From positions 1 through 64,000 of the forward strand of contig CAINLR010000116.1 of NCBI GenBank assembly GCA_903850425.1: a DNA stretch of 64,000 nt, given 5' to 3'. Position numbers and translations under genes: made by a program. The notes beneath the pieces are model-generated. The model ran no database searches and was not told where the DNA came from. It was given only the letters and a program-made list of their open reading frames with translations. The number at the start of each line of letters is the position of its first letter. The first letter of the stretch is position 1. Below, one piece after another: positions 1-64,000 of the stretch. Origin of the DNA: an uncultured Verrucomicrobia subdivision 3 bacterium (lineage in GTDB: Bacteria; Verrucomicrobiota; Verrucomicrobiia; Limisphaerales; UBA11358).

Positions 1-222
1 CAGACCACCGGCTTCCAAGGCGTGCGCGAGGACGTGTGGAACTTCCACATCGGCGGCTACCAAGTCTGCGAGAAATGGCTCAAAGACCGCAAAGGCCGCA
101 ACCTCACCGCCGACGACCGCACCCACTACCAAAAAATCATCATCGCCCTCTCCGAAACCATCCGCCTGATGAAGGAGATCGATGCGGTGATCGAAACCCA
201 CGGCGGCTGGCCGATGAAATGA
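1..222 (+). CDS. C-terminal end of a type ISP restriction-modification enzyme (partial)
   Basis: The reading frame is open from the first base of the window, so only the last 73 residues are present. The motif WNFHIGGYQVCEKWLKDRKG, followed by HYQKI and a GGWP ending, is the conserved tail of the target-recognition domain of single-chain type ISP enzymes (nuclease, translocase, methyltransferase and specificity domains in one polypeptide). The rest of the gene lies outside the window, so I cannot say whether it is intact. It opens a stretch of accessory genes and fits a defence setting. The next gene starts 10 bp after the stop. Confidence 0.8.
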   Translation, partial: QTTGFQGVREDVWNFHIGGYQVCEKWLKDRKGRNLTADDRTHYQKIIIALSETIRLMKEIDAVIETHGGWPMK

Positions 223-232
223 AAGGATGTTT

Positions 233-1834
233 ATGTCAAATGAATCCGAAACACAACCGGACCACGTCATTAAGGAAAAGGTTCGCACGCGGATTGAGGC
301 CGACATAGACATCCAGTCAGACAACAAAAAAAAGAAGCCAGAGCGGTTATCGGTTTTGTATGAGCTATACATCGACATTTTAGGGAGTCTTGTCCCAGGG
401 CTATTGATAGTAATCTTAGGCGGGACGACAGTTGTCCTTGCTTTGTCCAGTATTCATTCTCTGCTTTATTACGAGCCCTTGGGAGCCGGCTTCTCGTTCG
501 GTGGAATCAAGGAGATTGTGGCCAGTTTCCACTGGGAAATTGCGACCGTCATCCTCGTGTCTGCCTATGTTCTCGGGGCTGTGTTTTTCCGACAAGACCC
601 AAAGAAACCCGACGCGCGGAGCGCCTTGCATGTCTGGTTACATGCAGGTGCTAAGGACCGCGCTGGTCTGGCAGTTCAACCGCAAATCAAACTTCCAGAC
701 AAGTTTTTCATCGATACCGATGTTCCCACGCTTTGGCAAAAGTTGTGCGATTGGCAAAAGTTGGTAATCAGGGGGTTTTGCACTCCGCTGGCAGAACTGC
801 ATCGGGCTGAACTTAAAAGTGCAGCAGAGGCAAAACAAACCTCAATTCCGCCAAAGCCAATTCTAGGGCAACCACGTTATTTGTATCGCCTCTTGGGTTT
901 TCTATTTCCGGAAAGCTACACAAGTTTGCTCAAGATGGACGCCCAGTTTCCCTATCTGCATTTGCGGTGCTATCTGGCATTTCGGGGCTTAACTCATCTC
1001 ACGAATATGGTTCCTTGGTGTCCGATAAAACCGGAGACAGTCTCTCGGCGGACTAAAATGTTTATAAACATCATTAAGATCAGACTTCTGGCAAGGTGCC
1101 CCGAGATGTCCAAAGGTGTGATTCGGAACGAGGCCGAGGTGCGGTTGGCAACTTCGGTGTGGTATGCTGTCAGGGGGCTATTTGCTTTGTCTTTTTTGGT
1201 CTTAATTGCTTTGGTTGGGACCACTTGGATATCAAGTGGGCTCAGCCGCGGGTCATATACCGGTTTTTCTGCGTCCGATGTCAGGGAGCCGTCAACCTTC
1301 TGGCAACGGCTAACGCAGCAATCCAACAGTGTCTCGCTCTGGTTGGTCGCCAAGATTTCATCAGATTCACATGTGGTGCTGACGAATAATCCGGCCGGTC
1401 TTTCCACTGCAATAGAGCGAATTTTGGCCAGCGATTGTATTTATGAACCCGGTCGGTTTTCAAGCGTGGTATTGCGTCCAGAGACACAGGAGTTGCTGGC
1501 CGAGAATCCGCACGGCTCCAGTTTGAAACGACTGAATCGGATGCTGATTGAAGATGCCTTCCCAGCGGAAATCTACCGGCGAACCACACTGCCTTCAAGC
1601 TTGTTTGTTTCTGAATCCTTCGCTGGCTTTATACTTTTATTATCAGCGGTGATGATGCACCACCTGCGCAAGTGCATCCATTATATGCGTGTTCGTGAAG
1701 CGCTTTACGTTTTGGAAACCGCAGCTTTGGCCCAAATGGACAATGCCGAGATGTTCTCCGACCTCAAATGTGGGAAAACTGATTTTTCGTGCCAAACCTG
1801 CGACCTTATAGGAAGAAATGCAACGTCAAATTGA
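233..1834 (+). CDS. hypothetical multi-pass membrane protein
   Basis: This predicted protein of 533 residues belongs to no family I recognise. A second ATG lies at 227, but the Shine-Dalgarno-like AAAGGA at 222-227 fits the ATG at 233. The N-terminus is charged and contains a KKKKPE run. Likely membrane segments lie near residues 50-75, 100-120, 310-335 and 455-475, leaving large soluble stretches between them. The C-terminus contains a Cys cluster (CGKTDFSCQTC) that could bind metal. GC content is visibly lower than in the chromosomal half of the window. It is the first gene of a tight same-strand set with the next membrane protein (12 bp gap) and a DUF3800 gene, which suggests the three act together. 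Confidence 0.75.
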   Translation: MSNESETQPDHVIKEKVRTRIEADIDIQSDNKKKKPERLSVLYELYIDILGSLVPGLLIVILGGTTVVLALSSIHSLLYYEPLGAGFSFGGIKEIVASFHWEIATVILVSAYVLGAVFFRQDPKKPDARSALHVWLHAGAKDRAGLAVQPQIKLPDKFFIDTDVPTLWQKLCDWQKLVIRGFCTPLAELHRAELKSAAEAKQTSIPPKPILGQPRYLYRLLGFLFPESYTSLLKMDAQFPYLHLRCYLAFRGLTHLTNMVPWCPIKPETVSRRTKMFINIIKIRLLARCPEMSKGVIRNEAEVRLATSVWYAVRGLFALSFLVLIALVGTTWISSGLSRGSYTGFSASDVREPSTFWQRLTQQSNSVSLWLVAKISSDSHVVLTNNPAGLSTAIERILASDCIYEPGRFSSVVLRPETQELLAENPHGSSLKRLNRMLIEDAFPAEIYRRTTLPSSLFVSESFAGFILLLSAVMMHHLRKCIHYMRVREALYVLETAALAQMDNAEMFSDLKCGKTDFSCQTCDLIGRNATSN

Positions 1835-1846
1835 AAGGAGCGGACT

Positions 1847-2707
1847 ATGCCAGCAGCAACTACACTTTCACGAATCAGCCGGTATGATTACTTTGCCATA
1901 CTAGGTTCCGGAACATATGTGGTCGGATGTGTTTGTTTTCTTGGTGCGGCCATTTGTAATTCCGGCGCGAAGCTCTCTGCGAGAGCAACGGCGTCTTGGT
2001 TGAGTGGTGAAATCCAACAGCATTGGCCGATTGCAGTCGGCTTTCTTTTCCTTGCCTTTCTAACCGGCAACGCCTTGCGCGCCATGCCGGTCAATACCGC
2101 AGACGCTTGGGGACTCAAATGGCTTAATTTTCTTACAAAATTCCGGCCCACAAAAAAGAACGAATCCACACAAGAGTGGAAACAATATCATGAGGCACTC
2201 CACACAGATAAATTTCCTTATCCGAAAATGCTGGAATTAGAGCTTAAAGCTTTGAAACTGGCCTTGAACAACGCCAAATGGCCGGCGGACTTTGAAATCC
2301 CTCCAGAGAATACCCGCCATTCAATGTTCAATTTTTGGAAAGCGGAAATCTGTCGGGAGAACACTCAGGCATTTGAATTCACTCAGGAGTTGGAAGGACG
2401 TGTAAGATTGTTTGCCATGATGTTTTGGGCGGCGTTGGTTGGCTTGGTAGTAGGAGCAATCGGATTCGCGTTGTCCATCTTCGGACTTCTGGGGTCTGGC
2501 TGGGTGTTCATTACGCTGGCCATGATGATTATTTCCGCATTGATCGGCATCATTTTCTTAACCGAATTGAGGCGCGTTCGAGGTCAGGAAGTTTCCAGTT
2601 TGTTCATCGCCTATGTGTCACTGACATTGGCCAAAACGAACTCAATGGATCCAAAAGCTGAAAGCCAGCATGGCCATGTCTCACAATCACATTTCGCTAA
2701 TCCATGA
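1847..2707 (+). CDS. hypothetical membrane protein
   Basis: A 286-residue protein with a good ribosome binding site (AAAGGAG) just upstream. Hydrophobic segments appear near residues 17-40 and 58-75 at the N-terminus, and a pair lies near 190-240. The region between them is hydrophilic and contains a stretch rich in Lys and Glu. No family is recognised. The stop overlaps the start of the DUF3800 gene by 4 bp (ATGA), a strong sign of translational coupling. With the preceding membrane protein it forms a two-membrane-protein plus soluble-partner arrangement, seen in several anti-phage and toxin systems, though its function here is unknown. Confidence 0.75.
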   Translation: MPAATTLSRISRYDYFAILGSGTYVVGCVCFLGAAICNSGAKLSARATASWLSGEIQQHWPIAVGFLFLAFLTGNALRAMPVNTADAWGLKWLNFLTKFRPTKKNESTQEWKQYHEALHTDKFPYPKMLELELKALKLALNNAKWPADFEIPPENTRHSMFNFWKAEICRENTQAFEFTQELEGRVRLFAMMFWAALVGLVVGAIGFALSIFGLLGSGWVFITLAMMIISALIGIIFLTELRRVRGQEVSSLFIAYVSLTLAKTNSMDPKAESQHGHVSQSHFANP

Positions 2708-3645
2708 ACGACTTGTTCGCCAAACCTGAATCTTCAGAACCCGCCAAGCCAGCGGTGCAGCAGCTTTTCGTGGACGAGGCCGGCACGCCCACGCTGTTTC
2801 ACGAAAGCGGCAAGGTGATCGTGGACACGTTCGGCTGCTCCCGTTTTTTCATCCTCGGCAAGCTGGAGGTGGAAAATCCCGCCGCGCTGGCCAGCAAGCT
2901 GACCGCCTTGCGCCAGCAAATGCTCGCCGACCCGATGTTTGCCGGCACGGAATCGTTCAAGCCGGAGCGCAAGAAAACCGCCGTCGCCTTCCACGCCAAA
3001 GATGACTTGCCGGAAGTCCGTTTCCGCGTATTTGATTTGCTGCGGCAGTGTGGCGACCAGTTGCGGTTTTACGCCGTCGTGTGCGACAAGTTCAAACTCC
3101 ACGAGGCCGAGGCCGCCAAACGCGCCGCGCAGCCGGGCTACCGGTTCAACGAAAATTCCGTCTATGATTTCTTGATGCGGGAATTGTTCGGAAAATTTCA
3201 CCGGCTGGCCGACAGTTACGAGGTTTGTGTCGCCAGGCGCGGCAACAGCACGCGCAACGACGCCATCAAGACTGCCCTGACCCACGCCGAGGGCGATTTT
3301 GAGAAGAAATTTGGTTTCCGCCGAAGTAATCCCGATGCGTGGACGATCACGGTGCAACCGTCAAAGGACAATCCATGTCTCCAGGCCGTGGATTATTTTC
3401 TCTGGGCCTTGCAACGATTTTATGAGGTGAAATGGAATGCGGCCACCAAGCAGCCGCAACTTGATTCCAAAACTGAACTGGTCATTCGCGAAGATCGGTT
3501 TTTGAACGCCGTTTGGCCGCAGGTCGGTGAGGTGCATGACCTGCATTTTGGCCCGGCGCACGGGACGTTTTTCACCAGCCCGAATCCCTTGAAGTTGACA
3601 GAGCGGTTTCCTCCACCACCATCTCCAAAAATAAAAAAGCCATGA
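2704..3645 (+). CDS. DUF3800 domain-containing protein
   Basis: This 313-residue protein has the two hallmarks of DUF3800: an early acidic strand FVDEAG at residues 22-27, and a late LQAVDYFLWALQRF segment near 226-239. DUF3800 is thought to adopt an RNase H-like fold with conserved acidic residues. Its biochemical role is not settled, but members are common in mobile and defence loci. Its start overlaps the stop of the membrane gene upstream (ATGA), so it is probably the soluble third partner of a three-gene operon. GC content is higher than in the two membrane genes, so the set may have mixed origins. Confidence 0.8.
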   Translation: MNDLFAKPESSEPAKPAVQQLFVDEAGTPTLFHESGKVIVDTFGCSRFFILGKLEVENPAALASKLTALRQQMLADPMFAGTESFKPERKKTAVAFHAKDDLPEVRFRVFDLLRQCGDQLRFYAVVCDKFKLHEAEAAKRAAQPGYRFNENSVYDFLMRELFGKFHRLADSYEVCVARRGNSTRNDAIKTALTHAEGDFEKKFGFRRSNPDAWTITVQPSKDNPCLQAVDYFLWALQRFYEVKWNAATKQPQLDSKTELVIREDRFLNAVWPQVGEVHDLHFGPAHGTFFTSPNPLKLTERFPPPPSPKIKKP

Positions 3646-3755
3646 GTATAGGAACCCCGAAGGTTCTCACGGCACGAGGCCGAATTTCGCTCACAGCGGG
3701 TTTAATGTCACCCGCCACCCCGATTTTGTAAAGTCCATTTTAACCAAATCAAACG

Positions 3756-4361
3756 ATGCCCCGCCTGCACCAATACCGGAACCGGAACGCCTGTTATGTC
3801 CTCACCGCCATCGGCGGCAAGGTTATCACCTACCAACTCACGCCGGAAGGTGAAAAGAAGCTGGCGGCGGCTCGCATTGGTCCGGGCGAGCAATTCGAGC
3901 GCTCCATCCTGCTTGACCTCTACCGTTCCGGCGATGCCTACACTGGCGGCAGTGGCGTGGACGACCCGCTCGCCAGCCAGATGGAAATGGACTTTGCCAA
4001 CGATCCGGTGCCGGAGACGGCATTTCCCGCATGCGACATTTGCAAAAGCGTCAACGACCTTCACCTCACCCTTCGTGGTATTCCGGACAAACTCGCCGCC
4101 CAGCTCCAATGCCCCACCTGTCGCGACCTGCCCGGAGCCCAGTCCGACACCATCATCCCCGTCGCGCTGCTGTCGCGTCCGCTGCTATCGCGCCTCTTTC
4201 AAATGAAAACCGTGGCGGCCAGAAGCCCCGGCGTGAAGCTATTCGAGGAATTGCTTCGCGCCGAGTTTGAATCCAAGTGGGAGGCCCTTCGCAAACGCCG
4301 GGGCAACGCCCAGACCTCACTTTTCGATATCGGCACCAAAGACGGCCTCGGATTGGACTAA
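3756..4361 (+). CDS. hypothetical protein with a CxxC-CxxC zinc-ribbon-like motif
   Basis: A 201-residue protein of unknown family. The N-terminal part (residues 1-45) contains YVLTAIGGKVITYQLTPEG, a compact beta-rich segment. Two Cys pairs (CDIC near residues 93-96 and CPTC near 119-122) are spaced like a zinc ribbon. The start at 3756 is the first ATG in frame, and no strong ribosome binding site is visible. A short hairpin-like sequence (GAACC-CCGAA-GGTTC) lies in the gap after the DUF3800 gene, so this gene may not belong to that operon. Confidence 0.6.
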   Translation: MPRLHQYRNRNACYVLTAIGGKVITYQLTPEGEKKLAAARIGPGEQFERSILLDLYRSGDAYTGGSGVDDPLASQMEMDFANDPVPETAFPACDICKSVNDLHLTLRGIPDKLAAQLQCPTCRDLPGAQSDTIIPVALLSRPLLSRLFQMKTVAARSPGVKLFEELLRAEFESKWEALRKRRGNAQTSLFDIGTKDGLGLD

Positions 4362-4444
4362 GAACCACAAGCCCCACATGAACCAATCCTTTACCAGAAC
4401 AGATGGGGGCAACTTGCTCGCGAACCTCTCCTAGTTGCGAAAAT

Positions 4445-5155
4445 ATGGGCACATTCACTGGCACCACTTCCGAATTTCGCCGCTACATCGGACCTCGGCT
4501 GCGAAACATCGTAAATCTCATCACTAGGCAGCACAAGGCCGAGGTCGCAAAGTGCGAGCAGTGCGGTTGCTCTGAAAAGGGAAAATTGGAGGCCGCCCAC
4601 GTCGCGGGGCGGGACAGAAACCAGCTTATCGACCTAATCCTGCAGCCGTTCATTAAGGACGGCATCGTCACAGTTGATGTTGCCATCTTTGAAAAGCTAT
4701 TCGAAACGCAGCATCATCCCATCCACAAAAGCATTCTGATTCTGTGTCGGGCGTGCCATAAGAAATACGATGCAAGAGGGACGTTGGCATCATCCAAGAC
4801 GGCGGAAACCCGAACGCATTATTCTGTCCCTAAGTTAAAGCTAGTTGGAGGTGTCCCCGGCGCTTCAACTGTTAAACTTGTTCGCCTGCTCCAAAGCGTC
4901 GGTAAAAGAACGTTCGTTCGTCATTACCGTGAGTTTGGCGACCTAAGCCTCACCAATCAAAAGGTGTCAGAAATGCTGCCTTCTGAGTTTACCGAAAAAT
5001 CACGAATTTCGCGGACGGCCCATGCTCGCCGGATATTTCGAGACGGTTTGCAACATGAGGCGTTAGAATTCATTTGCAACTCAGCACGTGTCGATCCAGA
5101 AACCCGCAAAAATGCACGCAAGTTCTTGCGACTCCAACAACGCCCTTCGTCGTGA
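4445..5155 (+). CDS. HNH-type endonuclease-like protein
   Basis: The Cys/His pattern CEQCGC, then AAHVAGRDR, then CRACHKKYD matches a zinc-bound HNH (beta-beta-alpha metal) nuclease core in the first 115 residues of this 236-residue protein. The C-terminal half is unrecognised and rich in basic residues, and may bind DNA. I prefer the ATG at 4445; an in-frame ATG at 4403 would add 14 residues (including CSRTSPSC) that look non-conserved. Neither start has a clear ribosome binding site. Base composition is AT-richer than its right-hand neighbour, which suggests transfer. It could be a restriction-type or defence-linked nuclease. Confidence 0.65.
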   Translation: MGTFTGTTSEFRRYIGPRLRNIVNLITRQHKAEVAKCEQCGCSEKGKLEAAHVAGRDRNQLIDLILQPFIKDGIVTVDVAIFEKLFETQHHPIHKSILILCRACHKKYDARGTLASSKTAETRTHYSVPKLKLVGGVPGASTVKLVRLLQSVGKRTFVRHYREFGDLSLTNQKVSEMLPSEFTEKSRISRTAHARRIFRDGLQHEALEFICNSARVDPETRKNARKFLRLQQRPSS

Positions 5156-5182
5156 ACTGACGTTTAACGCCGAGTCTTGATT

Positions 5183-5899
5183 ATGATTGAAGCCTATTGT
5201 AAACAGTTCTTCGGTTACGGACGCTGGGATGCGCCGGTCTGGTTCGTCGGCCTAGAAGAGGCGGGTGCCGGAACTCCGGCCCAGTTGCAGGCCCGGCTGA
5301 CAGCGTGGGACCAGCGCGGTCGCCGCGAGTTGGAGGACGCTCCAGCGTTTTATCCGGCGTGCGGTCAGCCACAGTGGCATGGCCCAGATGCCACCTTGCA
5401 GCGCACCTGGCGACAGTTGATCCGCCTGCTGCTCCTGGCTCGCGGCGAACCAGTCGGAGAAGTGGCCTTGCTCGAATATCAGAAAAAGATCCTCGGTGCT
5501 TTTTCCGGCCACGTCTGTCTCACGGAACTACTACCCCTTCCCGCCCCCAGCCACCGCCATTGGCCATACGCCGCCCACGCCAATTTGCCCACTTGGCTGC
5601 AAACCCGAGAACAATTCACGCAGGCTGTCGCCGCTGGACGCATCGCCACCTTGCGGGAAAAAATCGCACTCCATCACCCTCGCTCCGTCGTATTCTATTT
5701 CTGGAAACCTCGGCAGCCGGCGGAGGACGTTGCGGGCGGCAAGTTTCGCCCCGTCATTCCCGAACAGTTGCTCGGCCTTGACCGCAACGGAACGGCCTTC
5801 TTCATCACCGGCCACCCGGCGGGAAACTATGCCGATTCCTATTTCGATGGATTGGGCCGCCATTTTCATGAGCACTGGCACCGCCTCAACGAAATTTGA
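5183..5899 (+). CDS. hypothetical protein, possibly of the uracil-DNA glycosylase fold
   Basis: This 238-residue protein starts at an ATG six bases inside a longer frame that opens with TTG. The N-terminal strand VWFVGLEEAG, a central LTELLPLPAPS segment and a C-terminal FFITGHPAGNY resemble, in order and spacing, the motifs of the uracil-DNA glycosylase superfamily (first glycine-rich loop, middle loop, and a late HP-containing loop). The catalytic residues of true UDGs are not obviously present, so this is a fold-level guess. Its stop lies 4 bp before the Hsp70-like fragment, so the two may once have been co-transcribed. Confidence 0.6.
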   Translation: MIEAYCKQFFGYGRWDAPVWFVGLEEAGAGTPAQLQARLTAWDQRGRRELEDAPAFYPACGQPQWHGPDATLQRTWRQLIRLLLLARGEPVGEVALLEYQKKILGAFSGHVCLTELLPLPAPSHRHWPYAAHANLPTWLQTREQFTQAVAAGRIATLREKIALHHPRSVVFYFWKPRQPAEDVAGGKFRPVIPEQLLGLDRNGTAFFITGHPAGNYADSYFDGLGRHFHEHWHRLNEI

Positions 5900-5903
5900 A
5901 ATT

Positions 5904-6179
5904 ATGAACCTCCTTGAAAAACTTCGCACTGCTGCTGCCACGGTCCGGCCAGGCACGCGCGTCATCGGCATTGATCTGGGCACTACCAACTCCACGGTCG
6001 CCCAAGTGCGCTTGCCCATATGCAGCCAAAGCCTGAGCGGAGGTCGAAAAGTTGCTTCACCCCTGCCCGTCACCGAATCCACGCATCCGGAGGTCCTGAT
6101 GGTCGTCGCGAAAGTTCCTTCGCTTGAATATCTGGCACCAGTAAACTACTTGGCTTCTCTTCGAACGGGCCTGACATGA
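5904..6179 (+). pseudogene. truncated Hsp70/DnaK-like gene, N-terminal fragment
   Basis: The first 35 residues read as an Hsp70 N-terminus. IGIDLGTTNSTVAQV is the phosphate-1 loop of the actin-like ATPase domain and is almost diagnostic. After VRLP the frame continues for about 55 residues that do not look like Hsp70 and stops at 6179. A full Hsp70 would have about 600 residues. The fragment therefore looks like the stub left when other DNA, beginning with the HNH gene at 6176, joined here. The stop of the fragment overlaps the ATG of that gene by 4 bp, so the stub may still serve for translational coupling. Confidence 0.65.
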
Positions 6180-7039
6180 CCGATCCAATACCCATAGAGT
6201 CGCCACTAGACTCACCTCAGGCAGAGTTTTCGATTCGCTTTGCCGGCATTCGGTATCAATTCCACTGCCACCAAATTTTTACTCGACAACTTAACATTCG
6301 CCTAGCCCGTGCACTTTCCGTGCGAGGCACCGTCGTCGCGGCCCAGCCATCGCAATATTGGCGTTTGGATCGGCGAGGCACCTTCTGGACTTACTGCGCC
6401 GCGACGGCGGTGTCTCCGGTATTTGTAGCCGATGTTCAATGGGTTCTGGCCAACAACCGCAAGCTCATTCAATCCCATGCTAATGGCAAGATGGAGAACT
6501 GGGCTATCACGCGGACCGTTGCGCCTTGCTACAAATGCGACACTCCTTGTGATGTCCCCAGCCTGTATTGGCACCGTTACATGGGCGTGGGACCGCAGCC
6601 GGGCTGTTTCCGCAGAGGGAAATGGGTCTTTTGGACGCCCGTGTGCCCTGCCTGCGTGGCGCGCTTCGATTTCCTCTGGCGTGATCAGTTTACTAAGGAC
6701 AATCTCGAAGACGATCCTTGGGAATTTCTTTCTCGCACGGAGCTGGACAAACTTGCCAGCCAGGATCGCAGCGGTAATATCCGTTGGGTTCGTAAGTTCG
6801 TAGCTGTAGGGAGGTTTACGACTAAACAATTCCGGATTCTTTGCTCTGAGTTTGACAATGTCTGCTTGCGCTGCGGTAAGTCGCGTCCGCTGGTGGCCGA
6901 CCATGTCATCCCTCTCGCGCGTGGTGGGCGCAATGACATTACGAATATTCAACCTTTGTGTGCGCGATGCAATGGTATCAAGTCTGACAAGTCCACGGAC
7001 TATCGTAAGCGTCCCCGCAAAGTGAGCGCGAAGCCTTGA
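6176..7039 (+). CDS. HNH endonuclease
   Basis: The C-terminal 55 residues of this 287-residue protein form a textbook HNH domain: CLRCGK, then ADHVIPLARGG, then NIQPLCARCNGIKSD. The two CxxC pairs bind structural zinc, and the DH pair with the distal Asn form the catalytic site. A second Cys-rich region (CYKCDTPC near residues 119-126 and CPAC near 158-161) suggests an additional zinc ribbon. The N-terminal domain is unrecognised. The start overlaps the Hsp70-like stub (ATGA). A long hairpin follows 6 bp after the stop, probably ending transcription. Its role could be restriction, homing or defence. Confidence 0.8.
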   Translation: MTDPIPIESPLDSPQAEFSIRFAGIRYQFHCHQIFTRQLNIRLARALSVRGTVVAAQPSQYWRLDRRGTFWTYCAATAVSPVFVADVQWVLANNRKLIQSHANGKMENWAITRTVAPCYKCDTPCDVPSLYWHRYMGVGPQPGCFRRGKWVFWTPVCPACVARFDFLWRDQFTKDNLEDDPWEFLSRTELDKLASQDRSGNIRWVRKFVAVGRFTTKQFRILCSEFDNVCLRCGKSRPLVADHVIPLARGGRNDITNIQPLCARCNGIKSDKSTDYRKRPRKVSAKP

Positions 7040-7045
7040 GCAACA

Positions 7046-7097
7046 GTGCCGTAGGAATTTTTCGGCTAGACTCGTCCAGCCGCAAACCTATCGGCAC
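7046..7097 (+). terminator. bipartite hairpin after the HNH gene
   Basis: GTGCCG-TAGG (7046-7055) pairs with CCTA-t-CGGCAC (7087-7097), leaving one bulged base. Inside it, CGGCT (7063-7067) pairs with AGCCG (7078-7082). It lies 6 bp after a stop codon, so a terminator role is likely, but there is no run of T after it. A recombination or RNA-stability role is also possible. Confidence 0.45.
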
Positions 7098-7170
7098 CGC
7101 GTAAGCGGGAGCCGCTTCTTGAGCTTGCCGCGAGGTTCGGGGAAAATTTACGAATTATGCCGCCCGGCGC

Positions 7171-7656
7171 TCAACAATTCCCGCAAGCCAAGAATCGTTC
7201 AGTGATCCACGTTTCGGGATAATAGTGCTGGGTGTTTGCAGCCAATAGCTCTGCGATCTGTTGTTTCAAATCCGCCATCACCTTTGCCGTCGTGATGTCA
7301 TCAGGTCGGATGTAATAGCCTTGCACGATCGCGTCAGGGTCGCGCTTCCAAGCAAACCCTCGGATGAACGCGACCAGGTTGTCGTCGGTTCTCAGCGAGT
7401 CGTGATAGTGAATGCCGTGGCCGAGGCCACCGTCTGGAGCGTGCGACCACATGGACCATTGGATCATGCCGGCGACTGGGTCAGTCTGCACCACGTTCTG
7501 CTGTAGGTATTCATACTTCTGACGTCTCAAGTCTGCATATTGCTTGAGCCATTGGTCCGTGGACATCGGCGGCTGGGCTGCGGCATGTGCAGCCGAGAGC
7601 GCGTTCTGTTTCCGGTGATAGGCATTCAGGAGTGGTCGTGGTTTTTGCTTCCTCAT
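7171..7656 (-). CDS. hypothetical protein
   Basis: A 161-residue protein I do not recognise. It is rich in Gln, His, Trp and Tyr, with a basic N-terminus (MRKQKPRP), a YLQQNVV segment and the stretches WSMWSHAPDGG and GHGIHYHD. No signal peptide or membrane segment is seen. It is the first of a run of four minus-strand small genes. Only 43 bp separate its start from the end of the HAD-like gene, and that gap contains one copy of the GCTACCTGTTCAAC-like motif. Confidence 0.55.
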   Translation of the reverse strand: MRKQKPRPLLNAYHRKQNALSAAHAAAQPPMSTDQWLKQYADLRRQKYEYLQQNVVQTDPVAGMIQWSMWSHAPDGGLGHGIHYHDSLRTDDNLVAFIRGFAWKRDPDAIVQGYYIRPDDITTAKVMADLKQQIAELLAANTQHYYPETWITERFLACGNC

Positions 7657-7666
7657 AATCCCTGTC

Positions 7667-7680
7667 GTTGAATAGGTAGC
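7667..7680 (-). repeat. copy 1 of the GCTACCTGTTCAAC motif (one mismatch)
   Basis: On the minus strand this reads GCTACCTATTCAAC. It marks the left edge of the first 584-bp duplicated unit. Related copies lie at 8853-8866, 9747-9760 and 22197-22210. Confidence 0.6.
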
Positions 7681-7699
7681 GGTTTGCTTTCTATGTGAC

Positions 7700-8233
7700 T
7701 CAGGCCGTTTTTGCTTTTCGAATTCTGGAGGGTTTGGCCGGCGATTCGCTCGCGGCGAAGTGTTTAATGACGCGATCAGCCACCTCCTCAGTCAGGCCAT
7801 GCCAGGGATCGCAGGTGAACATGTGCTGGCGCGGGATGACTTCGAGGACGGGTTCAGCTTCGTCGTCCAGCACAGCGTAGCGGCGGACCTGGTGTTCCTT
7901 GGAGCGTAGCGGGGCGTCGGTCAGCCACTTCTGGATTTCGTCGCCACGCCGGTCATTCTGGATTTCCGGGGTGCGGCCGATGACGCGCTGGATGGGGAGG
8001 TCGTGTTGATGCCAGAGCCACCCCAGCACGAAGAAGGGAAAGCCTGTGCGCCAGGACGTGGACATGACAACGTGGATCTCTGGTCGCGCGTCCAGGATGC
8101 GCCGGAGCTGGACCACGCAATCAGGAGCGAAGACGTGCGGATGTTTTGCTTTGCCGGGGTTCAGCACGCCGTCAATGTCGAGGAAGATAACGTCAAGTAG
8201 CATCTTTTTTAGAGTAAGGGGTGTGTCAAGCAT
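7700..8233 (-). CDS. HAD-like hydrolase (intact copy)
   Basis: The 177-residue protein begins with FLDIDGVLN, motif I of the haloacid dehalogenase superfamily, where the first Asp is the nucleophile and the second the general acid. VVMSTSWRTGF is motif II (Ser/Thr), and the later AVLDDEAEPV is motif IV with its acidic pair. Small HAD proteins of this type are often phage or plasmid encoded and may be nucleotide or polynucleotide phosphatases. The ATG at 8203 is an equally plausible start that would place motif I at residue 5. A second copy with a nonsense mutation lies 1,186 bp away. Confidence 0.8.
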   Translation of the reverse strand: MLDTPLTLKKMLLDVIFLDIDGVLNPGKAKHPHVFAPDCVVQLRRILDARPEIHVVMSTSWRTGFPFFVLGWLWHQHDLPIQRVIGRTPEIQNDRRGDEIQKWLTDAPLRSKEHQVRRYAVLDDEAEPVLEVIPRQHMFTCDPWHGLTEEVADRVIKHFAASESPAKPSRIRKAKTA

Positions 8234-8284
8234 TTTGAGCCGGGCGCTCGATCGTGCGAGGAGGTGTCATTGTCACTCTCAACC

Positions 8285-8728
8285 TCACGTCCCGTGAAAC
8301 CTGGCGGCGTCAATCATCCGCTTGATCTTAACCGCAGCGAAGACTTTCGTGAACGGGACGGAAAGCGTCACATAATCTTTGGCATCGCGCCCCTCGTTCG
8401 AGATGACGTTTACATCGGCATGGTAGGCCAGCAAGAGTTCAACGATTTCCACCCGCTGCTTGTGCGCCGCGAACATGAGCGCCGTGATGCCGTCGTGGTT
8501 TCGGGCATTCACATTTGCGCCGATGCTCAACAGCGCCCCGACCGCTTCCACCGGCCCGGCGGAGGACGCCATCGTCAGCGGCGTATTGCCATGCTCATCC
8601 GTCAGGTTCACCCCTTCCCGCAGCCCGATAAAGCCGGGTGAGCTCAACAGCGGGTGGTTCGGATTTTCCCGAATCAGCCGCACGCCGCGCACCAACAATT
8701 CCCAGTATTCTTTGTCCATCATGTTCAT
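8285..8728 (-). CDS. ankyrin-repeat protein
   Basis: The 147-residue protein carries about three ankyrin repeats, seen as EHGNTPLTMASSAGPVEAV, then DGITALMFAAHKQRVEIVEL, with the connecting LLxxGANVNARN and LLAYHADVNV turns. Ankyrin repeats mediate protein-protein contact; no catalytic domain is present. It sits between the two copies of the HAD-like unit on the same strand. A second ankyrin gene lies at 14,445. The first Met (8728) is followed by two more within four residues, so the exact start is uncertain. Confidence 0.75.
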   Translation of the reverse strand: MNMMDKEYWELLVRGVRLIRENPNHPLLSSPGFIGLREGVNLTDEHGNTPLTMASSAGPVEAVGALLSIGANVNARNHDGITALMFAAHKQRVEIVELLLAYHADVNVISNEGRDAKDYVTLSVPFTKVFAAVKIKRMIDAARFHGT

Positions 8729-8852
8729 AGTTTTTTAATTTGAGTGTTTGTTTGCCCGTCCCTGTTGCCGGCTTCTGCGCGCCGGTTACGCATATTCCGC
8801 AGACTTTCAGACCATCACCGTTTCCCAAAATATCTCGCTTCATCACCACTGG

Positions 8853-8867
8853 GTTGAACAGGTAGCG
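8853..8867 (-). repeat. copy 2 of the GCTACCTGTTCAAC motif
   Basis: An exact copy on the minus strand. It marks the left edge of the second duplicated unit, in the same place as copy 1 in the first. Confidence 0.65.
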
Positions 8868-8885
8868 CTTTGCTTTCTGTGTGAC

Positions 8886-9419
8886 TTAGGCCGTTTTTGC
8901 TTTTCGAAGTCTGGAGGGTTTGGCCGGCGATTCGCTTACGGCGAAATGTTGGATGACGCGATCAGCCACGACCTCAGTCAGGCCATGCCAGGGATCGCAG
9001 GTGAACATGTGCTGGCGTGGGATGACTTCGAGGACGGGTTCAGCTTCGTCGTCCAACACAGCGAAGCGGCGGACGTGGTGCTCCTTGGAGCGCAGCGGGG
9101 CATCAGCCAGCCATTTCTGGATTTCCTCCCCGCGCCGGTCATTCTGAATTTCCGGGGTGCGGCCGATGACGCGCTGGATGGGGAGATCGTGTTGATGCCA
9201 CAGCCAGCCGAGCACGAAGAAGGGAAAACCCGTGCGCCAGGACGTGGACATGACAACGTGGATCTCTGGGCGCGCGTCCAGAATACGCCAGAGCTAGATC
9301 ACACAATCAGGAGCGAAGACATGCGGATGTTTTGCTTTGCCAGGATTCAGCACCCCGTCAATGTCGAGGAAGATAACGTCAAGTAGCATCTTTTTTAGAG
9401 TAAGGGGTGTGTCAAGCAT
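8886..9419 (-). pseudogene. HAD-like hydrolase gene broken by one stop codon
   Basis: This is the second copy of the gene at 7700-8233, colinear and of the same length. The codon that is CAG (Gln) in copy 1 is TAG at 9294-9296, directly after APDCVI. The frame is otherwise open on both sides. The upstream piece keeps motif I and the downstream piece keeps motifs II-IV, so neither part is likely to work alone. Re-initiation at the ATG before STSWRTG would give a protein without its nucleophile. Confidence 0.8.
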
Positions 9420-9580
9420 TTTGAGCCGAGCGCTCGGTGGCGGCGTGCATCGGTGTGAGCTGGGAACGACCCGAAGCGGGTTGACGGCATGAGCTATTCG
9501 GCGCACACTCGGTTTGACAGTCCAGACAAACGACCAGAACCAAACAATTCAACTAATTTAGCGTAGCTTCGGCTGCGGGT

Positions 9581-9691
9581 CTCAATAGGAAACCGCGAAT
9601 TTTCATTGCAAAGAGACCGTGTCGAGCACGCGCCCATCGGGCGCGGCTTGATGCACTTCTTTGCAAGGCGCTTCGCGGTGCCTCTATTGAG
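9581..9691. other. 111-bp nested palindrome
   Basis: Five stems nest in order. CTCAATAG (9581-9588) pairs with CTATTGAG (9684-9691). CCGCGAA (9593-9599) pairs with TTCGCGG (9672-9678). TTGCAAAGA (9606-9614) pairs with TCTTTGCAA (9658-9666). TCGAGC (9622-9627) pairs with GCTTGA (9646-9651), with one G-T pair. CGCGCCC (9629-9635) pairs with GGGCGCG (9639-9645) around a 3-base loop. It occupies the otherwise empty interval 9437-9777. It could be a structured RNA, a folded single-strand recombination site or a small non-autonomous element. Confidence 0.75.
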
Positions 9692-9746
9692 GGTGCGTTG
9701 GGTTCGCGCCCCTTCTGTTTCTGGTCAGTTGGTCCTTCTTCGACGT

Positions 9747-9760
9747 GCTACCTGTTCAAC
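9747..9760 (+). repeat. copy 3 of the GCTACCTGTTCAAC motif
   Basis: An exact copy in the opposite orientation to copies 1 and 2. It ends 17 bp before the start of the coiled-coil gene at 9778. Confidence 0.6.
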
Positions 9761-9777
9761 AATAGGGTATTCAAAAT

Positions 9778-10785
9778 ATGACAGACCAAGAAATTCGGTT
9801 CAAATCTGCCTACGACACCGCAAGGGCCGCCGCCGTAAAAGCCGAAGCCCGATACGAAGCAGTCAAATGCGCTTCAGGAGCAGCCTTGGAGAACGCAAGA
9901 CGAACATACGCGGCAGACAACAATCTATCCAGAACCTTGGCTACCCTTCGGGCGGCCGCAAATGCCGCCGACAAAGCTTATAATGACGCTAAAGTTGCCG
10001 ACCCAGCCACCGACTCCTACCGCGCCTACAGTGCCGCCAGAATCGACCACGCTCACAAAATCCTAACATCTTCTACAGTCATTACTGCCAGAGATTGCAT
10101 CCGTGAAGACTCTGCCAGCGCGGCCGATTTAGCCCGCGCCCGAGCCGCTGGTCTCGTTTTTAGCAGGGACTACAACCCCGAGGAAGAAAAACTTGCCGAA
10201 GCCGAATATGCAGGGAACCGAACTGCTCTACGCGCAAATCCAATAAACGCATACGCCGAATCTCTAGCCGCGCAAGCTAAAGTAGTTAAAGCCATCGCCT
10301 CGTGTGAAGACGCCGCAAGAAAATTATCCGAAGCCATAGCTATTAGAGACGCCCGAAACAACGCTGCAAATGAAAAAGCTGTCAGAGTGGCCAGTTCCGA
10401 TAGCCACTTGAAATTTATGTCGCTCAAAGCCCTAATCCTCGGCTATGACGATGCTAGTCATGATGCCGAGAAGGCCTATGTTGATGCCCTCCATTACGAC
10501 ACAGAAGCTGCTGAAGCAGCGAGAATCAACGCATGGAACGCCCTGAGAGCTGCCGAACGAAAGCCGACCGATGCTGCTTACACCGACGCCTCTGTAATTA
10601 AAGCCGATGCGGACGCTGAAACTGCCCGAATCGCTCTCATCAACGCACAAAAAGATGTCACAGCTGCCCGTGATGCTTGCGACCTTTACAGGGAACGCGA
10701 AAGCAACAATAAAATGATGACTGCTATTTGGGTTCTCGCTTTAGCAGTTCTTGTTCTTTTACTGGTTGCCTTAGCGGCCAAATAA
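9778..10785 (+). CDS. alanine-rich coiled-coil protein with a C-terminal membrane anchor
   Basis: A 335-residue protein made almost entirely of Ala, Asp, Lys, Arg and Glu in helical heptad-like patterns, with recurring elements such as AARAAxxKAxAxYxA and DAxxAxxAY. A hydrophobic helix (residues about 315-333, IWVLALAVLVLLLVALAA) forms the extreme C-terminus, followed by Lys. No N-terminal signal peptide is seen, so it is probably tail-anchored with its coiled coil in the cytoplasm. The family is not recognised. The next gene starts 3 bp after its stop, so the two are co-transcribed. Confidence 0.65.
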   Translation: MTDQEIRFKSAYDTARAAAVKAEARYEAVKCASGAALENARRTYAADNNLSRTLATLRAAANAADKAYNDAKVADPATDSYRAYSAARIDHAHKILTSSTVITARDCIREDSASAADLARARAAGLVFSRDYNPEEEKLAEAEYAGNRTALRANPINAYAESLAAQAKVVKAIASCEDAARKLSEAIAIRDARNNAANEKAVRVASSDSHLKFMSLKALILGYDDASHDAEKAYVDALHYDTEAAEAARINAWNALRAAERKPTDAAYTDASVIKADADAETARIALINAQKDVTAARDACDLYRERESNNKMMTAIWVLALAVLVLLLVALAAK

Positions 10786-10788
10786 CTT

Positions 10789-11553
10789 ATGAATCCAGAA
10801 AGTCTCGAACAACTAATAAGGCGACTTCTTGCCCAGTGCGGCAACCCGCTGGACGCACGAGCGATTGTTCGGCTTGTTTGTAAAAATGGAGTAACCGCAA
10901 CCCGCAGTGAGGTAAATTCATTTTTATACCGCGCCGAAAAGAGAGGCGAAGTATTGAAGGCTTGTAAGCCTGATCAATCCGCGCCTGTATGGAGCGTTGC
11001 GTTGGCGGGCAAATGTCCTGCTATTACAAATAAATCGCCAGGAATACTGGTAATCCCCACTATCACACCGAAGGTTGAATACCTAAAATCCGAACAGACC
11101 AAATCTACAATAATTGTTCAACCGCCGAACGCACAAGAGCACCAACCACCAGCTACCCTTACCATCCCGCCTTTACCTGCGAACATCCAAACTGAGATGC
11201 CCCCGGGGCACGCTGCGGCGGAAGTTCCTGGGCCGGCTGATCCAGATGCTGGGCAACCGCAGGTATGGCCAGGTGGCCGAGTATCCACAACTGAAACTCC
11301 CCGGCCGCTGGAGGGGAGCGCACAACTGAAAGAAGCTCGCAAAGCTCGGCCTAATTCCTTGGTTAAACCTTCACGTGAGAAATTTGACATCAAATGTCAC
11401 ACCTGCGAAAAGCAATTTCAGAGTATAAACTCAAAGGAACTGTATTGCTCTATCTTCTGCAAAGACTATGCCAGATCAAAGGCAAAACCATACCCGGGAG
11501 AACAGCGCTCCAATATGGCAAGGCAGATTATCCAAGGTGGTGACCGCTGGTAG
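10789..11553 (+). CDS. hypothetical protein with winged-helix-like N-terminus and Cys cluster
   Basis: A 254-residue protein in three parts. Residues 1-70 (LIRRLLAQCGNPLDARAIVRL and SFLYRAEKRGEVLK) look like a winged helix of the kind that binds DNA or protein. Residues 80-190 are a Pro-rich, low-complexity linker. Residues about 200-240 hold a CHTC pair followed by CSIFC, which could bind zinc. It lies 3 bp after the coiled-coil membrane protein, suggesting that it works with it. Its 3' end overlaps the 3' end of the convergent integrase gene by 26 bp. Confidence 0.6.
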   Translation: MNPESLEQLIRRLLAQCGNPLDARAIVRLVCKNGVTATRSEVNSFLYRAEKRGEVLKACKPDQSAPVWSVALAGKCPAITNKSPGILVIPTITPKVEYLKSEQTKSTIIVQPPNAQEHQPPATLTIPPLPANIQTEMPPGHAAAEVPGPADPDAGQPQVWPGGRVSTTETPRPLEGSAQLKEARKARPNSLVKPSREKFDIKCHTCEKQFQSINSKELYCSIFCKDYARSKAKPYPGEQRSNMARQIIQGGDRW

Positions 11554-12724
11554 GAGAATGCACATATCGACGACTGGTCCTGGCACTCGCATGACCCAGG
11601 AGCTGTTTGATCTGTGACATGGACAAGCTCTCAGCCAGCCGCTTCGCCAGACCGTCCTTGTCAATCGCGTGGTATCGCTCGCTCGCGGCCGAGTGCCGGA
11701 TGCAGTGGTAGGACTTGCCCAGGATGCCAATGCGCTCGCACAGGCGGGTGAACTGCACCGACAGCAGCGACCGACGACGCACATCGCTGATGATCTCGTG
11801 TTGCTCGGGAAATAGGCGCGTCTGACTGGTCACCGGGATTTGCGTCACCATCGTCTCCAGTTCCACCGGCAGCGGGTGCTCGATGCGCTGGTTGGTCTTG
11901 TCCATCCAGACGATCAGCTTGCCCGGCTCGCCAAAGCAGCGCCATTCGAGGCCGGCGATGTCCGACAGCCGCAGGCCGGTTTGCGCCGAGCACCGCACGG
12001 CAAACAGCCAGAAGAACAGCTCTGAGTGTTTCCCGCCGAGTTTGCCCAGCTTCACCGCTCGACCGTGGTCAGTGTATTCGCTGGCGTTCTCAACGCGCGC
12101 CATGTCTTGGCCGAGCGTCCGCAGCTCCGATTTCAAATGCGCCGTGAGTTGATCCAGTTCCGCCGCCGTGAAGGGCTGGCGCTGAGCCGGCTCCTTCTGG
12201 TCGTGGCTGAGGACGCTGTAATCAATGCCGATGGCTTGGGACGGATCCGCCGCGACCCAGCCGTTGGCGCAACAGAAGGCGAAGAACGTGTGGAGATGGC
12301 CCAGCGCGAGCTTGCGTGACCCCTGGCCGCGTTCCTTGTCGGCATCGTTGACCCAATCGGCGATGTGCGTCTCAGTGACCGCCGTGGGCGGCAGGGAGCC
12401 AATCTTCATTTCACGGATCCACGCGCTGAGCGTGATGGCGTTTTCCGCGATGGTCTTGGGCGAACGTCCGCGCGTCTTCATCCATTCTCGGAATGGCGCG
12501 ACCGCCTTGAGCAACGTCATGCGTTTGCCGGTGAGGATGCGGCCGACCACTTCGCGGGACAGCTTGCCGGCCAGCGCCGCCCGCTCCATCTCCGCGATGC
12601 CCGCCTGTTTCACGATGTCCTTGGCGCAGGTGAGGTCGCTTTGCTTGGTGGAGATCATGCGCCGCGCACCTGTCGCCGTGCGGAACTGGGCATGATAGAT
12701 ACCGTCAATTTTTTTGAGTTTCAT
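11528..12724 (-). CDS. tyrosine recombinase (phage-type integrase)
   Basis: A 398-residue site-specific recombinase. The catalytic set is visible: Arg in TGLRLSDIAGLEW, HCIRHS for the His-x-x-Arg pair, then LLGHASARTSRRYVH with the second His and the nucleophilic Tyr near the C-terminus. The N-terminal half, with a SPKTI segment, is the usual core-binding domain. I start at the ATG at 12724; an upstream TTG at 12799 would add 25 residues that overlap the small gene before it. It lies more than 14 kb from the tRNA, so it probably belongs to a different element from the integrase at 26,479. Confidence 0.85.
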   Translation of the reverse strand: MKLKKIDGIYHAQFRTATGARRMISTKQSDLTCAKDIVKQAGIAEMERAALAGKLSREVVGRILTGKRMTLLKAVAPFREWMKTRGRSPKTIAENAITLSAWIREMKIGSLPPTAVTETHIADWVNDADKERGQGSRKLALGHLHTFFAFCCANGWVAADPSQAIGIDYSVLSHDQKEPAQRQPFTAAELDQLTAHLKSELRTLGQDMARVENASEYTDHGRAVKLGKLGGKHSELFFWLFAVRCSAQTGLRLSDIAGLEWRCFGEPGKLIVWMDKTNQRIEHPLPVELETMVTQIPVTSQTRLFPEQHEIISDVRRRSLLSVQFTRLCERIGILGKSYHCIRHSAASERYHAIDKDGLAKRLAESLSMSQIKQLLGHASARTSRRYVHSPTSGHHLG

Positions 12725-12752
12725 GGTTTTGCCTGAATGTGAAAGGGTGATG

Positions 12753-12923
12753 TTAAAACTCTGTCTGCCTGCTCTGTGACGCCTGTCGATCGGCGGCAAG
12801 CTGCGCGGCCTCTTTGGTGATGCGTTCGCCGTCTGTGGATTGTTCTGTCGTCAATGTGAAGGATTCCGGCTCATGCCAATGGATTTCAAGCTGACGCGAC
12901 TTGGGTTGGTGGGGCTTTTTCAT
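12753..12923 (-). CDS. small hypothetical protein (56 aa)
   Basis: A short gene between the AAA ATPase and the integrase. It encodes 56 residues starting MKKPHQPKSRQLEIHW and ending QSRQTEF, highly charged and Gln-rich. A GGAGG sequence lies upstream on the minus strand, and its ATG overlaps the TGA of the ATPase gene (ATGA). These two signs support real translation. No family is recognised. Confidence 0.5.
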   Translation of the reverse strand: MKKPHQPKSRQLEIHWHEPESFTLTTEQSTDGERITKEAAQLAADRQASQSRQTEF

Positions 12924-13546
12924 ACGCAAGCAACCTCCGGTGCCAGTGATTCCACCCAGTTGTCGGCGACGGACATGGCCACGGTCTCGGCGGCGCGCAC
13001 GTTGCCGTTGGATTGAATCGCGATAGAGCCCGCCATCGCCGCCCCGAGGCGCGGAAACTTGGCTTGCAGCCAGTCGGCGATGACCTCCAGCGGGATCGGA
13101 TCGAAGTAGAGGATCTTGAAACGCGACTGAAGTTGCTCCGGTAGCTCTTCGACCGTGCGATTGGTGGTGCCAATGAAGACGGTTTTGAGCGGCAGCTTGT
13201 CGAGATACGAACGCAATTCGTTGTGCGCTGCCGTCGAGGCGGCATCGATCTCATCGACGATCTGCACTCGCATCCCGAACATGGGATGGAACCGACCATG
13301 CAGTTGCCACTCGCGGATGCGATCCACCGAGCAGGACTGGCCGTTCAAGGATTCGATACCCAGCTCGTGGGTGACGAGAGCGCGAGCCAGCAGGTCGGCG
13401 ATGGCGCTTTTGCCCAAGCCCGGCTTGCCGGTGAACAGGTAACGCCGGTCCATGATGGAACAGCCCGGCGCGGTAAGCTTGGGGATTTGGTTGAACAGCA
13501 GCGTGGCGATCTTGCCGCTTTTGCCAATGAAGGATTGTGGTGTCAT
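12920..13546 (-). CDS. small AAA+ ATPase (clamp-loader/RarA-like)
   Basis: A 208-residue ATPase. Residues 40-47 are a Walker A motif (GKPGLGKS), VQIVDEIDAAS is Walker B, IGTTNRT is sensor 1, and LQSRFKILYFD contains the candidate arginine finger. The layout resembles the ATPase core of phage and plasmid clamp loaders or RarA, without their C-terminal collar. Upstream in-frame codons would extend it by 92 residues, but that extension looks like a shadow of the next gene; the ATG at 13546 gives a compact product. Its neighbours are an unknown gene 10 bp upstream and the 56-aa gene overlapping its end. Confidence 0.75.
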   Translation of the reverse strand: MTPQSFIGKSGKIATLLFNQIPKLTAPGCSIMDRRYLFTGKPGLGKSAIADLLARALVTHELGIESLNGQSCSVDRIREWQLHGRFHPMFGMRVQIVDEIDAASTAAHNELRSYLDKLPLKTVFIGTTNRTVEELPEQLQSRFKILYFDPIPLEVIADWLQAKFPRLGAAMAGSIAIQSNGNVRAAETVAMSVADNWVESLAPEVACV

Positions 13547-13556
13547 AGAGTGAGGT

Positions 13557-13901
13557 TCAGGCGAACAAGGCAGATGCTTCGGCCAGCTCGGCGGAGCTGA
13601 ACGGTGCATCCTTGGTGTCAGTGGTTGATGGGTTGGTGGATTTGCCCCGGCGTTTGAAGGGAATGGGTTTGGTGCAACTGTGGCTCCAGAACGACACGAT
13701 GCCACTGGGCAAGGTGTGGCCACGTTTGGCGAAGCGAAATCCGTATTCGCTGATCGAATCGCGCACGGCCTGGTTGTGCTCGCCGCGCAGATCGCAGCAC
13801 AGCCATAACCAGTCGCGCTCAACTTCGACAGCGGTGTGGAGGGTTGGGTGATTGGCGTGGAGCCACGCCAAGACTTCAGTCATGGGGAGTTTTTCTTTCA
13901 T
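13557..13901 (-). CDS. hypothetical protein of a mobile-element type
   Basis: A 114-residue protein with WLWLCCDLRG, then EYGFRFAKRGHTLPSG, then FWSHSCTKP. The Trp/Cys/His pattern looks conserved-protein-like rather than random, but I cannot name the family. The C-terminal 35 residues are Ser/Thr/Ala-rich and probably flexible. It is 10 bp upstream of the small AAA ATPase on the same strand, so it may be a partner of it. I chose the ATG at 13901 over an in-frame upstream start that would add nine residues. Confidence 0.6.
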   Translation of the reverse strand: MKEKLPMTEVLAWLHANHPTLHTAVEVERDWLWLCCDLRGEHNQAVRDSISEYGFRFAKRGHTLPSGIVSFWSHSCTKPIPFKRRGKSTNPSTTDTKDAPFSSAELAEASALFA

Positions 13902-14041
13902 AGATTGATTGTCACCAAACACGGGCAAAGTGCTGGCTGGTGGAGATGCGGCGGGAGAGAACGCGGGGCTGGACCGGCACGTTTCACCTACAGGCGGGCG
14001 GTCCGTCGCTCCAAAATTTATGGGCGGCGTGAAATACTGCG

Positions 14042-14170
14042 AACCGACTGGAATACGTGCTGAAAGTAGATGCCGATGAGGGTAACGTTGGCGGCGATGA
14101 CGCGGCCGACTGGTTGGGTTACCTGTTGGCGACGAAGGTGCGCACGGTCACGCAAAGGAAGCTGCGGTGA
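14042..14170 (+). pseudogene. possible terminase large-subunit C-terminal remnant
   Basis: In one plus-strand frame this region reads EYVLKVDADEG, then GGDDAADWLGYLLATK, then a basic tail and a stop at 14170. The GGDDAADxLxYL pattern is typical of the end of phage terminase large subunits. An upstream stop at 14030 in the same frame cuts it off, so at most about 43 residues remain. It lies in the 296-bp gap between two minus-strand genes. Confidence 0.4.
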
Positions 14171-14197
14171 TGTTAGAGAACATTCTGACCCCGATGT

Positions 14198-14398
14198 TTA
14201 AGGATAATTATCAACTGGGTTGATGGGATAACCGAACGGTATGTGGGTCGTCGTTGCCCGCTCAACGTCATAATTGGTGGGATGATTCCAAGGTCGCGAT
14301 GACTGGCTTTCAAAATCGAAAGTGGAGCAGCCCCCGACCAAAACCAACCCGGACAGGATAATCATCGAGGGGATTATTTTAGGACAAGTGAGTGTCAT
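14198..14398 (-). CDS. small lipoprotein
   Basis: A 66-residue protein with a clear lipoprotein signal: a basic start, a hydrophobic stretch (SMIILSGLVLVGG) and Cys in the lipobox LVGGC. The mature part contains SSRPWNHPTNYD and ends PINPVDNYP. A short lipoprotein with a PWN-type motif resembles small lipoproteins I associate with Verrucomicrobiota, but I cannot assign a function. I chose the start at 14398 because it puts the signal peptide at the N-terminus; longer frames add non-signal sequence. Confidence 0.65.
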   Translation of the reverse strand: MTLTCPKIIPSMIILSGLVLVGGCSTFDFESQSSRPWNHPTNYDVERATTTHIPFGYPINPVDNYP

Positions 14399-14444
14399 AA
14401 TAACAACGTGATGACGGCTTAGGCGCTGGAGCGCTGGTTCGACA

Positions 14445-14927
14445 TCAGGGTGGCTTCCTTCGTCGTTGCAGTTCGCGGTAAATCGCCGCCGCCTCGCGTA
14501 TGCAGTTGGCAACGGTTGGATTGTCGGCCGTCACATTAAAAACGCGGTCCGCAGCGCAGAAACCATGCTTGTTTCGCTTAAAAGGATCGGCACCGGCGGC
14601 GAGCAGCAGCTTAATCACCTGTATGCCATACTCGGTATGTGCGGCTCTGGCCAATGGTGTGTTGCCAAAAGAGTCCTCGACATCGGGATTTGCCCCGGCG
14701 GCGAGGAGCAGGCGAGCCGCGTCTGGTAACGACTCCTGAGCGGCGAAATGCAGCGGAGAGAAGCCATCGTCATCCTGAGCGTTAGGATCGGCCCCATCCT
14801 TGAGGAGGCGATCTATTGCCTGAAGGTCCACTCCCTCAAAGAGCGGAACCAGCGAATTGTGAAGAGGCGTTCTGCCGTATCTATCTATGCCCGGCCGTGG
14901 TTTGCGCTTTGGGTGCTTGCTACTCAT
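14445..14927 (-). CDS. ankyrin-repeat protein
   Basis: A 160-residue protein with about four ankyrin repeats, seen as YGRTPLHNSLVP, DDGFSPLHFAAQESLPDAAR, SFGNTPLARAAHTEYGIQVI and NKHGFCAADRVF, joined by LLxAGADP turns. It has no signal peptide and no catalytic domain. The chosen ATG at 14927 gives a basic N-terminus (MSSKHPKRKPRPG); an in-frame upstream start would add 16 residues. Just upstream (14954-15000) lies a GC-rich repeat also found before the gene at 16,077. It shares the repeat type with the ankyrin gene at 8,285 but does not look like a copy of it. Confidence 0.75.
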   Translation of the reverse strand: MSSKHPKRKPRPGIDRYGRTPLHNSLVPLFEGVDLQAIDRLLKDGADPNAQDDDGFSPLHFAAQESLPDAARLLLAAGANPDVEDSFGNTPLARAAHTEYGIQVIKLLLAAGADPFKRNKHGFCAADRVFNVTADNPTVANCIREAAAIYRELQRRRKPP

Positions 14928-14953
14928 AATATGCCTTGGTCGAACACCCCACG

Positions 14954-15000
14954 ACGAACCACGCCGGACCTGCACCGCCCGCGCACGCGGACTCCAAAGC
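14954..15000. repeat. GC-rich intergenic repeat, copy A
   Basis: The core ACGCCGGACCTGCACCGCC followed by CGCACGCGGACTCC aligns with 16421-16474 with a few substitutions and one 3-base gap. A weaker relative lies at 30376-30430. Confidence 0.5.
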
Positions 15001-15038
15001 GTGTCCCGTTGATGGATTCAGAATTTGGATGCTTGCGG

Positions 15039-15902
15039 TCATACCGGTGTCACACCGAGCTGCACGAGGTAGTTCCGATCCGTTTCAAGGGGGAGGATTC
15101 GCTCAATCTCCAGCCTCGGCGCTGTGCTGAACAATCGGAGATCAGTGGCTACTCGCGAAACTCCCATGTCCCTCTGGTGCATCCATACCGCTCGCAAGCT
15201 CGCCTCCTCGTCAGAACACGTGGCCTGCTTCGAGCGGCTCGGAGACACGCCAGAGACCGCCTCAACACCTTGAAGCAGTCTGCGGATATCCTCCTCAATA
15301 TTACCACTTATCGGATGGTCCTTGCGGATTGCGCACCACTCGCTTAGGGCTACTCGCGGAACCATTGCTGCATAGCGGATTATCGAGCCATCTCGTCCTG
15401 TCAGACTGGCTTGAAAAACGACTAGGTTGCAATAGCTCTGAATGTTCTCACATGCCAATCCATATTCCCATCTCCAAGCATACGCGCAACCACCCCAATT
15501 TTTTACGGCTCGTTCACCCTCGCCGCGTCGGATGTTTTTCAGCTCACTCTTTCGGTCACTCCTATTCATCATCCTTGCCGCTCCGATCTGTGAATACCAA
15601 TAGCGGTGATCTCCAATCTCCAGATAGTTGCCCTTCGTCCTGTATGCGCGGAAGAACGCCTTCCAACGCTTCGGATGGTGTGCGCATGCATCCCGCAACG
15701 ACTCAAACGCTTCACGTTCCTCTTGGCTTCGTAGCTTTGCCTCTACAACATACTGATGGGGCGGCATGATAAAGACTTTTGGAGTTACCCACAGTAGCCT
15801 ATCCGCTAAAGTGCTAAGTTGTTCAAGGCTCAGGATGCGCCCCGACCCGTCAATAACCTGCTCTGCTTCGATTCCGACCTTGGATATGTGGGGAGTTTTC
15901 AT
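15039..15902 (-). CDS. hypothetical protein
   Basis: A 287-residue protein not recognised as any family. It starts MKTPHISKVGIEAEQV; a longer in-frame start would add 39 residues with no sign of conservation. Features include a basic, Trp/Tyr-rich centre (RWKAFFRAYRTKG, HRYWYSQIG), WGGCAYAWRWEYG, and several Cys. No membrane segment or signal peptide is seen. It is flanked on both sides by single genes of unrelated type on the same strand, which gives no clue to its job. Confidence 0.5.
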   Translation of the reverse strand: MKTPHISKVGIEAEQVIDGSGRILSLEQLSTLADRLLWVTPKVFIMPPHQYVVEAKLRSQEEREAFESLRDACAHHPKRWKAFFRAYRTKGNYLEIGDHRYWYSQIGAARMMNRSDRKSELKNIRRGEGERAVKNWGGCAYAWRWEYGLACENIQSYCNLVVFQASLTGRDGSIIRYAAMVPRVALSEWCAIRKDHPISGNIEEDIRRLLQGVEAVSGVSPSRSKQATCSDEEASLRAVWMHQRDMGVSRVATDLRLFSTAPRLEIERILPLETDRNYLVQLGVTPV

Positions 15903-16076
15903 TGCGTTTTTACTGGATGGTGCGAGCTCGCCGTCCACCGGGAAGTTGGAGACGCACGCTGCCTTCCGGCAAACCAAAAACGCTTTCAATCGTGCGGATG
16001 CCAGGGCCGACAGAGGCATTGCGCCGCAATGAAAACGTGCGCTTAGCTGTGATTGCTTTTTTTGGGGTCTTTTTGG

Positions 16077-16394
16077 TCATAGATTATTTTTTCGTTCGGC
16101 TCTAAATTTAGCTTTCGGTGGCAAATCTTCATCAACTCCGAGCAGATCATCTGAGTCGGCAAAAGCCTGAAACTTGTCTATGCCATAGTTGCAGCCAATA
16201 TACTCGGTGAACTCCTTGCAAAGCCTATCTAGTGCCTTTTCTGTCGGCTCAAAATTTCCCTCATCGCCACCTCTGTCTGGTTCTACTTCGGATTCGGTGA
16301 ACGAATACTGGGTTTGGAATGAGCAAATCACATTGTAAGTGTAAATCTTCTTGGTATTTGTGAGCTTCGCTCGTTTAGGAGACTTGGTTTTCAT
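16077..16394 (-). CDS. hypothetical protein
   Basis: A 105-residue protein with a Lys-rich start (MKTKSPKRAK), a central YTYNVICSFQTQYSFTESEVEP stretch and an acidic, Asp-rich C-terminal half (DSDDLLGVDEDLP). It is not a recognised family. I chose the ATG at 16394; a start 21 bp upstream is possible. The GC-rich repeat at 16421-16474 lies just upstream, as it does for the ankyrin gene at 14,445. Confidence 0.5.
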   Translation of the reverse strand: MKTKSPKRAKLTNTKKIYTYNVICSFQTQYSFTESEVEPDRGGDEGNFEPTEKALDRLCKEFTEYIGCNYGIDKFQAFADSDDLLGVDEDLPPKAKFRAERKNNL

Positions 16395-16420
16395 ATTTGT
16401 GCAAGAAGGAATCACGGCCA

Positions 16421-16474
16421 GTAATGAGCAACGCCGGGCCTGTGCCGCCGCCCTCGCACGCGGGCTCCGCAGCG
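16421..16474. repeat. GC-rich intergenic repeat, copy B
   Basis: The core ACGCCGGGCCTGTGCCGCCG followed by CGCACGCGGGCTCC is similar to copy A at 14954. Both lie 27-28 bp upstream of a minus-strand start codon. Confidence 0.5.
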
Positions 16475-16525
16475 TCAGCCGGTGATGTCTCTAGGAAGTT
16501 TTTAGGCCAATTCTTATTCACGGGT

Positions 16526-17320
16526 TTATTCGGGAAAACGCTTCATATTGTCAAGCAACGGCCGGGGGGCTTGCTTGAACTGCTTTTGAATCTTGACCAT
16601 GTCATAGTAATGAGATCCCTTGCCCAGTTCGACAGCGAGATTGAGCTTCACCTCGGTATCATTTTTCGGAAACGGATACAGGAAGATCTCCCCTGATTTG
16701 GGGTCGAAGACGTTGAAATAGCGGGTCGCATACTTGCCCTTTTGCTGACACGCACGGAGGATGGTGGTCGCATTGGCCAGCGTCGGTGCGGAGTTTGTTT
16801 TCAGCATGGGCTGCAGCACCCGCTGCCCGTAGCCAAGCCCCCAAGACTTCTGTTCTTTCCAGACTCGCAACTTACCATCAACCGCGCCGATGAGAACAGA
16901 GGCACCCGTTTTATCCATCAGCAGAACCTTCGAATACGAGAAATTGGGATCGCGATGCTGCCGATAGAAGGTAATGGCTTCTTCAACGGTAGCACAGGTC
17001 TCCAGCACTTCCTGATTGCCACGAACCTCCGGCAAGGCGGCATCGGGCGGGCATTTCTCATCCCAGCCCGCCAGCCAGTCAAAGGCCAGGCCTTCGGAGT
17101 TCATTCCACCCTGGGCCCAACCGTTATCATAGCCGACAAAGACGCAGCCGTAATGGTTCGTGCCGGCAGGAGCGAACCAAATCCTCGTTGTATTATTTGG
17201 TCCATCCTCGTTGTTGCAGAACAGGAACCGATTCGTATCCGTGAGCACGAACACCGTGCAGGCATGAACTCGCATCGCCGTGATGCAGAGAATCAACCAA
17301 GTAATGAGGAATCGCACCAT
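16526..17320 (-). CDS. exported linear amide C-N hydrolase (Ntn-type)
   Basis: A 264-residue protein with a signal peptide (residues 1-20, hydrophobic, ending VHA). Directly after it comes CTVFVLTDTNRFLFCNNEDG, the start of the choloylglycine hydrolase/acyl-transferase type of N-terminal nucleophile hydrolase: Cys21 would be exposed by signal cleavage and act as nucleophile, and the NNED stretch fits the usual Asn/Asp position. The segment GMNSEGLAFDWL is also typical. The substrate cannot be told; bile-salt, penicillin-like and N-acyl amides are known in the family. It stands alone in the accessory region. Confidence 0.7.
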   Translation of the reverse strand: MVRFLITWLILCITAMRVHACTVFVLTDTNRFLFCNNEDGPNNTTRIWFAPAGTNHYGCVFVGYDNGWAQGGMNSEGLAFDWLAGWDEKCPPDAALPEVRGNQEVLETCATVEEAITFYRQHRDPNFSYSKVLLMDKTGASVLIGAVDGKLRVWKEQKSWGLGYGQRVLQPMLKTNSAPTLANATTILRACQQKGKYATRYFNVFDPKSGEIFLYPFPKNDTEVKLNLAVELGKGSHYYDMVKIQKQFKQAPRPLLDNMKRFPE

Positions 17321-17587
17321 AAGTGTTTGGCCTAAAAGTGCCTCTTAGACAAAACGCGTGTATAACCCTGTGCACGGCTGTTTTTTGGAACCATGGCTGT
17401 GCTCATGGGGTTATCAAAGCCGACTGGCGAATTTCGAGCAAGCATTATTTCCGAACACATCTTCATGTTCCTGGTGCAAGTTTGTGCGAGCCGCCAAATG
17501 TGATATGTTGTGATCAACGACAGTGCTTTTGGTGTGAGCGGGCATCCCGGCCAGCCGCCAGTTCAAGAGGCGCTGCGGCAAACGAAA

Positions 17588-17610
17588 GGCGCAGGTGTGA
17601 AGCCTGCGCC
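17588..17610 (-). terminator. hairpin downstream of the DUF6573-like gene
   Basis: GGCGCAGG (17588-17595) pairs with CCTGCGCC (17603-17610) around a 7-base loop. On the minus strand it is followed by TTTCGTTT. It lies 20 bp beyond the end of the gene at 17631 and probably ends the minus-strand cluster 17,631-21,517. The rest of the interval 17,321-17,587 shows nothing I recognise. Confidence 0.55.
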
Positions 17611-17630
17611 ATCGCTTTTATCCAACCGGC

Positions 17631-18032
17631 TCAGTCCTCATCCACCATCATCAGCGTTATGCTGGGTTGCGGGTCATCCACATCCAGCGGCCCGCACGTC
17701 GCGATGAGTTTCACCAATCGCGCGGCGCGGTCATCATTGCGAACATAGAGCGCGACCGGAATGCGATCCACGCCTGTTCGGGCGCGGAGGATGCCGAATC
17801 GCGTCATCCACACGAGGTCCCAGGTTCTTCCAGCTTCATCCTGACCGGTGACGCCTTCGGGCACGGCGACGTAGGTGTCGAACACGGCGCGCGTCAGGAA
17901 CATGGGATATTTGATGCCAGCTTCTTGCGCGACAGTGGACACGTCCACTTGCACGCCATCGGCGAGGGCTTGTTTGCGGGTGTAGGCGTAAATGACTTCG
18001 CCAAACAGTGAGGAGTCTTCAGGTGTTTTCAT
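17631..18032 (-). CDS. DUF6573-like protein
   Basis: A 133-residue protein. The start (SLFGEVIYAYTRKQALADGVQVDVSTVAQEAGIKYP) matches a family typically encoded on plasmids, phages and integrative elements, with the pattern LFGxVIxAYTRxQAxxDGVLVDVTxxAxEAGxxxP. No enzymatic activity is known to me for it. It is the last gene of a minus-strand cluster that includes a RadC-type protein and a CobS-like ATPase, 11 bp after the vWA-like gene, and it supports a mobile-element origin for that cluster. Confidence 0.75.
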   Translation of the reverse strand: MKTPEDSSLFGEVIYAYTRKQALADGVQVDVSTVAQEAGIKYPMFLTRAVFDTYVAVPEGVTGQDEAGRTWDLVWMTRFGILRARTGVDRIPVALYVRNDDRAARLVKLIATCGPLDVDDPQPSITLMMVDED

Positions 18033-18043
18033 AAAGAGTAGAT

Positions 18044-18853
18044 TCAGGTGAGTTCACTGGCTGTGTAGTGGTTCAGGATCTTCTGCACCCAGCCGACCGG
18101 ATCGGTGTAAATCTGTTTGAAGCTGTCATGGGCCGGCGGGATGATCAGGTCGTGGTCGCTGGCACCGAGCATTTCCCGGCACGCCGCGATGGTGCGAGAT
18201 TCCTCATCAAACCCAGCATCCCGCAAGATGCGCGCCCAGCCGCCGTCGAACGCATCCTCGACATAGCCGATGGTCATGCCCAGGTTGCGGTCGAAGCCAA
18301 TGGAACCGAGTGCCACGCACGCCTCGGACAGACAGAGCGGTGACGAGTTCACGCGCACCATGATGTTGCATTCGCCATGCTCGCCGTTCCCTTTGAAGGG
18401 CGTAAACGTCCACAGCTCGACCGGTCGCGACTGACAGAGCGCCATCGTCGCTGCCAACACCGCCACGCCGCGCCGTTGCAACTGTCGCCAATCCATCATG
18501 CCGCTGCTGCTCGTGCAACAGAACACCCGCAGCGGAACACTTTCACTCACGCAGTCGTCGAGCTTTCGCATGGATTCGGGCTGGCCGATGAGATAATCCG
18601 GCACACAGGGGAACGCACCGGCCACCGCACCACTCCATTGCCGGCTCTTGACCTCGATGCTGGTCTGCAACTTGTCCATCAGCCGCTCGGCTTCCGCGAC
18701 GAGCTGCGTGTTGCCGTGGATGGCGAACTCAACCGATTCGGCCAGTGCTTCACCCGCGCCGCTCCGGCCCCAGTCCCGCGCTCGCCGGTGACCGAGTAGG
18801 GTTTTGACGTGCCTCCCATAAGCAGCCACGGATTCGAATTGGTGGATCGCCAT
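18044..18853 (-). CDS. hypothetical protein, possible degenerate vWA-like partner of the AAA ATPase
   Basis: A 269-residue protein. Near residues 105-150 a hydrophobic strand (LRVFCCTSSSG) is followed by a helix (RRGVAVLAATMAL) and a strand (RPVELWTFTPF). This order resembles the first part of a von Willebrand A domain, but the metal site that would be DxSxS reads CTSSS, so it would be degenerate. I do not claim a definite family. Its ATG lies 1 bp after the stop codon of the AAA ATPase gene. CobS/MoxR-type ATPases commonly work with a vWA partner, which is why I suggest this. Confidence 0.6.
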   Translation of the reverse strand: MAIHQFESVAAYGRHVKTLLGHRRARDWGRSGAGEALAESVEFAIHGNTQLVAEAERLMDKLQTSIEVKSRQWSGAVAGAFPCVPDYLIGQPESMRKLDDCVSESVPLRVFCCTSSSGMMDWRQLQRRGVAVLAATMALCQSRPVELWTFTPFKGNGEHGECNIMVRVNSSPLCLSEACVALGSIGFDRNLGMTIGYVEDAFDGGWARILRDAGFDEESRTIAACREMLGASDHDLIIPPAHDSFKQIYTDPVGWVQKILNHYTASELT

Positions 18854-18854
18854 A

Positions 18855-20243
18855 TCATGCCTCGGGGTTGATCTGGTTCCACTGATCGTTCGTCATGCCC
18901 TTCTTGATGCAGGACTTGATGACCTCCTTGCGCTCGATGCCGGCGGCGAGCAACTTCTCGCCGTTGAACGTGGCGCGCGGCGAGACGATGACCTTCAGTC
19001 CGTGGCGCACGATGTTGGCGCGGACGGCCTGCACGAACTGGACCCACTCCTGATGACCACAGAGGGCGCGTTCCAACTTCTCATCAATGCCCCAGTAAAG
19101 CGTGGCGAAGCGGTCGGAGAAGGCGGCATCCTGCTTCATGCGGCCGACGTAGTCGAAGGTCGCACCGCCGAGCCAGGTGTTGGCGGTGGCCAGGATGATG
19201 CAATCCTTGTGGCGTTCAACCATGCCATCCGGGAAGTCGCACAGATGGTTCGACAGCGCCCCGTTGAAGGACAGCACGGCCGGTGGCAACGAGGCGTCAA
19301 CCTCGTCGAAGCAATAGACGCCGCCGTGCTGCCACGCCTTGCGGAAGGCCGGACTGATCAACTTGCCGCCGGCATCAATGAAGCCCTTGAGCTTGTATTC
19401 GGTGTCAATCGCTCCATTGTAGAAGAACGACAAACCCAGCGCCTTGGCCACGTTCTGAGCGCCAAAAGTTTTGCCCGAGCCGGTGGGACCAGTGATCAGC
19501 AGGTTGACTCGCGCCGCTGCCATCTTGAGCAACAGCGGGAACTCCTCGTGAACCAGTCCGGTGATCGGTTGCGATTCACCGGCCGCCGTGACCAGCACGA
19601 CCCGGCGAGCAGTATTGGCCAGTGCCGCCTCGATCAACTGTTGCACCCGCTCAACCGGGAATGAGCCGTTGCCCAGATGCTTCTTCAATTTGTCCTCGAA
19701 CTCACGATCCGCATCCAGCAACGCCTCACACACCACCGAACGCGCGCACTTGTCAGCGATGGCTTCGACTGCCTCGGCATCCACGCCCTGGGCCGACACG
19801 CGGCCTTGCAGGAGCTTGGCCAGCAAGTCCGCCACTTCGCTGTCACCGCCGACCGGCGACGCACTGACAGGCTTCACAGCGCGTGAAACCGGCTGCCAGT
19901 CGTCTTGCGGTTCCTCGACCACGGCCGGCTTTACCTCGGCGGCGACGTCGATCGGGTCCACTCGTTTGCTGCCATTGCCGGCCTGACCGGCGAGCTTGCT
20001 CCAATCCGGCTTACCCTTGTCAGCACAGAGGGCGCTGAACACGAGCTTGTAGAGCGCGGACTTGGCGTCGTTGCTGATGAGTGGATCCGAATGGTAGTTC
20101 GGCAGCAGGAAGTGTTTGCCGAGCGTGATTGCCCGCAGATGGGTCGCCACGCGGAGTTGCGCCTCGTTGCCGACCTTGCGGATGGCGGAGGTCAGCCACT
20201 CGAATTGCTTTTCAATGGCTTCAGTCGTTTTGGTGTCAGTCAT
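18855..20243 (-). CDS. AAA+ ATPase of the CobS/MoxR type
   Basis: A 462-residue protein. Residues 1-230 are unrecognised, with a low-complexity linker near 100-135. From residue 245 a AAA+ core is clear: Walker A GPTGSGKT (252-259), Walker B CFDEVD (311-316), sensor 1 ATANT (352-356) and Arg in SDRFATLYW (about 378). The KLKGFIDAGGKL segment between Walker A and B is typical of the dynein-related (AAA_5) CobS group. On plasmids and phages such ATPases remodel protein or nucleic-acid complexes. It is followed closely by a possible vWA-like gene and preceded, 4 bp away, by a RadC-like gene. Confidence 0.8.
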   Translation of the reverse strand: MTDTKTTEAIEKQFEWLTSAIRKVGNEAQLRVATHLRAITLGKHFLLPNYHSDPLISNDAKSALYKLVFSALCADKGKPDWSKLAGQAGNGSKRVDPIDVAAEVKPAVVEEPQDDWQPVSRAVKPVSASPVGGDSEVADLLAKLLQGRVSAQGVDAEAVEAIADKCARSVVCEALLDADREFEDKLKKHLGNGSFPVERVQQLIEAALANTARRVVLVTAAGESQPITGLVHEEFPLLLKMAAARVNLLITGPTGSGKTFGAQNVAKALGLSFFYNGAIDTEYKLKGFIDAGGKLISPAFRKAWQHGGVYCFDEVDASLPPAVLSFNGALSNHLCDFPDGMVERHKDCIILATANTWLGGATFDYVGRMKQDAAFSDRFATLYWGIDEKLERALCGHQEWVQFVQAVRANIVRHGLKVIVSPRATFNGEKLLAAGIERKEVIKSCIKKGMTNDQWNQINPEA

Positions 20244-20247
20244 AAAA

Positions 20248-20736
20248 TCAGGAATAGAAGAAGCCCAATTCGCGGAGACTCGCCCAGGGTTTCAGGCGTT
20301 CTGGTGTGGCCTGGCCCAAAATCACATGGTCGAGCACCTCGATCCTGAGCAGTTGCCCGGCCCGAATCAGGTCGCGCGTCACCTTGATGTCAGCCTCCGA
20401 AGGGGACGGCTCGCCGCTGGGATGGTTATGCACCAGTGCGATGGCGGAGGCGTTGGTGACGATGGCCGCTTTGAACACTTCCCGGGCATGCACGAGCAAG
20501 GTGTCCAGCGTGCCGGTGCTGATGATCTCAAAGCCGATGGCATTGCGCCGCGTGTTGAGATGCACCACGATGAAGTTTTCCACGTCGGGCCGGTAGATCA
20601 CGCTCTCAGCCAGTCGTGGCCGCAGGTAATCCACCAATCGTTCGGGGTTGTCGAGCGCATGGCCCGAGGGCAGCGCGTCGTTGAAGCGCGTCAGCTTGAA
20701 CTCGGAGCCGCGCAGTTTAGTTCGCCAGATGGTCAT
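20248..20736 (-). CDS. RadC-type JAB/MPN domain protein
   Basis: A 162-residue protein with the JAMM metal motif of RadC-type JAB domains: HNHPSG at residues 103-108 and Asp at about 116 in the segment SEAD, preceded by the IVVHLNTRRN strand. It lacks the N-terminal helix-hairpin-helix of chromosomal RadC, as is common for copies on mobile elements. The ATG at 20736 has a good ribosome binding site (AAGGA) and gives a compact protein; an in-frame start 216 bp upstream adds no recognisable sequence. RadC-like proteins are standard passengers of integrative elements; their activity is unresolved. Confidence 0.85.
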   Translation of the reverse strand: MTIWRTKLRGSEFKLTRFNDALPSGHALDNPERLVDYLRPRLAESVIYRPDVENFIVVHLNTRRNAIGFEIISTGTLDTLLVHAREVFKAAIVTNASAIALVHNHPSGEPSPSEADIKVTRDLIRAGQLLRIEVLDHVILGQATPERLKPWASLRELGFFYS

Positions 20737-20924
20737 TGTTGTCCTTTGCCGAGAGCAGTGGTTTGACTCTGCGCTCGGAAGAAGAGCCGCGTGGGTAGAG
20801 GCTGGTGAGCCTGGGTGGTGAGGTGAACCGGTGGCGCATACGCGGCGGATGCGTTCCGGCCTGGGTGAGTAAAGTGAATGACCGGCGGCACACTGTCGGC
20901 GTCGTGATCCTTGCGGATGGCCAC
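20733..20924 (-). CDS. possible small protein (63 aa, GTG start)
   Basis: A short frame starting GTG at 20924 and encoding MAIRKDHDADSVPPVIHF and a Pro/Thr/Gln-rich tail. Its TGA overlaps the ATG of the RadC-like gene by 4 bp, which suggests translational coupling. No ribosome binding site is visible and no family is recognised. If it is not real, 20,737-21,085 holds no gene I can see. Confidence 0.35.
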   Translation of the reverse strand: MAIRKDHDADSVPPVIHFTHPGRNASAAYAPPVHLTTQAHQPLPTRLFFRAQSQTTALGKGQQ

Positions 20925-21085
20925 CGTGAAGCGACCATCCAGTAATCGTCATGCCCGTGTTTTGAACCGCCGGTCAAAACTCGTGAGTGGTGAATGAATC
21001 CCGCACCTGCCTGCGAGATTCGCGCACGGGCTTGTGACCGTGCTGCCGCATTAACCGCACGCCACCGCGCGGCCACTCTGCGAAA

Positions 21086-21517
21086 TTACTTCTTGGCCAT
21101 TGCCGTCATTGCTCTGAGGTCTTCCACGTCCATCCCCAAGCTCGCCGCCAAGGCAACTTCCAATTCAGCCTGTGTCGCATCGGCCGCCTTAACCGCCACC
21201 TTCGGCCGGCCAAACCGCTCAATCGCCGAAGTTGCCTTGGCATCGACCACAAGTGGAACATACCCAGCCCGCTTGAGACAAACCCGCGCAATGTCCGACT
21301 CAACCCATCGAATGTCTGACTCGCCGCGCAGCACTTCGCCGACAGCATCATTCAGCTTGGTGCCCTTCAAAGTCGGGTCCTTCAGCTTCAGTGATGCCTT
21401 GATCTCTTTGGCGCTCTTAGGCTGTGCAAACATGATGCGACTACCCAGCAAGTTACCCTTGCCGCTCACAATTTGTGTCACTTGGTTGGAATTGATCTTT
21501 TCAATCGCTAATTGCAT
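21086..21517 (-). CDS. hypothetical protein
   Basis: A 143-residue protein with a strong ribosome binding site (AGGAG) before the ATG at 21517. It starts MQLAIEKINSNQVTQIVSGKG and ends in an Ala/Lys-rich helix. The composition is that of a soluble, mostly helical protein. No family is recognised. It heads the minus-strand cluster 17,631-21,517 and sits right beside the palindrome-rich non-coding region, so an accessory or replication-linked role is possible. Confidence 0.55.
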   Translation of the reverse strand: MQLAIEKINSNQVTQIVSGKGNLLGSRIMFAQPKSAKEIKASLKLKDPTLKGTKLNDAVGEVLRGESDIRWVESDIARVCLKRAGYVPLVVDAKATSAIERFGRPKVAVKAADATQAELEVALAASLGMDVEDLRAMTAMAKK

Positions 21518-22196
21518 ATAATCTCCTGTTTGTTGGTTGCTTTCATGGCACTGCTGAATTGTCCAATGCCACGAAGTCAGCCAACAAATGAGGCGAGCCG
21601 GTTCACAATGCAAACCAGCCCGCCCCGAAAACTATCGCTTGCCACAATGCGGCAAGTTGTGCGAGTCCAACGGCTAAACCACACCTGTGGCCATGTCAGA
21701 GACATTGTGCCGCGCTCGCTACCGTCACTTTGTTGTTGCGACGCAGTTCATGCGTCACCTTGGACGTTGCCAAGTCAATCCAGTGCGCATTGTTGCGCTC
21801 ACCGTCCGGTGTTTGTTGGCAAGCCCGTTAAGACGGGCTGTCGGATGCCAGTAGGGTCTCGCTATTCGCCGCCTTTCACCTCACATAAGCCGCGCCGTTC
21901 GCATTGGCTACGCTACCGAGTTCGGAATTGAACTCGACGCTGTGAGGCTACTATTCGACTTTTCTTAACCCACCACTTTGTCGCTTTCGACTTCAGTGAA
22001 GATGGGGGACGTTTTATGAGCTATCGTTCGAGTTGTCCCATTTTCACTCTTACTAGGAATGTTGGGTTTTCACGCATCGCCGAAGCTTTTCTTTCCCGCC
22101 ACCATCTGCACGACCAGCCACCGCTGTCCCGCTGGAGGACTCATTCGCTCGTTTTGAGCTACTTGTCAAACATCAGACCGAACTAACACCTTGTGT

Positions 22197-22210
22197 TTGA
22201 ACAGGTAGCG
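22197..22210 (-). repeat. copy 4 of the GCTACCTGTTCAA motif
   Basis: The minus strand reads CGCTACCTGTTCAA, then AC. Here it forms the right arm of a palindrome whose left arm is GCTACTTGTCAAAC at 22158-22171. Confidence 0.55.
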
Positions 22211-22600
22211 CCTTGGGCGTCACCCTTTTCTGTAAGGGTGACATCTGTAATGACGGGGGCGCGTCAGAAAACGCGTGACGGGGGTGGGGGTGGGGCGAGT
22301 GCGGGCGAGCAAGTTACTACATAAGACCCCGTTCTCTACTTTCTGGATTTTCCAACTGAACTTTTGTTGAGCAATACAAATCCGAAAGCTTACAAGTGTG
22401 GCTAAATTTAATTGAAGATCCGCGTGCCTGACATCAAAAAGACATCGCTACAAGACATAAACATCGTTCGACGCAGCCTCGCTCTCTGGTTCTGTAAATC
22501 GCATCTGAAAGCATGGAAGATGGAATCTCGTATGGATGTAAAATTCTATGCTCGGATTCCGCCGAGGATCATCAGCGTTTATCAAGCCGCTTGTGTCCCA

Positions 22601-22650
22601 CAGACACACCCACACACGCCCCTATAAATAGGGGGCGTGTGTGTCTGTCT
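22601..22650 (-). terminator. GC-rich hairpin after the RepA-like gene
   Basis: ACACACGCCCC (22612-22622) pairs with GGGGCGTGTGT (22632-22642), and further CAGACACA/TGTGTCTG sequence can extend the stem. It lies about 65 bp after the end of the gene at 22716. There is no T run, so termination is uncertain; an origin-associated structure is an alternative. Confidence 0.4.
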
Positions 22651-22715
22651 CTGGTCTGACGCGCACGACCCGCACACACGCTGATTTTGCCCGTGCGAGT
22701 CTCCGTGTAGGTGTC

Positions 22716-23879
22716 TCATTTGATTAGCTCCTTTTCAGGCTGTGAAAAGCGCGCGAACAAAATTCTCGGATTGGTGCCCCGCCGTTTCTCTCGCCATTCG
22801 TATAATGCGCAGTCGTCCACGAGTTCAGCGAGCATCGGATTGATTTTGTTCAACGCGACACCAGCGGCATTGGCTTTTGAACGGAGTGCATCTTTGGCAA
22901 TCGGTTTGCCTGCCGGGACATGAACGAGCACGTCTTCCTTGGTATGGATTCTCCTGGCATTTTGGGTTTCCGGCATTTCCGATGGGTGAGCTTCACGCCA
23001 GTAAATCTCTCCCGGTTGGTCAGCATGAGCTATTAACTTGGCGAAGGTCTTCGTGACACCGTCAATTTCCAGCCAGTCCAGCCGAGCGCCACGCTTGGCT
23101 ACGCGCAGTTCAAAAACTGAATGCGAACCCAAGTTCCGCAATGCTATCACTGCCCGCGCCCAGTTTGCCCATTCGGCCGAACCACCGCCGAGATAGGCAA
23201 AATCGCCACCACTCCAGTCGGGTTTTTCGCGCCCCGAAGGCGGCTTGTTCGTGTGATGCACCACCACTACGCCACAGTCATATTCTCGAATGAGGGGATT
23301 CAACTGGTTCCGCAGAAACGCACCGACATCTTTTTGAGAACTGGATTCCCCGCCGAGATACGAAAGCGCCGGATCAATCCATAGCAGATCGGGACGATGT
23401 TCATTCAGTAACGGACGAACGGTTTCACTGAAAAAACGACCACTGGTTCGCATATCTTCACGGATCACGAGGATGTTCAGCATCGCCATCTGCTTTTCTT
23501 CCTCCGTCAGCTTCAAACCCGCGATGACCCCGTCACGCATCTCCGCGAGGTCGCCTTCATCGTTCTCCGCCTGGATGAGCAGGGATTTCAGAGGACGTGC
23601 CGGCACAATTCCAAAGGCTGGACGCCCCAACGCCCAAAGAATCATAGCCTGCATGGAAAGCGAACTTTTGCCAACGCCCGTGGGGCCAACCAATAGCATA
23701 CCTCCGCCACGGCATAAAAACCGATTACGCAACAACTCCGTCGGGTCATCTTTGTTGTGTGCCACCAATTCACCTAGCCTCTTGGCAACAGGTGATGCTA
23801 AGGCGCTCAGCGTCGGAGCTGTCGGGATGTCGTTGGCAACACCCCACGAACTCAACTCGTTTTGAATTGATTCACTCAT
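22716..23879 (-). CDS. RepA-like AAA ATPase (hexameric helicase type)
   Basis: A 387-residue protein. Walker A is GPTGVGKS at residues 65-72. DLLWIDPALSYLGGESS holds the Walker B Asp, and GVVVVHHTNKP is the sensor-type motif of RepA-like RecA-fold ATPases. ALIQAEND-type sequence (LLIQAENDEGDL) follows. Plasmid RepA of this type is a 5'-3' replicative helicase. It follows the primase-like gene by 6 bp on the same strand, the usual helicase/primase arrangement on mobile elements. The non-coding interval after it may contain the origin. The C-terminal 100 residues may be a winged helix. Confidence 0.8.
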   Translation of the reverse strand: MSESIQNELSSWGVANDIPTAPTLSALASPVAKRLGELVAHNKDDPTELLRNRFLCRGGGMLLVGPTGVGKSSLSMQAMILWALGRPAFGIVPARPLKSLLIQAENDEGDLAEMRDGVIAGLKLTEEEKQMAMLNILVIREDMRTSGRFFSETVRPLLNEHRPDLLWIDPALSYLGGESSSQKDVGAFLRNQLNPLIREYDCGVVVVHHTNKPPSGREKPDWSGGDFAYLGGGSAEWANWARAVIALRNLGSHSVFELRVAKRGARLDWLEIDGVTKTFAKLIAHADQPGEIYWREAHPSEMPETQNARRIHTKEDVLVHVPAGKPIAKDALRSKANAAGVALNKINPMLAELVDDCALYEWREKRRGTNPRILFARFSQPEKELIK

Positions 23880-23885
23880 TTTCAG

Positions 23886-24890
23886 TTAGTTGAAGATCGG
23901 CACTCCACTCGGCAGTGGATTCAAATAGAGCAATCGCTGGCAGCGCTCGCCGCGCATTGCCTGCGGCAACCGCGACAAGCGCACCGCCGTCAACGCGCCT
24001 CGATCCGCGCCCAGCGTGATCAAAACCGTTTTGATTGGCTCTATACGTCGGTCCCAATCGGACTTGCTGGTTGCGTCCAGTCTCGCCAGCGCGTGAATCG
24101 AGCGCCCGCCCGACTCGCAGATGCACGCAATCCTCAGCGGCATTTGCACCAGACATCGCAGCCAGTCCTCGGCGTCGGCCTCATCGCTCTCCAGCACGGC
24201 ATAGCGGAACGCCGTCACCGCCTCCTCAGACCGCCGGGACAAGTTTCCATCGCAGCGCGGATTCGGAAAATAGCCACCGCTCACCGGTTGCGGCAGAAAC
24301 CACACCCCATCTTTTCCGGCCGGCAAATGACGTTGCTGGATCGCATCGCTCCGGTCGGCGTCCCACAAAAACTGTCCCTGGGATTTAATCTCCGAGAAAA
24401 CCACCACTTTTTCCCCTGAGCGGGGCGGATAAAGATGCCGTAGCACACTCGCGGAATCGTGTCGAGCCACCGGCATCGGTGACCGCTCTGTCAGAAACCG
24501 GACGACATCGTGGATCTCCGCCACCTTGTTCGCGACCCGCCGCAGCACCTCCGGCCGGAACCTCGGTTTCGGTGGTGGCGGTGGCAACGGCTTCGGCGGC
24601 CTCGCGCTGCCAGCGCCCGCCCCGTCATCCAGCAAATGCCCGCGTGGCGTCTGGTGTGCCGCGTGCGCTGCCGACTTGATCTTGTGCCTAAGTTCGCCCT
24701 CGCTCCACAGCGGCGAACAGCGCTGATTGTATTCGCGCAGCAGCGTCAACGCCTCGGCCTCATCGAGCCCGAACCCATGCACCAGCGTCGTCGCGACTAG
24801 GAACGTGGCGTTGTGGCCGTTCTGGCCGCTGACTGCTGCCGGACACTTGGCGACATAACGCCGAGCGCGTTCGATTGGAGAAATCTTCAT
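23886..24890 (-). CDS. primase-like protein of a mobile element
   Basis: A 334-residue protein. Residues 1-75 (RARRYVAKCPAAVSGQNGHNATF, then LLREYNQRCSPLWSEGELRHKI) match the PriCT-like helical domain found in phage and plasmid primases and DUF3987-type proteins. A Pro-rich linker (PPKPLPPPPPKPRF) follows. The C-terminal part contains ACICESGGRSIHALARLDA, a strand resembling the catalytic region of small archaeal/eukaryotic-type (AEP) primases. It lies directly before the RepA-like ATPase, 6 bp away, fitting a helicase-primase pair. I chose the ATG at 24890; an upstream in-frame start adds 12 residues. Confidence 0.7.
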   Translation of the reverse strand: MKISPIERARRYVAKCPAAVSGQNGHNATFLVATTLVHGFGLDEAEALTLLREYNQRCSPLWSEGELRHKIKSAAHAAHQTPRGHLLDDGAGAGSARPPKPLPPPPPKPRFRPEVLRRVANKVAEIHDVVRFLTERSPMPVARHDSASVLRHLYPPRSGEKVVVFSEIKSQGQFLWDADRSDAIQQRHLPAGKDGVWFLPQPVSGGYFPNPRCDGNLSRRSEEAVTAFRYAVLESDEADAEDWLRCLVQMPLRIACICESGGRSIHALARLDATSKSDWDRRIEPIKTVLITLGADRGALTAVRLSRLPQAMRGERCQRLLYLNPLPSGVPIFN

Positions 24891-24926
24891 AAGTTTATCA
24901 ACGGGGAAGGTGAATTCTCCATGCAC

Positions 24927-25181
24927 TTATTTCCGCCCGGCAGCTTTGGCGTCGAAGTGGGCTTTTACAATAATTGGGTCGAAAAAAACTCGACGGCCAA
25001 TTTTTACAAAAGGCAGCGTTCTGGCCTTTTGTTGGTCTCTCAGCCAGCGTAGGCTTGGACGTCTGGTTTCATCGAAAAGTATTTCGAGAAGTTTGTTGGC
25101 GTCAACATAGCGTGTCGCTAATTGACCCAGTTGCTCGGCAAGTGATTTAGTTTCATTTTTCACAAGGGGACGATCGAGCAT
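24927..25181 (-). CDS. helix-turn-helix DNA-binding protein (AlpA/Xis-like)
   Basis: An 84-residue protein. The core RYVDANKLLEILFDETRRPSLRWLRDQQKARTLPFVKIGRRVFFDPIIV has the layout of small excisionase-type (MerR-like winged helix) proteins: a turn-forming segment, a tryptophan-containing recognition helix, and the PFVKIGRRVFF wing. These bind DNA and control excision or replication-gene expression. It lies immediately upstream of the primase-like gene, on the same strand. An in-frame TTG at 25223 is an alternative start. The neighbouring integrase makes an excision role likely. Confidence 0.75.
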   Translation of the reverse strand: MLDRPLVKNETKSLAEQLGQLATRYVDANKLLEILFDETRRPSLRWLRDQQKARTLPFVKIGRRVFFDPIIVKAHFDAKAAGRK

Positions 25182-25268
25182 CCCCGTTGCGACGCATCTT
25201 GGGGTCTCCCTTCGCAACGACAAATAACCAATGTTTACAGGCCAATCAGTCCGACTGAAACATCGGGA

Positions 25269-26282
25269 TTATTTTTTGGTGGTTGAGTTGCGTTGTCTGC
25301 CAGCCCACCAAGCTGAACTGGGAGTGGACTCTATGCTCCGACAGTTCATCCCTGCCAATGCTGATAATCGGCTCTTCATCAGATGACGCAATTCCCCGAG
25401 AATCCTTTTCTCCCCCACACGTTTTGTAGGGCTGACCAGATGTTGGAATTTCTTAGCCATTGCAGCAGGAGAATTGAACTTTTCTGCAAGCATCAGGTCC
25501 AGCACTCCTGCCCACTCCGCGATGCTTTTGGTTCTGGGAGTCAGATTCTTTAATTGCATGGCTTTTGCGCCCCAGCGAGGCAAAACGAAAAGATGGCCGC
25601 CAGCCTTGTAAGACTGGACTTCATCAAGCAACTTCATTATCAAAACTCCAAGTTCATCTCCTAGATTGACTTTACGACCTTGAATCGGATGGTCTCTCCC
25701 AACGTCGAGGTCGCGCAAGAATATTGCATCATCTTGATTCAAGGATTTACCGATATCGTCAAAATATTGACAGCGGGATTTCAATACCGGCCAGAACACA
25801 CTCGTCCGAGCTACGGGTTTAATAAAATGCAAATGGGTCTTTCGCAATCCACTCAACCAATAGGAAGCATCGAGCGTATGACGAGCGAGCAATTCAATCG
25901 CTGGTCGATCTCCATCTGCTGAAAGCCTCTCTAAATGACGCATACATCTTTGGAGGTTAGCTGCTAAAGCTGCTATTTTTGCTGCTTTTTCGCCCCAAGG
26001 GGTGGTGCCGGGCGGAGGGTTAGAACGGTGCCAAGACCCCAGAAATTCCAGTGTGAGATGCAACAGATCACGTTCATCCGAACTAATTGTCTCTGTTTCT
26101 GACCACAACCCACCGGTATTCAGCTTGTTATTTAGTTGTTGAACTAAAGTTGCGCGAGCATTCTCTTGAACTGGCCTGGCGTAATCCACTGCCGCTTGGG
26201 GTGCCTGGGGGGCCTTCTGCAATTTCTTAGTTATAGCATCGGCAGAGACTACGCGTTTCTGCTTTGATGAGGATGATTTCAA
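25269..26282 (-). CDS. hypothetical protein
   Basis: A roughly 337-residue protein I do not recognise. It has a basic N-terminus (KSSSSKQKRVVSADAITKKL), many helical stretches, several His/Leu-rich regions (LLHLTLEFLGSWHR, LERLSADGDRP) and RILGELRHLMKSRL near the end. No membrane segment is seen. The start is uncertain: TTG at 26282 has an AGG six bases upstream, while the first in-frame start (GTG at 26348) lies inside the integrase fragment. It is sandwiched between the Xis-like gene and the integrase remnant, so it is cargo or maintenance of the element. Confidence 0.55.
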   Translation of the reverse strand: MKSSSSKQKRVVSADAITKKLQKAPQAPQAAVDYARPVQENARATLVQQLNNKLNTGGLWSETETISSDERDLLHLTLEFLGSWHRSNPPPGTTPWGEKAAKIAALAANLQRCMRHLERLSADGDRPAIELLARHTLDASYWLSGLRKTHLHFIKPVARTSVFWPVLKSRCQYFDDIGKSLNQDDAIFLRDLDVGRDHPIQGRKVNLGDELGVLIMKLLDEVQSYKAGGHLFVLPRWGAKAMQLKNLTPRTKSIAEWAGVLDLMLAEKFNSPAAMAKKFQHLVSPTKRVGEKRILGELRHLMKSRLSALAGMNCRSIESTPSSAWWAGRQRNSTTKK

Positions 26283-26293
26283 ATGATGACCTG

Positions 26294-26482
26294 TTATGTT
26301 GGATGTTGTTCCGGCGTTGCTGGCCAATTCGGCGCGATAGCAAACCACTCCGCCGCCGCCGCCGCCGGCCGCATCCTCTTCAAGTAGTTCGTGCGGATCA
26401 CCTGAGGGCTGTTGCCCGCCTCATCCGCCACGCGCGAAACGTCGGCGCACTCGGCCACGCGAGCGAAGATGCTGGCACTCAT
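26294..26482 (-). pseudogene. C-terminal fragment of a second tyrosine recombinase
   Basis: The 62-residue frame reads ADVSRVADEAGNSPQVIRTNYL, then RPAAAAAEWFAI. This parallels the end of the adjacent intact integrase (ADIARVADEAGNSVEVIKGNYL, then KPAEAARWFAI), including the nucleophilic Tyr. Only the last 60 residues are present. It directly follows the intact gene, its start overlapping that stop by 4 bp. It looks like a remnant of a related recombinase from an earlier or tandem insertion. Confidence 0.75.
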
Positions 26483-27720
26483 TTGACCCCCTTGCGTGGC
26501 GGCACAATCGCGAACCAGCGGGCGGCCTCGGCCGGCTTGATGACCTTGAGATAATTTCCTTTGATGACTTCCACGCTATTACCAGCCTCGTCGGCCACGC
26601 GCGCAATGTCTGCGGATTCGGCTTTGCGATAGCTGATGTAGCTGTGGCGCAGTGCATTTTTCTTCCACTTCAAGCCCGCCTTTTCGGCCACCTTCGGCAG
26701 TTGCATCCAGATGTTGGCAAACTCGCAAATCGGTCCCGCCTCCCGCCGGTGTTTCAATAGCCATTTTTTGAGGTTGTCCTTCACCGGCACCATCCGTCCC
26801 ACCTTGGTCTTGGCGTTGTCGGCATAAATGGAAATAAACGATTCCCCGTCTTCCAGCGCCACGTCCTTCCAATCCAGACGGGCAATTTCTTCATGCCGGA
26901 TCCCGGCAAATCCGTTGATGGCCAGAAATGGCACAAGGCGGCTGTCTGCCGCCGCCAAGATTTTCCTGAACTCATCGGGGGTGTAAATCTCGATGGTGCC
27001 GCGTTTCGCCGCCGAATACTTGCGCGCGTGCTCCAGCCAATCGGTGCCTTTCGCCAGATAGCCCCGGGCCACGCAGAAACGGTTAAAGTAGCCGATGATG
27101 TCCCGATAGTTGCGCTTGCTCTTCTCGGACATCGCCCCGCCCTTGAGCTTGGTCAGCTTCGCCAGCCATTCATCCACGGCGACCGGTTGCACGTCCTCCA
27201 CGTTCTCGTGGAAGTCCGCCACGAACCGGCCCAGCAGAACCGCAAGTTGGTGCATCCGGCTTTCGTCCACATTGGCCCGGTCCCGCTCCTTCAATTCCTC
27301 CACAGCCGCCGCGACTGAAATTTTGGTCAAATTCACCGCATGATGCTTCAGCCAGAACCGGCAGGCATCTTGAATGGACGTGCGATTTTGCAACAAGTTG
27401 ATCGCCTCCACATATTCCTTCGCCACGTCGTCTATCTCATTTTCTATCCCTTGCAGCACAGCCCGGGCGCGGGTGTAGGCGTGGGCATCGCTGGATGTAA
27501 GATTAAGAACTTCAGCCTGGCCGGCGGCAATTTTGTCCACGGCGGCATCTGCGGCTTTGCGGGCATCAGCCAGCGTCGAGCGCCAGACCAGCTTTCGCTG
27601 CCCATTTGCGCGATAATCCAGCACAAAACGGGTGACGCCATTTTTGAGGGTGGGGCGAATGCGGACAACGATGCCGCTTTTCTTGAACTCCGTAACGTCT
27701 TTTGATTCGTTGTCTTTCAT
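26479..27720 (-). CDS. tyrosine recombinase beside tRNA-Ser (island integrase)
   Basis: A 413-residue integrase. Catalytic elements are Arg in FAGIRHEEIARLDW, the NALRHSYISYR box (the usual HxxR position begins with Asn), and EAGNSVEVIKGNYL with the nucleophilic Tyr. The second catalytic His is replaced by Asn in AGNS, a variant seen in one branch of phage-type integrases. The N-terminal 200 residues form the arm- and core-binding domains. It lies 60 bp from the 3' end of the tRNA-Ser gene, transcribed away from it, as is typical for an integrase that uses the tRNA 3' end as its attachment site. Confidence 0.85.
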   Translation of the reverse strand: MKDNESKDVTEFKKSGIVVRIRPTLKNGVTRFVLDYRANGQRKLVWRSTLADARKAADAAVDKIAAGQAEVLNLTSSDAHAYTRARAVLQGIENEIDDVAKEYVEAINLLQNRTSIQDACRFWLKHHAVNLTKISVAAAVEELKERDRANVDESRMHQLAVLLGRFVADFHENVEDVQPVAVDEWLAKLTKLKGGAMSEKSKRNYRDIIGYFNRFCVARGYLAKGTDWLEHARKYSAAKRGTIEIYTPDEFRKILAAADSRLVPFLAINGFAGIRHEEIARLDWKDVALEDGESFISIYADNAKTKVGRMVPVKDNLKKWLLKHRREAGPICEFANIWMQLPKVAEKAGLKWKKNALRHSYISYRKAESADIARVADEAGNSVEVIKGNYLKVIKPAEAARWFAIVPPRKGVK

Positions 27721-27780
27721 CTATCCGCACGATAGACTGCGGATAGATATTTGTCAAACCATCAAAAAACCAAGGAAAAG

Positions 27781-27868
27781 TGGCGGAGAGAGTGAGATTT
27801 GAACTCACGGTAGTGTTACCTACGCACGCTTTCCAGGCGTGTGCCTTAAACCACTCAGCCATCTCTCC
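27781..27868 (-). tRNA. tRNA-Ser (GGA anticodon)
   Basis: The minus strand starts GGAGAGATGGCTGAGTGG. It has the long variable arm of class II tRNAs, an anticodon loop CTGGAAA (GGA) in a CACGC/GCGTG stem, the GTTCAAATC T-loop and an encoded CCA end (27781-27783). The acceptor stem GGAGAGA pairs with TCTCTCC. It marks the probable right edge of the accessory region. Confidence 0.95.
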
Positions 27869-27931
27869 ACCCAAGGCGTTAATGTGACCGAGGGCGGAAC
27901 GTTTTTCAATTCAAAACTCCCGCAATTTCGG

Positions 27932-30202
27932 CTACCCGCTCAAGATGCCGCCCTGGCTGGCGTTGGTGACGAGCTTTTGATAACGCGCCAGCCAGCCGGT
28001 GACATGCCGCATCTTCACGGGCACAAAGGTTTTCTTTCGTTCGGCCAACTCCGTTTCGGAAACAAAGATGTCTATCTTCCGATTCGGAAAATCAATCCGC
28101 AGCCGGTCGCCTGGTTGCAGCAGGCCAATCGGCCCGCCTTCCGCCGCTTCCGGCGAAACGTGGCCGATGCACGCGCCCGCCGTGCCGCCGCTGAAACGGC
28201 CGTCGGTGACGAGCGCCACTTTGTCGCCGAGGCCCATGCCGACGATGTAGCTGGTGGGCGAGAGCATTTCCTGCATGCCGGGACCGCCGCGCGGGCCTTC
28301 GTTGCGGATGACCACCACGTCGCCCGCTTTCACTTTGCCAGCGAGAATGCCGGCGCAGGCGTCGTCCTGGCTTTCAAAAATCACGCATGGGCCTTCGAAC
28401 ACAAACGCCGGGCCGCAGTTTTCCTTGAACGCCTTGCTGATGCCGGCGGTTTTCACCACGCTGCCTTCGGGCGCAAGCTGGCCGTAGAGAATCGCCAGTC
28501 CGCCGTCCGGCGTGTGCGCGCGTTCCTGCGTGCGGATGCAATCATTCGCATCGAAGCGGAACGACGGGTCGTAAGGCATCAGGCCGCTCGGCTGAACTTT
28601 GGCGAGATGCTTCGCGTCGGTGATAAATTCCGCGCGGACGATCAAACCTTTCTTCAAATGCTTCGCGCGCACCATCGCGAACTTCGTCTTGGTGCCACCC
28701 TTGACGTATTGCCACATCAGCAACACCGGCAGCTTGCGAAACTCGCCGAGTTCGGCGCGAACCAAACCTTTCGCATCCTGCATTTGCTTTTCGATGACGA
28801 CGCGCAACTGATCGTGGCCGGCCAGTGCGCTGCCGTCGGGCATTTTCACTTTGATCTTCGCGTCGTAAATCGCGAGTTGCGCCTCGACGTCGCCGGCATT
28901 CCACGCGGCGGCGTCACGCCAGAACGCGATGGCCAGCGGATCGGCGGGATAAAACAGCATCGGCTTGGGCGCGAGATTGCCGCTGGCCGTGCGCCCGGCC
29001 ACGCCCAGCTTGTCGTTCGGATCCACCACGATGGCCGAGGCGCCGGAGACGCGGACGGTTTTCGCGAGCGTCAAACACTTTTCCGAGCGCACGTCCCATT
29101 CGTCAATGTTCTCACCGAGCGTTTTGCCGGTGACCGTTTTCGTGTTCACGTTCAGCATGCCCTGGCGTTTCAACTCGCCGAGAATCGTGTGAATGCCGCC
29201 AGCGCGATGCACGTCCTGAATGTGGTAATCCGACGACGGCGAGACTTTGCAGATGCACGGAATGCGCCGCGAAATCTCGTCAATGCGCTTGATGTCGTAG
29301 GGAATGCCGGCCTCGCGCGCGATGGCGAGCGTGTGGAGGATGGTGTTGGTCGAGCCGCCCATCGCCACGTCGAGCATGATGGCGTTGTCGAAGGCTTCGA
29401 CGGTGGCGATGTCGCGCGGCTTTAAATCCTTTTTCACTAGCGCAACAATGGCTTCCGCAGCGCGCTGGTAAAGCGCCTCGCGTTCCTTGGACACGGCGAG
29501 AATGGTGCCGTTGCCGGGCAGCGCCATGCCGAGCGCCTCACACAGGCAGTTCATCGAGTTCGCCGTGAACATGCCGGAGCACGAGCCGCACGTCGGACAC
29601 GCGGTTTGTTCCAACTTGGTCAACTGGGCCTCCGTGATCTTGCCAGCCTGCAATTCGCCGACGCCCTTGAACACGGAAATCAAATCCGATTTGCCTGTCG
29701 CCGGCTGGAGATATTGCGCCAGATCGTCGTGCGTGGCCTGCTGTTCGGAGATGCCCGCCGCCATCGGCCCGCCGCTGACGAACACCGTGGGAATGTTGCA
29801 GCGCATCGCGCCCATCAACATGCCGGGAACAATCTTGTCGCAGTTCGGAATGCACACCATGCCGTCGAAGCAATGCGCGTTGATGACCGTTTCCACGCAG
29901 TCGGCGATCAGCTCGCGCGACGGCAGCGAATACAACATTCCCGAATGGCCCATCGCGATGCCGTCATCCACGCCGATGGTGTTGAAGATAAAGGGCACGC
30001 CGCCCGCCTCGCGCACGAGGCGTTTGACCAGCGCGCCGACCTCATTCAAATGCGCGTGGCCGGGGATGCAGTCAATGTAGCTGTTGCAGATGGCGATGAA
30101 CGGCTTGGCCCAATCGGCCTCGGATTCGATGGAGCCGGTGGCGCGCAGCAGCGAACGATGCGGCGCGCGTTCAAAACCTTGCTTGATGATGTCGGAACGC
30201 AT
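27932..30202 (-). CDS. ilvD: dihydroxy-acid dehydratase with an inserted NTF2-like domain
   Basis: A 756-residue protein catalysing the dehydration step of branched-chain amino-acid synthesis in the cytoplasm. Iron-sulphur ligand motifs are PNCDK (Cys121) and [16 protein letters not shown] (202-217). The late TDGRFSGGT holds the catalytic Ser (about 671). Ordinary IlvD proteins are about 560-620 residues. The extra length is an in-frame block, roughly residues 375-556, between GENIDEWDV and [14 protein letters not shown]. Its [16 protein letters not shown] and [12 protein letters not shown] stretches look like an NTF2/SnoaL-type fold. The gene is otherwise complete. I see no leader peptide or riboswitch upstream. 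Confidence 0.9.
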
Positions 30203-30375
30203 GATAAAAATGTCGTGTAATGATGATACAACCGTAATCTACCCCGTGGCGGCGGACCTGTCACGCAATTGTCGGCACCGCCCGCAACGGTGCAAAGTAT
30301 TCCAACGAAGCTTGGGCTTTGACGAACATTGGACGACCAAGCTCCGCACTTGACGGAGCCAACGGGCGGCCCCAG

Positions 30376-30430
30376 CAATGAGCAACCGCGCTGTGCTGGC
30401 CCGCCGTCCGCATCACGAGCGCCCTGCTCG
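30376..30430. repeat. GC-rich intergenic repeat, copy C (weak)
   Basis: The AATGAGCAAC start and later CCGCCGTCCGCATCACGAG sequence loosely match copy B at 16421. It sits in the 363-bp interval 30,203-30,565 between divergent ilvD and rapA, which otherwise shows no gene and no promoter I can point to with confidence. Confidence 0.35.
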
Positions 30431-30565
30431 CCCCGAAAACGCAAGCCGACGGGCGCAATTCAGGTCGCGGCGCGACCTGGACAGCGACTGTGCTGGTTGA
30501 CGAGACGCCCGAGACCGGGATTGCATTTGCCGCGTAAAACTCGCATAAAGCCCGCCGCCATTTTC

Positions 30566-33433
30566 ATGAGCTCATTATTTATTCCAGGTCAGCGGTGGAT
30601 CAGCGAGGCGGAGCCGGAGCTGGGTTTGGGCACGGTGGTGCAGGCTGGCAGCGGGCGGGTGCTGGTCGCGTTCAAGGCGGCCGGCGAGACGCGCACTTAT
30701 GCGATGGACCAGTCGCCGCTCAAGCGGGTGCGCTTTCGCGCCGGCGACAAAATCCGCACCCAGGCGGACGCGGAGTTCCTCGTCCGGCAAGTGGTGGAGC
30801 AGCAAGGATTGCTGACCTACGTTGGCGAACAGCAAGAGTTGCCCGAAGCCCAGGTGAGCGATCGCGTCAGCTTGCAAGGACCGCAGGCGCGGTTGCTGGC
30901 CGGGCGATTCGACGCCTCCGAGACGTTTGCGCTGCGTCGCCGCACGCTGGAATTGCTGCACCGCGCGCGGCGCTCGCCGGTGCGTGGATTTGTCGGCGGG
31001 CGCATTGATTTGATTCCGCATCAGCTTTACATCGCGCAGGAAGTCGCCCATCGCCACGCCCCGCGCGTGCTGCTCTCGGACGAAGTGGGACTGGGGAAAA
31101 CCATCGAGGCCTGTTTGATTTTGCATCGCCTGCGGCTGAGCGGACGGGCGAATCGCATCCTGGTGCTGGTGCCGGAATCGCTGGTGCATCAGTGGTTCGT
31201 GGAGCTGCTGCGCCGCTTCAATGTGTGGCTGAATATTTTTGACGAAGCGCGCTGCGCGTCCATTGAGGCCGGCGAGCCGGGGGCGAATCCGTTTCTGGAT
31301 GATCAGCTGGTGATCACGAGCATCCATTTTCTGGCGGCAGATGCGCGGCGCGCGGCGCAGGCGGTGGCGGCGGGCTGGGATATTTTGGTGGTGGATGAAG
31401 CGCATCATCTGGAATGGTCCGAGGCCGCGCCGAGCCGGGAGTATCAAGTGGTGGAAGAACTCAGTCGCAAGGCCGACGGCTTGCTGTTGCTGACGGCCAC
31501 GCCGGAGCAGCTCGGCGTGGAAAGCCATTTTGCGCGCCTGCGCTTGCTCGACCCGGATCGCTATCGCGATCTCGCCTCGTTCCAGGCCGAGTCGAAGGAT
31601 TACCAAGCCACCGCCGGAGTCGCGGAGAAGTTGCGGGCCGAGACAACCCTGACACCGAAGGACCTCGCGGTGCTCCGCCGGTTGCTCGCGCACGACGGGC
31701 AGTTGGAATCACGGCTCGCGGAACTGAGCCAAGGCAAGTTGGAAACGCGGTCATCCTTACTTGAAGATCTGCTGGACTTGCACGGCCCCGGCCGCGTGCT
31801 CTTCCGCAACACGCGCGCGGGCATGAAGGGTTTTCCCAAACGCACCTTGCGGCTCGCCCGGTTGGAAGCCGGGGCCGAGGCAGAGCATTGGCTGGATCAA
31901 GTCTCCACCGAATTCGCGGAGGATGCCGGCGACACCAAGTTGCAAACAGCGGCCGATCCAAGCAAAGATCCGCGCGTGCTGTGGCTGGTAAAATTGTTGG
32001 CGCAACTCGAACCGCAAAAAGTCTTGGTGATCGGCCGCAGCGTGGAAAAAGCCGAAGCCTTGGACGCAGCGCTGCGGCGGCACCGGACGATCAAGACGGG
32101 CATTTTCCACGAAGGTCTCACGCTGTTGCAACGGGATCGCAACGCCGCGTGGTTCGCCGAACCGGACGGCGCGCGGCTCTTGATCTGTTCCGAGATCGGC
32201 AGCGAGGGACGCAACTTTCAATTTGTGCAGCACCTCGTCCTCTTTGATTTGCCGCTCAATCCGGAGTTACTCGAACAGCGCATCGGGCGGCTGGATCGGA
32301 TTGGCCAGACGGCCGACATCCAGATTCACGTTCCCTATCTCGCCCACAGCCCGCAGGAGGTTTTGGCGCGCTGGTATCACGAAGGCTTGAACGCCTTTGA
32401 AAGCAATCTCGAAGGCGGCAACGCCTTGCTGCATCAATTTGGCCGGGCCGTTCACGACCTCGCGCTGGAGTATCCGGTGGCCGAGCGCGCCACGGCGGAA
32501 GCGGAGCTGGCCGAGCTTTTGCGCCAGACCAAGAGCGCGCGACTGGCTTTGCGCCGCCACCTCGAACAAGGCCGGGATCGTTTGCTGGAACTCAATTCGT
32601 TCCGGCCCGCCACCGCGCAAAAGATCATCCGCCAGATTCAGGAACAAGACCGGCAGCCGGATTTGGAAAATTATCTGCTCGATGTGTTCGATCATTTCGG
32701 AATTCACCTTGAAGAACTCGCACCGCACACCTGGCAGTTGCATCCGCACGGCATCATTACGGATTCATTTCCCGCCCTGCCCGCCGGAGGTATGATCGCC
32801 ACTTGCGACCGTCGCCGGGCCCTGAGCCGTGAGGACGTGGCTTTCTTGACGTGGGATCATCCCCTGGTGGCCGGCGCGATGGACCTGCTGCTAGGTTCCG
32901 AAACGGGCAACTGCGCGTTCGCCGTGCTGCCGACCGCGACTGATCGCACGTTGTTGTTGGAATTAATCTTCGTGCTGGAAGCCATCGCCGCACCGCAACT
33001 TCATGCGGATCGCTTTCTCCCGCCGACGCCGATGCGCTTGGTCGTCAGCCATAAACTTGCCGATGTCACCGCTGCCTGCGCCGATCCGGCCTGGGAACAA
33101 AAACTGGAAAAAGGTCGGCCTTACAAACTGGTTGAGAATGCCGACATCGCCCACCGGGTGCTGCCAGCGATGTTAACCACCGCGCACAAGCGGGCAGAAA
33201 TCCGGGCCACGACGCTGCGCGAGTCGGCCTTGAAAGAAATGAACCAACTGCTCGGCCACGAGGTGCAACGGCTGCAATCGCTCGCGCTGGTCAACGACCA
33301 TGTGCGACCGCTGGAAATCAAGCTGGCGCAGGCGACCCAGGCCGAGTTGGCCACCACGCTGCAACACGCCCGCCTCCGGCTGGATGCCGTGCGGCTCATT
33401 TGGCGCGGGCCGCCCGAAACTTTGAAGACTTAA
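30566..33433 (+). CDS. rapA: RapA-like SNF2-family helicase
   Basis: A 955-residue protein, close to the usual RapA length (about 970). The N-terminal 110 residues (FIPGQRWISEAEPELGLGTV) look like the Tudor-like NTD that binds RNA polymerase. The ATPase has Walker A DEVGLGKT (172-179), DEAH (277-280), SEIGSEGRNFQ, and motif VI QRIGRLDRIGQ. RapA recycles RNA polymerase after termination using ATP. A longer in-frame start 79 residues upstream lacks RapA-like sequence; the ATG at 30566 is preferred. It is transcribed divergently from ilvD. No unusual residue loss was seen. Confidence 0.9.
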   Translation: MSSLFIPGQRWISEAEPELGLGTVVQAGSGRVLVAFKAAGETRTYAMDQSPLKRVRFRAGDKIRTQADAEFLVRQVVEQQGLLTYVGEQQELPEAQVSDRVSLQGPQARLLAGRFDASETFALRRRTLELLHRARRSPVRGFVGGRIDLIPHQLYIAQEVAHRHAPRVLLSDEVGLGKTIEACLILHRLRLSGRANRILVLVPESLVHQWFVELLRRFNVWLNIFDEARCASIEAGEPGANPFLDDQLVITSIHFLAADARRAAQAVAAGWDILVVDEAHHLEWSEAAPSREYQVVEELSRKADGLLLLTATPEQLGVESHFARLRLLDPDRYRDLASFQAESKDYQATAGVAEKLRAETTLTPKDLAVLRRLLAHDGQLESRLAELSQGKLETRSSLLEDLLDLHGPGRVLFRNTRAGMKGFPKRTLRLARLEAGAEAEHWLDQVSTEFAEDAGDTKLQTAADPSKDPRVLWLVKLLAQLEPQKVLVIGRSVEKAEALDAALRRHRTIKTGIFHEGLTLLQRDRNAAWFAEPDGARLLICSEIGSEGRNFQFVQHLVLFDLPLNPELLEQRIGRLDRIGQTADIQIHVPYLAHSPQEVLARWYHEGLNAFESNLEGGNALLHQFGRAVHDLALEYPVAERATAEAELAELLRQTKSARLALRRHLEQGRDRLLELNSFRPATAQKIIRQIQEQDRQPDLENYLLDVFDHFGIHLEELAPHTWQLHPHGIITDSFPALPAGGMIATCDRRRALSREDVAFLTWDHPLVAGAMDLLLGSETGNCAFAVLPTATDRTLLLELIFVLEAIAAPQLHADRFLPPTPMRLVVSHKLADVTAACADPAWEQKLEKGRPYKLVENADIAHRVLPAMLTTAHKRAEIRATTLRESALKEMNQLLGHEVQRLQSLALVNDHVRPLEIKLAQATQAELATTLQHARLRLDAVRLIWRGPPETLKT

Positions 33434-33838
33434 CTCTCAAGGTCATGTGCGCCGCCGTTCACTGCGGCACGGGTTGCCGCTGCGTTAAAATTGCCAATGG
33501 GGTGACCGCCCAGCGCAGTCAGGCGGATTTCATGGCGCTCACCTCGCCGAAAACCGTCGCCAAGGCGGCGGAAAAATTTCCGCGCACCGAAGTCTTGCCC
33601 CGGCCCTTTCCGAAAAGAAAAAAGGAGTAAGGCGCTGATCCGGCTGCGAGCAATCGCGTGGCTTCCAAAAAGTAAATCCATGATCTGAGATGGCTTAATC
33701 GGGTGCGCGGCTGAATCCCTCCAATCAGTCCCCGACATGACTGGTCCGCTCACAACCGAATAGCGGATCGGGGCTTCAGCCCAAATCAACAAGCCTAGAA
33801 CCGCTTGGCTATTTCCGAGCGCCTGCTAAAGTCGAAAA
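33434..33838. other. intergenic interval, no gene seen
   Basis: This 405-bp gap has one short open frame across its left end, but no ribosome binding site or family sequence supports it. I see no hairpin with a T run and no tRNA. It presumably contains the promoter of the exported protein at 33,839. Confidence 0.4.
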
Positions 33839-36406
33839 ATGAAAACGCTCGGTTGGATATTTTCCTGGTTGCTCACGTTGTGGGTATCCGCAGTCGTAGC
33901 GCAAGCCGCCGCCCCCAGCCAGTGGCCCGGCCCGGCGCAGGACGGCTCGATGTTATTGCCGAACCAGTGGTCGTTGCGGCCGGCGGGGCGCCAGATCGAG
34001 TTGGGGGATTTTCCGGTCAACCTCGCGGTTTCCCCCGATGGCAAATTTGCCGTCATCCTGCATGCGGGCTACGGTCAGCATGAGTTGGTGGTGGTGGACC
34101 TGGCCAAAAAGCAAATCACGTCACGCACCAATGTGGCCGAGGCTTTCTACGGACTCACCTTCAGCAGCGATGCGAAAAAAATCTATTGCAGCGGTGCGAG
34201 TGGCGAGGAGGTTTTTGTCTTTGATTTTGGAAACGGAAAACTTGCGAATCGGAAGAGTATCGTGCTGCGCAAAGCTTCCGCCCGCGGCGTGCCCGCCGGA
34301 TTGGCCGTGGCACCCGATGGCAAAAAATTATTTGCCGCCAATCTGTGGAACGACGCCGTCTCCCGCATCAATCTTTCCAGCCGCACCGTCCACGATATTC
34401 AACTGACGGCGAATGGTCCGGTGACGCCGCCGCTGGCCAAACCCGAGGAGGATTTCGACACGGCGGCCGCCACCAAGCGGGCCAAGGCAGCCAGGCTGGC
34501 CAATAATGCCGACGCGGTTTTTCCTTATGCCTGCGTGGTGGATTCCAAGCATGACCGGCTGTATGTCAGCCTGTGGGCGGCGGCGAGTATCGCAGTGATT
34601 GATCTCCAGGCGGAAAAAGTCATCGCTCGCTGGCCGGCCGGCCAACATCCCTGCGAAATGGGGCTGCGGCGCGACGGAAAATTTCTATTTGTCGCCAATG
34701 CCAACGACAACACCGTCTCGGTCATTGACACCAGCACCGGCCGCACGGTGGAAACCATCTGGGCCACGCTCTTCCCACAATCGCCGCGCGGCGCGACCCC
34801 GAACAGCCTCGCGCTCACACCTGACCAGAAGACCCTCTTTGTCGCCAACGCCAACATCAATGCCGTGGGCGTGTTCGATGTGGAGACTCCGGGCCAAAGT
34901 CGTGCCCTGGGTTTTATTCCGACCGGCTGGTATCCGACTTCAGTGCGGGTGACGCCCGATGGCAAGCGGCTATTGGTCACGAACGGCAAGGGCAATACGG
35001 CCCTGGCCAATCCCAACGGGCCGCAGCCCGTGCCGGGTGGCACCAAAAAGAAAGGCCCCGTTCAATATATTGGCGGCCTGATGAAAGGTTCCTTGAGCGT
35101 GGTGGAATTGCCAGCCGAGGCTCAGTGCGCGCCGCAGATGGCGGCCTGGACGGCGGAGGTTTTGAAATGCACGCCGTTGCGGCCGGATGCCACCGTGAGC
35201 GCCCAGCGCCCGGAGGGTAATCCCATTCCCGCCAAGCCCGGCGACGCCAGCCCAATCAAACACTGCCTCTATATCATCAAGGAGAACCGCACTTACGATC
35301 AGGTTTTTGGCGACATGCCCGAAGGAAATGGTGATGCCTCGCTCTGTCTTTTTCCCGAGCGCGCCACGCCCAACCTGCACCAGCTCGCGCGCGAATTTGT
35401 GCTGCTGGATAATTTTTACGCCGAGAGCGAAGTCAGCGCGGATGGCCACGAGTGGTCCATGGCCGCCTACGCCACCGACTTCGTGGAGAAGACCTGGCCG
35501 CTCAACTACGGGCACAAGAAGTCAAAATTCCCTTATCCTGCGGAAGGCGTGTTTCCCGTCGCGCTGCCGGCGAGCGGCTACCTTTGGGATCGCGCGCGGG
35601 AGGCGGGCGTGAGTTACCGGAGCTACGGCGAGTTTGTGCAAAATGCGGCGACGACCAATCAACCTTCGACCACGCACCTGAAATCCTTGCAAGGCCACTT
35701 CGACCCGTGGTTCATCGGCTTTGATTTGAATTACTCGGATGATATCCGCGCTCATCGTTTCATCAGCGAATTGAAACGATTTGAAGCGGAAGGGGAAATG
35801 CCCCGCCTGCAGATTCTTCGCCTGCCGAATGATCACACGCACGGCGTCACCGCCGGCCACCTCACGCCCACGGCCTATGTCGCCGACAACGATGCCGCTC
35901 TCGGCAAAGTCGTGGAAGCGGTCAGTCGCTCGAAGTTCTGGCCCAGCACGGCCATTTTCGTGGTGGAAGATGATGCGCAAAACGGACCCGACCATGTGGA
36001 CGCACACCGCACCGAGGCGCTGGTCATCAGCCCCTACTCCCGCCGGCACCAGGTGGATTCGACGATGTATTCCACTTCGAGCATGTTGCGGACAATGGAA
36101 TTAATTTTGGGGCTGCAGCCCATGACACAATTCGATGCGGCCGCCACGCCGATGTTCAACGCCTTCACGGCGGAGGCGAAGACGGAACCTTATGCGGCCT
36201 TGCCGGCGAGGGTGGACCTGCGGGCGACGAACACCGTGGCAGCCTGGGGCACGAAGCTGAAATTTGATTTCGCCAAAGAGGATGCGGCGGATGACCGGCT
36301 GTTCAACGAGGTCATCTGGCGTTCGGTGAAAGGCGGCGCACGGCCCATGCCGGCCCCCACCCATGCCGGCTTCGTGCTGACCACGGCCCGTCACGACGAG
36401 GACTGA
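33839..36406 (+). CDS. exported YncE-type beta-propeller/phosphoesterase fusion
   Basis: An 855-residue secreted protein. Residues 1-24 form a signal peptide ending in a run of Ala. Residues about 50-430 carry repeated YVTN/YncE-type blades (FLFVANANDNTVSVIDTSTG and VAPDGKKLFAANLWNDAV are examples). From about residue 475 a phosphoesterase domain begins with IKHCLYIIKENRTYDQVFGD, typical of the acid phosphatase/phospholipase-C family, and continues with VVEDDAQNGPDHVDAHRTEA near 725. Acts in the periplasm or outside the cell; the phosphate ester it cleaves is unknown. It stands alone, with a 271-bp gap before the efflux operon. Confidence 0.85.
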   Translation: MKTLGWIFSWLLTLWVSAVVAQAAAPSQWPGPAQDGSMLLPNQWSLRPAGRQIELGDFPVNLAVSPDGKFAVILHAGYGQHELVVVDLAKKQITSRTNVAEAFYGLTFSSDAKKIYCSGASGEEVFVFDFGNGKLANRKSIVLRKASARGVPAGLAVAPDGKKLFAANLWNDAVSRINLSSRTVHDIQLTANGPVTPPLAKPEEDFDTAAATKRAKAARLANNADAVFPYACVVDSKHDRLYVSLWAAASIAVIDLQAEKVIARWPAGQHPCEMGLRRDGKFLFVANANDNTVSVIDTSTGRTVETIWATLFPQSPRGATPNSLALTPDQKTLFVANANINAVGVFDVETPGQSRALGFIPTGWYPTSVRVTPDGKRLLVTNGKGNTALANPNGPQPVPGGTKKKGPVQYIGGLMKGSLSVVELPAEAQCAPQMAAWTAEVLKCTPLRPDATVSAQRPEGNPIPAKPGDASPIKHCLYIIKENRTYDQVFGDMPEGNGDASLCLFPERATPNLHQLAREFVLLDNFYAESEVSADGHEWSMAAYATDFVEKTWPLNYGHKKSKFPYPAEGVFPVALPASGYLWDRAREAGVSYRSYGEFVQNAATTNQPSTTHLKSLQGHFDPWFIGFDLNYSDDIRAHRFISELKRFEAEGEMPRLQILRLPNDHTHGVTAGHLTPTAYVADNDAALGKVVEAVSRSKFWPSTAIFVVEDDAQNGPDHVDAHRTEALVISPYSRRHQVDSTMYSTSSMLRTMELILGLQPMTQFDAAATPMFNAFTAEAKTEPYAALPARVDLRATNTVAAWGTKLKFDFAKEDAADDRLFNEVIWRSVKGGARPMPAPTHAGFVLTTARHDED

Positions 36407-36452
36407 TTTCGTGGTTACGCCGGGCTTATCCTTATTTGACGAGTCTTTTCTT

Positions 36453-36482
36453 TTGACAGCGTTGCGACAAACCGGCTAGATA
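36453..36482 (+). promoter_or_regulatory. candidate sigma-70-type promoter for the efflux operon
   Basis: TTGACA (36453-36458) and TAGATA (36477-36482) are separated by 18 bp. The leader from here to the first start codon is nearly 200 bp; I see no riboswitch in it. Confidence 0.35.
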
Positions 36483-36677
36483 GCTGGCTCGAATTCCCCC
36501 CGTCCGCGGCGAGTGCCTTGACCGCAGGTCAGGAGTGGCGTTGCGCGGGCGGACCGGTTTCAAACTCAGCTAAAAATCGTGCCGATTTTGTAACCAAATG
36601 TTGCGGGGGGAGTCTATGCAGGCGAACCGGCTGATGGAGAAATTCCGGCCTGAACGGGTTAAGGTCGTCTCAATAAA

Positions 36678-38357
36678 ATGGGTGAATACTTAAAAAAATA
36701 TTCTCAATGGCCAGCCTTGGGGCTGCTGTTGGTGGTGGCGATGGCCGGATGCACTTCGGCGCATTATCGCAATGCCGCCGACCGCGCGGCCTATGGCGTG
36801 CTTCGCCAAAAAGCGCCGCTGGTGAAAAACACCGACCCGGCATTCACCATCGAGCAGACCAACGCCATCGTGCTGGGAAATTTTCCGGTGATCACGAACG
36901 TGGTGGATTATCTCGGACCGGACGGCGAAACGGAGCGCGGGGCGCGGGTGTTGCGGCTGGAAGACGCGCTCTCGCTCGCGGTGAACCATAGCCGCAGTTA
37001 TCAATCGCGCAAAGAGCAGCTTTACCTGTCCGCGCTGTCGCTGACGCTGGCCCGCCACCAATTCACGCCGCTCTTTTCGTCGAGCGGGCAGGGGACTTAC
37101 AATGCCACCGCCACCGAAACGCCATCGTTGAGCGACCACTTTGTGGAGGATCGCAGTGTCAGCGCCAATGGTTCGGTCGGTGAAAACTGGCTGATTCGCG
37201 ATGTGGGCCGGATCACGACGGCGTTCACGGCGGATTTTCTACGCTTCGTTTCCGGCGATCCGCGCCTGGCCACGTCGTCGCGGCTGAGCGCCACCTTTGT
37301 TCGCCCGCTGTGGCGCGACGCCGGGTTCAAGTCGGACATGGAGAACCTGACGCAGGCCGAGCGCAGTTTGTTGTATGACCTGCGCAGCTTCACCCAGTTC
37401 CGCAAGGATTTCAGCGTGCAAGTCGCCACCGCTTATTACAACGTGCTGGGCAATCGCGACGGCGTCCGCAACAGCTATCTGAATTTGCAAACCTCGCACA
37501 AGAACGCCGATCGCACCCGCGCGCTGGCGCAGGAAGGCCGCGTGGCGGGCACGGATCTCGGTCGTCAGGAACAGCAGGAGTTGACTGCGGAAAGTTCCTG
37601 GATCAACGCGGTGCGCAGTTACAAACAGGCGCTGGATAATTTTAAAATCCTGCTCGGCCTCAAGGTGGACGCCAACCTCGTGTTGGATGATGGCGAACTG
37701 GCCGCGCTGCAAATCCGCCATCCCGATTTGAGCGTGGATGATTCCATTCAATTGGCGTTAGCTTCGCGGCTGGATTACATGACCATCAAGGATCAGCTTG
37801 CGGACGCGGAGCGTAAGGTGAAGGTTGCGGAAAACATGCTCAAGCCGCGCGTGAACCTGACCGGCGGCGCGAGCCTCGACAGCGATCCGAATAAAAATTA
37901 TTCGCTGCCCGATCCGCAGCGCTACAGTTGGAATGCCGGGCTGGATGTGGATCCCGGGCTGGACCGCACGGCGGACCGCAATTCCTATCGTTCCGTGCTG
38001 ATCTCCCGCAATCGGGCCGCGCGCACGCTGGAAGAACAGGAAGATCAGATCAAACTGCAGGTGCGCGACAGTTGGCGCACCTTGGACCAAGCCAAGCGCA
38101 ATTACGAGATCAGCGAAATCGGCGTGCGCCTCGCCGAACGCCGCGTCGAGGAACAGAGCCTGTTGGCCGAGTGGGGCCGTTCCAAGGCGCAGGACCAGGT
38201 GGACGCCCAGAACGCCCTGATTGATTCGAAGAACCAGCGGACGCAGGCGCTCGTGACGCACACGATCGCGCGGCTGCAATTCTGGAACAACATGGGTATT
38301 CTTTACATCAAGCCCAACGGCCAATGGGAGGAAGTTGCCAATGCAAAAACTAAATAA
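36678..38357 (+). CDS. TolC-family outer-membrane efflux lipoprotein
   Basis: A 559-residue protein with a lipoprotein signal (Cys25 in AMAGC) and long coiled-coil halves typical of TolC-type channels (for example LEEQEDQIKLQVRDSWRTLDQA and RRVEEQSLLAEWGRSKAQ). It forms the outer-membrane exit duct for a tripartite pump. The adaptor gene starts 17 bp before its stop (overlap at 38341), followed by the ABC ATPase and permease, so all four belong to one operon. Compared with classical TolC it has a longer N-terminal region before the first coil. Confidence 0.85.
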   Translation: MGEYLKKYSQWPALGLLLVVAMAGCTSAHYRNAADRAAYGVLRQKAPLVKNTDPAFTIEQTNAIVLGNFPVITNVVDYLGPDGETERGARVLRLEDALSLAVNHSRSYQSRKEQLYLSALSLTLARHQFTPLFSSSGQGTYNATATETPSLSDHFVEDRSVSANGSVGENWLIRDVGRITTAFTADFLRFVSGDPRLATSSRLSATFVRPLWRDAGFKSDMENLTQAERSLLYDLRSFTQFRKDFSVQVATAYYNVLGNRDGVRNSYLNLQTSHKNADRTRALAQEGRVAGTDLGRQEQQELTAESSWINAVRSYKQALDNFKILLGLKVDANLVLDDGELAALQIRHPDLSVDDSIQLALASRLDYMTIKDQLADAERKVKVAENMLKPRVNLTGGASLDSDPNKNYSLPDPQRYSWNAGLDVDPGLDRTADRNSYRSVLISRNRAARTLEEQEDQIKLQVRDSWRTLDQAKRNYEISEIGVRLAERRVEEQSLLAEWGRSKAQDQVDAQNALIDSKNQRTQALVTHTIARLQFWNNMGILYIKPNGQWEEVANAKTK

Positions 38358-40317
38358 AATTTTTCTATTCATCCGCCGGCAGCCGCGCTGGCGGCAGCTC
38401 GTCGCCGTCGTGGTCGTTGCGCTGGTCGCGTGGTGGGGATTGCGCCGCAGCACCGGCGCGGGCCCGCAGGTGCCGACCTTTGCGGCACGGCGCGGCGCGT
38501 TGGAAATCAATGTGCTCGAAGGCGGCAGCTTGCAGGCGCTCGAATCGCAGGAGGTCAAATGCGAAGTTCGCGTGGGCTACCAAGGCACGAAGATTTTGAA
38601 GATCGTCGAGGAAGGTTATCTCGTCACGGAAGACGACGTGAAGAACAAGAAGGAACTGGTGGAACTGGATTCGTCCGAGTTGCAGAAGCAGATTGCGCAG
38701 CAGGAACTCTCGTATCAGCAGGCCGTCGCCAGCCTGATTGATGCGCAGCAGAATTACGAAATCCAGTTGAACCAAAACCAGAGCGACATCAAGGCGGCCG
38801 AACAAAAAGTCCGGTTCGCGCGGATGGATTTGGACAAATTCCTGGGCGACACCGTCACGGCCCGGATCGTCAAGGAGTATGGCCTGGATAAAATTCTGGC
38901 CGATGCCAGCACCAACAATGTCACCTCCACCACGCGGGCCCAGGAAGCGGGGGCGACCTCCGAAGTCGCGCCGCCCTCGGTGATCGAAGCCGCCACGGCG
39001 GCAAACGGCGGGGACAAGGACGCGCCGAGCTCGGTGGTGCACACGCAAGCCATCAATGGAGTTCTGAAATCGCCCGTGGTCGCCGGGCAGCGTCCGAGAG
39101 CGACGAATGCCGCTGCCGATCTGGAAATGGACGCGGGCGATTCCGAGGGCGGCGCGTTTGCCACGCCCATCATTGATTTTTCCAAATACGCCAGTATTGA
39201 AGTTCTGGGCGATGGCGAGGCCAAACAGAAATTGCGCACTTTTCAGGATGATTTGCAGGCGGCCCAAAAGGAACTGGGGCAGGCCAAGGCCACCTTCGAG
39301 GGCACGCAGCGGTTGTTCGCCAAACAGTTTGTCGCGCGCACGGAACTGACCCGCGATCAGTTGACCCAGGAGAGCGCCGAACTCAAGGTGAAAACGGCCG
39401 AGACCGCGAGCGCCTTGTATTTGAAATATGATTTTCCCAAGACGGCCGAGCAGTCGCTGAGCGCTTACACCGATACCATCCGCGAATTGGACAAGGCGCG
39501 GCGCATGGCCATCTCCAAACTCGCCCAGGCCCGCGCGCGGCTGCGCTCCGCCCAAGGCCAATACGAAGTGCAGAACCGCCAGCGCAATGATCTCAACGAG
39601 CAGTTGGGCAAGTGCTCCATTCTCGCCGAGAAGACCGGACTCGTTGTCTATGGCGGCGGGCGCGACGATGATTATGGCAACGGCGAACCCATCCGCGAAG
39701 GCGCCACGGTGCGCGAACGTCAGGCCATCATCACCATCCCGGACATGACCCACATGTCGGTGAAGGTCAAAATCCACGAGAGCTACATCAAGAAGATTCA
39801 GAAAGGGCTCAAGGCGCGCATCACCGTGGATGCCTTTCCCGAAACCGTGCTGGATGGCGAGATCAGCAAGGTGGGCGTGCTGCCGGATTCGCAAAATCGC
39901 TGGATGAATCCCGACATGAAAGTCTATGTCACGACCATCACCATCAACGGCACCTACGACTGGGTGAAACCCGGCATGAGCGCCAAGGTGGAGATCCTCG
40001 TGAACAAACTCGATGACGTGGTTTACATCCCCGTGCAGGCCGTAACGCCGGACGACGGCAAACAGATTTGTTATGTGGCTGGCGGCTTCAAGCCCGAGCG
40101 GCGCGAAATTGAGGTCGGCGAGTTCAACGACGATTTTATTTCGATCAAAAGCGGTTTGAAGGAAGGCGAACGCGTGTTGTTGCGGCTGCCGGACGGACTG
40201 GAAACCGGCGGCGCGGACAACGGCAATTCGCCGGCCGATCCAAAACCGGGCAAGCCGGCCAAGCCCAGCGCTCCCACGATGCCGGCGAACGTGGCGTCAC
40301 CGACGGGCAAGGCTTAA
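38341..40317 (+). CDS. HlyD/MacA-type periplasmic adaptor
   Basis: A 658-residue adaptor anchored by one membrane segment (residues about 19-35). It has a long coiled-coil hairpin, a barrel-sandwich part (CSILAEKTGLVVYGGG) and a beta-barrel segment (MKVYVTTITINGTYDWVKPGMSAKVEI). It joins the inner-membrane ABC transporter to the TolC channel. Most MacA proteins are about 370-400 residues; here a low-complexity Ala/Thr/Ser-rich block (about residues 190-285) enlarges the coiled-coil arm. The start ATG at 38341 lies inside the end of the TolC-like gene; an alternative TTG lies 6 bp upstream. Confidence 0.8.
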   Translation: MQKLNKIFLFIRRQPRWRQLVAVVVVALVAWWGLRRSTGAGPQVPTFAARRGALEINVLEGGSLQALESQEVKCEVRVGYQGTKILKIVEEGYLVTEDDVKNKKELVELDSSELQKQIAQQELSYQQAVASLIDAQQNYEIQLNQNQSDIKAAEQKVRFARMDLDKFLGDTVTARIVKEYGLDKILADASTNNVTSTTRAQEAGATSEVAPPSVIEAATAANGGDKDAPSSVVHTQAINGVLKSPVVAGQRPRATNAAADLEMDAGDSEGGAFATPIIDFSKYASIEVLGDGEAKQKLRTFQDDLQAAQKELGQAKATFEGTQRLFAKQFVARTELTRDQLTQESAELKVKTAETASALYLKYDFPKTAEQSLSAYTDTIRELDKARRMAISKLAQARARLRSAQGQYEVQNRQRNDLNEQLGKCSILAEKTGLVVYGGGRDDDYGNGEPIREGATVRERQAIITIPDMTHMSVKVKIHESYIKKIQKGLKARITVDAFPETVLDGEISKVGVLPDSQNRWMNPDMKVYVTTITINGTYDWVKPGMSAKVEILVNKLDDVVYIPVQAVTPDDGKQICYVAGGFKPERREIEVGEFNDDFISIKSGLKEGERVLLRLPDGLETGGADNGNSPADPKPGKPAKPSAPTMPANVASPTGKA

Positions 40318-40329
40318 ATCGCACGAGCC

Positions 40330-41019
40330 ATGCCCGAGCCTATTGTCCAGTTCAACAACGTCCGCAAGTCCTACCAGATGGGCATGTTCACGGTGGAGGC
40401 GTTGCGCGGCGTCACCTTCGACATCACCGAAGGGGATTACATCAGCATCATGGGCTCGTCCGGTTGCGGCAAATCCACGCTGCTCAATCTGCTCGGCTGC
40501 CTGGATCGGCCCACGACCGGCCATTATCTCCTCGGCGGCGAAGACGTGTCGGGCATGGATGACGACTCGCTCTCGGCGGTGCGCGGCGCGCGGCTGGGTT
40601 TTATTTTTCAATCCTACAATCTCATCCAGCAGCTCTCGGTGGTGGAGAATATTGAAATACCGCTTTATTACCAGGACCGGCCGGAAGCCGAATCGCGCGA
40701 GCGCGCCATCAAACTGGCCAAGCGCGTGGGCCTCGCCGAACGGCTCGATCACAAGCCCTTTGAACTTTCCGGCGGCCAGCAGCAACGCGTCGCCATCGCC
40801 CGCGCGCTGGTCAACGATCCGCTCGTCATCCTCGCCGACGAACCCACCGGCAACCTCGATTCCGCGTCCGGCGTGGAGATTTTGAAAGTATTCGACGAAC
40901 TGCACGCCCAAGGCAAAACGCTCATCATCGTCACCCACGATCCCACGGTGGGGCGCCGCGCCCGCCGCACCATCCGTCTGCGCGACGGTCACATCGAAAG
41001 CGATATCCGTCATCCTTGA
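40330..41019 (+). CDS. ABC transporter ATP-binding protein (MacB/LolD type)
   Basis: A 229-residue ATPase with all ABC motifs: Walker A GSSGCGKS (42-49), the Q-loop in FIFQSYNLI, signature LSGGQQQRVAIARAL, Walker B LVILADEPTG and the His switch VTHDP. MacB in E. coli joins ATPase and permease in one chain; here they are separate genes, as in LolD/LolE-type and many Gram-negative MacB-like systems. It lies 12 bp after the adaptor gene and 6 bp before the permease gene. It energises efflux through the TolC-like duct. Confidence 0.9.
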   Translation: MPEPIVQFNNVRKSYQMGMFTVEALRGVTFDITEGDYISIMGSSGCGKSTLLNLLGCLDRPTTGHYLLGGEDVSGMDDDSLSAVRGARLGFIFQSYNLIQQLSVVENIEIPLYYQDRPEAESRERAIKLAKRVGLAERLDHKPFELSGGQQQRVAIARALVNDPLVILADEPTGNLDSASGVEILKVFDELHAQGKTLIIVTHDPTVGRRARRTIRLRDGHIESDIRHP

Positions 41020-41025
41020 AACGCG

Positions 41026-42363
41026 ATGTCCGCCAATAATCCGCCACCAAAAAACGACAGCGCCTGGCGCGGCCTTTCCGTCGCGCGCCTGCAACGGGCG
41101 GTGCGTCTGGGCATTCGCAGCTTGTGGTTGCATCGCCTGCGCTCGCTGCTCACCGTGTTGGGCATCGTGTTCGGCGTGTGCTCGGTGATCGCCATGCTGG
41201 CGATTGGCGAAGGCGCGAGTTACGAAGCGCAGGAACAGATCAAGAGTCTCGGCAGCCAGAACATTATTCTCCATAGCGTCAAGCCGCCCGATGAACAAAA
41301 AGTTTCCAATCAGGGCAGTCAAAGTCGCGTGTTGCAATACGGAGTCACCTACTCCGATGTTCAGCGCATTACCGCCACCATTCCCGGCGTCACCGTCATG
41401 TTGCCCGCCCGGATCATCCGGGATTACGTCTGGAACATCAGCCACCGGGTGGATTGCGAGATTGCCGGCACCGTGCCGTGGTATCCCACGATGCGCAATC
41501 ATCGCGTGGCCAGCGGCCGTTTTTTTACAGAGCAGGATATGGCCGGCCAGAAGAGCGTCTGTGTGCTGGGTGCCGAGATGGTGCCGATGTTGTTTCCCAT
41601 GCAATCGCCGCTCGGCAAACAAGTCCGCGTGGGTGGCGACTACTATCAAGTCATCGGCGTCATGGAAGCGCGCGGACACGACGCCAAGACGGATGACGCG
41701 ACCGAATCAAAAGACAAATCCGCCGCGTATCGCATGTTCATTCCGCTGGAAACCGCCAAGCTGCGCTATGGCGAAGTCTTGATGCGCCGCCGCGCGGGCA
41801 GCTTCGAAGCGGAGCGGGTGCAACTCCACGAACTCACCGTCAAGGTGGCCTCGCTGGATCAGGTGACCATCGTAGCCGGCGCGGTGAAAGCCGTGATGGA
41901 GCGCAACCACAAGAAGAAGGATTATCAGATTGATGTGCCGCTCGAAATGCTCCGGCGCGCGGAACGCACGAAACAGATTTTCAACATCGTGCTGGGTTCC
42001 ATCGCTGCCATCTCGCTGCTCGTCGGCGGCATCGGCATCATGAACATCATGCTCGCGAGCGTCACCGAACGGACACGCGAGATCGGCATTCGCCGCGCCC
42101 TCGGTGCGCGGCGGCGCGACATCATTATTCAATTCCTGGTCGAGACCGTGATGCTCTCCGGCATCGGCGGCATCCTGGGCGTGATGCTGGGCGTGACCAT
42201 TCCGCTCATCGTTTCGCACACCGCCGGCATGAAAACCATCATCACCATTTGGTCGCCGTTGCTGGCGTTTGGCATCTCGGCACTGGTGGGCGTCATCTTC
42301 GGCATCTATCCCGCCGTCCGCGCCGCCAAGATGGATCCAGTGGAAGCCTTGCGGCACGAATAG
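41026..42363 (+). CDS. ABC transporter permease (MacB/FtsX type)
   Basis: A 445-residue permease. The N-terminal helix (about residues 36-62, [21 protein letters not shown]) is followed by a large periplasmic MacB-PCD-like domain, then three C-terminal helices (about 320-345, 370-400 and 405-430) with the FtsX-type [18 protein letters not shown] and [17 protein letters not shown] sequence. The mechanism is mechanotransmission of substrate through the tripartite pump. It ends the efflux operon; 95 bp separate it from the next gene. The substrate cannot be deduced; antibiotics, lipids or lipopeptides are typical. Confidence 0.9.
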
Positions 42364-42458
42364 CCATCGCGCCGGCTGCGGTTTTCCATGGCGAAATTTT
42401 GGTTCAAAAGGTAGTAGCCAATTGAAAAAAACTCTCCAGACTAACCTCGTTCCCGGTT

Positions 42459-45400
42459 ATGAGTTCAATTTACATCCGGCATAATTTTTTCAGCGCGTCC
42501 CTGCTCGTGGCCTGCGCCGTGGTTTCCGGCGCGGCAACCGCGCGCGAGCTGGCCTTCAACCGCGACATCCAGCCGATTCTGTCCGAGCATTGCTTTGCCT
42601 GCCACGGCACGGACTCGGCGGCGCGCAAAGCCAATCTCCGGCTGGATCGCTTCACGGAAGTGACGAACAAGCTCGAGGACGGCGCGGTGGCGATTGTGCC
42701 CGGCCAGCCGGAGCAGAGCGAACTCGTGCGCCGGATCTTTGCGACCGACGACGACCAGATGCCGCCGGCCAAGGTGAACAAGGTCTTGTCGCCGGACCAG
42801 AAGGTGCGGTTGAAGACATGGATTGCGGCCGGCGCAAAATATGAGCCGCACTGGTCGTTCGTTGCCCCGGTGAAAGCACCGGCGCCAGCGGTAAAAAATC
42901 AAAAGTGGATTCGCAACCCCATTGACAATTTTATCCTGGCGCGGCTGGAGCGGGAACAACTCGGGCCGAACCCGGAGGCTGACAAACGGACTTTGATTCG
43001 CCGCGTCAGTCTCGATCTAATCGGCTTGCCGCCGACGCGGGAAGAAGTTGACGCGTTCGTGAAGGACCCATCGCCGGGCGCTTACGAAAAAGTGGTGAAT
43101 CGCCTGCTCGCCTCGCCGCAATGGGGCGAACATCGCGGGCGCTATTGGCTTGATGCCGCGCGCTACGGCGACACGCACGGGATTCACTTCGACAATTTTC
43201 GCGAGATGTGGACGTATCGCGACTGGGTCATCAACGCGTTCAACGCCAACATGAGATTTGACCAGTTCACCATCGAGCAGTTGGCGGGCGACTTGTTGCC
43301 CAACGCGACGCGCGACCAGAAAGTCGCCAGCGGTTTCAACCGTTGCAACATCACGAGCAACGAGGGCGGGTTGATTGATGAAGAATATGTGGTGCTCTAC
43401 GCGCGCGATCGCACGGAGACCACGTCGCAAGTGTGGCTGGGCCTCACCACCGGCTGCGCCGTCTGCCACGACCACAAATACGATCCGATCCCGCAAAAAG
43501 ATTTTTATTCGCTCTCGGCCTTTTTCAACAACACGACGCAGTCGGCGCGGGATGGCAACATCAAGGACACGCCGCCGGTGATCGTGGTGCCACAGCCGGC
43601 CGATGAGCAGCGCTGGCGCGAGCTGCCCGGCGCAGAAACGGCCGGCGAAAATAAAATTGCGCAGCTTCGGGAAATCGCGCGCGGAGAATTTACGAACTGG
43701 CTAGCGCATCCGGATTTCACGGCCCTGCAAGCCAATGTGCCGACGGAGGCGCTGGTGTTTCACGCGCCGCTGGACGACGGCGGCACGAACGGCGCGAACA
43801 TTTTTGTCGGTGGCGCGGCACAAAGGCTGTCGCTGGCAACCAACGGGGTGTGGCAGGACGGCGCGATTGCGGCGTCGGCGTTCACGACGGGGAAATCGCC
43901 GCTGCCGCCGCTGGCGAATGTCGGTGACTTCGCGCGCGACGAAGCGTTCAGTTACGCCGCCTGGGTCAAGCTGGACGGCGATCAGAACGGCGCGGTGTTC
44001 GCGCGGATGCAGGACAAGGACAGTAATTTTCGCGGCTGGGATTTGTGGCTGGAAGGCGGCAAGCCGGCGATTCACATCCTGCATAGCTGGCCGGACAACG
44101 CCATCAAAGTGATTGGCAAAAAGGAATTGCCGAAAGACAAATGGAATCATATTTGCGTGACTTACGACGGTTCGTCGCAGGCGGGCGGCGTGAAGATTTA
44201 TGTCAACGGCGAGCTGCAAGCAGTGACGCTGGATAAGAATTCGCTCACGCAAAGCATCCGCACAGCCGCGCCGTTCAAGCTGGGCCAGCGGGACACTAGT
44301 TCGATGGTGGCAGGCGCAGGCTTGCAGGATTTGCGGATCTACGCGCGCGCGCTGAATCGCGACGACGTGGCCGGCTTAGCCGCCGGGCAGCGCCTCAAAT
44401 GGCTGGCGGTAAAACCGGGGCGCAAGACGAACGAAAATCATGAGTTGTTCGGTTTGTGGCTGAACCAAATGAATGCGCCGTATCGCGCGGCGATGGCGGC
44501 GAAGGCCAAACTGGCGCAGGAAGAAAGGGACATCAAGATGCGCGGCACGGTGGCGCACATCATGCAGGAACGCACGAATGCGCCGGAGGCTTACGTTTTG
44601 TTTCGGGGCCAGTATGATCAGCGGCGCGACCGCGTCACGCCCGCCACGCCGGCGGCTTTGCCGCCGATGCCGGCGGACGCGCCGCGCAACCGGCTCGGCT
44701 TCGCGCAGTGGTTGGTGCGCCCGGAAAACCCGCTCACGGCGCGCGTGACCGTGAACCGGTGCTGGCAGGAACTGTTCGGCCTGGGTCTGGTGAAAACAGC
44801 GGGCGACTTTGGCGTGGCCGGCGAGCCACCGTCGCATCCCGAATTGCTCGACTGGCTGGCGGTGGAGTTCCGCGAATCCGGCTGGGACGTGAAGCACCTT
44901 TACAAATGCATGGTCATGTCGGCGACGTATCGGCAGTCCGCCCGGGTGACACCGGCCAAATTGGAAAGGGATCCGCAAAATCGCCTGCTGGCGCGCGGAC
45001 CGCGATTCCGCATGGATGCCGAAATGGTGCGGGACACCGCGCTGGCGGGCAGCGGCTTGCTGGTGGAAAAAATCGGCGGGCCGAGCGTGAAGCCGTATCA
45101 GCCGCCGGGCATCTGGAACGAAGTAGGTATGCCGGAAGGCGACACGCGCAACTACAAACAAGATACCGGCGACAATCTCTATCGCCGCAGTGTTTATACC
45201 TTTTGGAAACGCCAGGCCGCGCCCGCCGCGATGGACATTTTCAACGCGCCATCGCGCGAGACGTGCACGGTGCGGCGCGACCGCACGGACACGCCGTTGC
45301 AGGCGCTTGTGACGCTGAACGATCCGCAGTTCGTCGAGGCCGCGCGGCATCTCGCCCAAGTGACGCTGGCCAACAAAACCAATAGTGCGGCGGCCCGGCT

Positions 45401-45635
45401 TGATTTCATGGCGGAGCGGTTGCTCGCGCGACCGTTGCGAGCACCGGAGAAAAGGATTGCCGAATCCGGCCTGAACGATCTGTTGGCGCATTATCGGCAG
45501 TCGCCGCGCGACACGGCGGAGTTGCTCGCGGTTGGCGACTCGAAACCCGATGCAAAGCTCGATGCGCCGACGCTCGCGGCTTACACGATGGTGGCAAACG
45601 AACTCATGAACCTGGACGAAAATTTGAATAAATAA
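42459..45635 (+). CDS. exported cytochrome-c/DUF1549/LamG/DUF1553 protein
   Basis: A 1058-residue secreted protein. After a signal peptide (residues 1-28), CFACH (45-49) is a c-type heme motif of the planctomycete cytochrome C type. DUF1549 follows (about 140-350; NPIDNFILARLER and LIGLPPTREEVDAF). A LamG-like jelly-roll lies at about 430-630 (FSYAAWVKLDGDQNGAVF). DUF1553 closes the protein (about 730-1010). Such proteins are characteristic of Planctomycetota and Verrucomicrobiota, where they are encoded with DUF1501 partners, and are proposed to act in periplasmic polysaccharide or redox chemistry. The DUF1501 gene begins 3 bp after its stop. Confidence 0.9.
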   Translation: MSSIYIRHNFFSASLLVACAVVSGAATARELAFNRDIQPILSEHCFACHGTDSAARKANLRLDRFTEVTNKLEDGAVAIVPGQPEQSELVRRIFATDDDQMPPAKVNKVLSPDQKVRLKTWIAAGAKYEPHWSFVAPVKAPAPAVKNQKWIRNPIDNFILARLEREQLGPNPEADKRTLIRRVSLDLIGLPPTREEVDAFVKDPSPGAYEKVVNRLLASPQWGEHRGRYWLDAARYGDTHGIHFDNFREMWTYRDWVINAFNANMRFDQFTIEQLAGDLLPNATRDQKVASGFNRCNITSNEGGLIDEEYVVLYARDRTETTSQVWLGLTTGCAVCHDHKYDPIPQKDFYSLSAFFNNTTQSARDGNIKDTPPVIVVPQPADEQRWRELPGAETAGENKIAQLREIARGEFTNWLAHPDFTALQANVPTEALVFHAPLDDGGTNGANIFVGGAAQRLSLATNGVWQDGAIAASAFTTGKSPLPPLANVGDFARDEAFSYAAWVKLDGDQNGAVFARMQDKDSNFRGWDLWLEGGKPAIHILHSWPDNAIKVIGKKELPKDKWNHICVTYDGSSQAGGVKIYVNGELQAVTLDKNSLTQSIRTAAPFKLGQRDTSSMVAGAGLQDLRIYARALNRDDVAGLAAGQRLKWLAVKPGRKTNENHELFGLWLNQMNAPYRAAMAAKAKLAQEERDIKMRGTVAHIMQERTNAPEAYVLFRGQYDQRRDRVTPATPAALPPMPADAPRNRLGFAQWLVRPENPLTARVTVNRCWQELFGLGLVKTAGDFGVAGEPPSHPELLDWLAVEFRESGWDVKHLYKCMVMSATYRQSARVTPAKLERDPQNRLLARGPRFRMDAEMVRDTALAGSGLLVEKIGGPSVKPYQPPGIWNEVGMPEGDTRNYKQDTGDNLYRRSVYTFWKRQAAPAAMDIFNAPSRETCTVRRDRTDTPLQALVTLNDPQFVEAARHLAQVTLANKTNSAAARLDFMAERLLARPLRAPEKRIAESGLNDLLAHYRQSPRDTAELLAVGDSKPDAKLDAPTLAAYTMVANELMNLDENLNK

Positions 45636-45638
45636 TTT

Positions 45639-47144
45639 ATGAGCTTGTTGCCAGGATCCAAACCGCATCCCGTGCTGGCGGATTATGTGCGCTACGAAAC
45701 GCGCCGCCAGTTTTTCAAGCGCGGCGCCAGTCTGCTCGGCACGGCGGCGCTGGCCTCGCTCGCGCCGCAACTGCTGTTGGCCGACGATAAGAAAGCGGCT
45801 GCGGCCGGCAACGCGAAAAGGATGATCGCCGCCATCGGCCCACATTTTCCGCCCAAGGCCAAGCGCGTGATTTATCTGCACATGGTCGGCGGGCCATCGC
45901 AATTGGATTTGTTCGATTACAAGCCCAAGCTCGGCGAGTGGTTCGACAAGGATTTGCCGGATTCCATCCGCATGGGCCAGCGCATCACGACGATGACGAG
46001 CGGCCAGAAACGTTTTCCCGTCGCGCCGTCGAAATACAAGTTCGCCCAGCATGGCAAAGGCGGCATGTGGCTCAGTGAACTGCTGCCGTGGACGGCCAAG
46101 ATGGCGGATGATTTGTGCTTCATTCGGTCCATGAACACGGACGCGATCAATCACGAGCCGGCGATCACCTTTATGCAGACCGGCAACCAGATCAACGGTC
46201 GCCCGTGCCTTGGCGCGTGGGTTAGTTACGGCCTTGGCTCGCTGAATGAGAATCTGCCGACGTTCGTGGTGCTCATCGCGAAATCCAGCAACACCGAGCA
46301 ATTGCAGGCGATCGGCTCGCGGCTGTGGTCCGCCGGTTATCTGCCGGGCGAGCACGCCGGCGTGTCGTTCCGCACGGCGGGCGATCCGATTTTGTTTATT
46401 AACAATCCCGCTGGCGTGGACGACCAGGTTCGGCGCAAAACGCTCGATGGGCTGAAGGCGCTGAACGAAATCAATTTCCACACCGTTGGCGATCCCGAAA
46501 CCCACACGCGCATCAAGCAATACGAACTGGCGTTTCGGATGCAGGCGAGCGTGCCGGAACTGGCCGACGTCACGCATGAATCTGCCGCGACTTATGCGCT
46601 CTACGGTGACGCCGCGAAAAAGCCCGGCACGTTTGCGAACACAGCGCTGCTGGCGCGGCGGCTGGTGGAACGCGGCGTGCGGTTCGTGCAAATTTACCAT
46701 AACAACTGGGACACGCATTCGAACGTGAGCGGGCGGCTGCCCGACCAGTGCAAGGACGTGGATCAGGCCTGCTATGGTTTGATCCAGGATTTGAAACAGC
46801 GCGGGATGCTCGACGATACGCTCGTGGTCTGGGGCGGTGAATTCGGCCGCACGATTTATTCGCAGGGCGAGCTTACAAAAAACAATTACGGGCGCGATCA
46901 TCATCCGCGCTGCTACACGATGTGGATGGCGGGCGGCGGCGCCAAGCCCGGTCTGGTTCATGGCGAGACGGATGATTTTTCCTACAACATCGTCAAAGAC
47001 CCCGTCCACGTTCACGATTTTCACGCCACGGCGCTGAAGCTGCTCGGCTTCGACCATCTGCGCTTCACTTATCGCTACCAAGGACTCGACCAGCGGCTCA
47101 CCGGCGTGGTGCCAGCGAGCGTGGTGGACCAGTTGATTGCTTGA
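45639..47144 (+). CDS. DUF1501 protein
   Basis: A 501-residue protein, usually the partner of the preceding DUF1549/DUF1553 type. Residues 23-56 hold a Tat-like signal (RRQFFKRGASLLG, then a hydrophobic core ending LLLADD). The alkaline-phosphatase-like/sulfatase-type fold is suggested by the conserved GGPSQLDLFDYKP and VWGGEFGRT motifs. It would be exported folded. The next gene, also a Tat substrate, starts 16 bp after its stop. Confidence 0.9.
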   Translation: MSLLPGSKPHPVLADYVRYETRRQFFKRGASLLGTAALASLAPQLLLADDKKAAAAGNAKRMIAAIGPHFPPKAKRVIYLHMVGGPSQLDLFDYKPKLGEWFDKDLPDSIRMGQRITTMTSGQKRFPVAPSKYKFAQHGKGGMWLSELLPWTAKMADDLCFIRSMNTDAINHEPAITFMQTGNQINGRPCLGAWVSYGLGSLNENLPTFVVLIAKSSNTEQLQAIGSRLWSAGYLPGEHAGVSFRTAGDPILFINNPAGVDDQVRRKTLDGLKALNEINFHTVGDPETHTRIKQYELAFRMQASVPELADVTHESAATYALYGDAAKKPGTFANTALLARRLVERGVRFVQIYHNNWDTHSNVSGRLPDQCKDVDQACYGLIQDLKQRGMLDDTLVVWGGEFGRTIYSQGELTKNNYGRDHHPRCYTMWMAGGGAKPGLVHGETDDFSYNIVKDPVHVHDFHATALKLLGFDHLRFTYRYQGLDQRLTGVVPASVVDQLIA

Positions 47145-47160
47145 ACCAAAAATTGAACCT

Positions 47161-48201
47161 ATGCACTCCCAACCTTTGACCCGTCGTAATTTTTTGAAAC
47201 AGGCCGGTGCCGTGGCCGCCATCGGCGCGGTCGCGCCTTACATTTGGGCCGACGACAAGACCGGAGCTCGCCTGCCAGTTGTTGGCGCGGGCGAGCATCA
47301 ATACGAAGTCATTCACGACTGGGGCGAGCTGCCCGCCGGCCATGTTTACGGCAACACCCACGGCGTCGCGGTGGACGCGCAGGGCCACATTCACATCAAG
47401 CATACCGTCGGCAAAGGCGCGACGATTGACGATGCCGTCGTGGTGTTTGATGCGGACGGAAAATTTATTCGCTCGTGGGGCAAGGAATACAAAGGCGGCG
47501 CGCACGGCCTGCATCTGAGTCGCGAGGGCAACGAGGAGTATTTTTATCTGTGTGATCCCAAGCGGCATCTCTTCGCGAAGACCACGCTCGACGGAAAGGA
47601 ATTGTGGCGCAAATGGGCGCCGGAACAATGCAACGGCTACACCATGCCGGGCGAATTCAATCCGACGAACATCGCCATCGCGCCGAACGGGGATTTTTAT
47701 GTCGCGGACGGCTACGGCAAAAGCTTCATCCATCAATACGATCGCGCCGCGAAATATCTCCGCAGCTTTGGCGGCAAGGGCAAGGCAGCGGGCCAGACGG
47801 ATTGTCCGCACGGCTTGATGGTAGATACGCGCGGCGCGCAACCGGTGCTCGTCGTGGCCGACCGCAGCAATCGCCGGCTCCAAAACTTCACGCTCGATGG
47901 GCAGCACCTCAACTTTGTCACCGATGAACTCCGCTCCCCCTGCCACTTTCACACGCACGGTGATTTGATGGTGATTCCCGATCTTGATTCGCGCGTCACG
48001 CTCTTCGACAAAGACAACAAACTCGTGGCACACCTCGGCGACGGCGGCTCGTATCAAGGCATCCGGGACCAAACTCGCGACCATTTCACGCCGGGCAAAT
48101 TCGTCGCACCGCACAGCGCCTATTTTGATCGCGATGGAAACATCTTCGTCGTCGAGTGGGTCGAGGTCGGCCGCGTGACCAAGTTGCGGAAAATCTCCTG
48201 A
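47161..48201 (+). CDS. Tat-exported beta-propeller protein (NHL/6-bladed type)
   Basis: A 346-residue protein with an N-terminal Tat signal (RRNFLKQAGAVAAIG). The remainder has NHL-like beta-propeller repeats (FYVADGYGKSFIHQYD, VLVVADRSNRRLQNFTLDG, DLDSRVTLFDKDNK), as in peptidyl-alpha-hydroxyglycine amidating lyase-like proteins; the specific substrate cannot be told. The ATG at 47161 is preferred over an upstream TTG that would place eight residues before the Tat motif. It ends the three-gene exported unit started by the cytochrome-containing protein. Confidence 0.8.
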   Translation: MHSQPLTRRNFLKQAGAVAAIGAVAPYIWADDKTGARLPVVGAGEHQYEVIHDWGELPAGHVYGNTHGVAVDAQGHIHIKHTVGKGATIDDAVVVFDADGKFIRSWGKEYKGGAHGLHLSREGNEEYFYLCDPKRHLFAKTTLDGKELWRKWAPEQCNGYTMPGEFNPTNIAIAPNGDFYVADGYGKSFIHQYDRAAKYLRSFGGKGKAAGQTDCPHGLMVDTRGAQPVLVVADRSNRRLQNFTLDGQHLNFVTDELRSPCHFHTHGDLMVIPDLDSRVTLFDKDNKLVAHLGDGGSYQGIRDQTRDHFTPGKFVAPHSAYFDRDGNIFVVEWVEVGRVTKLRKIS

Positions 48202-48269
48202 CGCCGGCTCGCCCAAATTACTCGATTGTGCACGTCCCATCACAACCCGGATCCCCAACCTCACATCGC

Positions 48270-48707
48270 ATGAAACACATCCTCTCCATCATTCTCATGG
48301 TTGCCGCTTCCCTGACGGCATTCGCCGCCGGCTCGCCCGAGGGGGACGCCAAAGCCATTCAGGGAAATTGGAAACCCGCCACCGCCGAGTTGGCGGGCAA
48401 GCCCATGCCGGACGCGGTCCTGCAGACCATCAGCCTTAAATTGGACCACGGTAAATACGAGGTGTTCGTCGGCGACAAACCGGACCGGGGCACTTACACG
48501 CTCGATGCCGCCACCAACCCCAGGAGCATCACGATCACCGGCACGGACGGGCCGAACCTCGGCAAGACGTTCCCCGCGATTTACGAGCTGACCGGCGACA
48601 CGCTGCGCATCTGCTACGATCTTTCCGGCGCGAAACGGCCCACGGAGTTCAAGAGCGCCGCGGGCACGAAGCTCTATCTCGTGACTTACCAGCGGAAGCC
48701 GGAATAA
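48270..48707 (+). CDS. exported TIGR03067-family protein
   Basis: A 145-residue protein with a signal peptide (residues 1-19). The body (AIQGNWKPATAELAGKPMPD, DKPDRGTYTLDA and TLRICYDLSGAKRPTEF) matches the TIGR03067 family, which is found mostly in Planctomycetota and Verrucomicrobiota and is predicted to be a lipocalin-like beta barrel. Its molecular role is not known to me. An upstream in-frame start would add 38 residues without a signal sequence; the ATG at 48270 is clearly better. A long inverted repeat lies just after the stop. Confidence 0.85.
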   Translation: MKHILSIILMVAASLTAFAAGSPEGDAKAIQGNWKPATAELAGKPMPDAVLQTISLKLDHGKYEVFVGDKPDRGTYTLDAATNPRSITITGTDGPNLGKTFPAIYELTGDTLRICYDLSGAKRPTEFKSAAGTKLYLVTYQRKPE

Positions 48708-48725
48708 GCGTTTGCGCCACGAACC

Positions 48726-48797
48726 GGAACGCCGATCGCCTGATCGGCCCGATGTTTTTCAGCGCGAGCAGCCGACCGACCAGAAAATCGGCGTTCC
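48726..48797. other. competing hairpins between the TIGR03067 and MoxR genes
   Basis: GGAACGCCGAT (48726-48736) pairs with ATCGGCGTTCC (48787-48797), 11 bp. A second stem, GCCGATC (48731-48737) with GATCGGC (48742-48748) around four bases, uses part of the same sequence, so the two folds exclude each other. It lies 45 bp before the MoxR start. It may be a terminator of the upstream gene or an attenuator-like leader. Confidence 0.4.
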
Positions 48798-48841
48798 GCT
48801 CCCACCTTCGCCGCTTGCGTTTCGCCGGGAGAAACCCGAGC

Positions 48842-50002
48842 ATGGCCGCGCAAGCAACCTCTACCCGATTGTCGAACATGACAAAAATTACCTGCGTCTA
48901 TTGTGGCAAACCCTTCATGGCCGACCGCACCAACGGCGACCCCGTCTGCCCGAACTGCGGATCAAAATACATGGCACCATTGCGCGACACGGCGGCGGGG
49001 CCAACACCACAATTCAAGATTCCAACACCGCGCGAAGCCAGCCTCTCACCGATCGCGGCCACGGCGGGCCGGCTGATTGACAACATCGAGAAAGTCATCG
49101 TCGGCAAGCACGACGAAATCCTGCTCACGGTAATGGCGTATTTCGCCGAGGGCCATGTGCTGTTGGAAGATGTGCCGGGCGTGGCCAAGACGATGCTCGC
49201 GCGGGCGCTCGCGCGCAGCATCGGTTGCGATTTCAAACGCATTCAATGCACGCCGGATTTGCTGCCGAACGACATCACGGGCAGTTCCATTTTCAATCCC
49301 AAGACCACCGAGTTCGAGTTTCGCCCCGGCCCGCTCTTTGCGCAGATCGTGCTGGCGGATGAAATCAACCGCGCCACGCCGCGCGCCCAGGCGGCGCTGC
49401 TGGAAGCGATGGCGGAACGCAAAGTTACCGCCGACGGCAACAACTACGAACTGACCCCGCCGTTCCTGCTCATCGCGACGCAGAACCCGATTGACCACGA
49501 AGGCACGTTCCCGCTGCCGGAGGCGCAACTGGATCGCTTCCTTGTCCGCTTGAGTCTGGGCTATCCGCAATTTGAGCACGAAGTTGCCATGCTGCAGCGG
49601 CTCAAGTCAGAACATCCGATCTCAACTCTGGAGACGGTCGCCAGCGCTGAGGAGATCATGACCTGTCAGGCAGCCGTGCGGGAAGTGTTCGTGGACGAAA
49701 AAATCCTTCGTTACATCGTGCAGCTCATCAAGGCCACGCGGGAGCATTACGACATCAATCTGGGCGGCAGCCCGCGAGCATCCATGGCGCTGCTCCGCTG
49801 CGCACAGTCATTCGCGGCCATTCAAGGTTTTGATTTCGTGATGCCGGACGATGTCAAAAGCATCGTCAATTATGTGCTCGGTCATCGGTTGATTCTCCGC
49901 CCGGAAAGCCGGCTGCGGAAAAAAACTGTGCGCGGCGTGCTGGATGAAATCATGAACACCGTGCCCGTGCCGCCAATGCCGCCCACCGGCTTCGCCAAAT
50001 GA
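48842..50002 (+). CDS. MoxR-family AAA+ ATPase with an N-terminal zinc ribbon
   Basis: A 386-residue ATPase. The AAA core has EDVPGVAKT as its Walker A, VLADEINRATP as Walker B, IATQNPIDHEGTFPLPEAQLDRF as the MoxR signature, and SPRASMALLR near the end. It has an extra N-terminus of about 55 residues with Cys18/Cys21 and Cys36/Cys39 (CVYC and CPNC), a zinc ribbon not usual in MoxR. I chose the ATG at 48842 because of a GGGAGA ribosome binding site; an ATG at 48878 also precedes the ribbon. It is followed by DUF58 (4-bp overlap) and DUF4129, the common MoxR module that assembles protein complexes at the envelope. Confidence 0.85.
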   Translation: MAAQATSTRLSNMTKITCVYCGKPFMADRTNGDPVCPNCGSKYMAPLRDTAAGPTPQFKIPTPREASLSPIAATAGRLIDNIEKVIVGKHDEILLTVMAYFAEGHVLLEDVPGVAKTMLARALARSIGCDFKRIQCTPDLLPNDITGSSIFNPKTTEFEFRPGPLFAQIVLADEINRATPRAQAALLEAMAERKVTADGNNYELTPPFLLIATQNPIDHEGTFPLPEAQLDRFLVRLSLGYPQFEHEVAMLQRLKSEHPISTLETVASAEEIMTCQAAVREVFVDEKILRYIVQLIKATREHYDINLGGSPRASMALLRCAQSFAAIQGFDFVMPDDVKSIVNYVLGHRLILRPESRLRKKTVRGVLDEIMNTVPVPPMPPTGFAK

Positions 50003-51324
50003 AATGGATCTTCGGCACGCTCGCGCTGCTGATTCTCGGGCTGGTGTTCAAGCTCAGCCTGCTGGTCTATGCGATGTATGTGCTGCTGGGGATCTTGTTG
50101 CTGAGCCGATTTTTCACGCGGTCCTGGACGGAGAAGATTGTCGTGAGCCGCCACTGCGCTCACGAAATTTTCGAAATCGGCGAGCGCGCCGAAGTCACGG
50201 TTGAAGTTGAAAACAAAGGCTCGCTGACGATTCCGTGGCTGATCATCGAAGACTCGCTGCCGCATGGCGCGCTGATGTTGATGCCGCGTCGCCTCAGTGT
50301 GGAAGGCAGCCGATTGGAACTCGTGCGCCTGGCTCCGGGCCAAATGGAGGAGCTTAACTATGAAGTCACTTTTCTCATGCGCGGCTATTACCAAATCGGT
50401 CCGCTGCTGCTGGAAACCGGTGATGTGTTCGGTTTGCACCGGCGCTTTCGTGTGGCGAGCGAACCCCACTTTGCGCTGGTGTTGCCCAAGGTTCTGCCGC
50501 TGGAAGGCTACAGTCTAGCGTCGCGCCGGCCGCTGGGCGAAATCCGCGTGGTGCATCGGCTCTTCGAAGATCCTACGCGGCTCGCTGGCGTGCGGCCGTA
50601 TCAACAAGGCGATCCGCTCAACCGCATTCATTGGCGGGCCACGGCGCGCACCGGCGAACTGCACAGCCGCATTTACGAAACGTCGCGCGTGGCGGGCGCG
50701 ACGTTTCTGCTGGATTTTCACACGCACAGTTTTCAAGGCCCCGGCGGTTACACCTCGGCGGAACTCGCCATTACCACCGTGGCTTCGCTCGCCAACGCGG
50801 TTTATCTCATGGGCCAGCAAATCGGCTTTGTCAGCAACGGACGCGATGCCGCTGACCGGATTCGCGAGGAAGGCTGGCGCGCTGAGTTCACGACGCGCGC
50901 CGACGCCCACCATCGCGCGGCGGATCCGCTGGCCAACGACCGGCTGCGCCCCGTGCGCGTCGAAACGCGCAAGAGCAACGAGAAGCTTGGGCAAATCCTC
51001 GAAACGCTCGCGCGGCTGGAACACACCGATGGACTGGAATTTTCCGAAATGCTGGCGGCGGCCGTTTCGCAAATTCCCCGCGATGCCACCGTTGTGCCGG
51101 TGTTACGACAGGTCACGCCCGCCACGGCCACGGCGCTCGGCGCACTGGTCCGTCGCGGATTTCTCGTGACGGTGGTCGTCGTGGCCTTTGAACGCGAACC
51201 GATTCCTGACTGGGCGCAACCGCCGGAATGGGCCGGACTATTACTGGCGCAAGGCATAGATTTCCGCCTCGTGAACTCCGAGGAATCCGTGATGAATCTT
51301 TGCACGGAAGCGATTGTGAGGTGA
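49999..51324 (+). CDS. DUF58 protein
   Basis: A 441-residue protein. Two membrane segments lie at about residues 1-35. The DUF58 signature RPYQQGDPLNRIHWRATARTG is at about 194-214, in the segment that often folds as a vWA-like domain in this family. It overlaps MoxR by 4 bp (ATGA) and is followed by the DUF4129 gene 3 bp later, a standard operon. It is thought to be the membrane partner that MoxR acts on. Confidence 0.9.
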   Translation: MKWIFGTLALLILGLVFKLSLLVYAMYVLLGILLLSRFFTRSWTEKIVVSRHCAHEIFEIGERAEVTVEVENKGSLTIPWLIIEDSLPHGALMLMPRRLSVEGSRLELVRLAPGQMEELNYEVTFLMRGYYQIGPLLLETGDVFGLHRRFRVASEPHFALVLPKVLPLEGYSLASRRPLGEIRVVHRLFEDPTRLAGVRPYQQGDPLNRIHWRATARTGELHSRIYETSRVAGATFLLDFHTHSFQGPGGYTSAELAITTVASLANAVYLMGQQIGFVSNGRDAADRIREEGWRAEFTTRADAHHRAADPLANDRLRPVRVETRKSNEKLGQILETLARLEHTDGLEFSEMLAAAVSQIPRDATVVPVLRQVTPATATALGALVRRGFLVTVVVVAFEREPIPDWAQPPEWAGLLLAQGIDFRLVNSEESVMNLCTEAIVR

Positions 51325-51327
51325 CGG

Positions 51328-52896
51328 ATGGCCATGCTCAAACCCAACCGAACGCTGGCCGACTATCTGGTCGTGGGCATCAGTCCAGTGCTGATCATGG
51401 TGCTGGTAGGCAGCCTCTGCTATTTCCTGATCGAAGTTTTTTTCCGGGGCCCGACCGTCGGCAGTGTGCGCTGGGTGCTGTTCTGGTTTGTGATGGCGGT
51501 GGTGCTGGTCGCGCGCATTGGCATCGAGGAAAGCCCCGGCCGCGCGGCGGTTTTTGGTCTGGGCCTGGCCGTCGCGACGTGGCTTTATCTGCTGACGGTC
51601 AGTCCGGCATTTGTTCTCGGCATGATCCTGCTCGGCGTGGTCTGGTGGTGCGCGCACAAGCTGACGTGGGATTGCACGCTCGTTGACGAAGACGAGGACG
51701 CTTCCGGTGGCGGCTTGCTTGAAACCGCCAGCGATCGGAAAAACTTTCTGCCGACAAAACTAATTGCGCCGACAAGAACCAAGGAAACAAAAAGCGACGT
51801 TGAGCCGCCGCCACCATCCAAGCCACACGCGCCGGGACTCTGGGTGGTTTATTTTTCACTGGCCGCGTTGCCGCTCTTTGGCGTCGGCCAGATGCTCTTG
51901 CCCAAGGATGACACCGCCGCGCGCCACGCCGGGTTCTCCTATCTGTTCATTTACATGACCGCCGCGCTGGGCTTGCTGCTCACCACCAGTTTTCTCGGGC
52001 TGCGCCGCTATTTGCGCCAACGCTACCTGCCGATGCCACCGCTGATCGCTTTCGGTTGGATTCAGTTTGGAGTCGGCGTCGCGGCATTTGTTTTGATCGG
52101 CGCATTATTGTTGCCGCGTCCCGGCGCGAACGAGGCGTGGCAGACGCTACGCTACAAAGTTGACTACAATCTGAAACAGGCCAGCGAGTATGCGGCCCGC
52201 TTTAATCCCCACGGAAAAGGAAAAGGACGTTCCGGTCATGAAACGCAAAAATCCGATCCGTCTAAGAATCCCACGGGCGAATCCCAACCACCGGGCGATG
52301 CAGGAAAGTCGCCCAGCCCCGACCCGCAAGGAACTGGACCCAGTCAACCCGGCCAGACGCAGCCAATGCTCACCGAAGCGGCTGCGCAGATTTATTCGCG
52401 GCTCAAAATTCTATTCGTGCTGGCGCTGGTCGCGCTCGCGGCCTGGTGGATTTTCCGCAAGCGTGAATTAATTTTCCAAATCGCGCAGTCCGTGGTTGCG
52501 GCCATCCGGCAATTTTTCCAAAACCTATTCGGCTTCGGTTCGCCCAGCGAAAAGCCAACCGCAACCGTTCCAATCACGCCGCCGCGCCATCGTCCCTTCG
52601 CGTCTTTCCGCAATCCTTTCCTGGCTGGGAAAGACACTGCATGGACGCAGGCGCAATTGGTGCTCTACAGCTTTGAAGCGGTCCAAGCCTGGGCGGAAGA
52701 ACACGGGGTGAAGCCGCGACCCGAACAGACCGCGCGGGAATTTTGTTTTGAGCTCAGCCACCAATTCCCGGAGATCATCGCGGAGTTGAACCAGTTGTCT
52801 TTTCAATATGGCCATGCCGCTTATGGAGTTTCAGTGCCCGCCGGGAATGATGTGGAACCGATCAAAAAACTCTGGCGGTTTCTTGGCGCGCAATGA
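51328..52896 (+). CDS. multi-pass membrane protein with C-terminal DUF4129
   Basis: A 522-residue protein. Seven or so hydrophobic segments occur (about 10-35, 45-65, 70-90, 95-110, 170-190, 205-225, 245-265, then one at about 345-365). A Pro/Ser-rich linker precedes the last segment. The C-terminal 90 residues (SFEAVQAWAEEHGVKPRPEQTAREF and LNQLSFQYGHAAYG) match DUF4129. In relatives this domain is fused to or encoded beside transglutaminase-like proteins; no transglutaminase core is evident here. It completes the MoxR-DUF58 operon. Confidence 0.8.
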   Translation: MAMLKPNRTLADYLVVGISPVLIMVLVGSLCYFLIEVFFRGPTVGSVRWVLFWFVMAVVLVARIGIEESPGRAAVFGLGLAVATWLYLLTVSPAFVLGMILLGVVWWCAHKLTWDCTLVDEDEDASGGGLLETASDRKNFLPTKLIAPTRTKETKSDVEPPPPSKPHAPGLWVVYFSLAALPLFGVGQMLLPKDDTAARHAGFSYLFIYMTAALGLLLTTSFLGLRRYLRQRYLPMPPLIAFGWIQFGVGVAAFVLIGALLLPRPGANEAWQTLRYKVDYNLKQASEYAARFNPHGKGKGRSGHETQKSDPSKNPTGESQPPGDAGKSPSPDPQGTGPSQPGQTQPMLTEAAAQIYSRLKILFVLALVALAAWWIFRKRELIFQIAQSVVAAIRQFFQNLFGFGSPSEKPTATVPITPPRHRPFASFRNPFLAGKDTAWTQAQLVLYSFEAVQAWAEEHGVKPRPEQTAREFCFELSHQFPEIIAELNQLSFQYGHAAYGVSVPAGNDVEPIKKLWRFLGAQ

Positions 52897-53161
52897 ATCC
52901 CCAATTTGCTTGGGCGGCTCGCGCGAAACGAAAGGGTGCAAACCGTCACGCGACCAACGTGTCGCATCCACGGCGGAAACCACCTCATTTTCAATGGGAA
53001 ATCCCGACCAACGCCCGTTGCCACCGGCAGGCCGTCGGCCGCCGCGCGCCCACCCCGGCGACCCGTTTCGGCGGGCGATTCAAAATGTTGTAACCGGTCA
53101 TCGTCGCCAGCGTCTCCCCCTGTGTAGTTACAATAACCAAATAAACACTGTATCAATTACC

Positions 53162-53464
53162 ATGAAAAAACTATTGCTCGCCACCGCCGCGATCTTCTGC
53201 GCGTCCGCTCTCCTGCTCCAAGCACAGGATGCCACCGCCAAGAAAAAGACCGCCCATAAACTGACCCCGGAACAAAAACAGTTGCAGAGTGAAATGCTGG
53301 CCAAATACGACACCAACAAGGACGGCAAACTGGATAAAACCGAGACAGCCGCCATCTCCAAGGAAGACAAGGACAAGATGGAAAAGGCCGGATTGACCAA
53401 AGCCAAAAAGAAGGCGCCGGCCACCGACGCTCCGGCCGCCCCCAAGGCGGATGCCGCCAAGTAA
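53162..53464 (+). CDS. secreted EF-hand protein
   Basis: A 100-residue protein with a signal peptide (residues 1-21, ending LLLQAQ) and one clear EF-hand calcium-binding loop, DTNKDGKLDKTE (about residues 59-70). The rest is Lys/Ala-rich, including a basic Ala/Pro tail. The upstream in-frame region (118 residues) lacks a signal and is non-coding in appearance; the 265-bp gap before it shows no gene. It is a single-gene transcript with a strong terminator after it. It may bind calcium or act as a charged scaffold in the envelope. Confidence 0.8.
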   Translation: MKKLLLATAAIFCASALLLQAQDATAKKKTAHKLTPEQKQLQSEMLAKYDTNKDGKLDKTETAAISKEDKDKMEKAGLTKAKKKAPATDAPAAPKADAAK

Positions 53465-53486
53465 GCCCGGTTCCTGATTCGCTCAC

Positions 53487-53518
53487 CGCTCCACTGGACC
53501 CAGTGGAGCGTTTTTTTT
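53487..53518 (+). terminator. Rho-independent terminator of the EF-hand gene
   Basis: CGCTCCACTG (53487-53496), loop GACC, CAGTGGAGCG (53501-53510), then eight T. It is a textbook intrinsic terminator. The rest of the gap to 53,805 holds no gene I can support. Confidence 0.95.
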
Positions 53519-53805
53519 GAGGGAGGGGAGGAGAGTGGCCATTTAGCCCGAACTACGAAACGGAAGGCTCGCTGACGTAGGGCAGGCGGCGGTTGCGACT
53601 GTTCCATTTCGGAGTTCGGATGTAGCAAACCCACCAAGCCGCTCAGCCCCTCCTCGCCCTGGCCCTCTCCTCCCTTCCGAATGGTGGAGACGGAGTGGCC
53701 ACCAAGAACCGGGTCAAGCGCCACCGCGCTGCGAGTGACGGCTTCATTGCCGCTTGCAGAGCGGGCGGCTTTAAGTATGTTTCCCGCAGACAAAAATCCA
53801 CTTTA

Positions 53806-55293
53806 ATGCTGCGGCTGGAATCAAAATTATTTTTTAACCTCGCGCGCTGGCTGGCCCTCTTTTTCATCCTCACTGCCGGTGCCAGCCGGGCCGCCGACGC
53901 CAGCCCGCCCAACTCGATTGCCGATTGGACCTCGGAGGCGACCAATGCGCTCAACCAGTGGATTTGGGAAACCAATTCCAGCGACAAACAAACCTGCCGG
54001 TTTTGGAAAACGTTTGTGGTGCCCGGCGGCGACAAAGTTTCCCGCGCCACCATGCACATCACAGTAGATAACGGCTACACGCTATTTCTCGACGGGGCGG
54101 AGATCGGGCGCGGCAGCGACTGGCGCACGGTCACGGAATATGACGTGACGCAACTACTCTCTCCGGGTCCGCACATCGTCGCGGTCGAAGGCTTCAATGA
54201 CCGGCTGGAAGGCGGCTTGATCTTTGGGATGGTGATCCAGTTTCCCCGCCAGCCGGAAATGAGGATGACGTCGGACCAAAGCTGGTTCATCGCGCCGACA
54301 GCTGCGCCCCAAAACTGGGCGCAGCAAAAACGCGCGTTGCCCGCTTGGCATCATGCCGTGGTGGTGGGGTCCATCCATACGCACCCGTGGGAAATGTGGC
54401 CGATGGGTCTGGCCAAGGTCGCGCCGCTGCAACCGGTCATGGTCCACTTCTGGCAGCGCGGCTGGTTTCAATTATCGCTGCTGACGCTTTGTCTGCTCGC
54501 GTTGTCATTCTGCCTCGCGCTGGCGCTGCGGCTGACCGCACAGGCCAAGGCGCAAACGCTGTTGCAGGTGGAGCGTGCCCGCATTGCGCGGGACATCCAT
54601 GACGATCTCGGGGCGCAGTTGACGCAACTCGTTTTGCTCGGTGAAGTGGCCCAGAGCGAGCAACCGGAAGCGTCCCCGACCCGCCGCCAGTTCCAGCAGA
54701 TTTGCCAGCAGGCGCGCGACCTCTCGCAGGCGATGGATGAAGTGGTTTGGGCCGTCAATTCCCGGCGCGACACCGTCCGCGATTTTGCCAGTTACGTCTG
54801 CAAATACGCGCAGCTTTATTTGAGTCCCACCGCGACGCGCTGCCGGCTGGATGTGGAAGCGGAAATTCCCGCGACGGAATTTGATCTCCCCGTCCGGCGC
54901 AATTTATTTCTGGCGGTGAAGGAGGCCTTGAACAACGCCGCCAAACATGCGCGAGCCGATGAGTTGTTCCTGCGCATCTATCGCCAGGAACAAAAGCTCA
55001 TCGTGGTCATCGAGGACAACGGCCTTGGTTTCGATCCGCTGCGGTTGAAGTTGGAACGCAACGGGCTGACCAACATGACGCAGCGCATGGCGGAAATCGG
55101 CGGCGCGTGCGACGTGGTCAGCCAGCCGGGGCTTGGCTGTCGCGTTACTTTCCGCGTGCCCTTGAAGCCGGCGGAGTCGCGACTGGGCTTCGGCTGGCTC
55201 CGCCGCCGGACGTCCGCGCCGGAAACCAATCAGGCAATTGCAAGCCTCCATCTGCCGCCCGAACTGGCGGCGATGAAGGACAATAATACTTAA
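53806..55293 (+). CDS. NarL-type sensor histidine kinase
   Basis: A 495-residue kinase. A signal/anchor segment (about residues 1-28) is followed by an extracytoplasmic domain (VDNGYTLFLDGAEIGRGSDW and PHIVAVEGFNDRLEGG) that resembles a galactose-binding-like fold. A membrane helix near 220-245 leads to HisKA_3 with the phospho-acceptor His265 (RDIHDDLGAQLTQLVLLG) and an HATPase domain (VKEALNNAAKHARADE and VIEDNGLGFDP). The upstream in-frame start would add 37 basic residues without a signal, so I use the ATG at 53806. Its stop overlaps the start of the response regulator (TAATG). Confidence 0.85.
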   Translation: MLRLESKLFFNLARWLALFFILTAGASRAADASPPNSIADWTSEATNALNQWIWETNSSDKQTCRFWKTFVVPGGDKVSRATMHITVDNGYTLFLDGAEIGRGSDWRTVTEYDVTQLLSPGPHIVAVEGFNDRLEGGLIFGMVIQFPRQPEMRMTSDQSWFIAPTAAPQNWAQQKRALPAWHHAVVVGSIHTHPWEMWPMGLAKVAPLQPVMVHFWQRGWFQLSLLTLCLLALSFCLALALRLTAQAKAQTLLQVERARIARDIHDDLGAQLTQLVLLGEVAQSEQPEASPTRRQFQQICQQARDLSQAMDEVVWAVNSRRDTVRDFASYVCKYAQLYLSPTATRCRLDVEAEIPATEFDLPVRRNLFLAVKEALNNAAKHARADELFLRIYRQEQKLIVVIEDNGLGFDPLRLKLERNGLTNMTQRMAEIGGACDVVSQPGLGCRVTFRVPLKPAESRLGFGWLRRRTSAPETNQAIASLHLPPELAAMKDNNT

Positions 55294-55964
55294 TGAAATC
55301 AGCTTTAATCACGACCACGCCAGCCGTCCAAGCCGACGTGCGCGTCGCGTTGGTGGAAGACAAGCCGGGCGTGCGCGACAGTTGGACGCGCCTGATCAAT
55401 TCGCTGCCGGGCTTCACTTGCGCCTGCGCCTGCGCCTCGGGCGAGGAGGCGTTGCGGGTGATTCCGACGACGAAGCCAGACGTGGTGTTGATGGATATTT
55501 TTCTGCCGCGCATGTCCGGCATTGAATGCACCACGCGGCTGAAATTGCTGTTGCCGAAAACGCAGATCCTCATGCTGACAGCGGTGGAAGACGACGAACT
55601 GGTGTTCATGGCGCTGGTGGCGGGCGCGGACGGCTACCTGCTCAAACGCACCAAGCCGGAGGATTTGCGCGCGGCCATGCTGGATGTGCTCGGCGGTGGC
55701 GCGCCCATGACCAGTGAAATCGCCCGGCGCGTGGTGGAATCGTTCCGCAAAGCCAAGGCCAAGTCCCAGCCGGAGGCGCATTTGAGCGCGCGCGAGGAAG
55801 AGGTTTTGATTTTGCTTTCCAAAGGTTACTCGAACAAGGAAATCGCCAGCCAGCTCACCATCGGCGTGGAGACCGTGGGCAGCCATCTGAAGCACATCTA
55901 CGAAAAAATGCACGTCCGCTCGCGGGCGGAAGCCGTGGCGCGCTACATGACGAGCAAGGCGTGA
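55293..55964 (+). CDS. NarL/FixJ-family response regulator
   Basis: A 223-residue regulator. Phospho-acceptor Asp68 lies in VVLMDIFLPRMSG, and Lys118 in DGYLLKRT. A LuxR-type helix-turn-helix is at about residues 160-215 (LSAREEEVLILLSKGYSNKEIASQL and VGSHLKHIYEKMHVRSR). It is translated from an ATG overlapping the stop of the kinase, so it is the cognate partner. Its targets are not evident. Confidence 0.9.
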   Translation: MKSALITTTPAVQADVRVALVEDKPGVRDSWTRLINSLPGFTCACACASGEEALRVIPTTKPDVVLMDIFLPRMSGIECTTRLKLLLPKTQILMLTAVEDDELVFMALVAGADGYLLKRTKPEDLRAAMLDVLGGGAPMTSEIARRVVESFRKAKAKSQPEAHLSAREEEVLILLSKGYSNKEIASQLTIGVETVGSHLKHIYEKMHVRSRAEAVARYMTSKA

Positions 55965-56091
55965 GGCATGAGTCGTGCGAAAAGAGGGCCAAGGCCCACC
56001 CGCCGGGCCGAACATGGCATGTCGCCGCTTTTTTTCCCCGGCCATGTTTTTTTCCCTTGCAAAACGGCGCGCCACTGTTAGAAATCGCCGG

Positions 56092-56787
56092 ATGGAGCCA
56101 CAGTCGCTTAACAATTATTTTATTTGGGGAATTGACGATTCGCCTTACGGCCCGGTGCCGATGCCGGTTCTGCTCGAATGGATCAAGGACGAACGCGTGT
56201 TGCCGGACACCTGGATCTTCGCCCGCAATGGTGGCGTGTGGCAAAAAGCTTCGGACTTTCCCGAACTCAAGGAGTTCTTCGACGAAAATCCGTTTGCCGA
56301 CACCCCGCCCGCCCGGTTCAAGCCCGGCTCGCTGCGCCGGATCAAGATTCTCGCGGACATGAAAGACGCGCAACTCGCGCACCTCGCCGACTTTTTGGAA
56401 TTTCATGATATCCTGCAGCACACGGTGATCGTGCAACAAGGCGATCCGGGCGACGCGATGTTCCTCATCCTGAGCGGCGAGTTGCGCGCGCGCACGCTGA
56501 TCGGCCATCGCGAAACGATTTTGACCACGCTCGGCCCCGGCGATTTTTTCGGCGAGATGTCCCTGTTTGATCAAGGCCCGCGCTCGGCGGATGTGGTGGC
56601 CAACGTGGACAGCAGCGTCCTGCGCTTGTCCACGAGCGCGTTTGAAAAGTTAACGCGCGAAATGCCGAGTCTCGCCACGCCGTTTTTGCAGGCCACCTCG
56701 CGCACGCTGTCCGCCCGTATCCGGGCCGACAACAAGCGGCTGGCGCGCATTACGCAGCAGTTTTCCGCCAGCGGCGACGAACGTTAA
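56092..56787 (+). CDS. GYF-type domain/cyclic-nucleotide-binding protein
   Basis: A 231-residue cytoplasmic protein. Residues about 8-55 (YFIWGIDDSPYGPVPMPVLLEWIKD and DTWIFARNGGVWQKA) match GYF_2-type domains. Residues about 85-200 form a cNMP-binding domain (GDPGDAMFLILSGELRARTL and LGPGDFFGEMSLFDQGPRSADV). No DNA-binding domain follows, so it is not a CRP-type regulator; it may sense a cyclic nucleotide and bind a partner protein. I chose the ATG at 56092 because upstream in-frame sequence is non-conserved. The kdsD gene follows 48 bp downstream. Confidence 0.75.
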   Translation: MEPQSLNNYFIWGIDDSPYGPVPMPVLLEWIKDERVLPDTWIFARNGGVWQKASDFPELKEFFDENPFADTPPARFKPGSLRRIKILADMKDAQLAHLADFLEFHDILQHTVIVQQGDPGDAMFLILSGELRARTLIGHRETILTTLGPGDFFGEMSLFDQGPRSADVVANVDSSVLRLSTSAFEKLTREMPSLATPFLQATSRTLSARIRADNKRLARITQQFSASGDER

Positions 56788-56835
56788 TCACGCTTCGCGG
56801 TTGAAATCCCACGCCATTGCGGGCAAGCTGCCGGC

Positions 56836-57807
56836 GTGAGCCATCTTGCCCGAGCCAGAGAAGTTTTTGATATTGAAGTTGCGGCCCTCAAAGCCGTGCG
56901 CGCGCTGCTTGATTCCGCGTTTGACCGCGCCGTTGAAACCGTGGTGACCGCCCTCAAAGAACGCGGTAAAATCGTCATCGTCGGGATCGGCAAATCCGGC
57001 AACGTCGGCCATAAAATCGCCGCCACCCTCACCAGCACCGGGTCCACGGCGGTCCTGCTCAACAGCGTGGACGCGCTGCACGGCGACGTCGGCATCATCA
57101 ATGACGGCGATGTGATTCTCGCCTTGAGCTATTCCGGCGAGTCGGAAGAATTGCTCAATCTGCTGCCCACGCTCAAACGGTTTTCCGTGAAAATCATTTC
57201 GCTGACCGGCAACTTGAAATCCGCGCTCGCCCGGCACAGCGACGTGACGCTCAACGTCAAAGTTCCCAAGGAAGCCTGTCCGTTCAATCTTGCGCCGACC
57301 AGCAGCACCACGGCGATGCTCGTGATGGGCGACGCGCTGGCGATGGCGATTTTACAGGCGCGCGGTTTCAAACAGACGGATTTTGCGAAGTATCATCCGA
57401 ACGGCGCGATCGGCCGCGCCCTGCTGCTCAAAGTGGGCGACATCATGCGCGCGGGCAACCGCAATGCCGTGGCGGCCGAAACCCTTTCCGTCAAAGAGGC
57501 GCTCTTCGTCATGACGCAGGCCAAGTCCGGCAGCCTCGCGGTCGTGAACGTGCGCGGCAAACTCGTGGGCGTTTTTACCGACGGCGATTTCCGCCGGCAC
57601 ATGGCCGCCAACGAGAACCTGCTCGCCCAGCCGTTGAAAAAAGTCATGACGCCCAAACCGATTTGCCTCAGCGAAAACGCGCTCGCCGTCGAGGCGCTGA
57701 AAATTTTCAACGAGCGGAACATTGATGACCTCATCGTGGTGAATGCGAAAAACGAGCCGGTGGGGTTGGTGGATTCGCAGGATTTGCCGAAGCTGAAAAT
57801 TGTGTGA
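56836..57807 (+). CDS. kdsD: arabinose-5-phosphate isomerase (KpsF/GutQ type)
   Basis: A 323-residue protein. A SIS sugar-isomerase domain comes first (GKIVIVGIGKSGNVGHKIAATLTSTG and LALSYSGESEELL), followed by two CBS domains (MRAGNRNAVAAETLSVKEALF and MTPKPICLSENALAVEA). It makes D-arabinose 5-phosphate for Kdo and lipopolysaccharide synthesis, consistent with a Gram-negative envelope. The start is GTG at 56836 (MSHLARAREVFD). Its stop overlaps the gntK start by 4 bp. Confidence 0.9.
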   Translation: MSHLARAREVFDIEVAALKAVRALLDSAFDRAVETVVTALKERGKIVIVGIGKSGNVGHKIAATLTSTGSTAVLLNSVDALHGDVGIINDGDVILALSYSGESEELLNLLPTLKRFSVKIISLTGNLKSALARHSDVTLNVKVPKEACPFNLAPTSSTTAMLVMGDALAMAILQARGFKQTDFAKYHPNGAIGRALLLKVGDIMRAGNRNAVAAETLSVKEALFVMTQAKSGSLAVVNVRGKLVGVFTDGDFRRHMAANENLLAQPLKKVMTPKPICLSENALAVEALKIFNERNIDDLIVVNAKNEPVGLVDSQDLPKLKIV

Positions 57808-58328
57808 AAGGTAACTCGCCAGCACGCCCCGGCGTTTTGATTTTCATGGGTGTGGCCGGCAGCGGCAAGACGACGGTCGCAAAATTGTTCGCGGAAAAAA
57901 CCGGCGCGGTTTTTTATGAAGGCGATGATTTTCATCCGCCGGAAAATGTGGCCAAGATGCGCGCGGGCATTCCCCTGACGGACGCTGACCGCGCAGAATG
58001 GCTGCAAACATTGAGAGGAATTATTGTTCGCTCGCTGGCGAAAGGAGCATTCGCGGTGTTAACTTGTTCCGCTTTGAAAGCAAAATATCGCGACGCATTG
58101 GCGGTGAATGATTCCCGCGTGAAGTTTGTGCATCTCACCGGCCCGCAAAGCTTGATCGAGGAACGGCTGAAAAATCGGCGCGGACATTTCATGCCGCCGG
58201 CATTGCTGGCCAGCCAGTTGGAAATTCTCGAGCCGCCGGCAGACGCGCTGGTTTTCAGTTGCGCACAACCGCCCGAAAAAATCGTTGGTGACTTGATTCA
58301 GATTTTAGGCAGCGCTGGTTCCGATTGA
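57804..58328 (+). CDS. gntK: gluconokinase
   Basis: A 174-residue carbohydrate kinase with Walker A GVAGSGKT (about residues 15-22), the FYEGDDFHPPENVAKMRAGIPLTDADR gluconate-binding segment and HFMPPALLASQLEILEPP, all typical of the GntK family. It phosphorylates D-gluconate to 6-phosphogluconate in the cytoplasm. It starts with GTG overlapping the kdsD stop (GTGA). Its 3' end overlaps the 3' end of the convergent MFS gene by 24 bp. Function is inferred from family membership. Confidence 0.9.
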   Translation: MKGNSPARPGVLIFMGVAGSGKTTVAKLFAEKTGAVFYEGDDFHPPENVAKMRAGIPLTDADRAEWLQTLRGIIVRSLAKGAFAVLTCSALKAKYRDALAVNDSRVKFVHLTGPQSLIEERLKNRRGHFMPPALLASQLEILEPPADALVFSCAQPPEKIVGDLIQILGSAGSD

Positions 58329-59573
58329 ATTTGCCCGCGCACTTTGGGGCAGCAAAAACGCCAAGCCGGCGGCGACCAGCATCCCGATGCCCAGCGCGGC
58401 AAACGGCACGGCGGTGCTGTGATATTCCGTCTTGAGCCAGCCAACAATGTAAGGCCCGGCAAAGCCGCCGATGTTGCCCAGGGAATTCACCAGCCCGATG
58501 ACAGGCCCAAAAACATGACGCGGCAGGGTCTCGGTTGGGATCGCCCAAAACGGCGCGAGCGCGGCGAACGGGCCGGGAATCGCCAGGCACATGCAGGCGT
58601 AGGACAACCAGAAATGTTCGGCGGTCAGCACGCTCAAAATCAAGCTCACGCCGCTCAGCGTGTAAACCAGCGCCACGTGGCCGCGCCGCTCGCGGGTTTT
58701 GTCCGAGTGCCACGAGTTAAGCACCATGATGACGGCGGTGATCGCGTAGGGCGCGGCGAACAAAAATCCATATTGCACCGCACTGAAATGCTTCGACTTC
58801 AACCCGTCCGTGAAAAAAGCCATGCAGCCATACGCCGCCGAGTTGTGCAGGAAATTCATGACGATCATCACGAGTATTTCGCGCCGCGCGAGCCGTTGCC
58901 AGAAGGGGGTTTTTACCGGCGGCTCCAGCCTCGCCGCCTCGCGGTGGAGCGTGGTTTCCAGAAAGTTTTTTTCCTCGGCCGAAATCCACTTCGCCTCGCG
59001 CGGGTGATCGGCGATAAAAAACCACCACACAGGCAGCCAGATAAAGGGCAGCGCGCCCTCCAAAATCAGCATGGTTTGCCAGCCATACGCGCCCAGCAGC
59101 CAGCCGGTGACGGGCGCGGAGGCGACCACGGCGAGCGGCTGGCAAAGATTCCAAAACGCATTGGCACGCGCGCGTTCGGCGCTGGGAAACCAGTGCGCGA
59201 GCAAAACGACGGTGGCGGGAAACACGCAGCTCTCGGAAACGCCAAGCAGAAAGCGCGCAACTTCAAATTGAAAAAATGTTTTCGCCAGGCCGCAGCCCAC
59301 GGCACACACGCCCCAGAAAATCAGGCACAGGCTGACGAGTTTTTTGGCGCTCCACTTGCCCGCGAGATGACCGCCAACGGCTTGTAGCAGGACGTAGCCG
59401 AGGAAAAAAATCCCCGCCGCCTGGCCTTTCATCCGGTCGTCCATCAGCAGATCGTGCAGCATGGAGGAGATTTTCGGATCCAGCGCGAGCGAGACGTTCG
59501 TGCGGTCCACATACGAGATCGTATACATGACCAGCGCGACCGGGATGATACGGAGCCAGCGTTGGGAAATCAT
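58305..59573 (-). CDS. MFS transporter (anion:cation symporter type)
   Basis: A 422-residue integral membrane protein with about 12 hydrophobic segments. The start MISQRWLRIIPVALVMYTISYVDRTNVSLAL is typical of the ACS (ExuT/GudP-like) family, with the DRxN motif after the first helix. A second in-frame start 26 codons upstream is less likely because it would add a Cys- and His-containing segment that does not resemble the family. It probably imports organic acids such as glucarate, galactonate, tartrate or gluconate. Gluconokinase is encoded convergently, so gluconate or a related sugar acid is a reasonable substrate to suspect. Confidence 0.85.
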   Translation of the reverse strand: MISQRWLRIIPVALVMYTISYVDRTNVSLALDPKISSMLHDLLMDDRMKGQAAGIFFLGYVLLQAVGGHLAGKWSAKKLVSLCLIFWGVCAVGCGLAKTFFQFEVARFLLGVSESCVFPATVVLLAHWFPSAERARANAFWNLCQPLAVVASAPVTGWLLGAYGWQTMLILEGALPFIWLPVWWFFIADHPREAKWISAEEKNFLETTLHREAARLEPPVKTPFWQRLARREILVMIVMNFLHNSAAYGCMAFFTDGLKSKHFSAVQYGFLFAAPYAITAVIMVLNSWHSDKTRERRGHVALVYTLSGVSLILSVLTAEHFWLSYACMCLAIPGPFAALAPFWAIPTETLPRHVFGPVIGLVNSLGNIGGFAGPYIVGWLKTEYHSTAVPFAALGIGMLVAAGLAFLLPQSARANSIGTSAA

Positions 59574-59685
59574 GCGCGAATGTTGTCGGAACCGGCAGGG
59601 CCGCGCAAAGATTAAGTCGCCGGCAAAATGAGGTGCCGCGCAGAAAATCATTTAACCGGCGGTGGCGGTCCGCTATTAATGAAGC

Positions 59686-60438
59686 GTGATAAGCAAACCC
59701 CTGTTCCTGCTGCCGCTGCTGGTGTTGAGCCTTTGTGCCTGCACCAGCCTGAAAGAATCCGCCCCCATGAAACCCAGTCAGACCGCGCAAAAATTCTCCC
59801 GCGAACGCCCGCAAGTTCTCGCCGCCGATTACTTGCTGTTCCTCCCGCAAGGTTACGCGACTAATTCCACGAAACGCTGGCCGCTGATTTTATTTTTGCA
59901 TGGTGCAGGCGAGCGCGGCACCGACATCTGGCTCGTCGCCAAACATGGCCCGCCGAAAGTGGATACCACCAAGACGAACTTTCCTTTCATCGTCGTCTCG
60001 CCGCAATGTCCGGCCGGCAAAATCTGGTCGAACGATCTGCTGCTCGCACTGCTCGACGAGATCGAAACCAAATACGCCGTGGACCCACAGCGCGTGTATC
60101 TCACCGGGTTGAGCATGGGCGGTTTCGGAACGTGGAGCCTGGGCTTGAGCCATCCCGAAAAATTTGCGGCCATCGCGCCGATCTGTGGGGGCGGCGATTT
60201 CATCACGCCCTTGCTGGCGGACAAAGCCAAATTAACCACCCTGCCCATCTGGGCCTTTCACGGCGCGAAGGACCCCACCGTGCCGCTCGCCGAATCCGAG
60301 CGCATGGTCAATCACATGAAACAACTGGGCGTCCAGGAAATGAAGTTCACCATTTATCCGGAAGCCCAGCACGATTGCTGGACGCAAACTTACGCGCAGC
60401 CGGAACTGTTCGACTGGTTTCTCCAACACTCGCGGTAG
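59686..60438 (+). CDS. exported carboxylesterase/phospholipase-type hydrolase
   Basis: A 250-residue protein with a signal sequence ending in LSLCACTS, possibly a lipoprotein. The alpha/beta hydrolase catalytic set is visible: nucleophile Ser in GLSMGGFGTWSL, acid Asp in HGAKDPTVP, and His in EAQHDCW. The oxyanion-hole region is LILFLHGAGERG. The GTG start at 59686 places the signal sequence correctly; a second Met lies 26 residues in. Carbohydrate esterase or small-molecule esterase activity is likely; the substrate is not known. Confidence 0.85.
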   Translation: MISKPLFLLPLLVLSLCACTSLKESAPMKPSQTAQKFSRERPQVLAADYLLFLPQGYATNSTKRWPLILFLHGAGERGTDIWLVAKHGPPKVDTTKTNFPFIVVSPQCPAGKIWSNDLLLALLDEIETKYAVDPQRVYLTGLSMGGFGTWSLGLSHPEKFAAIAPICGGGDFITPLLADKAKLTTLPIWAFHGAKDPTVPLAESERMVNHMKQLGVQEMKFTIYPEAQHDCWTQTYAQPELFDWFLQHSR

Positions 60439-60473
60439 GCGGCCGCGAGGTGGCGGGGCGGGTGGTCACCCAA

Positions 60474-62102
60474 TTACGCCGGCGGCGGGCCGATGAAGTC
60501 CATGCCCACGAGACAGACATCATCATCAAAGGCGCCGCCCACGGCAAAGCCCCGGATGACCTGCAAGAGTTCGTCGAAGAGAATTCCCGGCGGATGCACG
60601 AGCAGGTTTTTTACGTCGAGCAGCAGCCGTTCCTGCGAATATAGCTCCTCGTTTTGTCCCTGCACTTCGTAGAGGCCATCGGTGAACAGCATCAGAAAAT
60701 CGCCGGTGGCCAGGGTCGTTTCCGTGGTTTGAAATGATGGATCTTCAAACAAACCCAGCGCCGGCTGGCCGCGTCCGGAGCCATTAGCCAGCGGCTCAAC
60801 TTGGTTAAGCGAACGGCGGATGAGCAGCGGTTTCGGATGGCCGGCGTTGGAGAAACGCAGCACGCCCGTCTGCCAGTCGGCTGTAAAATAAAACGCCGTG
60901 GTCAACATCGGCGAACCGGTGTTCTTCAGGATGCTGCACAAATCGCCGTTCAGTTTGCGCAGATAACGGCCGGGATCGCGGGCGAGCGGTTTTAATTCCT
61001 CGGACAGCGCGCGGATCATGGCGGTGACGAGCGCGGCGCGGACACCGTGTCCGGTCACGTCGCAAATGAACACCCCGACCTCGGTGTCGGAGATCGCGGA
61101 GACGCTGAAAAAATCGCCGCTGACGGATTCGGCGGGTTCGTAGCGATGGACGAATTGAAAGGCGCTCGCTGCGGTCGTGGCACTTTGCGGAAAGGCGGGA
61201 TACTGCTGCGGTAGCATCGTGAGCTGGATTTCGCGCGCGGTGCGGAGGTTTTCCTCCATGACCGAATTCTTGGTGCGCAGTTCCTCGCGGCTGCGCGAGA
61301 GTTCGCTGGTTGCGCGGCGGATTTGTTCCTCGGCGCGTTTGCGTTCGGTGATGTCCTCGACGGTGCCTTCGTAATAGAGCAGCCGCCCCTGCCCGTCCCG
61401 GACGGCCCGGCAGTTTTCCGCGATCCAGATAATGGTCTCGTCCTTGCGATAAATTTTCGATTCGAACCCGCTGAGCGTGTCGTTCTCCTGCATGAGCCGC
61501 ACAAACTCCTCGCGCCGGCCGTGCTCGACGTAGAGCCGGCTGGCGATGTCCTTGATGCTGGCCATCAATTCCACCGGGGAGTCGTAACCGTAAATCCGCG
61601 CCAGCGCGACGTTCGCCAGCAGATAATTGCCATTGGGCGACGTGCGGAAAATGCCTTCCACCAGATGGTCGAATATGCCGTAGTAATTCTCCTTTTCCTC
61701 CACCAAGGCGATGCGTTCCTGCTGCCGCGCGATGGAGCAATGGATGGCGTGGCGCAGCGTGGCGGCCGCCAGTTGTTCGCGGCCCAGATATTCCTGCGCA
61801 CCGCTGAACACGGCTTCGGCGAGAAACGCCTCGTCCTCGCTGGGCCCGATGACCAGCACCGGCAGCCGCGGAGCCTTGGTGGTGAGCGAAGTGATCTGGA
61901 ACAGCGCCGCGGTGTTCACCTGTGGAATGTCGAACAGCACGGCGTGAAATAAGTTCGTCGCCACCATCGCCAGTCCGGCGTCCGCGGTCGGCTCCACCGT
62001 CACGTCCACGGCATCCGCCGCCGCTAGCAGCAATTCGCCGATGCGCTGCGCGGAAGCGTCCTCGCCGCTGACCAGCAAAATTTTGAGCAGTTGATTTTCC
62101 AT
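60474..62102 (-). CDS. PAS-SpoIIE serine phosphatase with a degenerate receiver-like N-terminus
   Basis: A 542-residue protein. Residues 1-125 resemble a receiver domain: KILLVSGEDA at the start, an Asp in HAVLFDIPQ, but the conserved Lys position has no clear Lys. A PAS domain follows (about 145-265, YGIFDHLVEGIFRTSPNGNYLL and YYEGTVEDITERKRAEEQI), then a coiled coil and a PP2C-type SpoIIE phosphatase (AREIQLTMLPQQYPAFP, GDFFSVSAISDTEVGVFICDVTGHG and LMLFTDGLYEVQ). Such proteins dephosphorylate anti-anti-sigma factors. It is divergently arranged with the EF-G-like gene. Confidence 0.85.
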   Translation of the reverse strand: MENQLLKILLVSGEDASAQRIGELLLAAADAVDVTVEPTADAGLAMVATNLFHAVLFDIPQVNTAALFQITSLTTKAPRLPVLVIGPSEDEAFLAEAVFSGAQEYLGREQLAAATLRHAIHCSIARQQERIALVEEKENYYGIFDHLVEGIFRTSPNGNYLLANVALARIYGYDSPVELMASIKDIASRLYVEHGRREEFVRLMQENDTLSGFESKIYRKDETIIWIAENCRAVRDGQGRLLYYEGTVEDITERKRAEEQIRRATSELSRSREELRTKNSVMEENLRTAREIQLTMLPQQYPAFPQSATTAASAFQFVHRYEPAESVSGDFFSVSAISDTEVGVFICDVTGHGVRAALVTAMIRALSEELKPLARDPGRYLRKLNGDLCSILKNTGSPMLTTAFYFTADWQTGVLRFSNAGHPKPLLIRRSLNQVEPLANGSGRGQPALGLFEDPSFQTTETTLATGDFLMLFTDGLYEVQGQNEELYSQERLLLDVKNLLVHPPGILFDELLQVIRGFAVGGAFDDDVCLVGMDFIGPPPA

Positions 62103-62262
62103 ACGTCACCGACCGCGTGAAAATACAAGGTTTCCGCCCGCCGGCAAGCGCGTTGCGGCCACCGCCAAAACTTTGGTCTTGCCATTGGAGGCCAATTGGG
62201 TTTGAAATGCTGGCAGTCATAAATCCCGCTTGGAAACCATTAACCATATGTAATACCGGCTT

Positions 62263-64000
62263 ATGAAAACTTACCTGCCTGCGGAAATCCGTAACTTCGC
62301 CATCGTCGGCCACGCCTCGTGTGGGAAAACCCTGTTGAGTGAGGCGATGCTCCTCTGCGCGGGGGTCATCACGCGCATGGGACGCATCGCCGAAGGCACG
62401 ACCGTATCCGATTATCATGTGAGCGAAAAGCAGCGGCAAATTTCCGTCTCCGCCACGCTGCTGCACGCCGACTGGGCCGGGAAAAAGTTCAACCTGATTG
62501 ATACGCCCGGCTACCTGGACTTCATCAGTGAAGGCCTGGGCGCGCTGCGCGTCGGGGATTTTGCACTGGTCGTCATCCACGCGCAGCACGGCCTCGGCGT
62601 CGGCACCGACCGCGTGTGGAATTACGCCACCAATTATGGCATCCCGAAAATGATCGTGGTCAACGCGCTCGACAAGGAGCATGTGGATTTCGACGCGGTG
62701 CTGAAGGAGGCGCAGGAACATTTCGGGCGGCATGTCTTTCCGTTGAGTGTGCCGGTGAATTCCGGTCCCGGCTTCAACCGCACGCTCGACGTCCTCCGCA
62801 GCGAAATCGTCACCTACGCCACCGACGGCTCCGGCAAATACACCGAGGAACCGGCCACCGGCGAACTCGGCGAGCAGGTGAAGGCGCTGCACCGCGAACT
62901 CATTGAGCACATCGCCGAATCCGACGACACGCTGATGAGCAAATATTTCGAGCAAGGTGGTTTGTCGGAAGCGGAGTTCCGTGCCGGCATCCACGCGGCG
63001 GTGCAAAAGCAGTTGTTCATCCCGCTCTTCGCGGCCTCGGCGGAAAAAAATGTCGGCGTCGCCCGCCTGATGGACTTCATCGCCAAATACGGTTCCGCGC
63101 CGGTGGACCGCAAAAACGTCCCGGCGATTGACGCCAACGGTGACGAAACGGAGGTCGTCCTCGACAATGCCGAGACCGTGGCCTACGTCTTCAAGACGAT
63201 GTCGGAGGCGCATTTTGGCGAGCTGTCTTTCTTCCGTGTCTATTCCGGCTCCGTGACCACGGGCACCGATTTGTTCAACAGCGACCGCAAAATCACCGAG
63301 CGCGTCGGCCAGATTTTTCTGCTCAACGGCCAGACCCGCGAACCCGTCCACACGCTTGGCGCCGGCGACATTGGCGCGGTGGTGAAACTCAAGGATACGC
63401 ACACCGGCAACACGCTGTGCACGCTGAAGCATCCCGTCACGCTGCCGAAGGTCATTTATCCCAAGCCGAACATTCACGCCGCGCTCATCGCCGCCCTGAA
63501 AGGTGAGGAAGACAAAATCGCCACCGGCCTTGCCGCCTTGCATGAGGAAGACCCGACGTTCCTTTATTATGTAGATGGTGAGCTGCATCAGACGATTATT
63601 TCTGCGCAGGGCGAACTCCATCTGGAAGTCGTGGCCGATCGATTGCGCCGCCGACATAACGTCCATGTGGACCTCGCCGAACCGCGCGTGAAATATCGCG
63701 AGACGATCAAGGCGAAGGGCGAATCGAAATACCGCCATAAAAAACAAACCGGCGGCGCAGGCCAGTTCGCCGAGGTCTGGATGCGCATCGAACCCAAGCC
63801 GCGCGACAGTGGCGTGGAGTTCACCCAGTCGCTGGTTGGCCAGAACGTGGATCGCAATTTTGTGCCGTCCGTGGAGAAAGGCGTGCAGCAGGTCTGCACC
63901 GAAGGCGTCCTCGCCGGCTGCCGCGTGACCGACGTGAAGATTGATTTCTACGACGGCAAGATGCACCCGGTGGATTCGAAAGACATCGCGTTTCAGATCG
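62263..64000 (+). CDS. elongation factor G-like GTPase (partial)
   Basis: The frame opens at ATG 62263 and runs off the right edge, so about 579 residues are seen. G1 is GHASCGKT, G2-like sequence precedes ATLLHADWAGKK, and G3 is DTPGYLDF. The G4 site reads VVNALDKE, where standard EF-G has NKxD. Domain II and the EF-G-type GELHLEVVADRLRRR (domain III) and KYRETIKAKGESKYRHKKQTGGAGQFAEV (domain IV) follow. It is an EF-G paralogue (EF-G2-like) rather than the main factor. Translocation or ribosome recycling is the likely field of action. Confidence 0.85.
   Translation, partial: MKTYLPAEIRNFAIVGHASCGKTLLSEAMLLCAGVITRMGRIAEGTTVSDYHVSEKQRQISVSATLLHADWAGKKFNLIDTPGYLDFISEGLGALRVGDFALVVIHAQHGLGVGTDRVWNYATNYGIPKMIVVNALDKEHVDFDAVLKEAQEHFGRHVFPLSVPVNSGPGFNRTLDVLRSEIVTYATDGSGKYTEEPATGELGEQVKALHRELIEHIAESDDTLMSKYFEQGGLSEAEFRAGIHAAVQKQLFIPLFAASAEKNVGVARLMDFIAKYGSAPVDRKNVPAIDANGDETEVVLDNAETVAYVFKTMSEAHFGELSFFRVYSGSVTTGTDLFNSDRKITERVGQIFLLNGQTREPVHTLGAGDIGAVVKLKDTHTGNTLCTLKHPVTLPKVIYPKPNIHAALIAALKGEEDKIATGLAALHEEDPTFLYYVDGELHQTIISAQGELHLEVVADRLRRRHNVHVDLAEPRVKYRETIKAKGESKYRHKKQTGGAGQFAEVWMRIEPKPRDSGVEFTQSLVGQNVDRNFVPSVEKGVQQVCTEGVLAGCRVTDVKIDFYDGKMHPVDSKDIAFQI

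Follow-up and report, generated by a model that had tools for sequence, protein, structure and literature searches.

In NorQ-NorD and in Rea1/midasin a vWA domain docks on an AAA+ ring and ATP hydrolysis remodels a client. NorQ-NorD and CbbQ-CbbO join a MoxR AAA+ protein to a vWA cochaperone, whereas in Rea1/Mdn1 midasin a single chain of about 4,900 residues does the work. Similar pairs occur on mobile DNA: earlier reports describe MoxR-vWA pairs on jumbo phages (PMC7824862) and on pCAR1, SXT and R391 (PMC2642839), and MoxR subunits in Bacillus phage 0305phi8-36 (PMC2147016). The annotation of pRA1 lists AAA, DUF3150 and VWA genes. The locus analysed here shares with the phages and conjugative elements of those reports a MoxR-class ATPase with a partner gene, but their partners were named vWA by the authors, whereas the vWA of this locus is cryptic and its ATPase gene follows a RadC gene. 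Another described arrangement is the phage pair of phrog_249 (labelled 'porphyrin biosynthesis') and phrog_1909/DUF7192. Both proteins of our locus match these families, but here the pair sits in an integrative element that also carries RadC, DUF6573 and a ribozyme match, and its ATPase has a longer N-domain. Among open-licence papers we found none on DUF7192, phrog_249, phrog_1909 or PF23822 and none on DUF6573; an apparent literature match for phrog_1909 was rejected, as it concerns PHROG 19091. Motors of the AAA-vWA kind are already known, and the RadC-accompanied version is a variant of the MoxR-vWA systems of phages and mobile elements; what is new is the fold predicted for the partner.

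The window (the whole 64,000-nucleotide stretch analysed) carries a real minus-strand operon from 21517 to 17631, in which ORF and family matches found five genes where the earlier note had placed them:

21086..21517, minus strand: first gene, 143 aa, no family match above cut-off, AGGAG ribosome site
21026..21082, minus strand: match to the Twister-P5 ribozyme (RF02684), full model, 63.8 bits against a cut-off of 37.6, E 1.8e-11
20248..20736, minus strand: RadC-like JAB/JAMM-fold protein, 162 aa, motif HNHPSGEPSPSEAD, PF04002
18855..20243, minus strand: CobS/NorQ/midasin-class AAA+ ATPase, 462 aa, PF00004 and phrog_249
19569-20243, minus strand: cassette-specific N-domain of this ATPase
18855-19568, minus strand: AAA core of this ATPase
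18044..18853, minus strand: DUF7192 partner, 269 aa, predicted vWA-like fold, first MIDAS motif degraded (CTSSS)
17631..18032, minus strand: DUF6573 protein, 133 aa, PF20213 at 2e-19 (70.3 bits, curated cut-off 27), in agreement with the earlier assignment

The earlier description of genes within a few bases of one another holds for the last four (gaps of 4, 1 and 11 nt) and fails for the first gene, which lies 349 nt from RadC.

The ATPase (PF00004 1e-8, phrog_249 3e-41) has the Walker motifs GPTGSGKT and DEVD with key positions invariant, and strands 334-337/340-343 stand before the strand assigned to sensor 1 as a pre-sensor-1 hairpin; with CbbQ and NorQ at the top of the structural ranking, these are the features of the MoxR/CbbQ/NorQ class. 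Against the PDB its profile matched midasin (1e-33), CobS (2e-11), NorQ (6e-7) and CbbQ (1e-6). By structure the model aligned with CbbQ at Z 20.6 (232 residues, 3.2 A), NorQ at Z 20.4 (227 residues, 2.9 A) and Mdn1 at Z 16.4 (222 residues, 3.5 A). As sigma-54 activators and dynein follow close behind Mdn1 (Z 15-16), only CbbQ and NorQ stand out by fold. The profile matches and the fold ranking agree with the CobS/MoxR-like label first given to this protein, which belongs to the MoxR/CbbQ/NorQ/CobS/midasin class.

The partner matched DUF7192 (PF23822, 8e-7, 29.1 bits against a curated cut-off of 27) and phrog_1909 (5e-13), and its structure was predicted with a pLDDT of 92.3 and a pTM of 0.88. 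The best Foldseek match of the model was chain G of the NorQD complex (E 7e-4), which we take to be NorD, followed by Rea1-MIDAS (E 1.1e-3) and then by many other vWA domains. Alignment gave a tie, with Z 7.6 for Rea1-MIDAS (168 residues, 4.1 A) and 7.1 for NorQD chain G (188 residues, 8.1 A). These matches are modest, with a Foldseek TM of about 0.26 and Z below 8, values of Z at which the comparison tool warns of a common arrangement. A PDB search with the sequence profile of the partner returned no vWA structure. The MIDAS motif DxSxS is lacking, CTSSS standing instead; among 57 relatives the first MIDAS position is D in 23 and N in 15, and a complete DxTxS occurs in 8 and DxSxS in none. 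Because the nearest structures are vWA domains that serve AAA+ rings, those of Rea1/midasin and NorD, the earlier guess of a degenerate vWA is supported by the predicted structure, albeit at these modest scores. We regard a vWA-like fold with a decayed first metal-site motif as supported, though not proven, by the model. The locus differs from NorQ-NorD and CbbQ-CbbO in its partner, a short stand-alone domain whose first MIDAS motif is degraded, and from midasin in consisting of two small genes.

A partner gene was present at 85 of 86 ATPase loci, 80 of which are viral; the one miss is a cut contig, and with the five loci used to build the profile removed the count was 80 of 81. In phiM5 and G1 the ATPase and DUF7192 genes are adjacent, and in P106B and Krypton555 they lie no more than 0.5 kb apart. 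The ATPase matched 423 records of the phage collection, mostly Staphylococcus, Mycobacterium and Listeria phages, with Lactobacillus phages also represented, and some of the listed records carry the 'porphyrin biosynthesis' label. If this near-constant neighbour is, as seems likely, a cryptic vWA cochaperone, that label gives way to a testable machine model. Searches with the partner itself were far less productive: single-sequence tblastn in phages found only phiM5, a direct viral scan with the protein found no relative, and a plasmid search did not find it. At 1e-8 phrog_249 is unspecific, matching many other ATPases, with matches in 47 of 49 genomes and 11 of 14 controls, and hence only its three strongest places were used.

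CobS is among the profile matches, and a cobST pair of tailed viruses has been proposed to aid cobalamin supply together with host CobN (PMC8651126). The pair might accordingly be cobaltochelatase motor subunits for host CobN; the relation to CobS, the paired vWA-type partner and a CobN/ChlH-type gene in the source genome all fit. That gene, however, lies on contig C89, the element itself has no CobN, and midasin outscores CobS as a profile match. CobT is much longer than the 269-aa partner, which with its CTSSS has no intact CobT-like vWA/MIDAS. In the viral library, moreover, the partner model ranked first seven proteins named DUF7192 and five unnamed ones, and named phage CobT/VWFA proteins only below these, from 2e-6. 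Finally, the ATPase occurs in phages of Staphylococcus, Listeria and Lactobacillus, hosts that are not known to have CobN, and in the controls Bacillus subtilis and Lactococcus lactis PF02514 had no match. We consider a role in raising cobalamin supply improbable.

Three genomes of one genus, those of the window, G017 and G034, share the order first gene, RadC, ATPase, partner, despite differing flanks. In the G034 cassette no DUF6573 gene was found (best match 22 residues, E 0.034, no Pfam match), so that two genomes show the five-gene order and three the four-gene order. In G519, from another family, the ATPase-partner pair lacks RadC, the first gene and DUF6573, and at the 80 viral loci a RadC gene was found only at L037 and DUF6573 and the first gene at none; these accessory genes are nearly absent near the phage pairs. 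The gene order, whose co-conservation the earlier note had proposed as a check, is partly conserved. The widespread unit is the ATPase-DUF7192 pair rather than the six-gene undescribed module first suggested, as the pair is already represented by phrog_249 and phrog_1909/DUF7192 and RadC and the first gene accompany it in the three genomes, DUF6573 in two of them. It could be argued that unrelated genes have come to lie together by chance, since RadC genes occur elsewhere in the source genome without the pair, five of its six DUF6573 copies are away from it, and G519 keeps the pair alone. For the pair the 85 of 86 loci already contradict this, and the four-gene order amid differing flanks speaks against it as well. 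Shared gene order and co-occurrence are more than chance, and this explanation is very improbable.

Comparison of the three cassettes suggests which parts work together. Between the window and G017 the ATPase N-domain is 60% identical, the core 89.5% and the partner 88%. Between the window and G034 the N-domain is 66% and the core only 39% identical, and the window partner gave neither a BLASTP match at 1e-6 nor a profile match at 0.01 in G034; the G034 partner shows weak homology to it (hhalign 88%, E 3e-6; 11.5 bits in another comparison). In this one observed case the ATPase core and partner appear to have been replaced together while RadC (85-93% identical among the three cassettes) and the N-domain stayed similar. 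Over 47 loci, distances of ATPase core and partner correlate (r 0.82, 0 of 2000 permutations), as is expected for neighbouring genes inherited together. Across the class, searches of 384 genomes with the Pfam model and of 384 with alignment A3 each found the partner in a single genome, in both cases the window's own. G017 came from a separate search (2 of 146 genomes) and was presumably missing from the 384-genome samples, and G034, scored in them, gave no match.

The cassette sits on an integrative mobile element of a Verrucomicrobia-type bacterium, flanked by the following features:

11528..12799, minus strand: tyrosine integrase 1, sharing 79% identity with the integrase that adjoins the G017 cassette
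12920..13546, minus strand: clamp-loader-like small AAA protein, start inferred from a relative, 78% identical in G017
13557..13928, minus strand: protein of about 118 aa, start uncertain, 78% identical in G017
22716..25223, minus strand: RepA-like ATPase, primase-like and excisionase-like proteins (context), relatives of all three on contig C191
26479..27720, minus strand: tyrosine integrase 2 (context), 60 nt from the tRNA-Ser gene
27781-27868: tRNA-Ser gene

A search of the window for an att repeat of the tRNA-Ser end found none, and a G034 integrase fragment beside tRNA-Met was rejected for want of an integrase match. In G519 the gene immediately upstream of that for the ATPase encodes a relative of the 118-aa protein (40%, E 5e-32); this E value is independent, another profile of the protein having included the G519 sequence. 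The earlier link to the RepA-like/primase pair found no support: the RepA, primase and excisionase relatives recur on C191, where the island shows no ATPase-partner pair, and neither RepA nor primase was matched (E 0.01) in the 18 kb surrounding the G034 cassette or the 58 kb surrounding that of G017. These neighbours are a module separate from the cassette.

A defence or anti-restriction system of the island would suit the HsdM gene that adjoins the G017 cassette and another RadC gene of the source genome, which directly follows an ArdC-type antirestriction gene. Searches of the window, of 18 kb of G034 and of 16 kb of G519 did not, however, turn up HsdM. PADLOC, run on nine proteins, returned weak matches only (mad8 at 20.8 bits, JAB at 20.1 bits, and IetA) and no system component. 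The pair is also common in phages such as the Staphylococcus kayviruses, which are lytic, a better fit to a phage function than to host immunity. Defence or anti-restriction is a quite improbable role.

We think it rather likely that the cluster centres on an AAA+/vWA machine of phage type that uses ATP to remodel a client. The ATPase would assemble as a hexameric ring on which the vWA protein would dock, presenting the client, and ATP hydrolysis would pull on the client or remodel it, much as NorQ-NorD and Rea1/midasin do. The N-domain of the ATPase, which in this cassette is conserved along with RadC, is likely a cassette-specific attachment, and the client would serve phage or mobile-element reproduction rather than be a host chelatase.

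One such client could be a structural protein that the pair remodels or helps to process. This was proposed for jumbo-phage MoxR-vWA pairs with a fused metallopeptidase, Acidianus two-tailed virus being cited (PMC7824862). At 9 of 54 non-redundant loci an SprT-like HExxH protein is encoded directly upstream of, or overlapping, the ATPase start, and SprT-like proteins account for 8 of the 112 ORFs upstream but for 4 of 534 at other positions; among solved structures their profile had no match. The SprT-bearing loci are, however, mutually related and hence the count is not independent. Phage neighbours also include primase, helicase and nucleotide-metabolism genes, and no structural gene was recognised among the examined neighbours of the three Verrucomicrobia cassettes. 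We hold a virion or packaging-assembly chaperone to be doubtful. Equally speculative is a more specific form of the remodelling machine, a split midasin of phages in which the ring ATPase and a metal-poor vWA adaptor would extract or remodel a metalloprotein client encoded directly upstream, an SprT-like protease in one phage group and RadC in these islands. Client slot, N-domain and motor core would then be separately exchangeable modules, and the ribozyme would set the ratio of first gene to motor.

The RadC protein carries the PF04002 domain (4e-36, 124 bits against a cut-off of 22), as the earlier RadC-type JAB assignment implied, but scored 121 against the NCBIfam full-length cut-off of 180 and is therefore a RadC domain only. 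Its start had to be moved: ATG 20736, giving 162 aa, is most likely, since conservation in both relatives begins there.

The first gene has, as noted earlier, a strong ribosome binding site (AGGAG before its ATG), and is common to the sister cassettes only over its last 30-35 or so residues (57-62%). Three nt past its stop begins the Twister-P5 match, absent from the earlier note, which covers all 58 model positions and is a likely self-cutting RNA. If active, it would split the transcript, leaving the first gene and the RadC-motor genes on separate messages. No such match was found in the two sister cassettes or in the other 48 searched genomes of the genus. In phages we counted at least 136 twister sites in at least 120 loci, at least 98 of them preceded by an ORF whose end lies no more than 150 nt away; among the sites listed these ORFs showed no common gene family, the largest cluster having three members. 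A resemblance of the first gene to the phage protein upstream of the L235 twister was rejected as weak, 19 of 1000 shuffles scoring as high, and was weakened further by an unrelated upstream ORF that scores higher. Lying inside this operon, the match gives a specific instance in which to ask what twister ribozymes are for in bacteria.

A possible 63-aa protein (20733-20924) was not borne out, as its frame runs across the RadC start and lacks a convincing counterpart in relatives: at the same place G034 gives a gapped 38% match (E 4e-5), and G017 gives a match of 15 residues. The stretch holding this frame is partly conserved as DNA.

The ATPase and DUF7192 genes of the operon form a real, conserved, phage-type ATPase-vWA pair, its vWA part predicted, that is carried in a mobile-element cassette. 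The window covers the initial 64 kb of contig C116 in a 6.9-Mb genome, and the following features were assigned:

21086-21517, minus strand: first gene, 143 aa, no family match above cut-off
21026-21082, minus strand: strong Twister-P5 ribozyme match, 3 nt past the stop of the first gene on the same strand
20248-20736, minus strand: RadC (PF04002, 4e-36)
18855-20243, minus strand: ATPase, 462 aa (phrog_249, 3e-41)
18044-18853, minus strand: partner, 269 aa (PF23822/DUF7192, 8e-7; phrog_1909, 5e-13)
17631-18032, minus strand: DUF6573 protein (PF20213, 2e-19)

The RadC start was set at the ATG at 20736 because conservation in both sister cassettes begins there. The tight clustering described in the earlier note holds for the last four genes, which are separated by 4, 1 and 11 nt, but not for the first gene, which lies 349 nt from RadC; a 63-aa ORF proposed as a further member is unsupported. 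PADLOC scores over the nine proteins scanned were 20.8 bits at most.

Searched against the PDB, the ATPase profile matched midasin (1e-33), CobS (2e-11), NorQ (6e-7) and CbbQ (1e-6). The ATPase model (mean pLDDT 77, core mostly >90, N-domain low) was structurally closest to CbbQ (Z 20.6), NorQ (20.4) and Mdn1 (16.4), with sigma-54 activators and dynein just below Mdn1. The partner model, built from 57 sequences, had a pLDDT of 92.3 and a pTM of 0.88. The best Foldseek hit was chain G of a NorQD complex (7e-4), presumed to be NorD, and the next was Rea1-MIDAS (1.1e-3); TM was ~0.26 for each. By a second aligner the two were tied, Rea1-MIDAS at Z 7.6 (168 residues, 4.1 A) and NorQD chain G at Z 7.1 (188 residues, 8.1 A), with many further vWA domains ranking below. 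As Z was below 8, this is good evidence but not proof of a predicted vWA-like fold. The suspicion that the 18044-18853 product carries a degenerate vWA region is thus supported by the model, and its first metal motif reads CTSSS. Position 1 of that motif was D in 23, N in 15 and C in 4 of the 57 sequences; eight had DxTxS and none DxSxS. The separate comparisons of ATPase and partner agree in indicating one type of system, AAA+ rings assisted by a vWA protein.

The best supported reading of the pair is an ATP-driven remodelling machine of phage type. MoxR-type pairs are also described on phage 0305phi8-36 (PMC2147016) and on pCAR1, whose ORF100-103 are conserved in R478, Rts1, SXT and R391 (PMC2642839). 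Against a viral library the top partner matches were seven named DUF7192 and five unnamed proteins, followed by named phage CobT/VWFA proteins. A cobaltochelatase reading has been published for viral cobST (in a passage of PMC8651126) and the host genome carries a CobN/ChlH-type gene, yet PF02514 had no match in either control, B. subtilis or L. lactis, whereas the ATPase is common in Firmicutes phages. We rank it below the remodelling pair.

The constancy of the pair was assessed in 86 loci: viral contigs scanned with the ATPase alignment (the best 80 of 154 relatives) plus six other loci, five of which had built the DUF7192 profile. A DUF7192 ORF was found in 85 of the 86 (80/81 with the profile-building loci left out), the sole exception being L096, the sequence of which stops within the ATPase gene. 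The partner lay downstream of the ATPase in 82 loci, with gaps of -345 to 459 nt (ORF starts uncorrected), and ahead of it in three (L012, L077 and L079). The DUF7192 gene comes after the ATPase gene in phages phiM5 and G1, follows with small ORFs between in P106B and Krypton555, and precedes it in an Enterococcus phage. One phage locus (L064, 5833-7598) has two DUF7192 genes in succession behind one ATPase. Distances between ATPase cores and between partners were correlated (r 0.82 over 47 loci; 0/2000 permutations), as expected of a co-inherited pair. RadC was present in just two of the 86 loci, L008 and the viral locus L037 (1.5 kb downstream; PF04002, 4.7e-24), and DUF6573 and the first gene in L008 alone.

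An ATPase N-domain search found four of 320 genomes of the order: that of the window, two of the same genus (G017 and G034) and one of another family (G519). G017 has all five cassette genes in the window's order, with identities of 77% (long RadC frame), 76% (ATPase), 88% (partner) and 83% (DUF6573), and 57% for the first gene, confined to the last 35 residues. Its flanks differ from the window's: HsdM is encoded on one side, an integrase on the other. A few kb from this HsdM, the contig has another HsdM-like coding stretch (L139, 18050-19408), 54% identical to it. G034 has the first gene, RadC, the ATPase and, in the partner's place, a gene overlapping the ATPase end, with no convincing DUF6573. 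This gene gave no match by BLASTP at 1e-6, by profile at 0.01 or in a further search; an hhalign profile comparison linked it across the vWA region (88%, E 3e-6), and a filter-free search gave 11.5 bits. RadC identity among the three cassettes is 85-93%. ATPase N-domain identity to the window is 66% in G034 and 60% in G017, and core identity 39% and 89.5%, respectively. Hence, with RadC and the N-domain kept, core and partner changed together within a constant frame in the one case observed. In G519 the ATPase occurs with a clear DUF7192 partner (1.4e-34), and a relative (40%, 5e-32) of the window's 118-aa protein (13557-13928, minus strand, start uncertain) comes before them; RadC, the first gene and DUF6573 had no match in 16 kb. 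Co-conservation of gene order, predicted for an undescribed module, therefore extends to five genes in G017 and from first gene to partner place in G034, but to the pair alone in G519. As ATPase and partner genes occur in all four (one partner weakly linked), the pair is the constant element and the other genes are accessory.

The place ahead of the ATPase holds RadC in the three island cassettes and the 118-aa protein in G519. Clustering at 75% ATPase identity reduced the 86 loci to 54, nine of which encode a ~200-aa HExxH protein directly upstream of the ATPase or overlapping its start. Among plus-strand ORFs, HExxH occurred in 8/112 within 1.2 kb upstream versus 4/534 downstream or farther (one-sided Fisher 1.7e-4), or 9/185 versus 4/534 with overlapping ORFs added (1.1e-3), relatedness being uncorrected in both. 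All nine proteins matched phrog_6361 and SprT-like PF10263, the latter with E values no higher than 1 and 1e-6 at best. A passage of PMC7824862 reports a metallopeptidase-vWA fusion together with MoxR in jumbo phages. RadC may be a client of the ATPase-partner pair.

The predicted folding energy of the Twister-P5 stretch is -34.2 kcal/mol (z -2.0). If active, the putative ribozyme would cut the transcript into one part with the first gene and another from RadC on. Searches of 12 other loci (G017 and G034 cassettes included), 14 phage loci and, with stricter filters, the remaining 48 genomes of the genus gave no further match, making the window's the sole one found in 49. A twister DNA pattern occurred in at least 120 viral stretches; among those listed, two also encode the ATPase and DUF7192 on the twister's strand, with the twister ~1.1 kb upstream of the ATPase (L235) or ~2 kb upstream of the pair (L196). 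The pattern was found in 0/89 ATPase-bearing stretches. Twister and hammerhead ribozymes are associated with phage genes in a passage of PMC10085705. A 5.5-kb viral contig (L166, 1-5471) has five pattern sites on one strand, ~0.5-0.95 kb apart.

Integrase 2 (26479-27720) lies 60 nt from tRNA-Ser, and its relatives adjoin tRNA-Pro in G017 and tmRNA on C191, another contig of the window's genome. C191 carries counterparts of the integrase, excisionase-like, primase-like and RepA-like genes (54-76%); both terminase genes (small and large) and DUF6573 are also in its tmRNA island (L143, 22001-33899), which resembles a phage satellite or the remains of a prophage. Neither RepA nor primase had a match within 58 kb surrounding the G017 cassette or 18 kb of G034; the RepA/primase neighbourhood is therefore a module of its own, and the proposed link of the cluster to it is unsupported. 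The partner is single copy in the genome and the ATPase has a single full copy, both within the window; a 38-residue stretch on contig C185 (L010, 7885-7998), 89% identical to ATPase residues 298-335, is perhaps, from its sequence, the leftover of a second. DUF6573 has six copies in the genome, and each of the five other places (L141-L145) has a 118-aa family member nearby, two of the five having built that profile. A further RadC copy (L017, 1545-2908) lies directly behind an ArdC-type antirestriction gene (PF08401, 8e-32; PF18818, 6e-36). In the window, a clamp-loader-like small AAA gene and that of the 118-aa protein (12920-13928) adjoin integrase 1 (11528-12799), with 78% identity in the G017 element.
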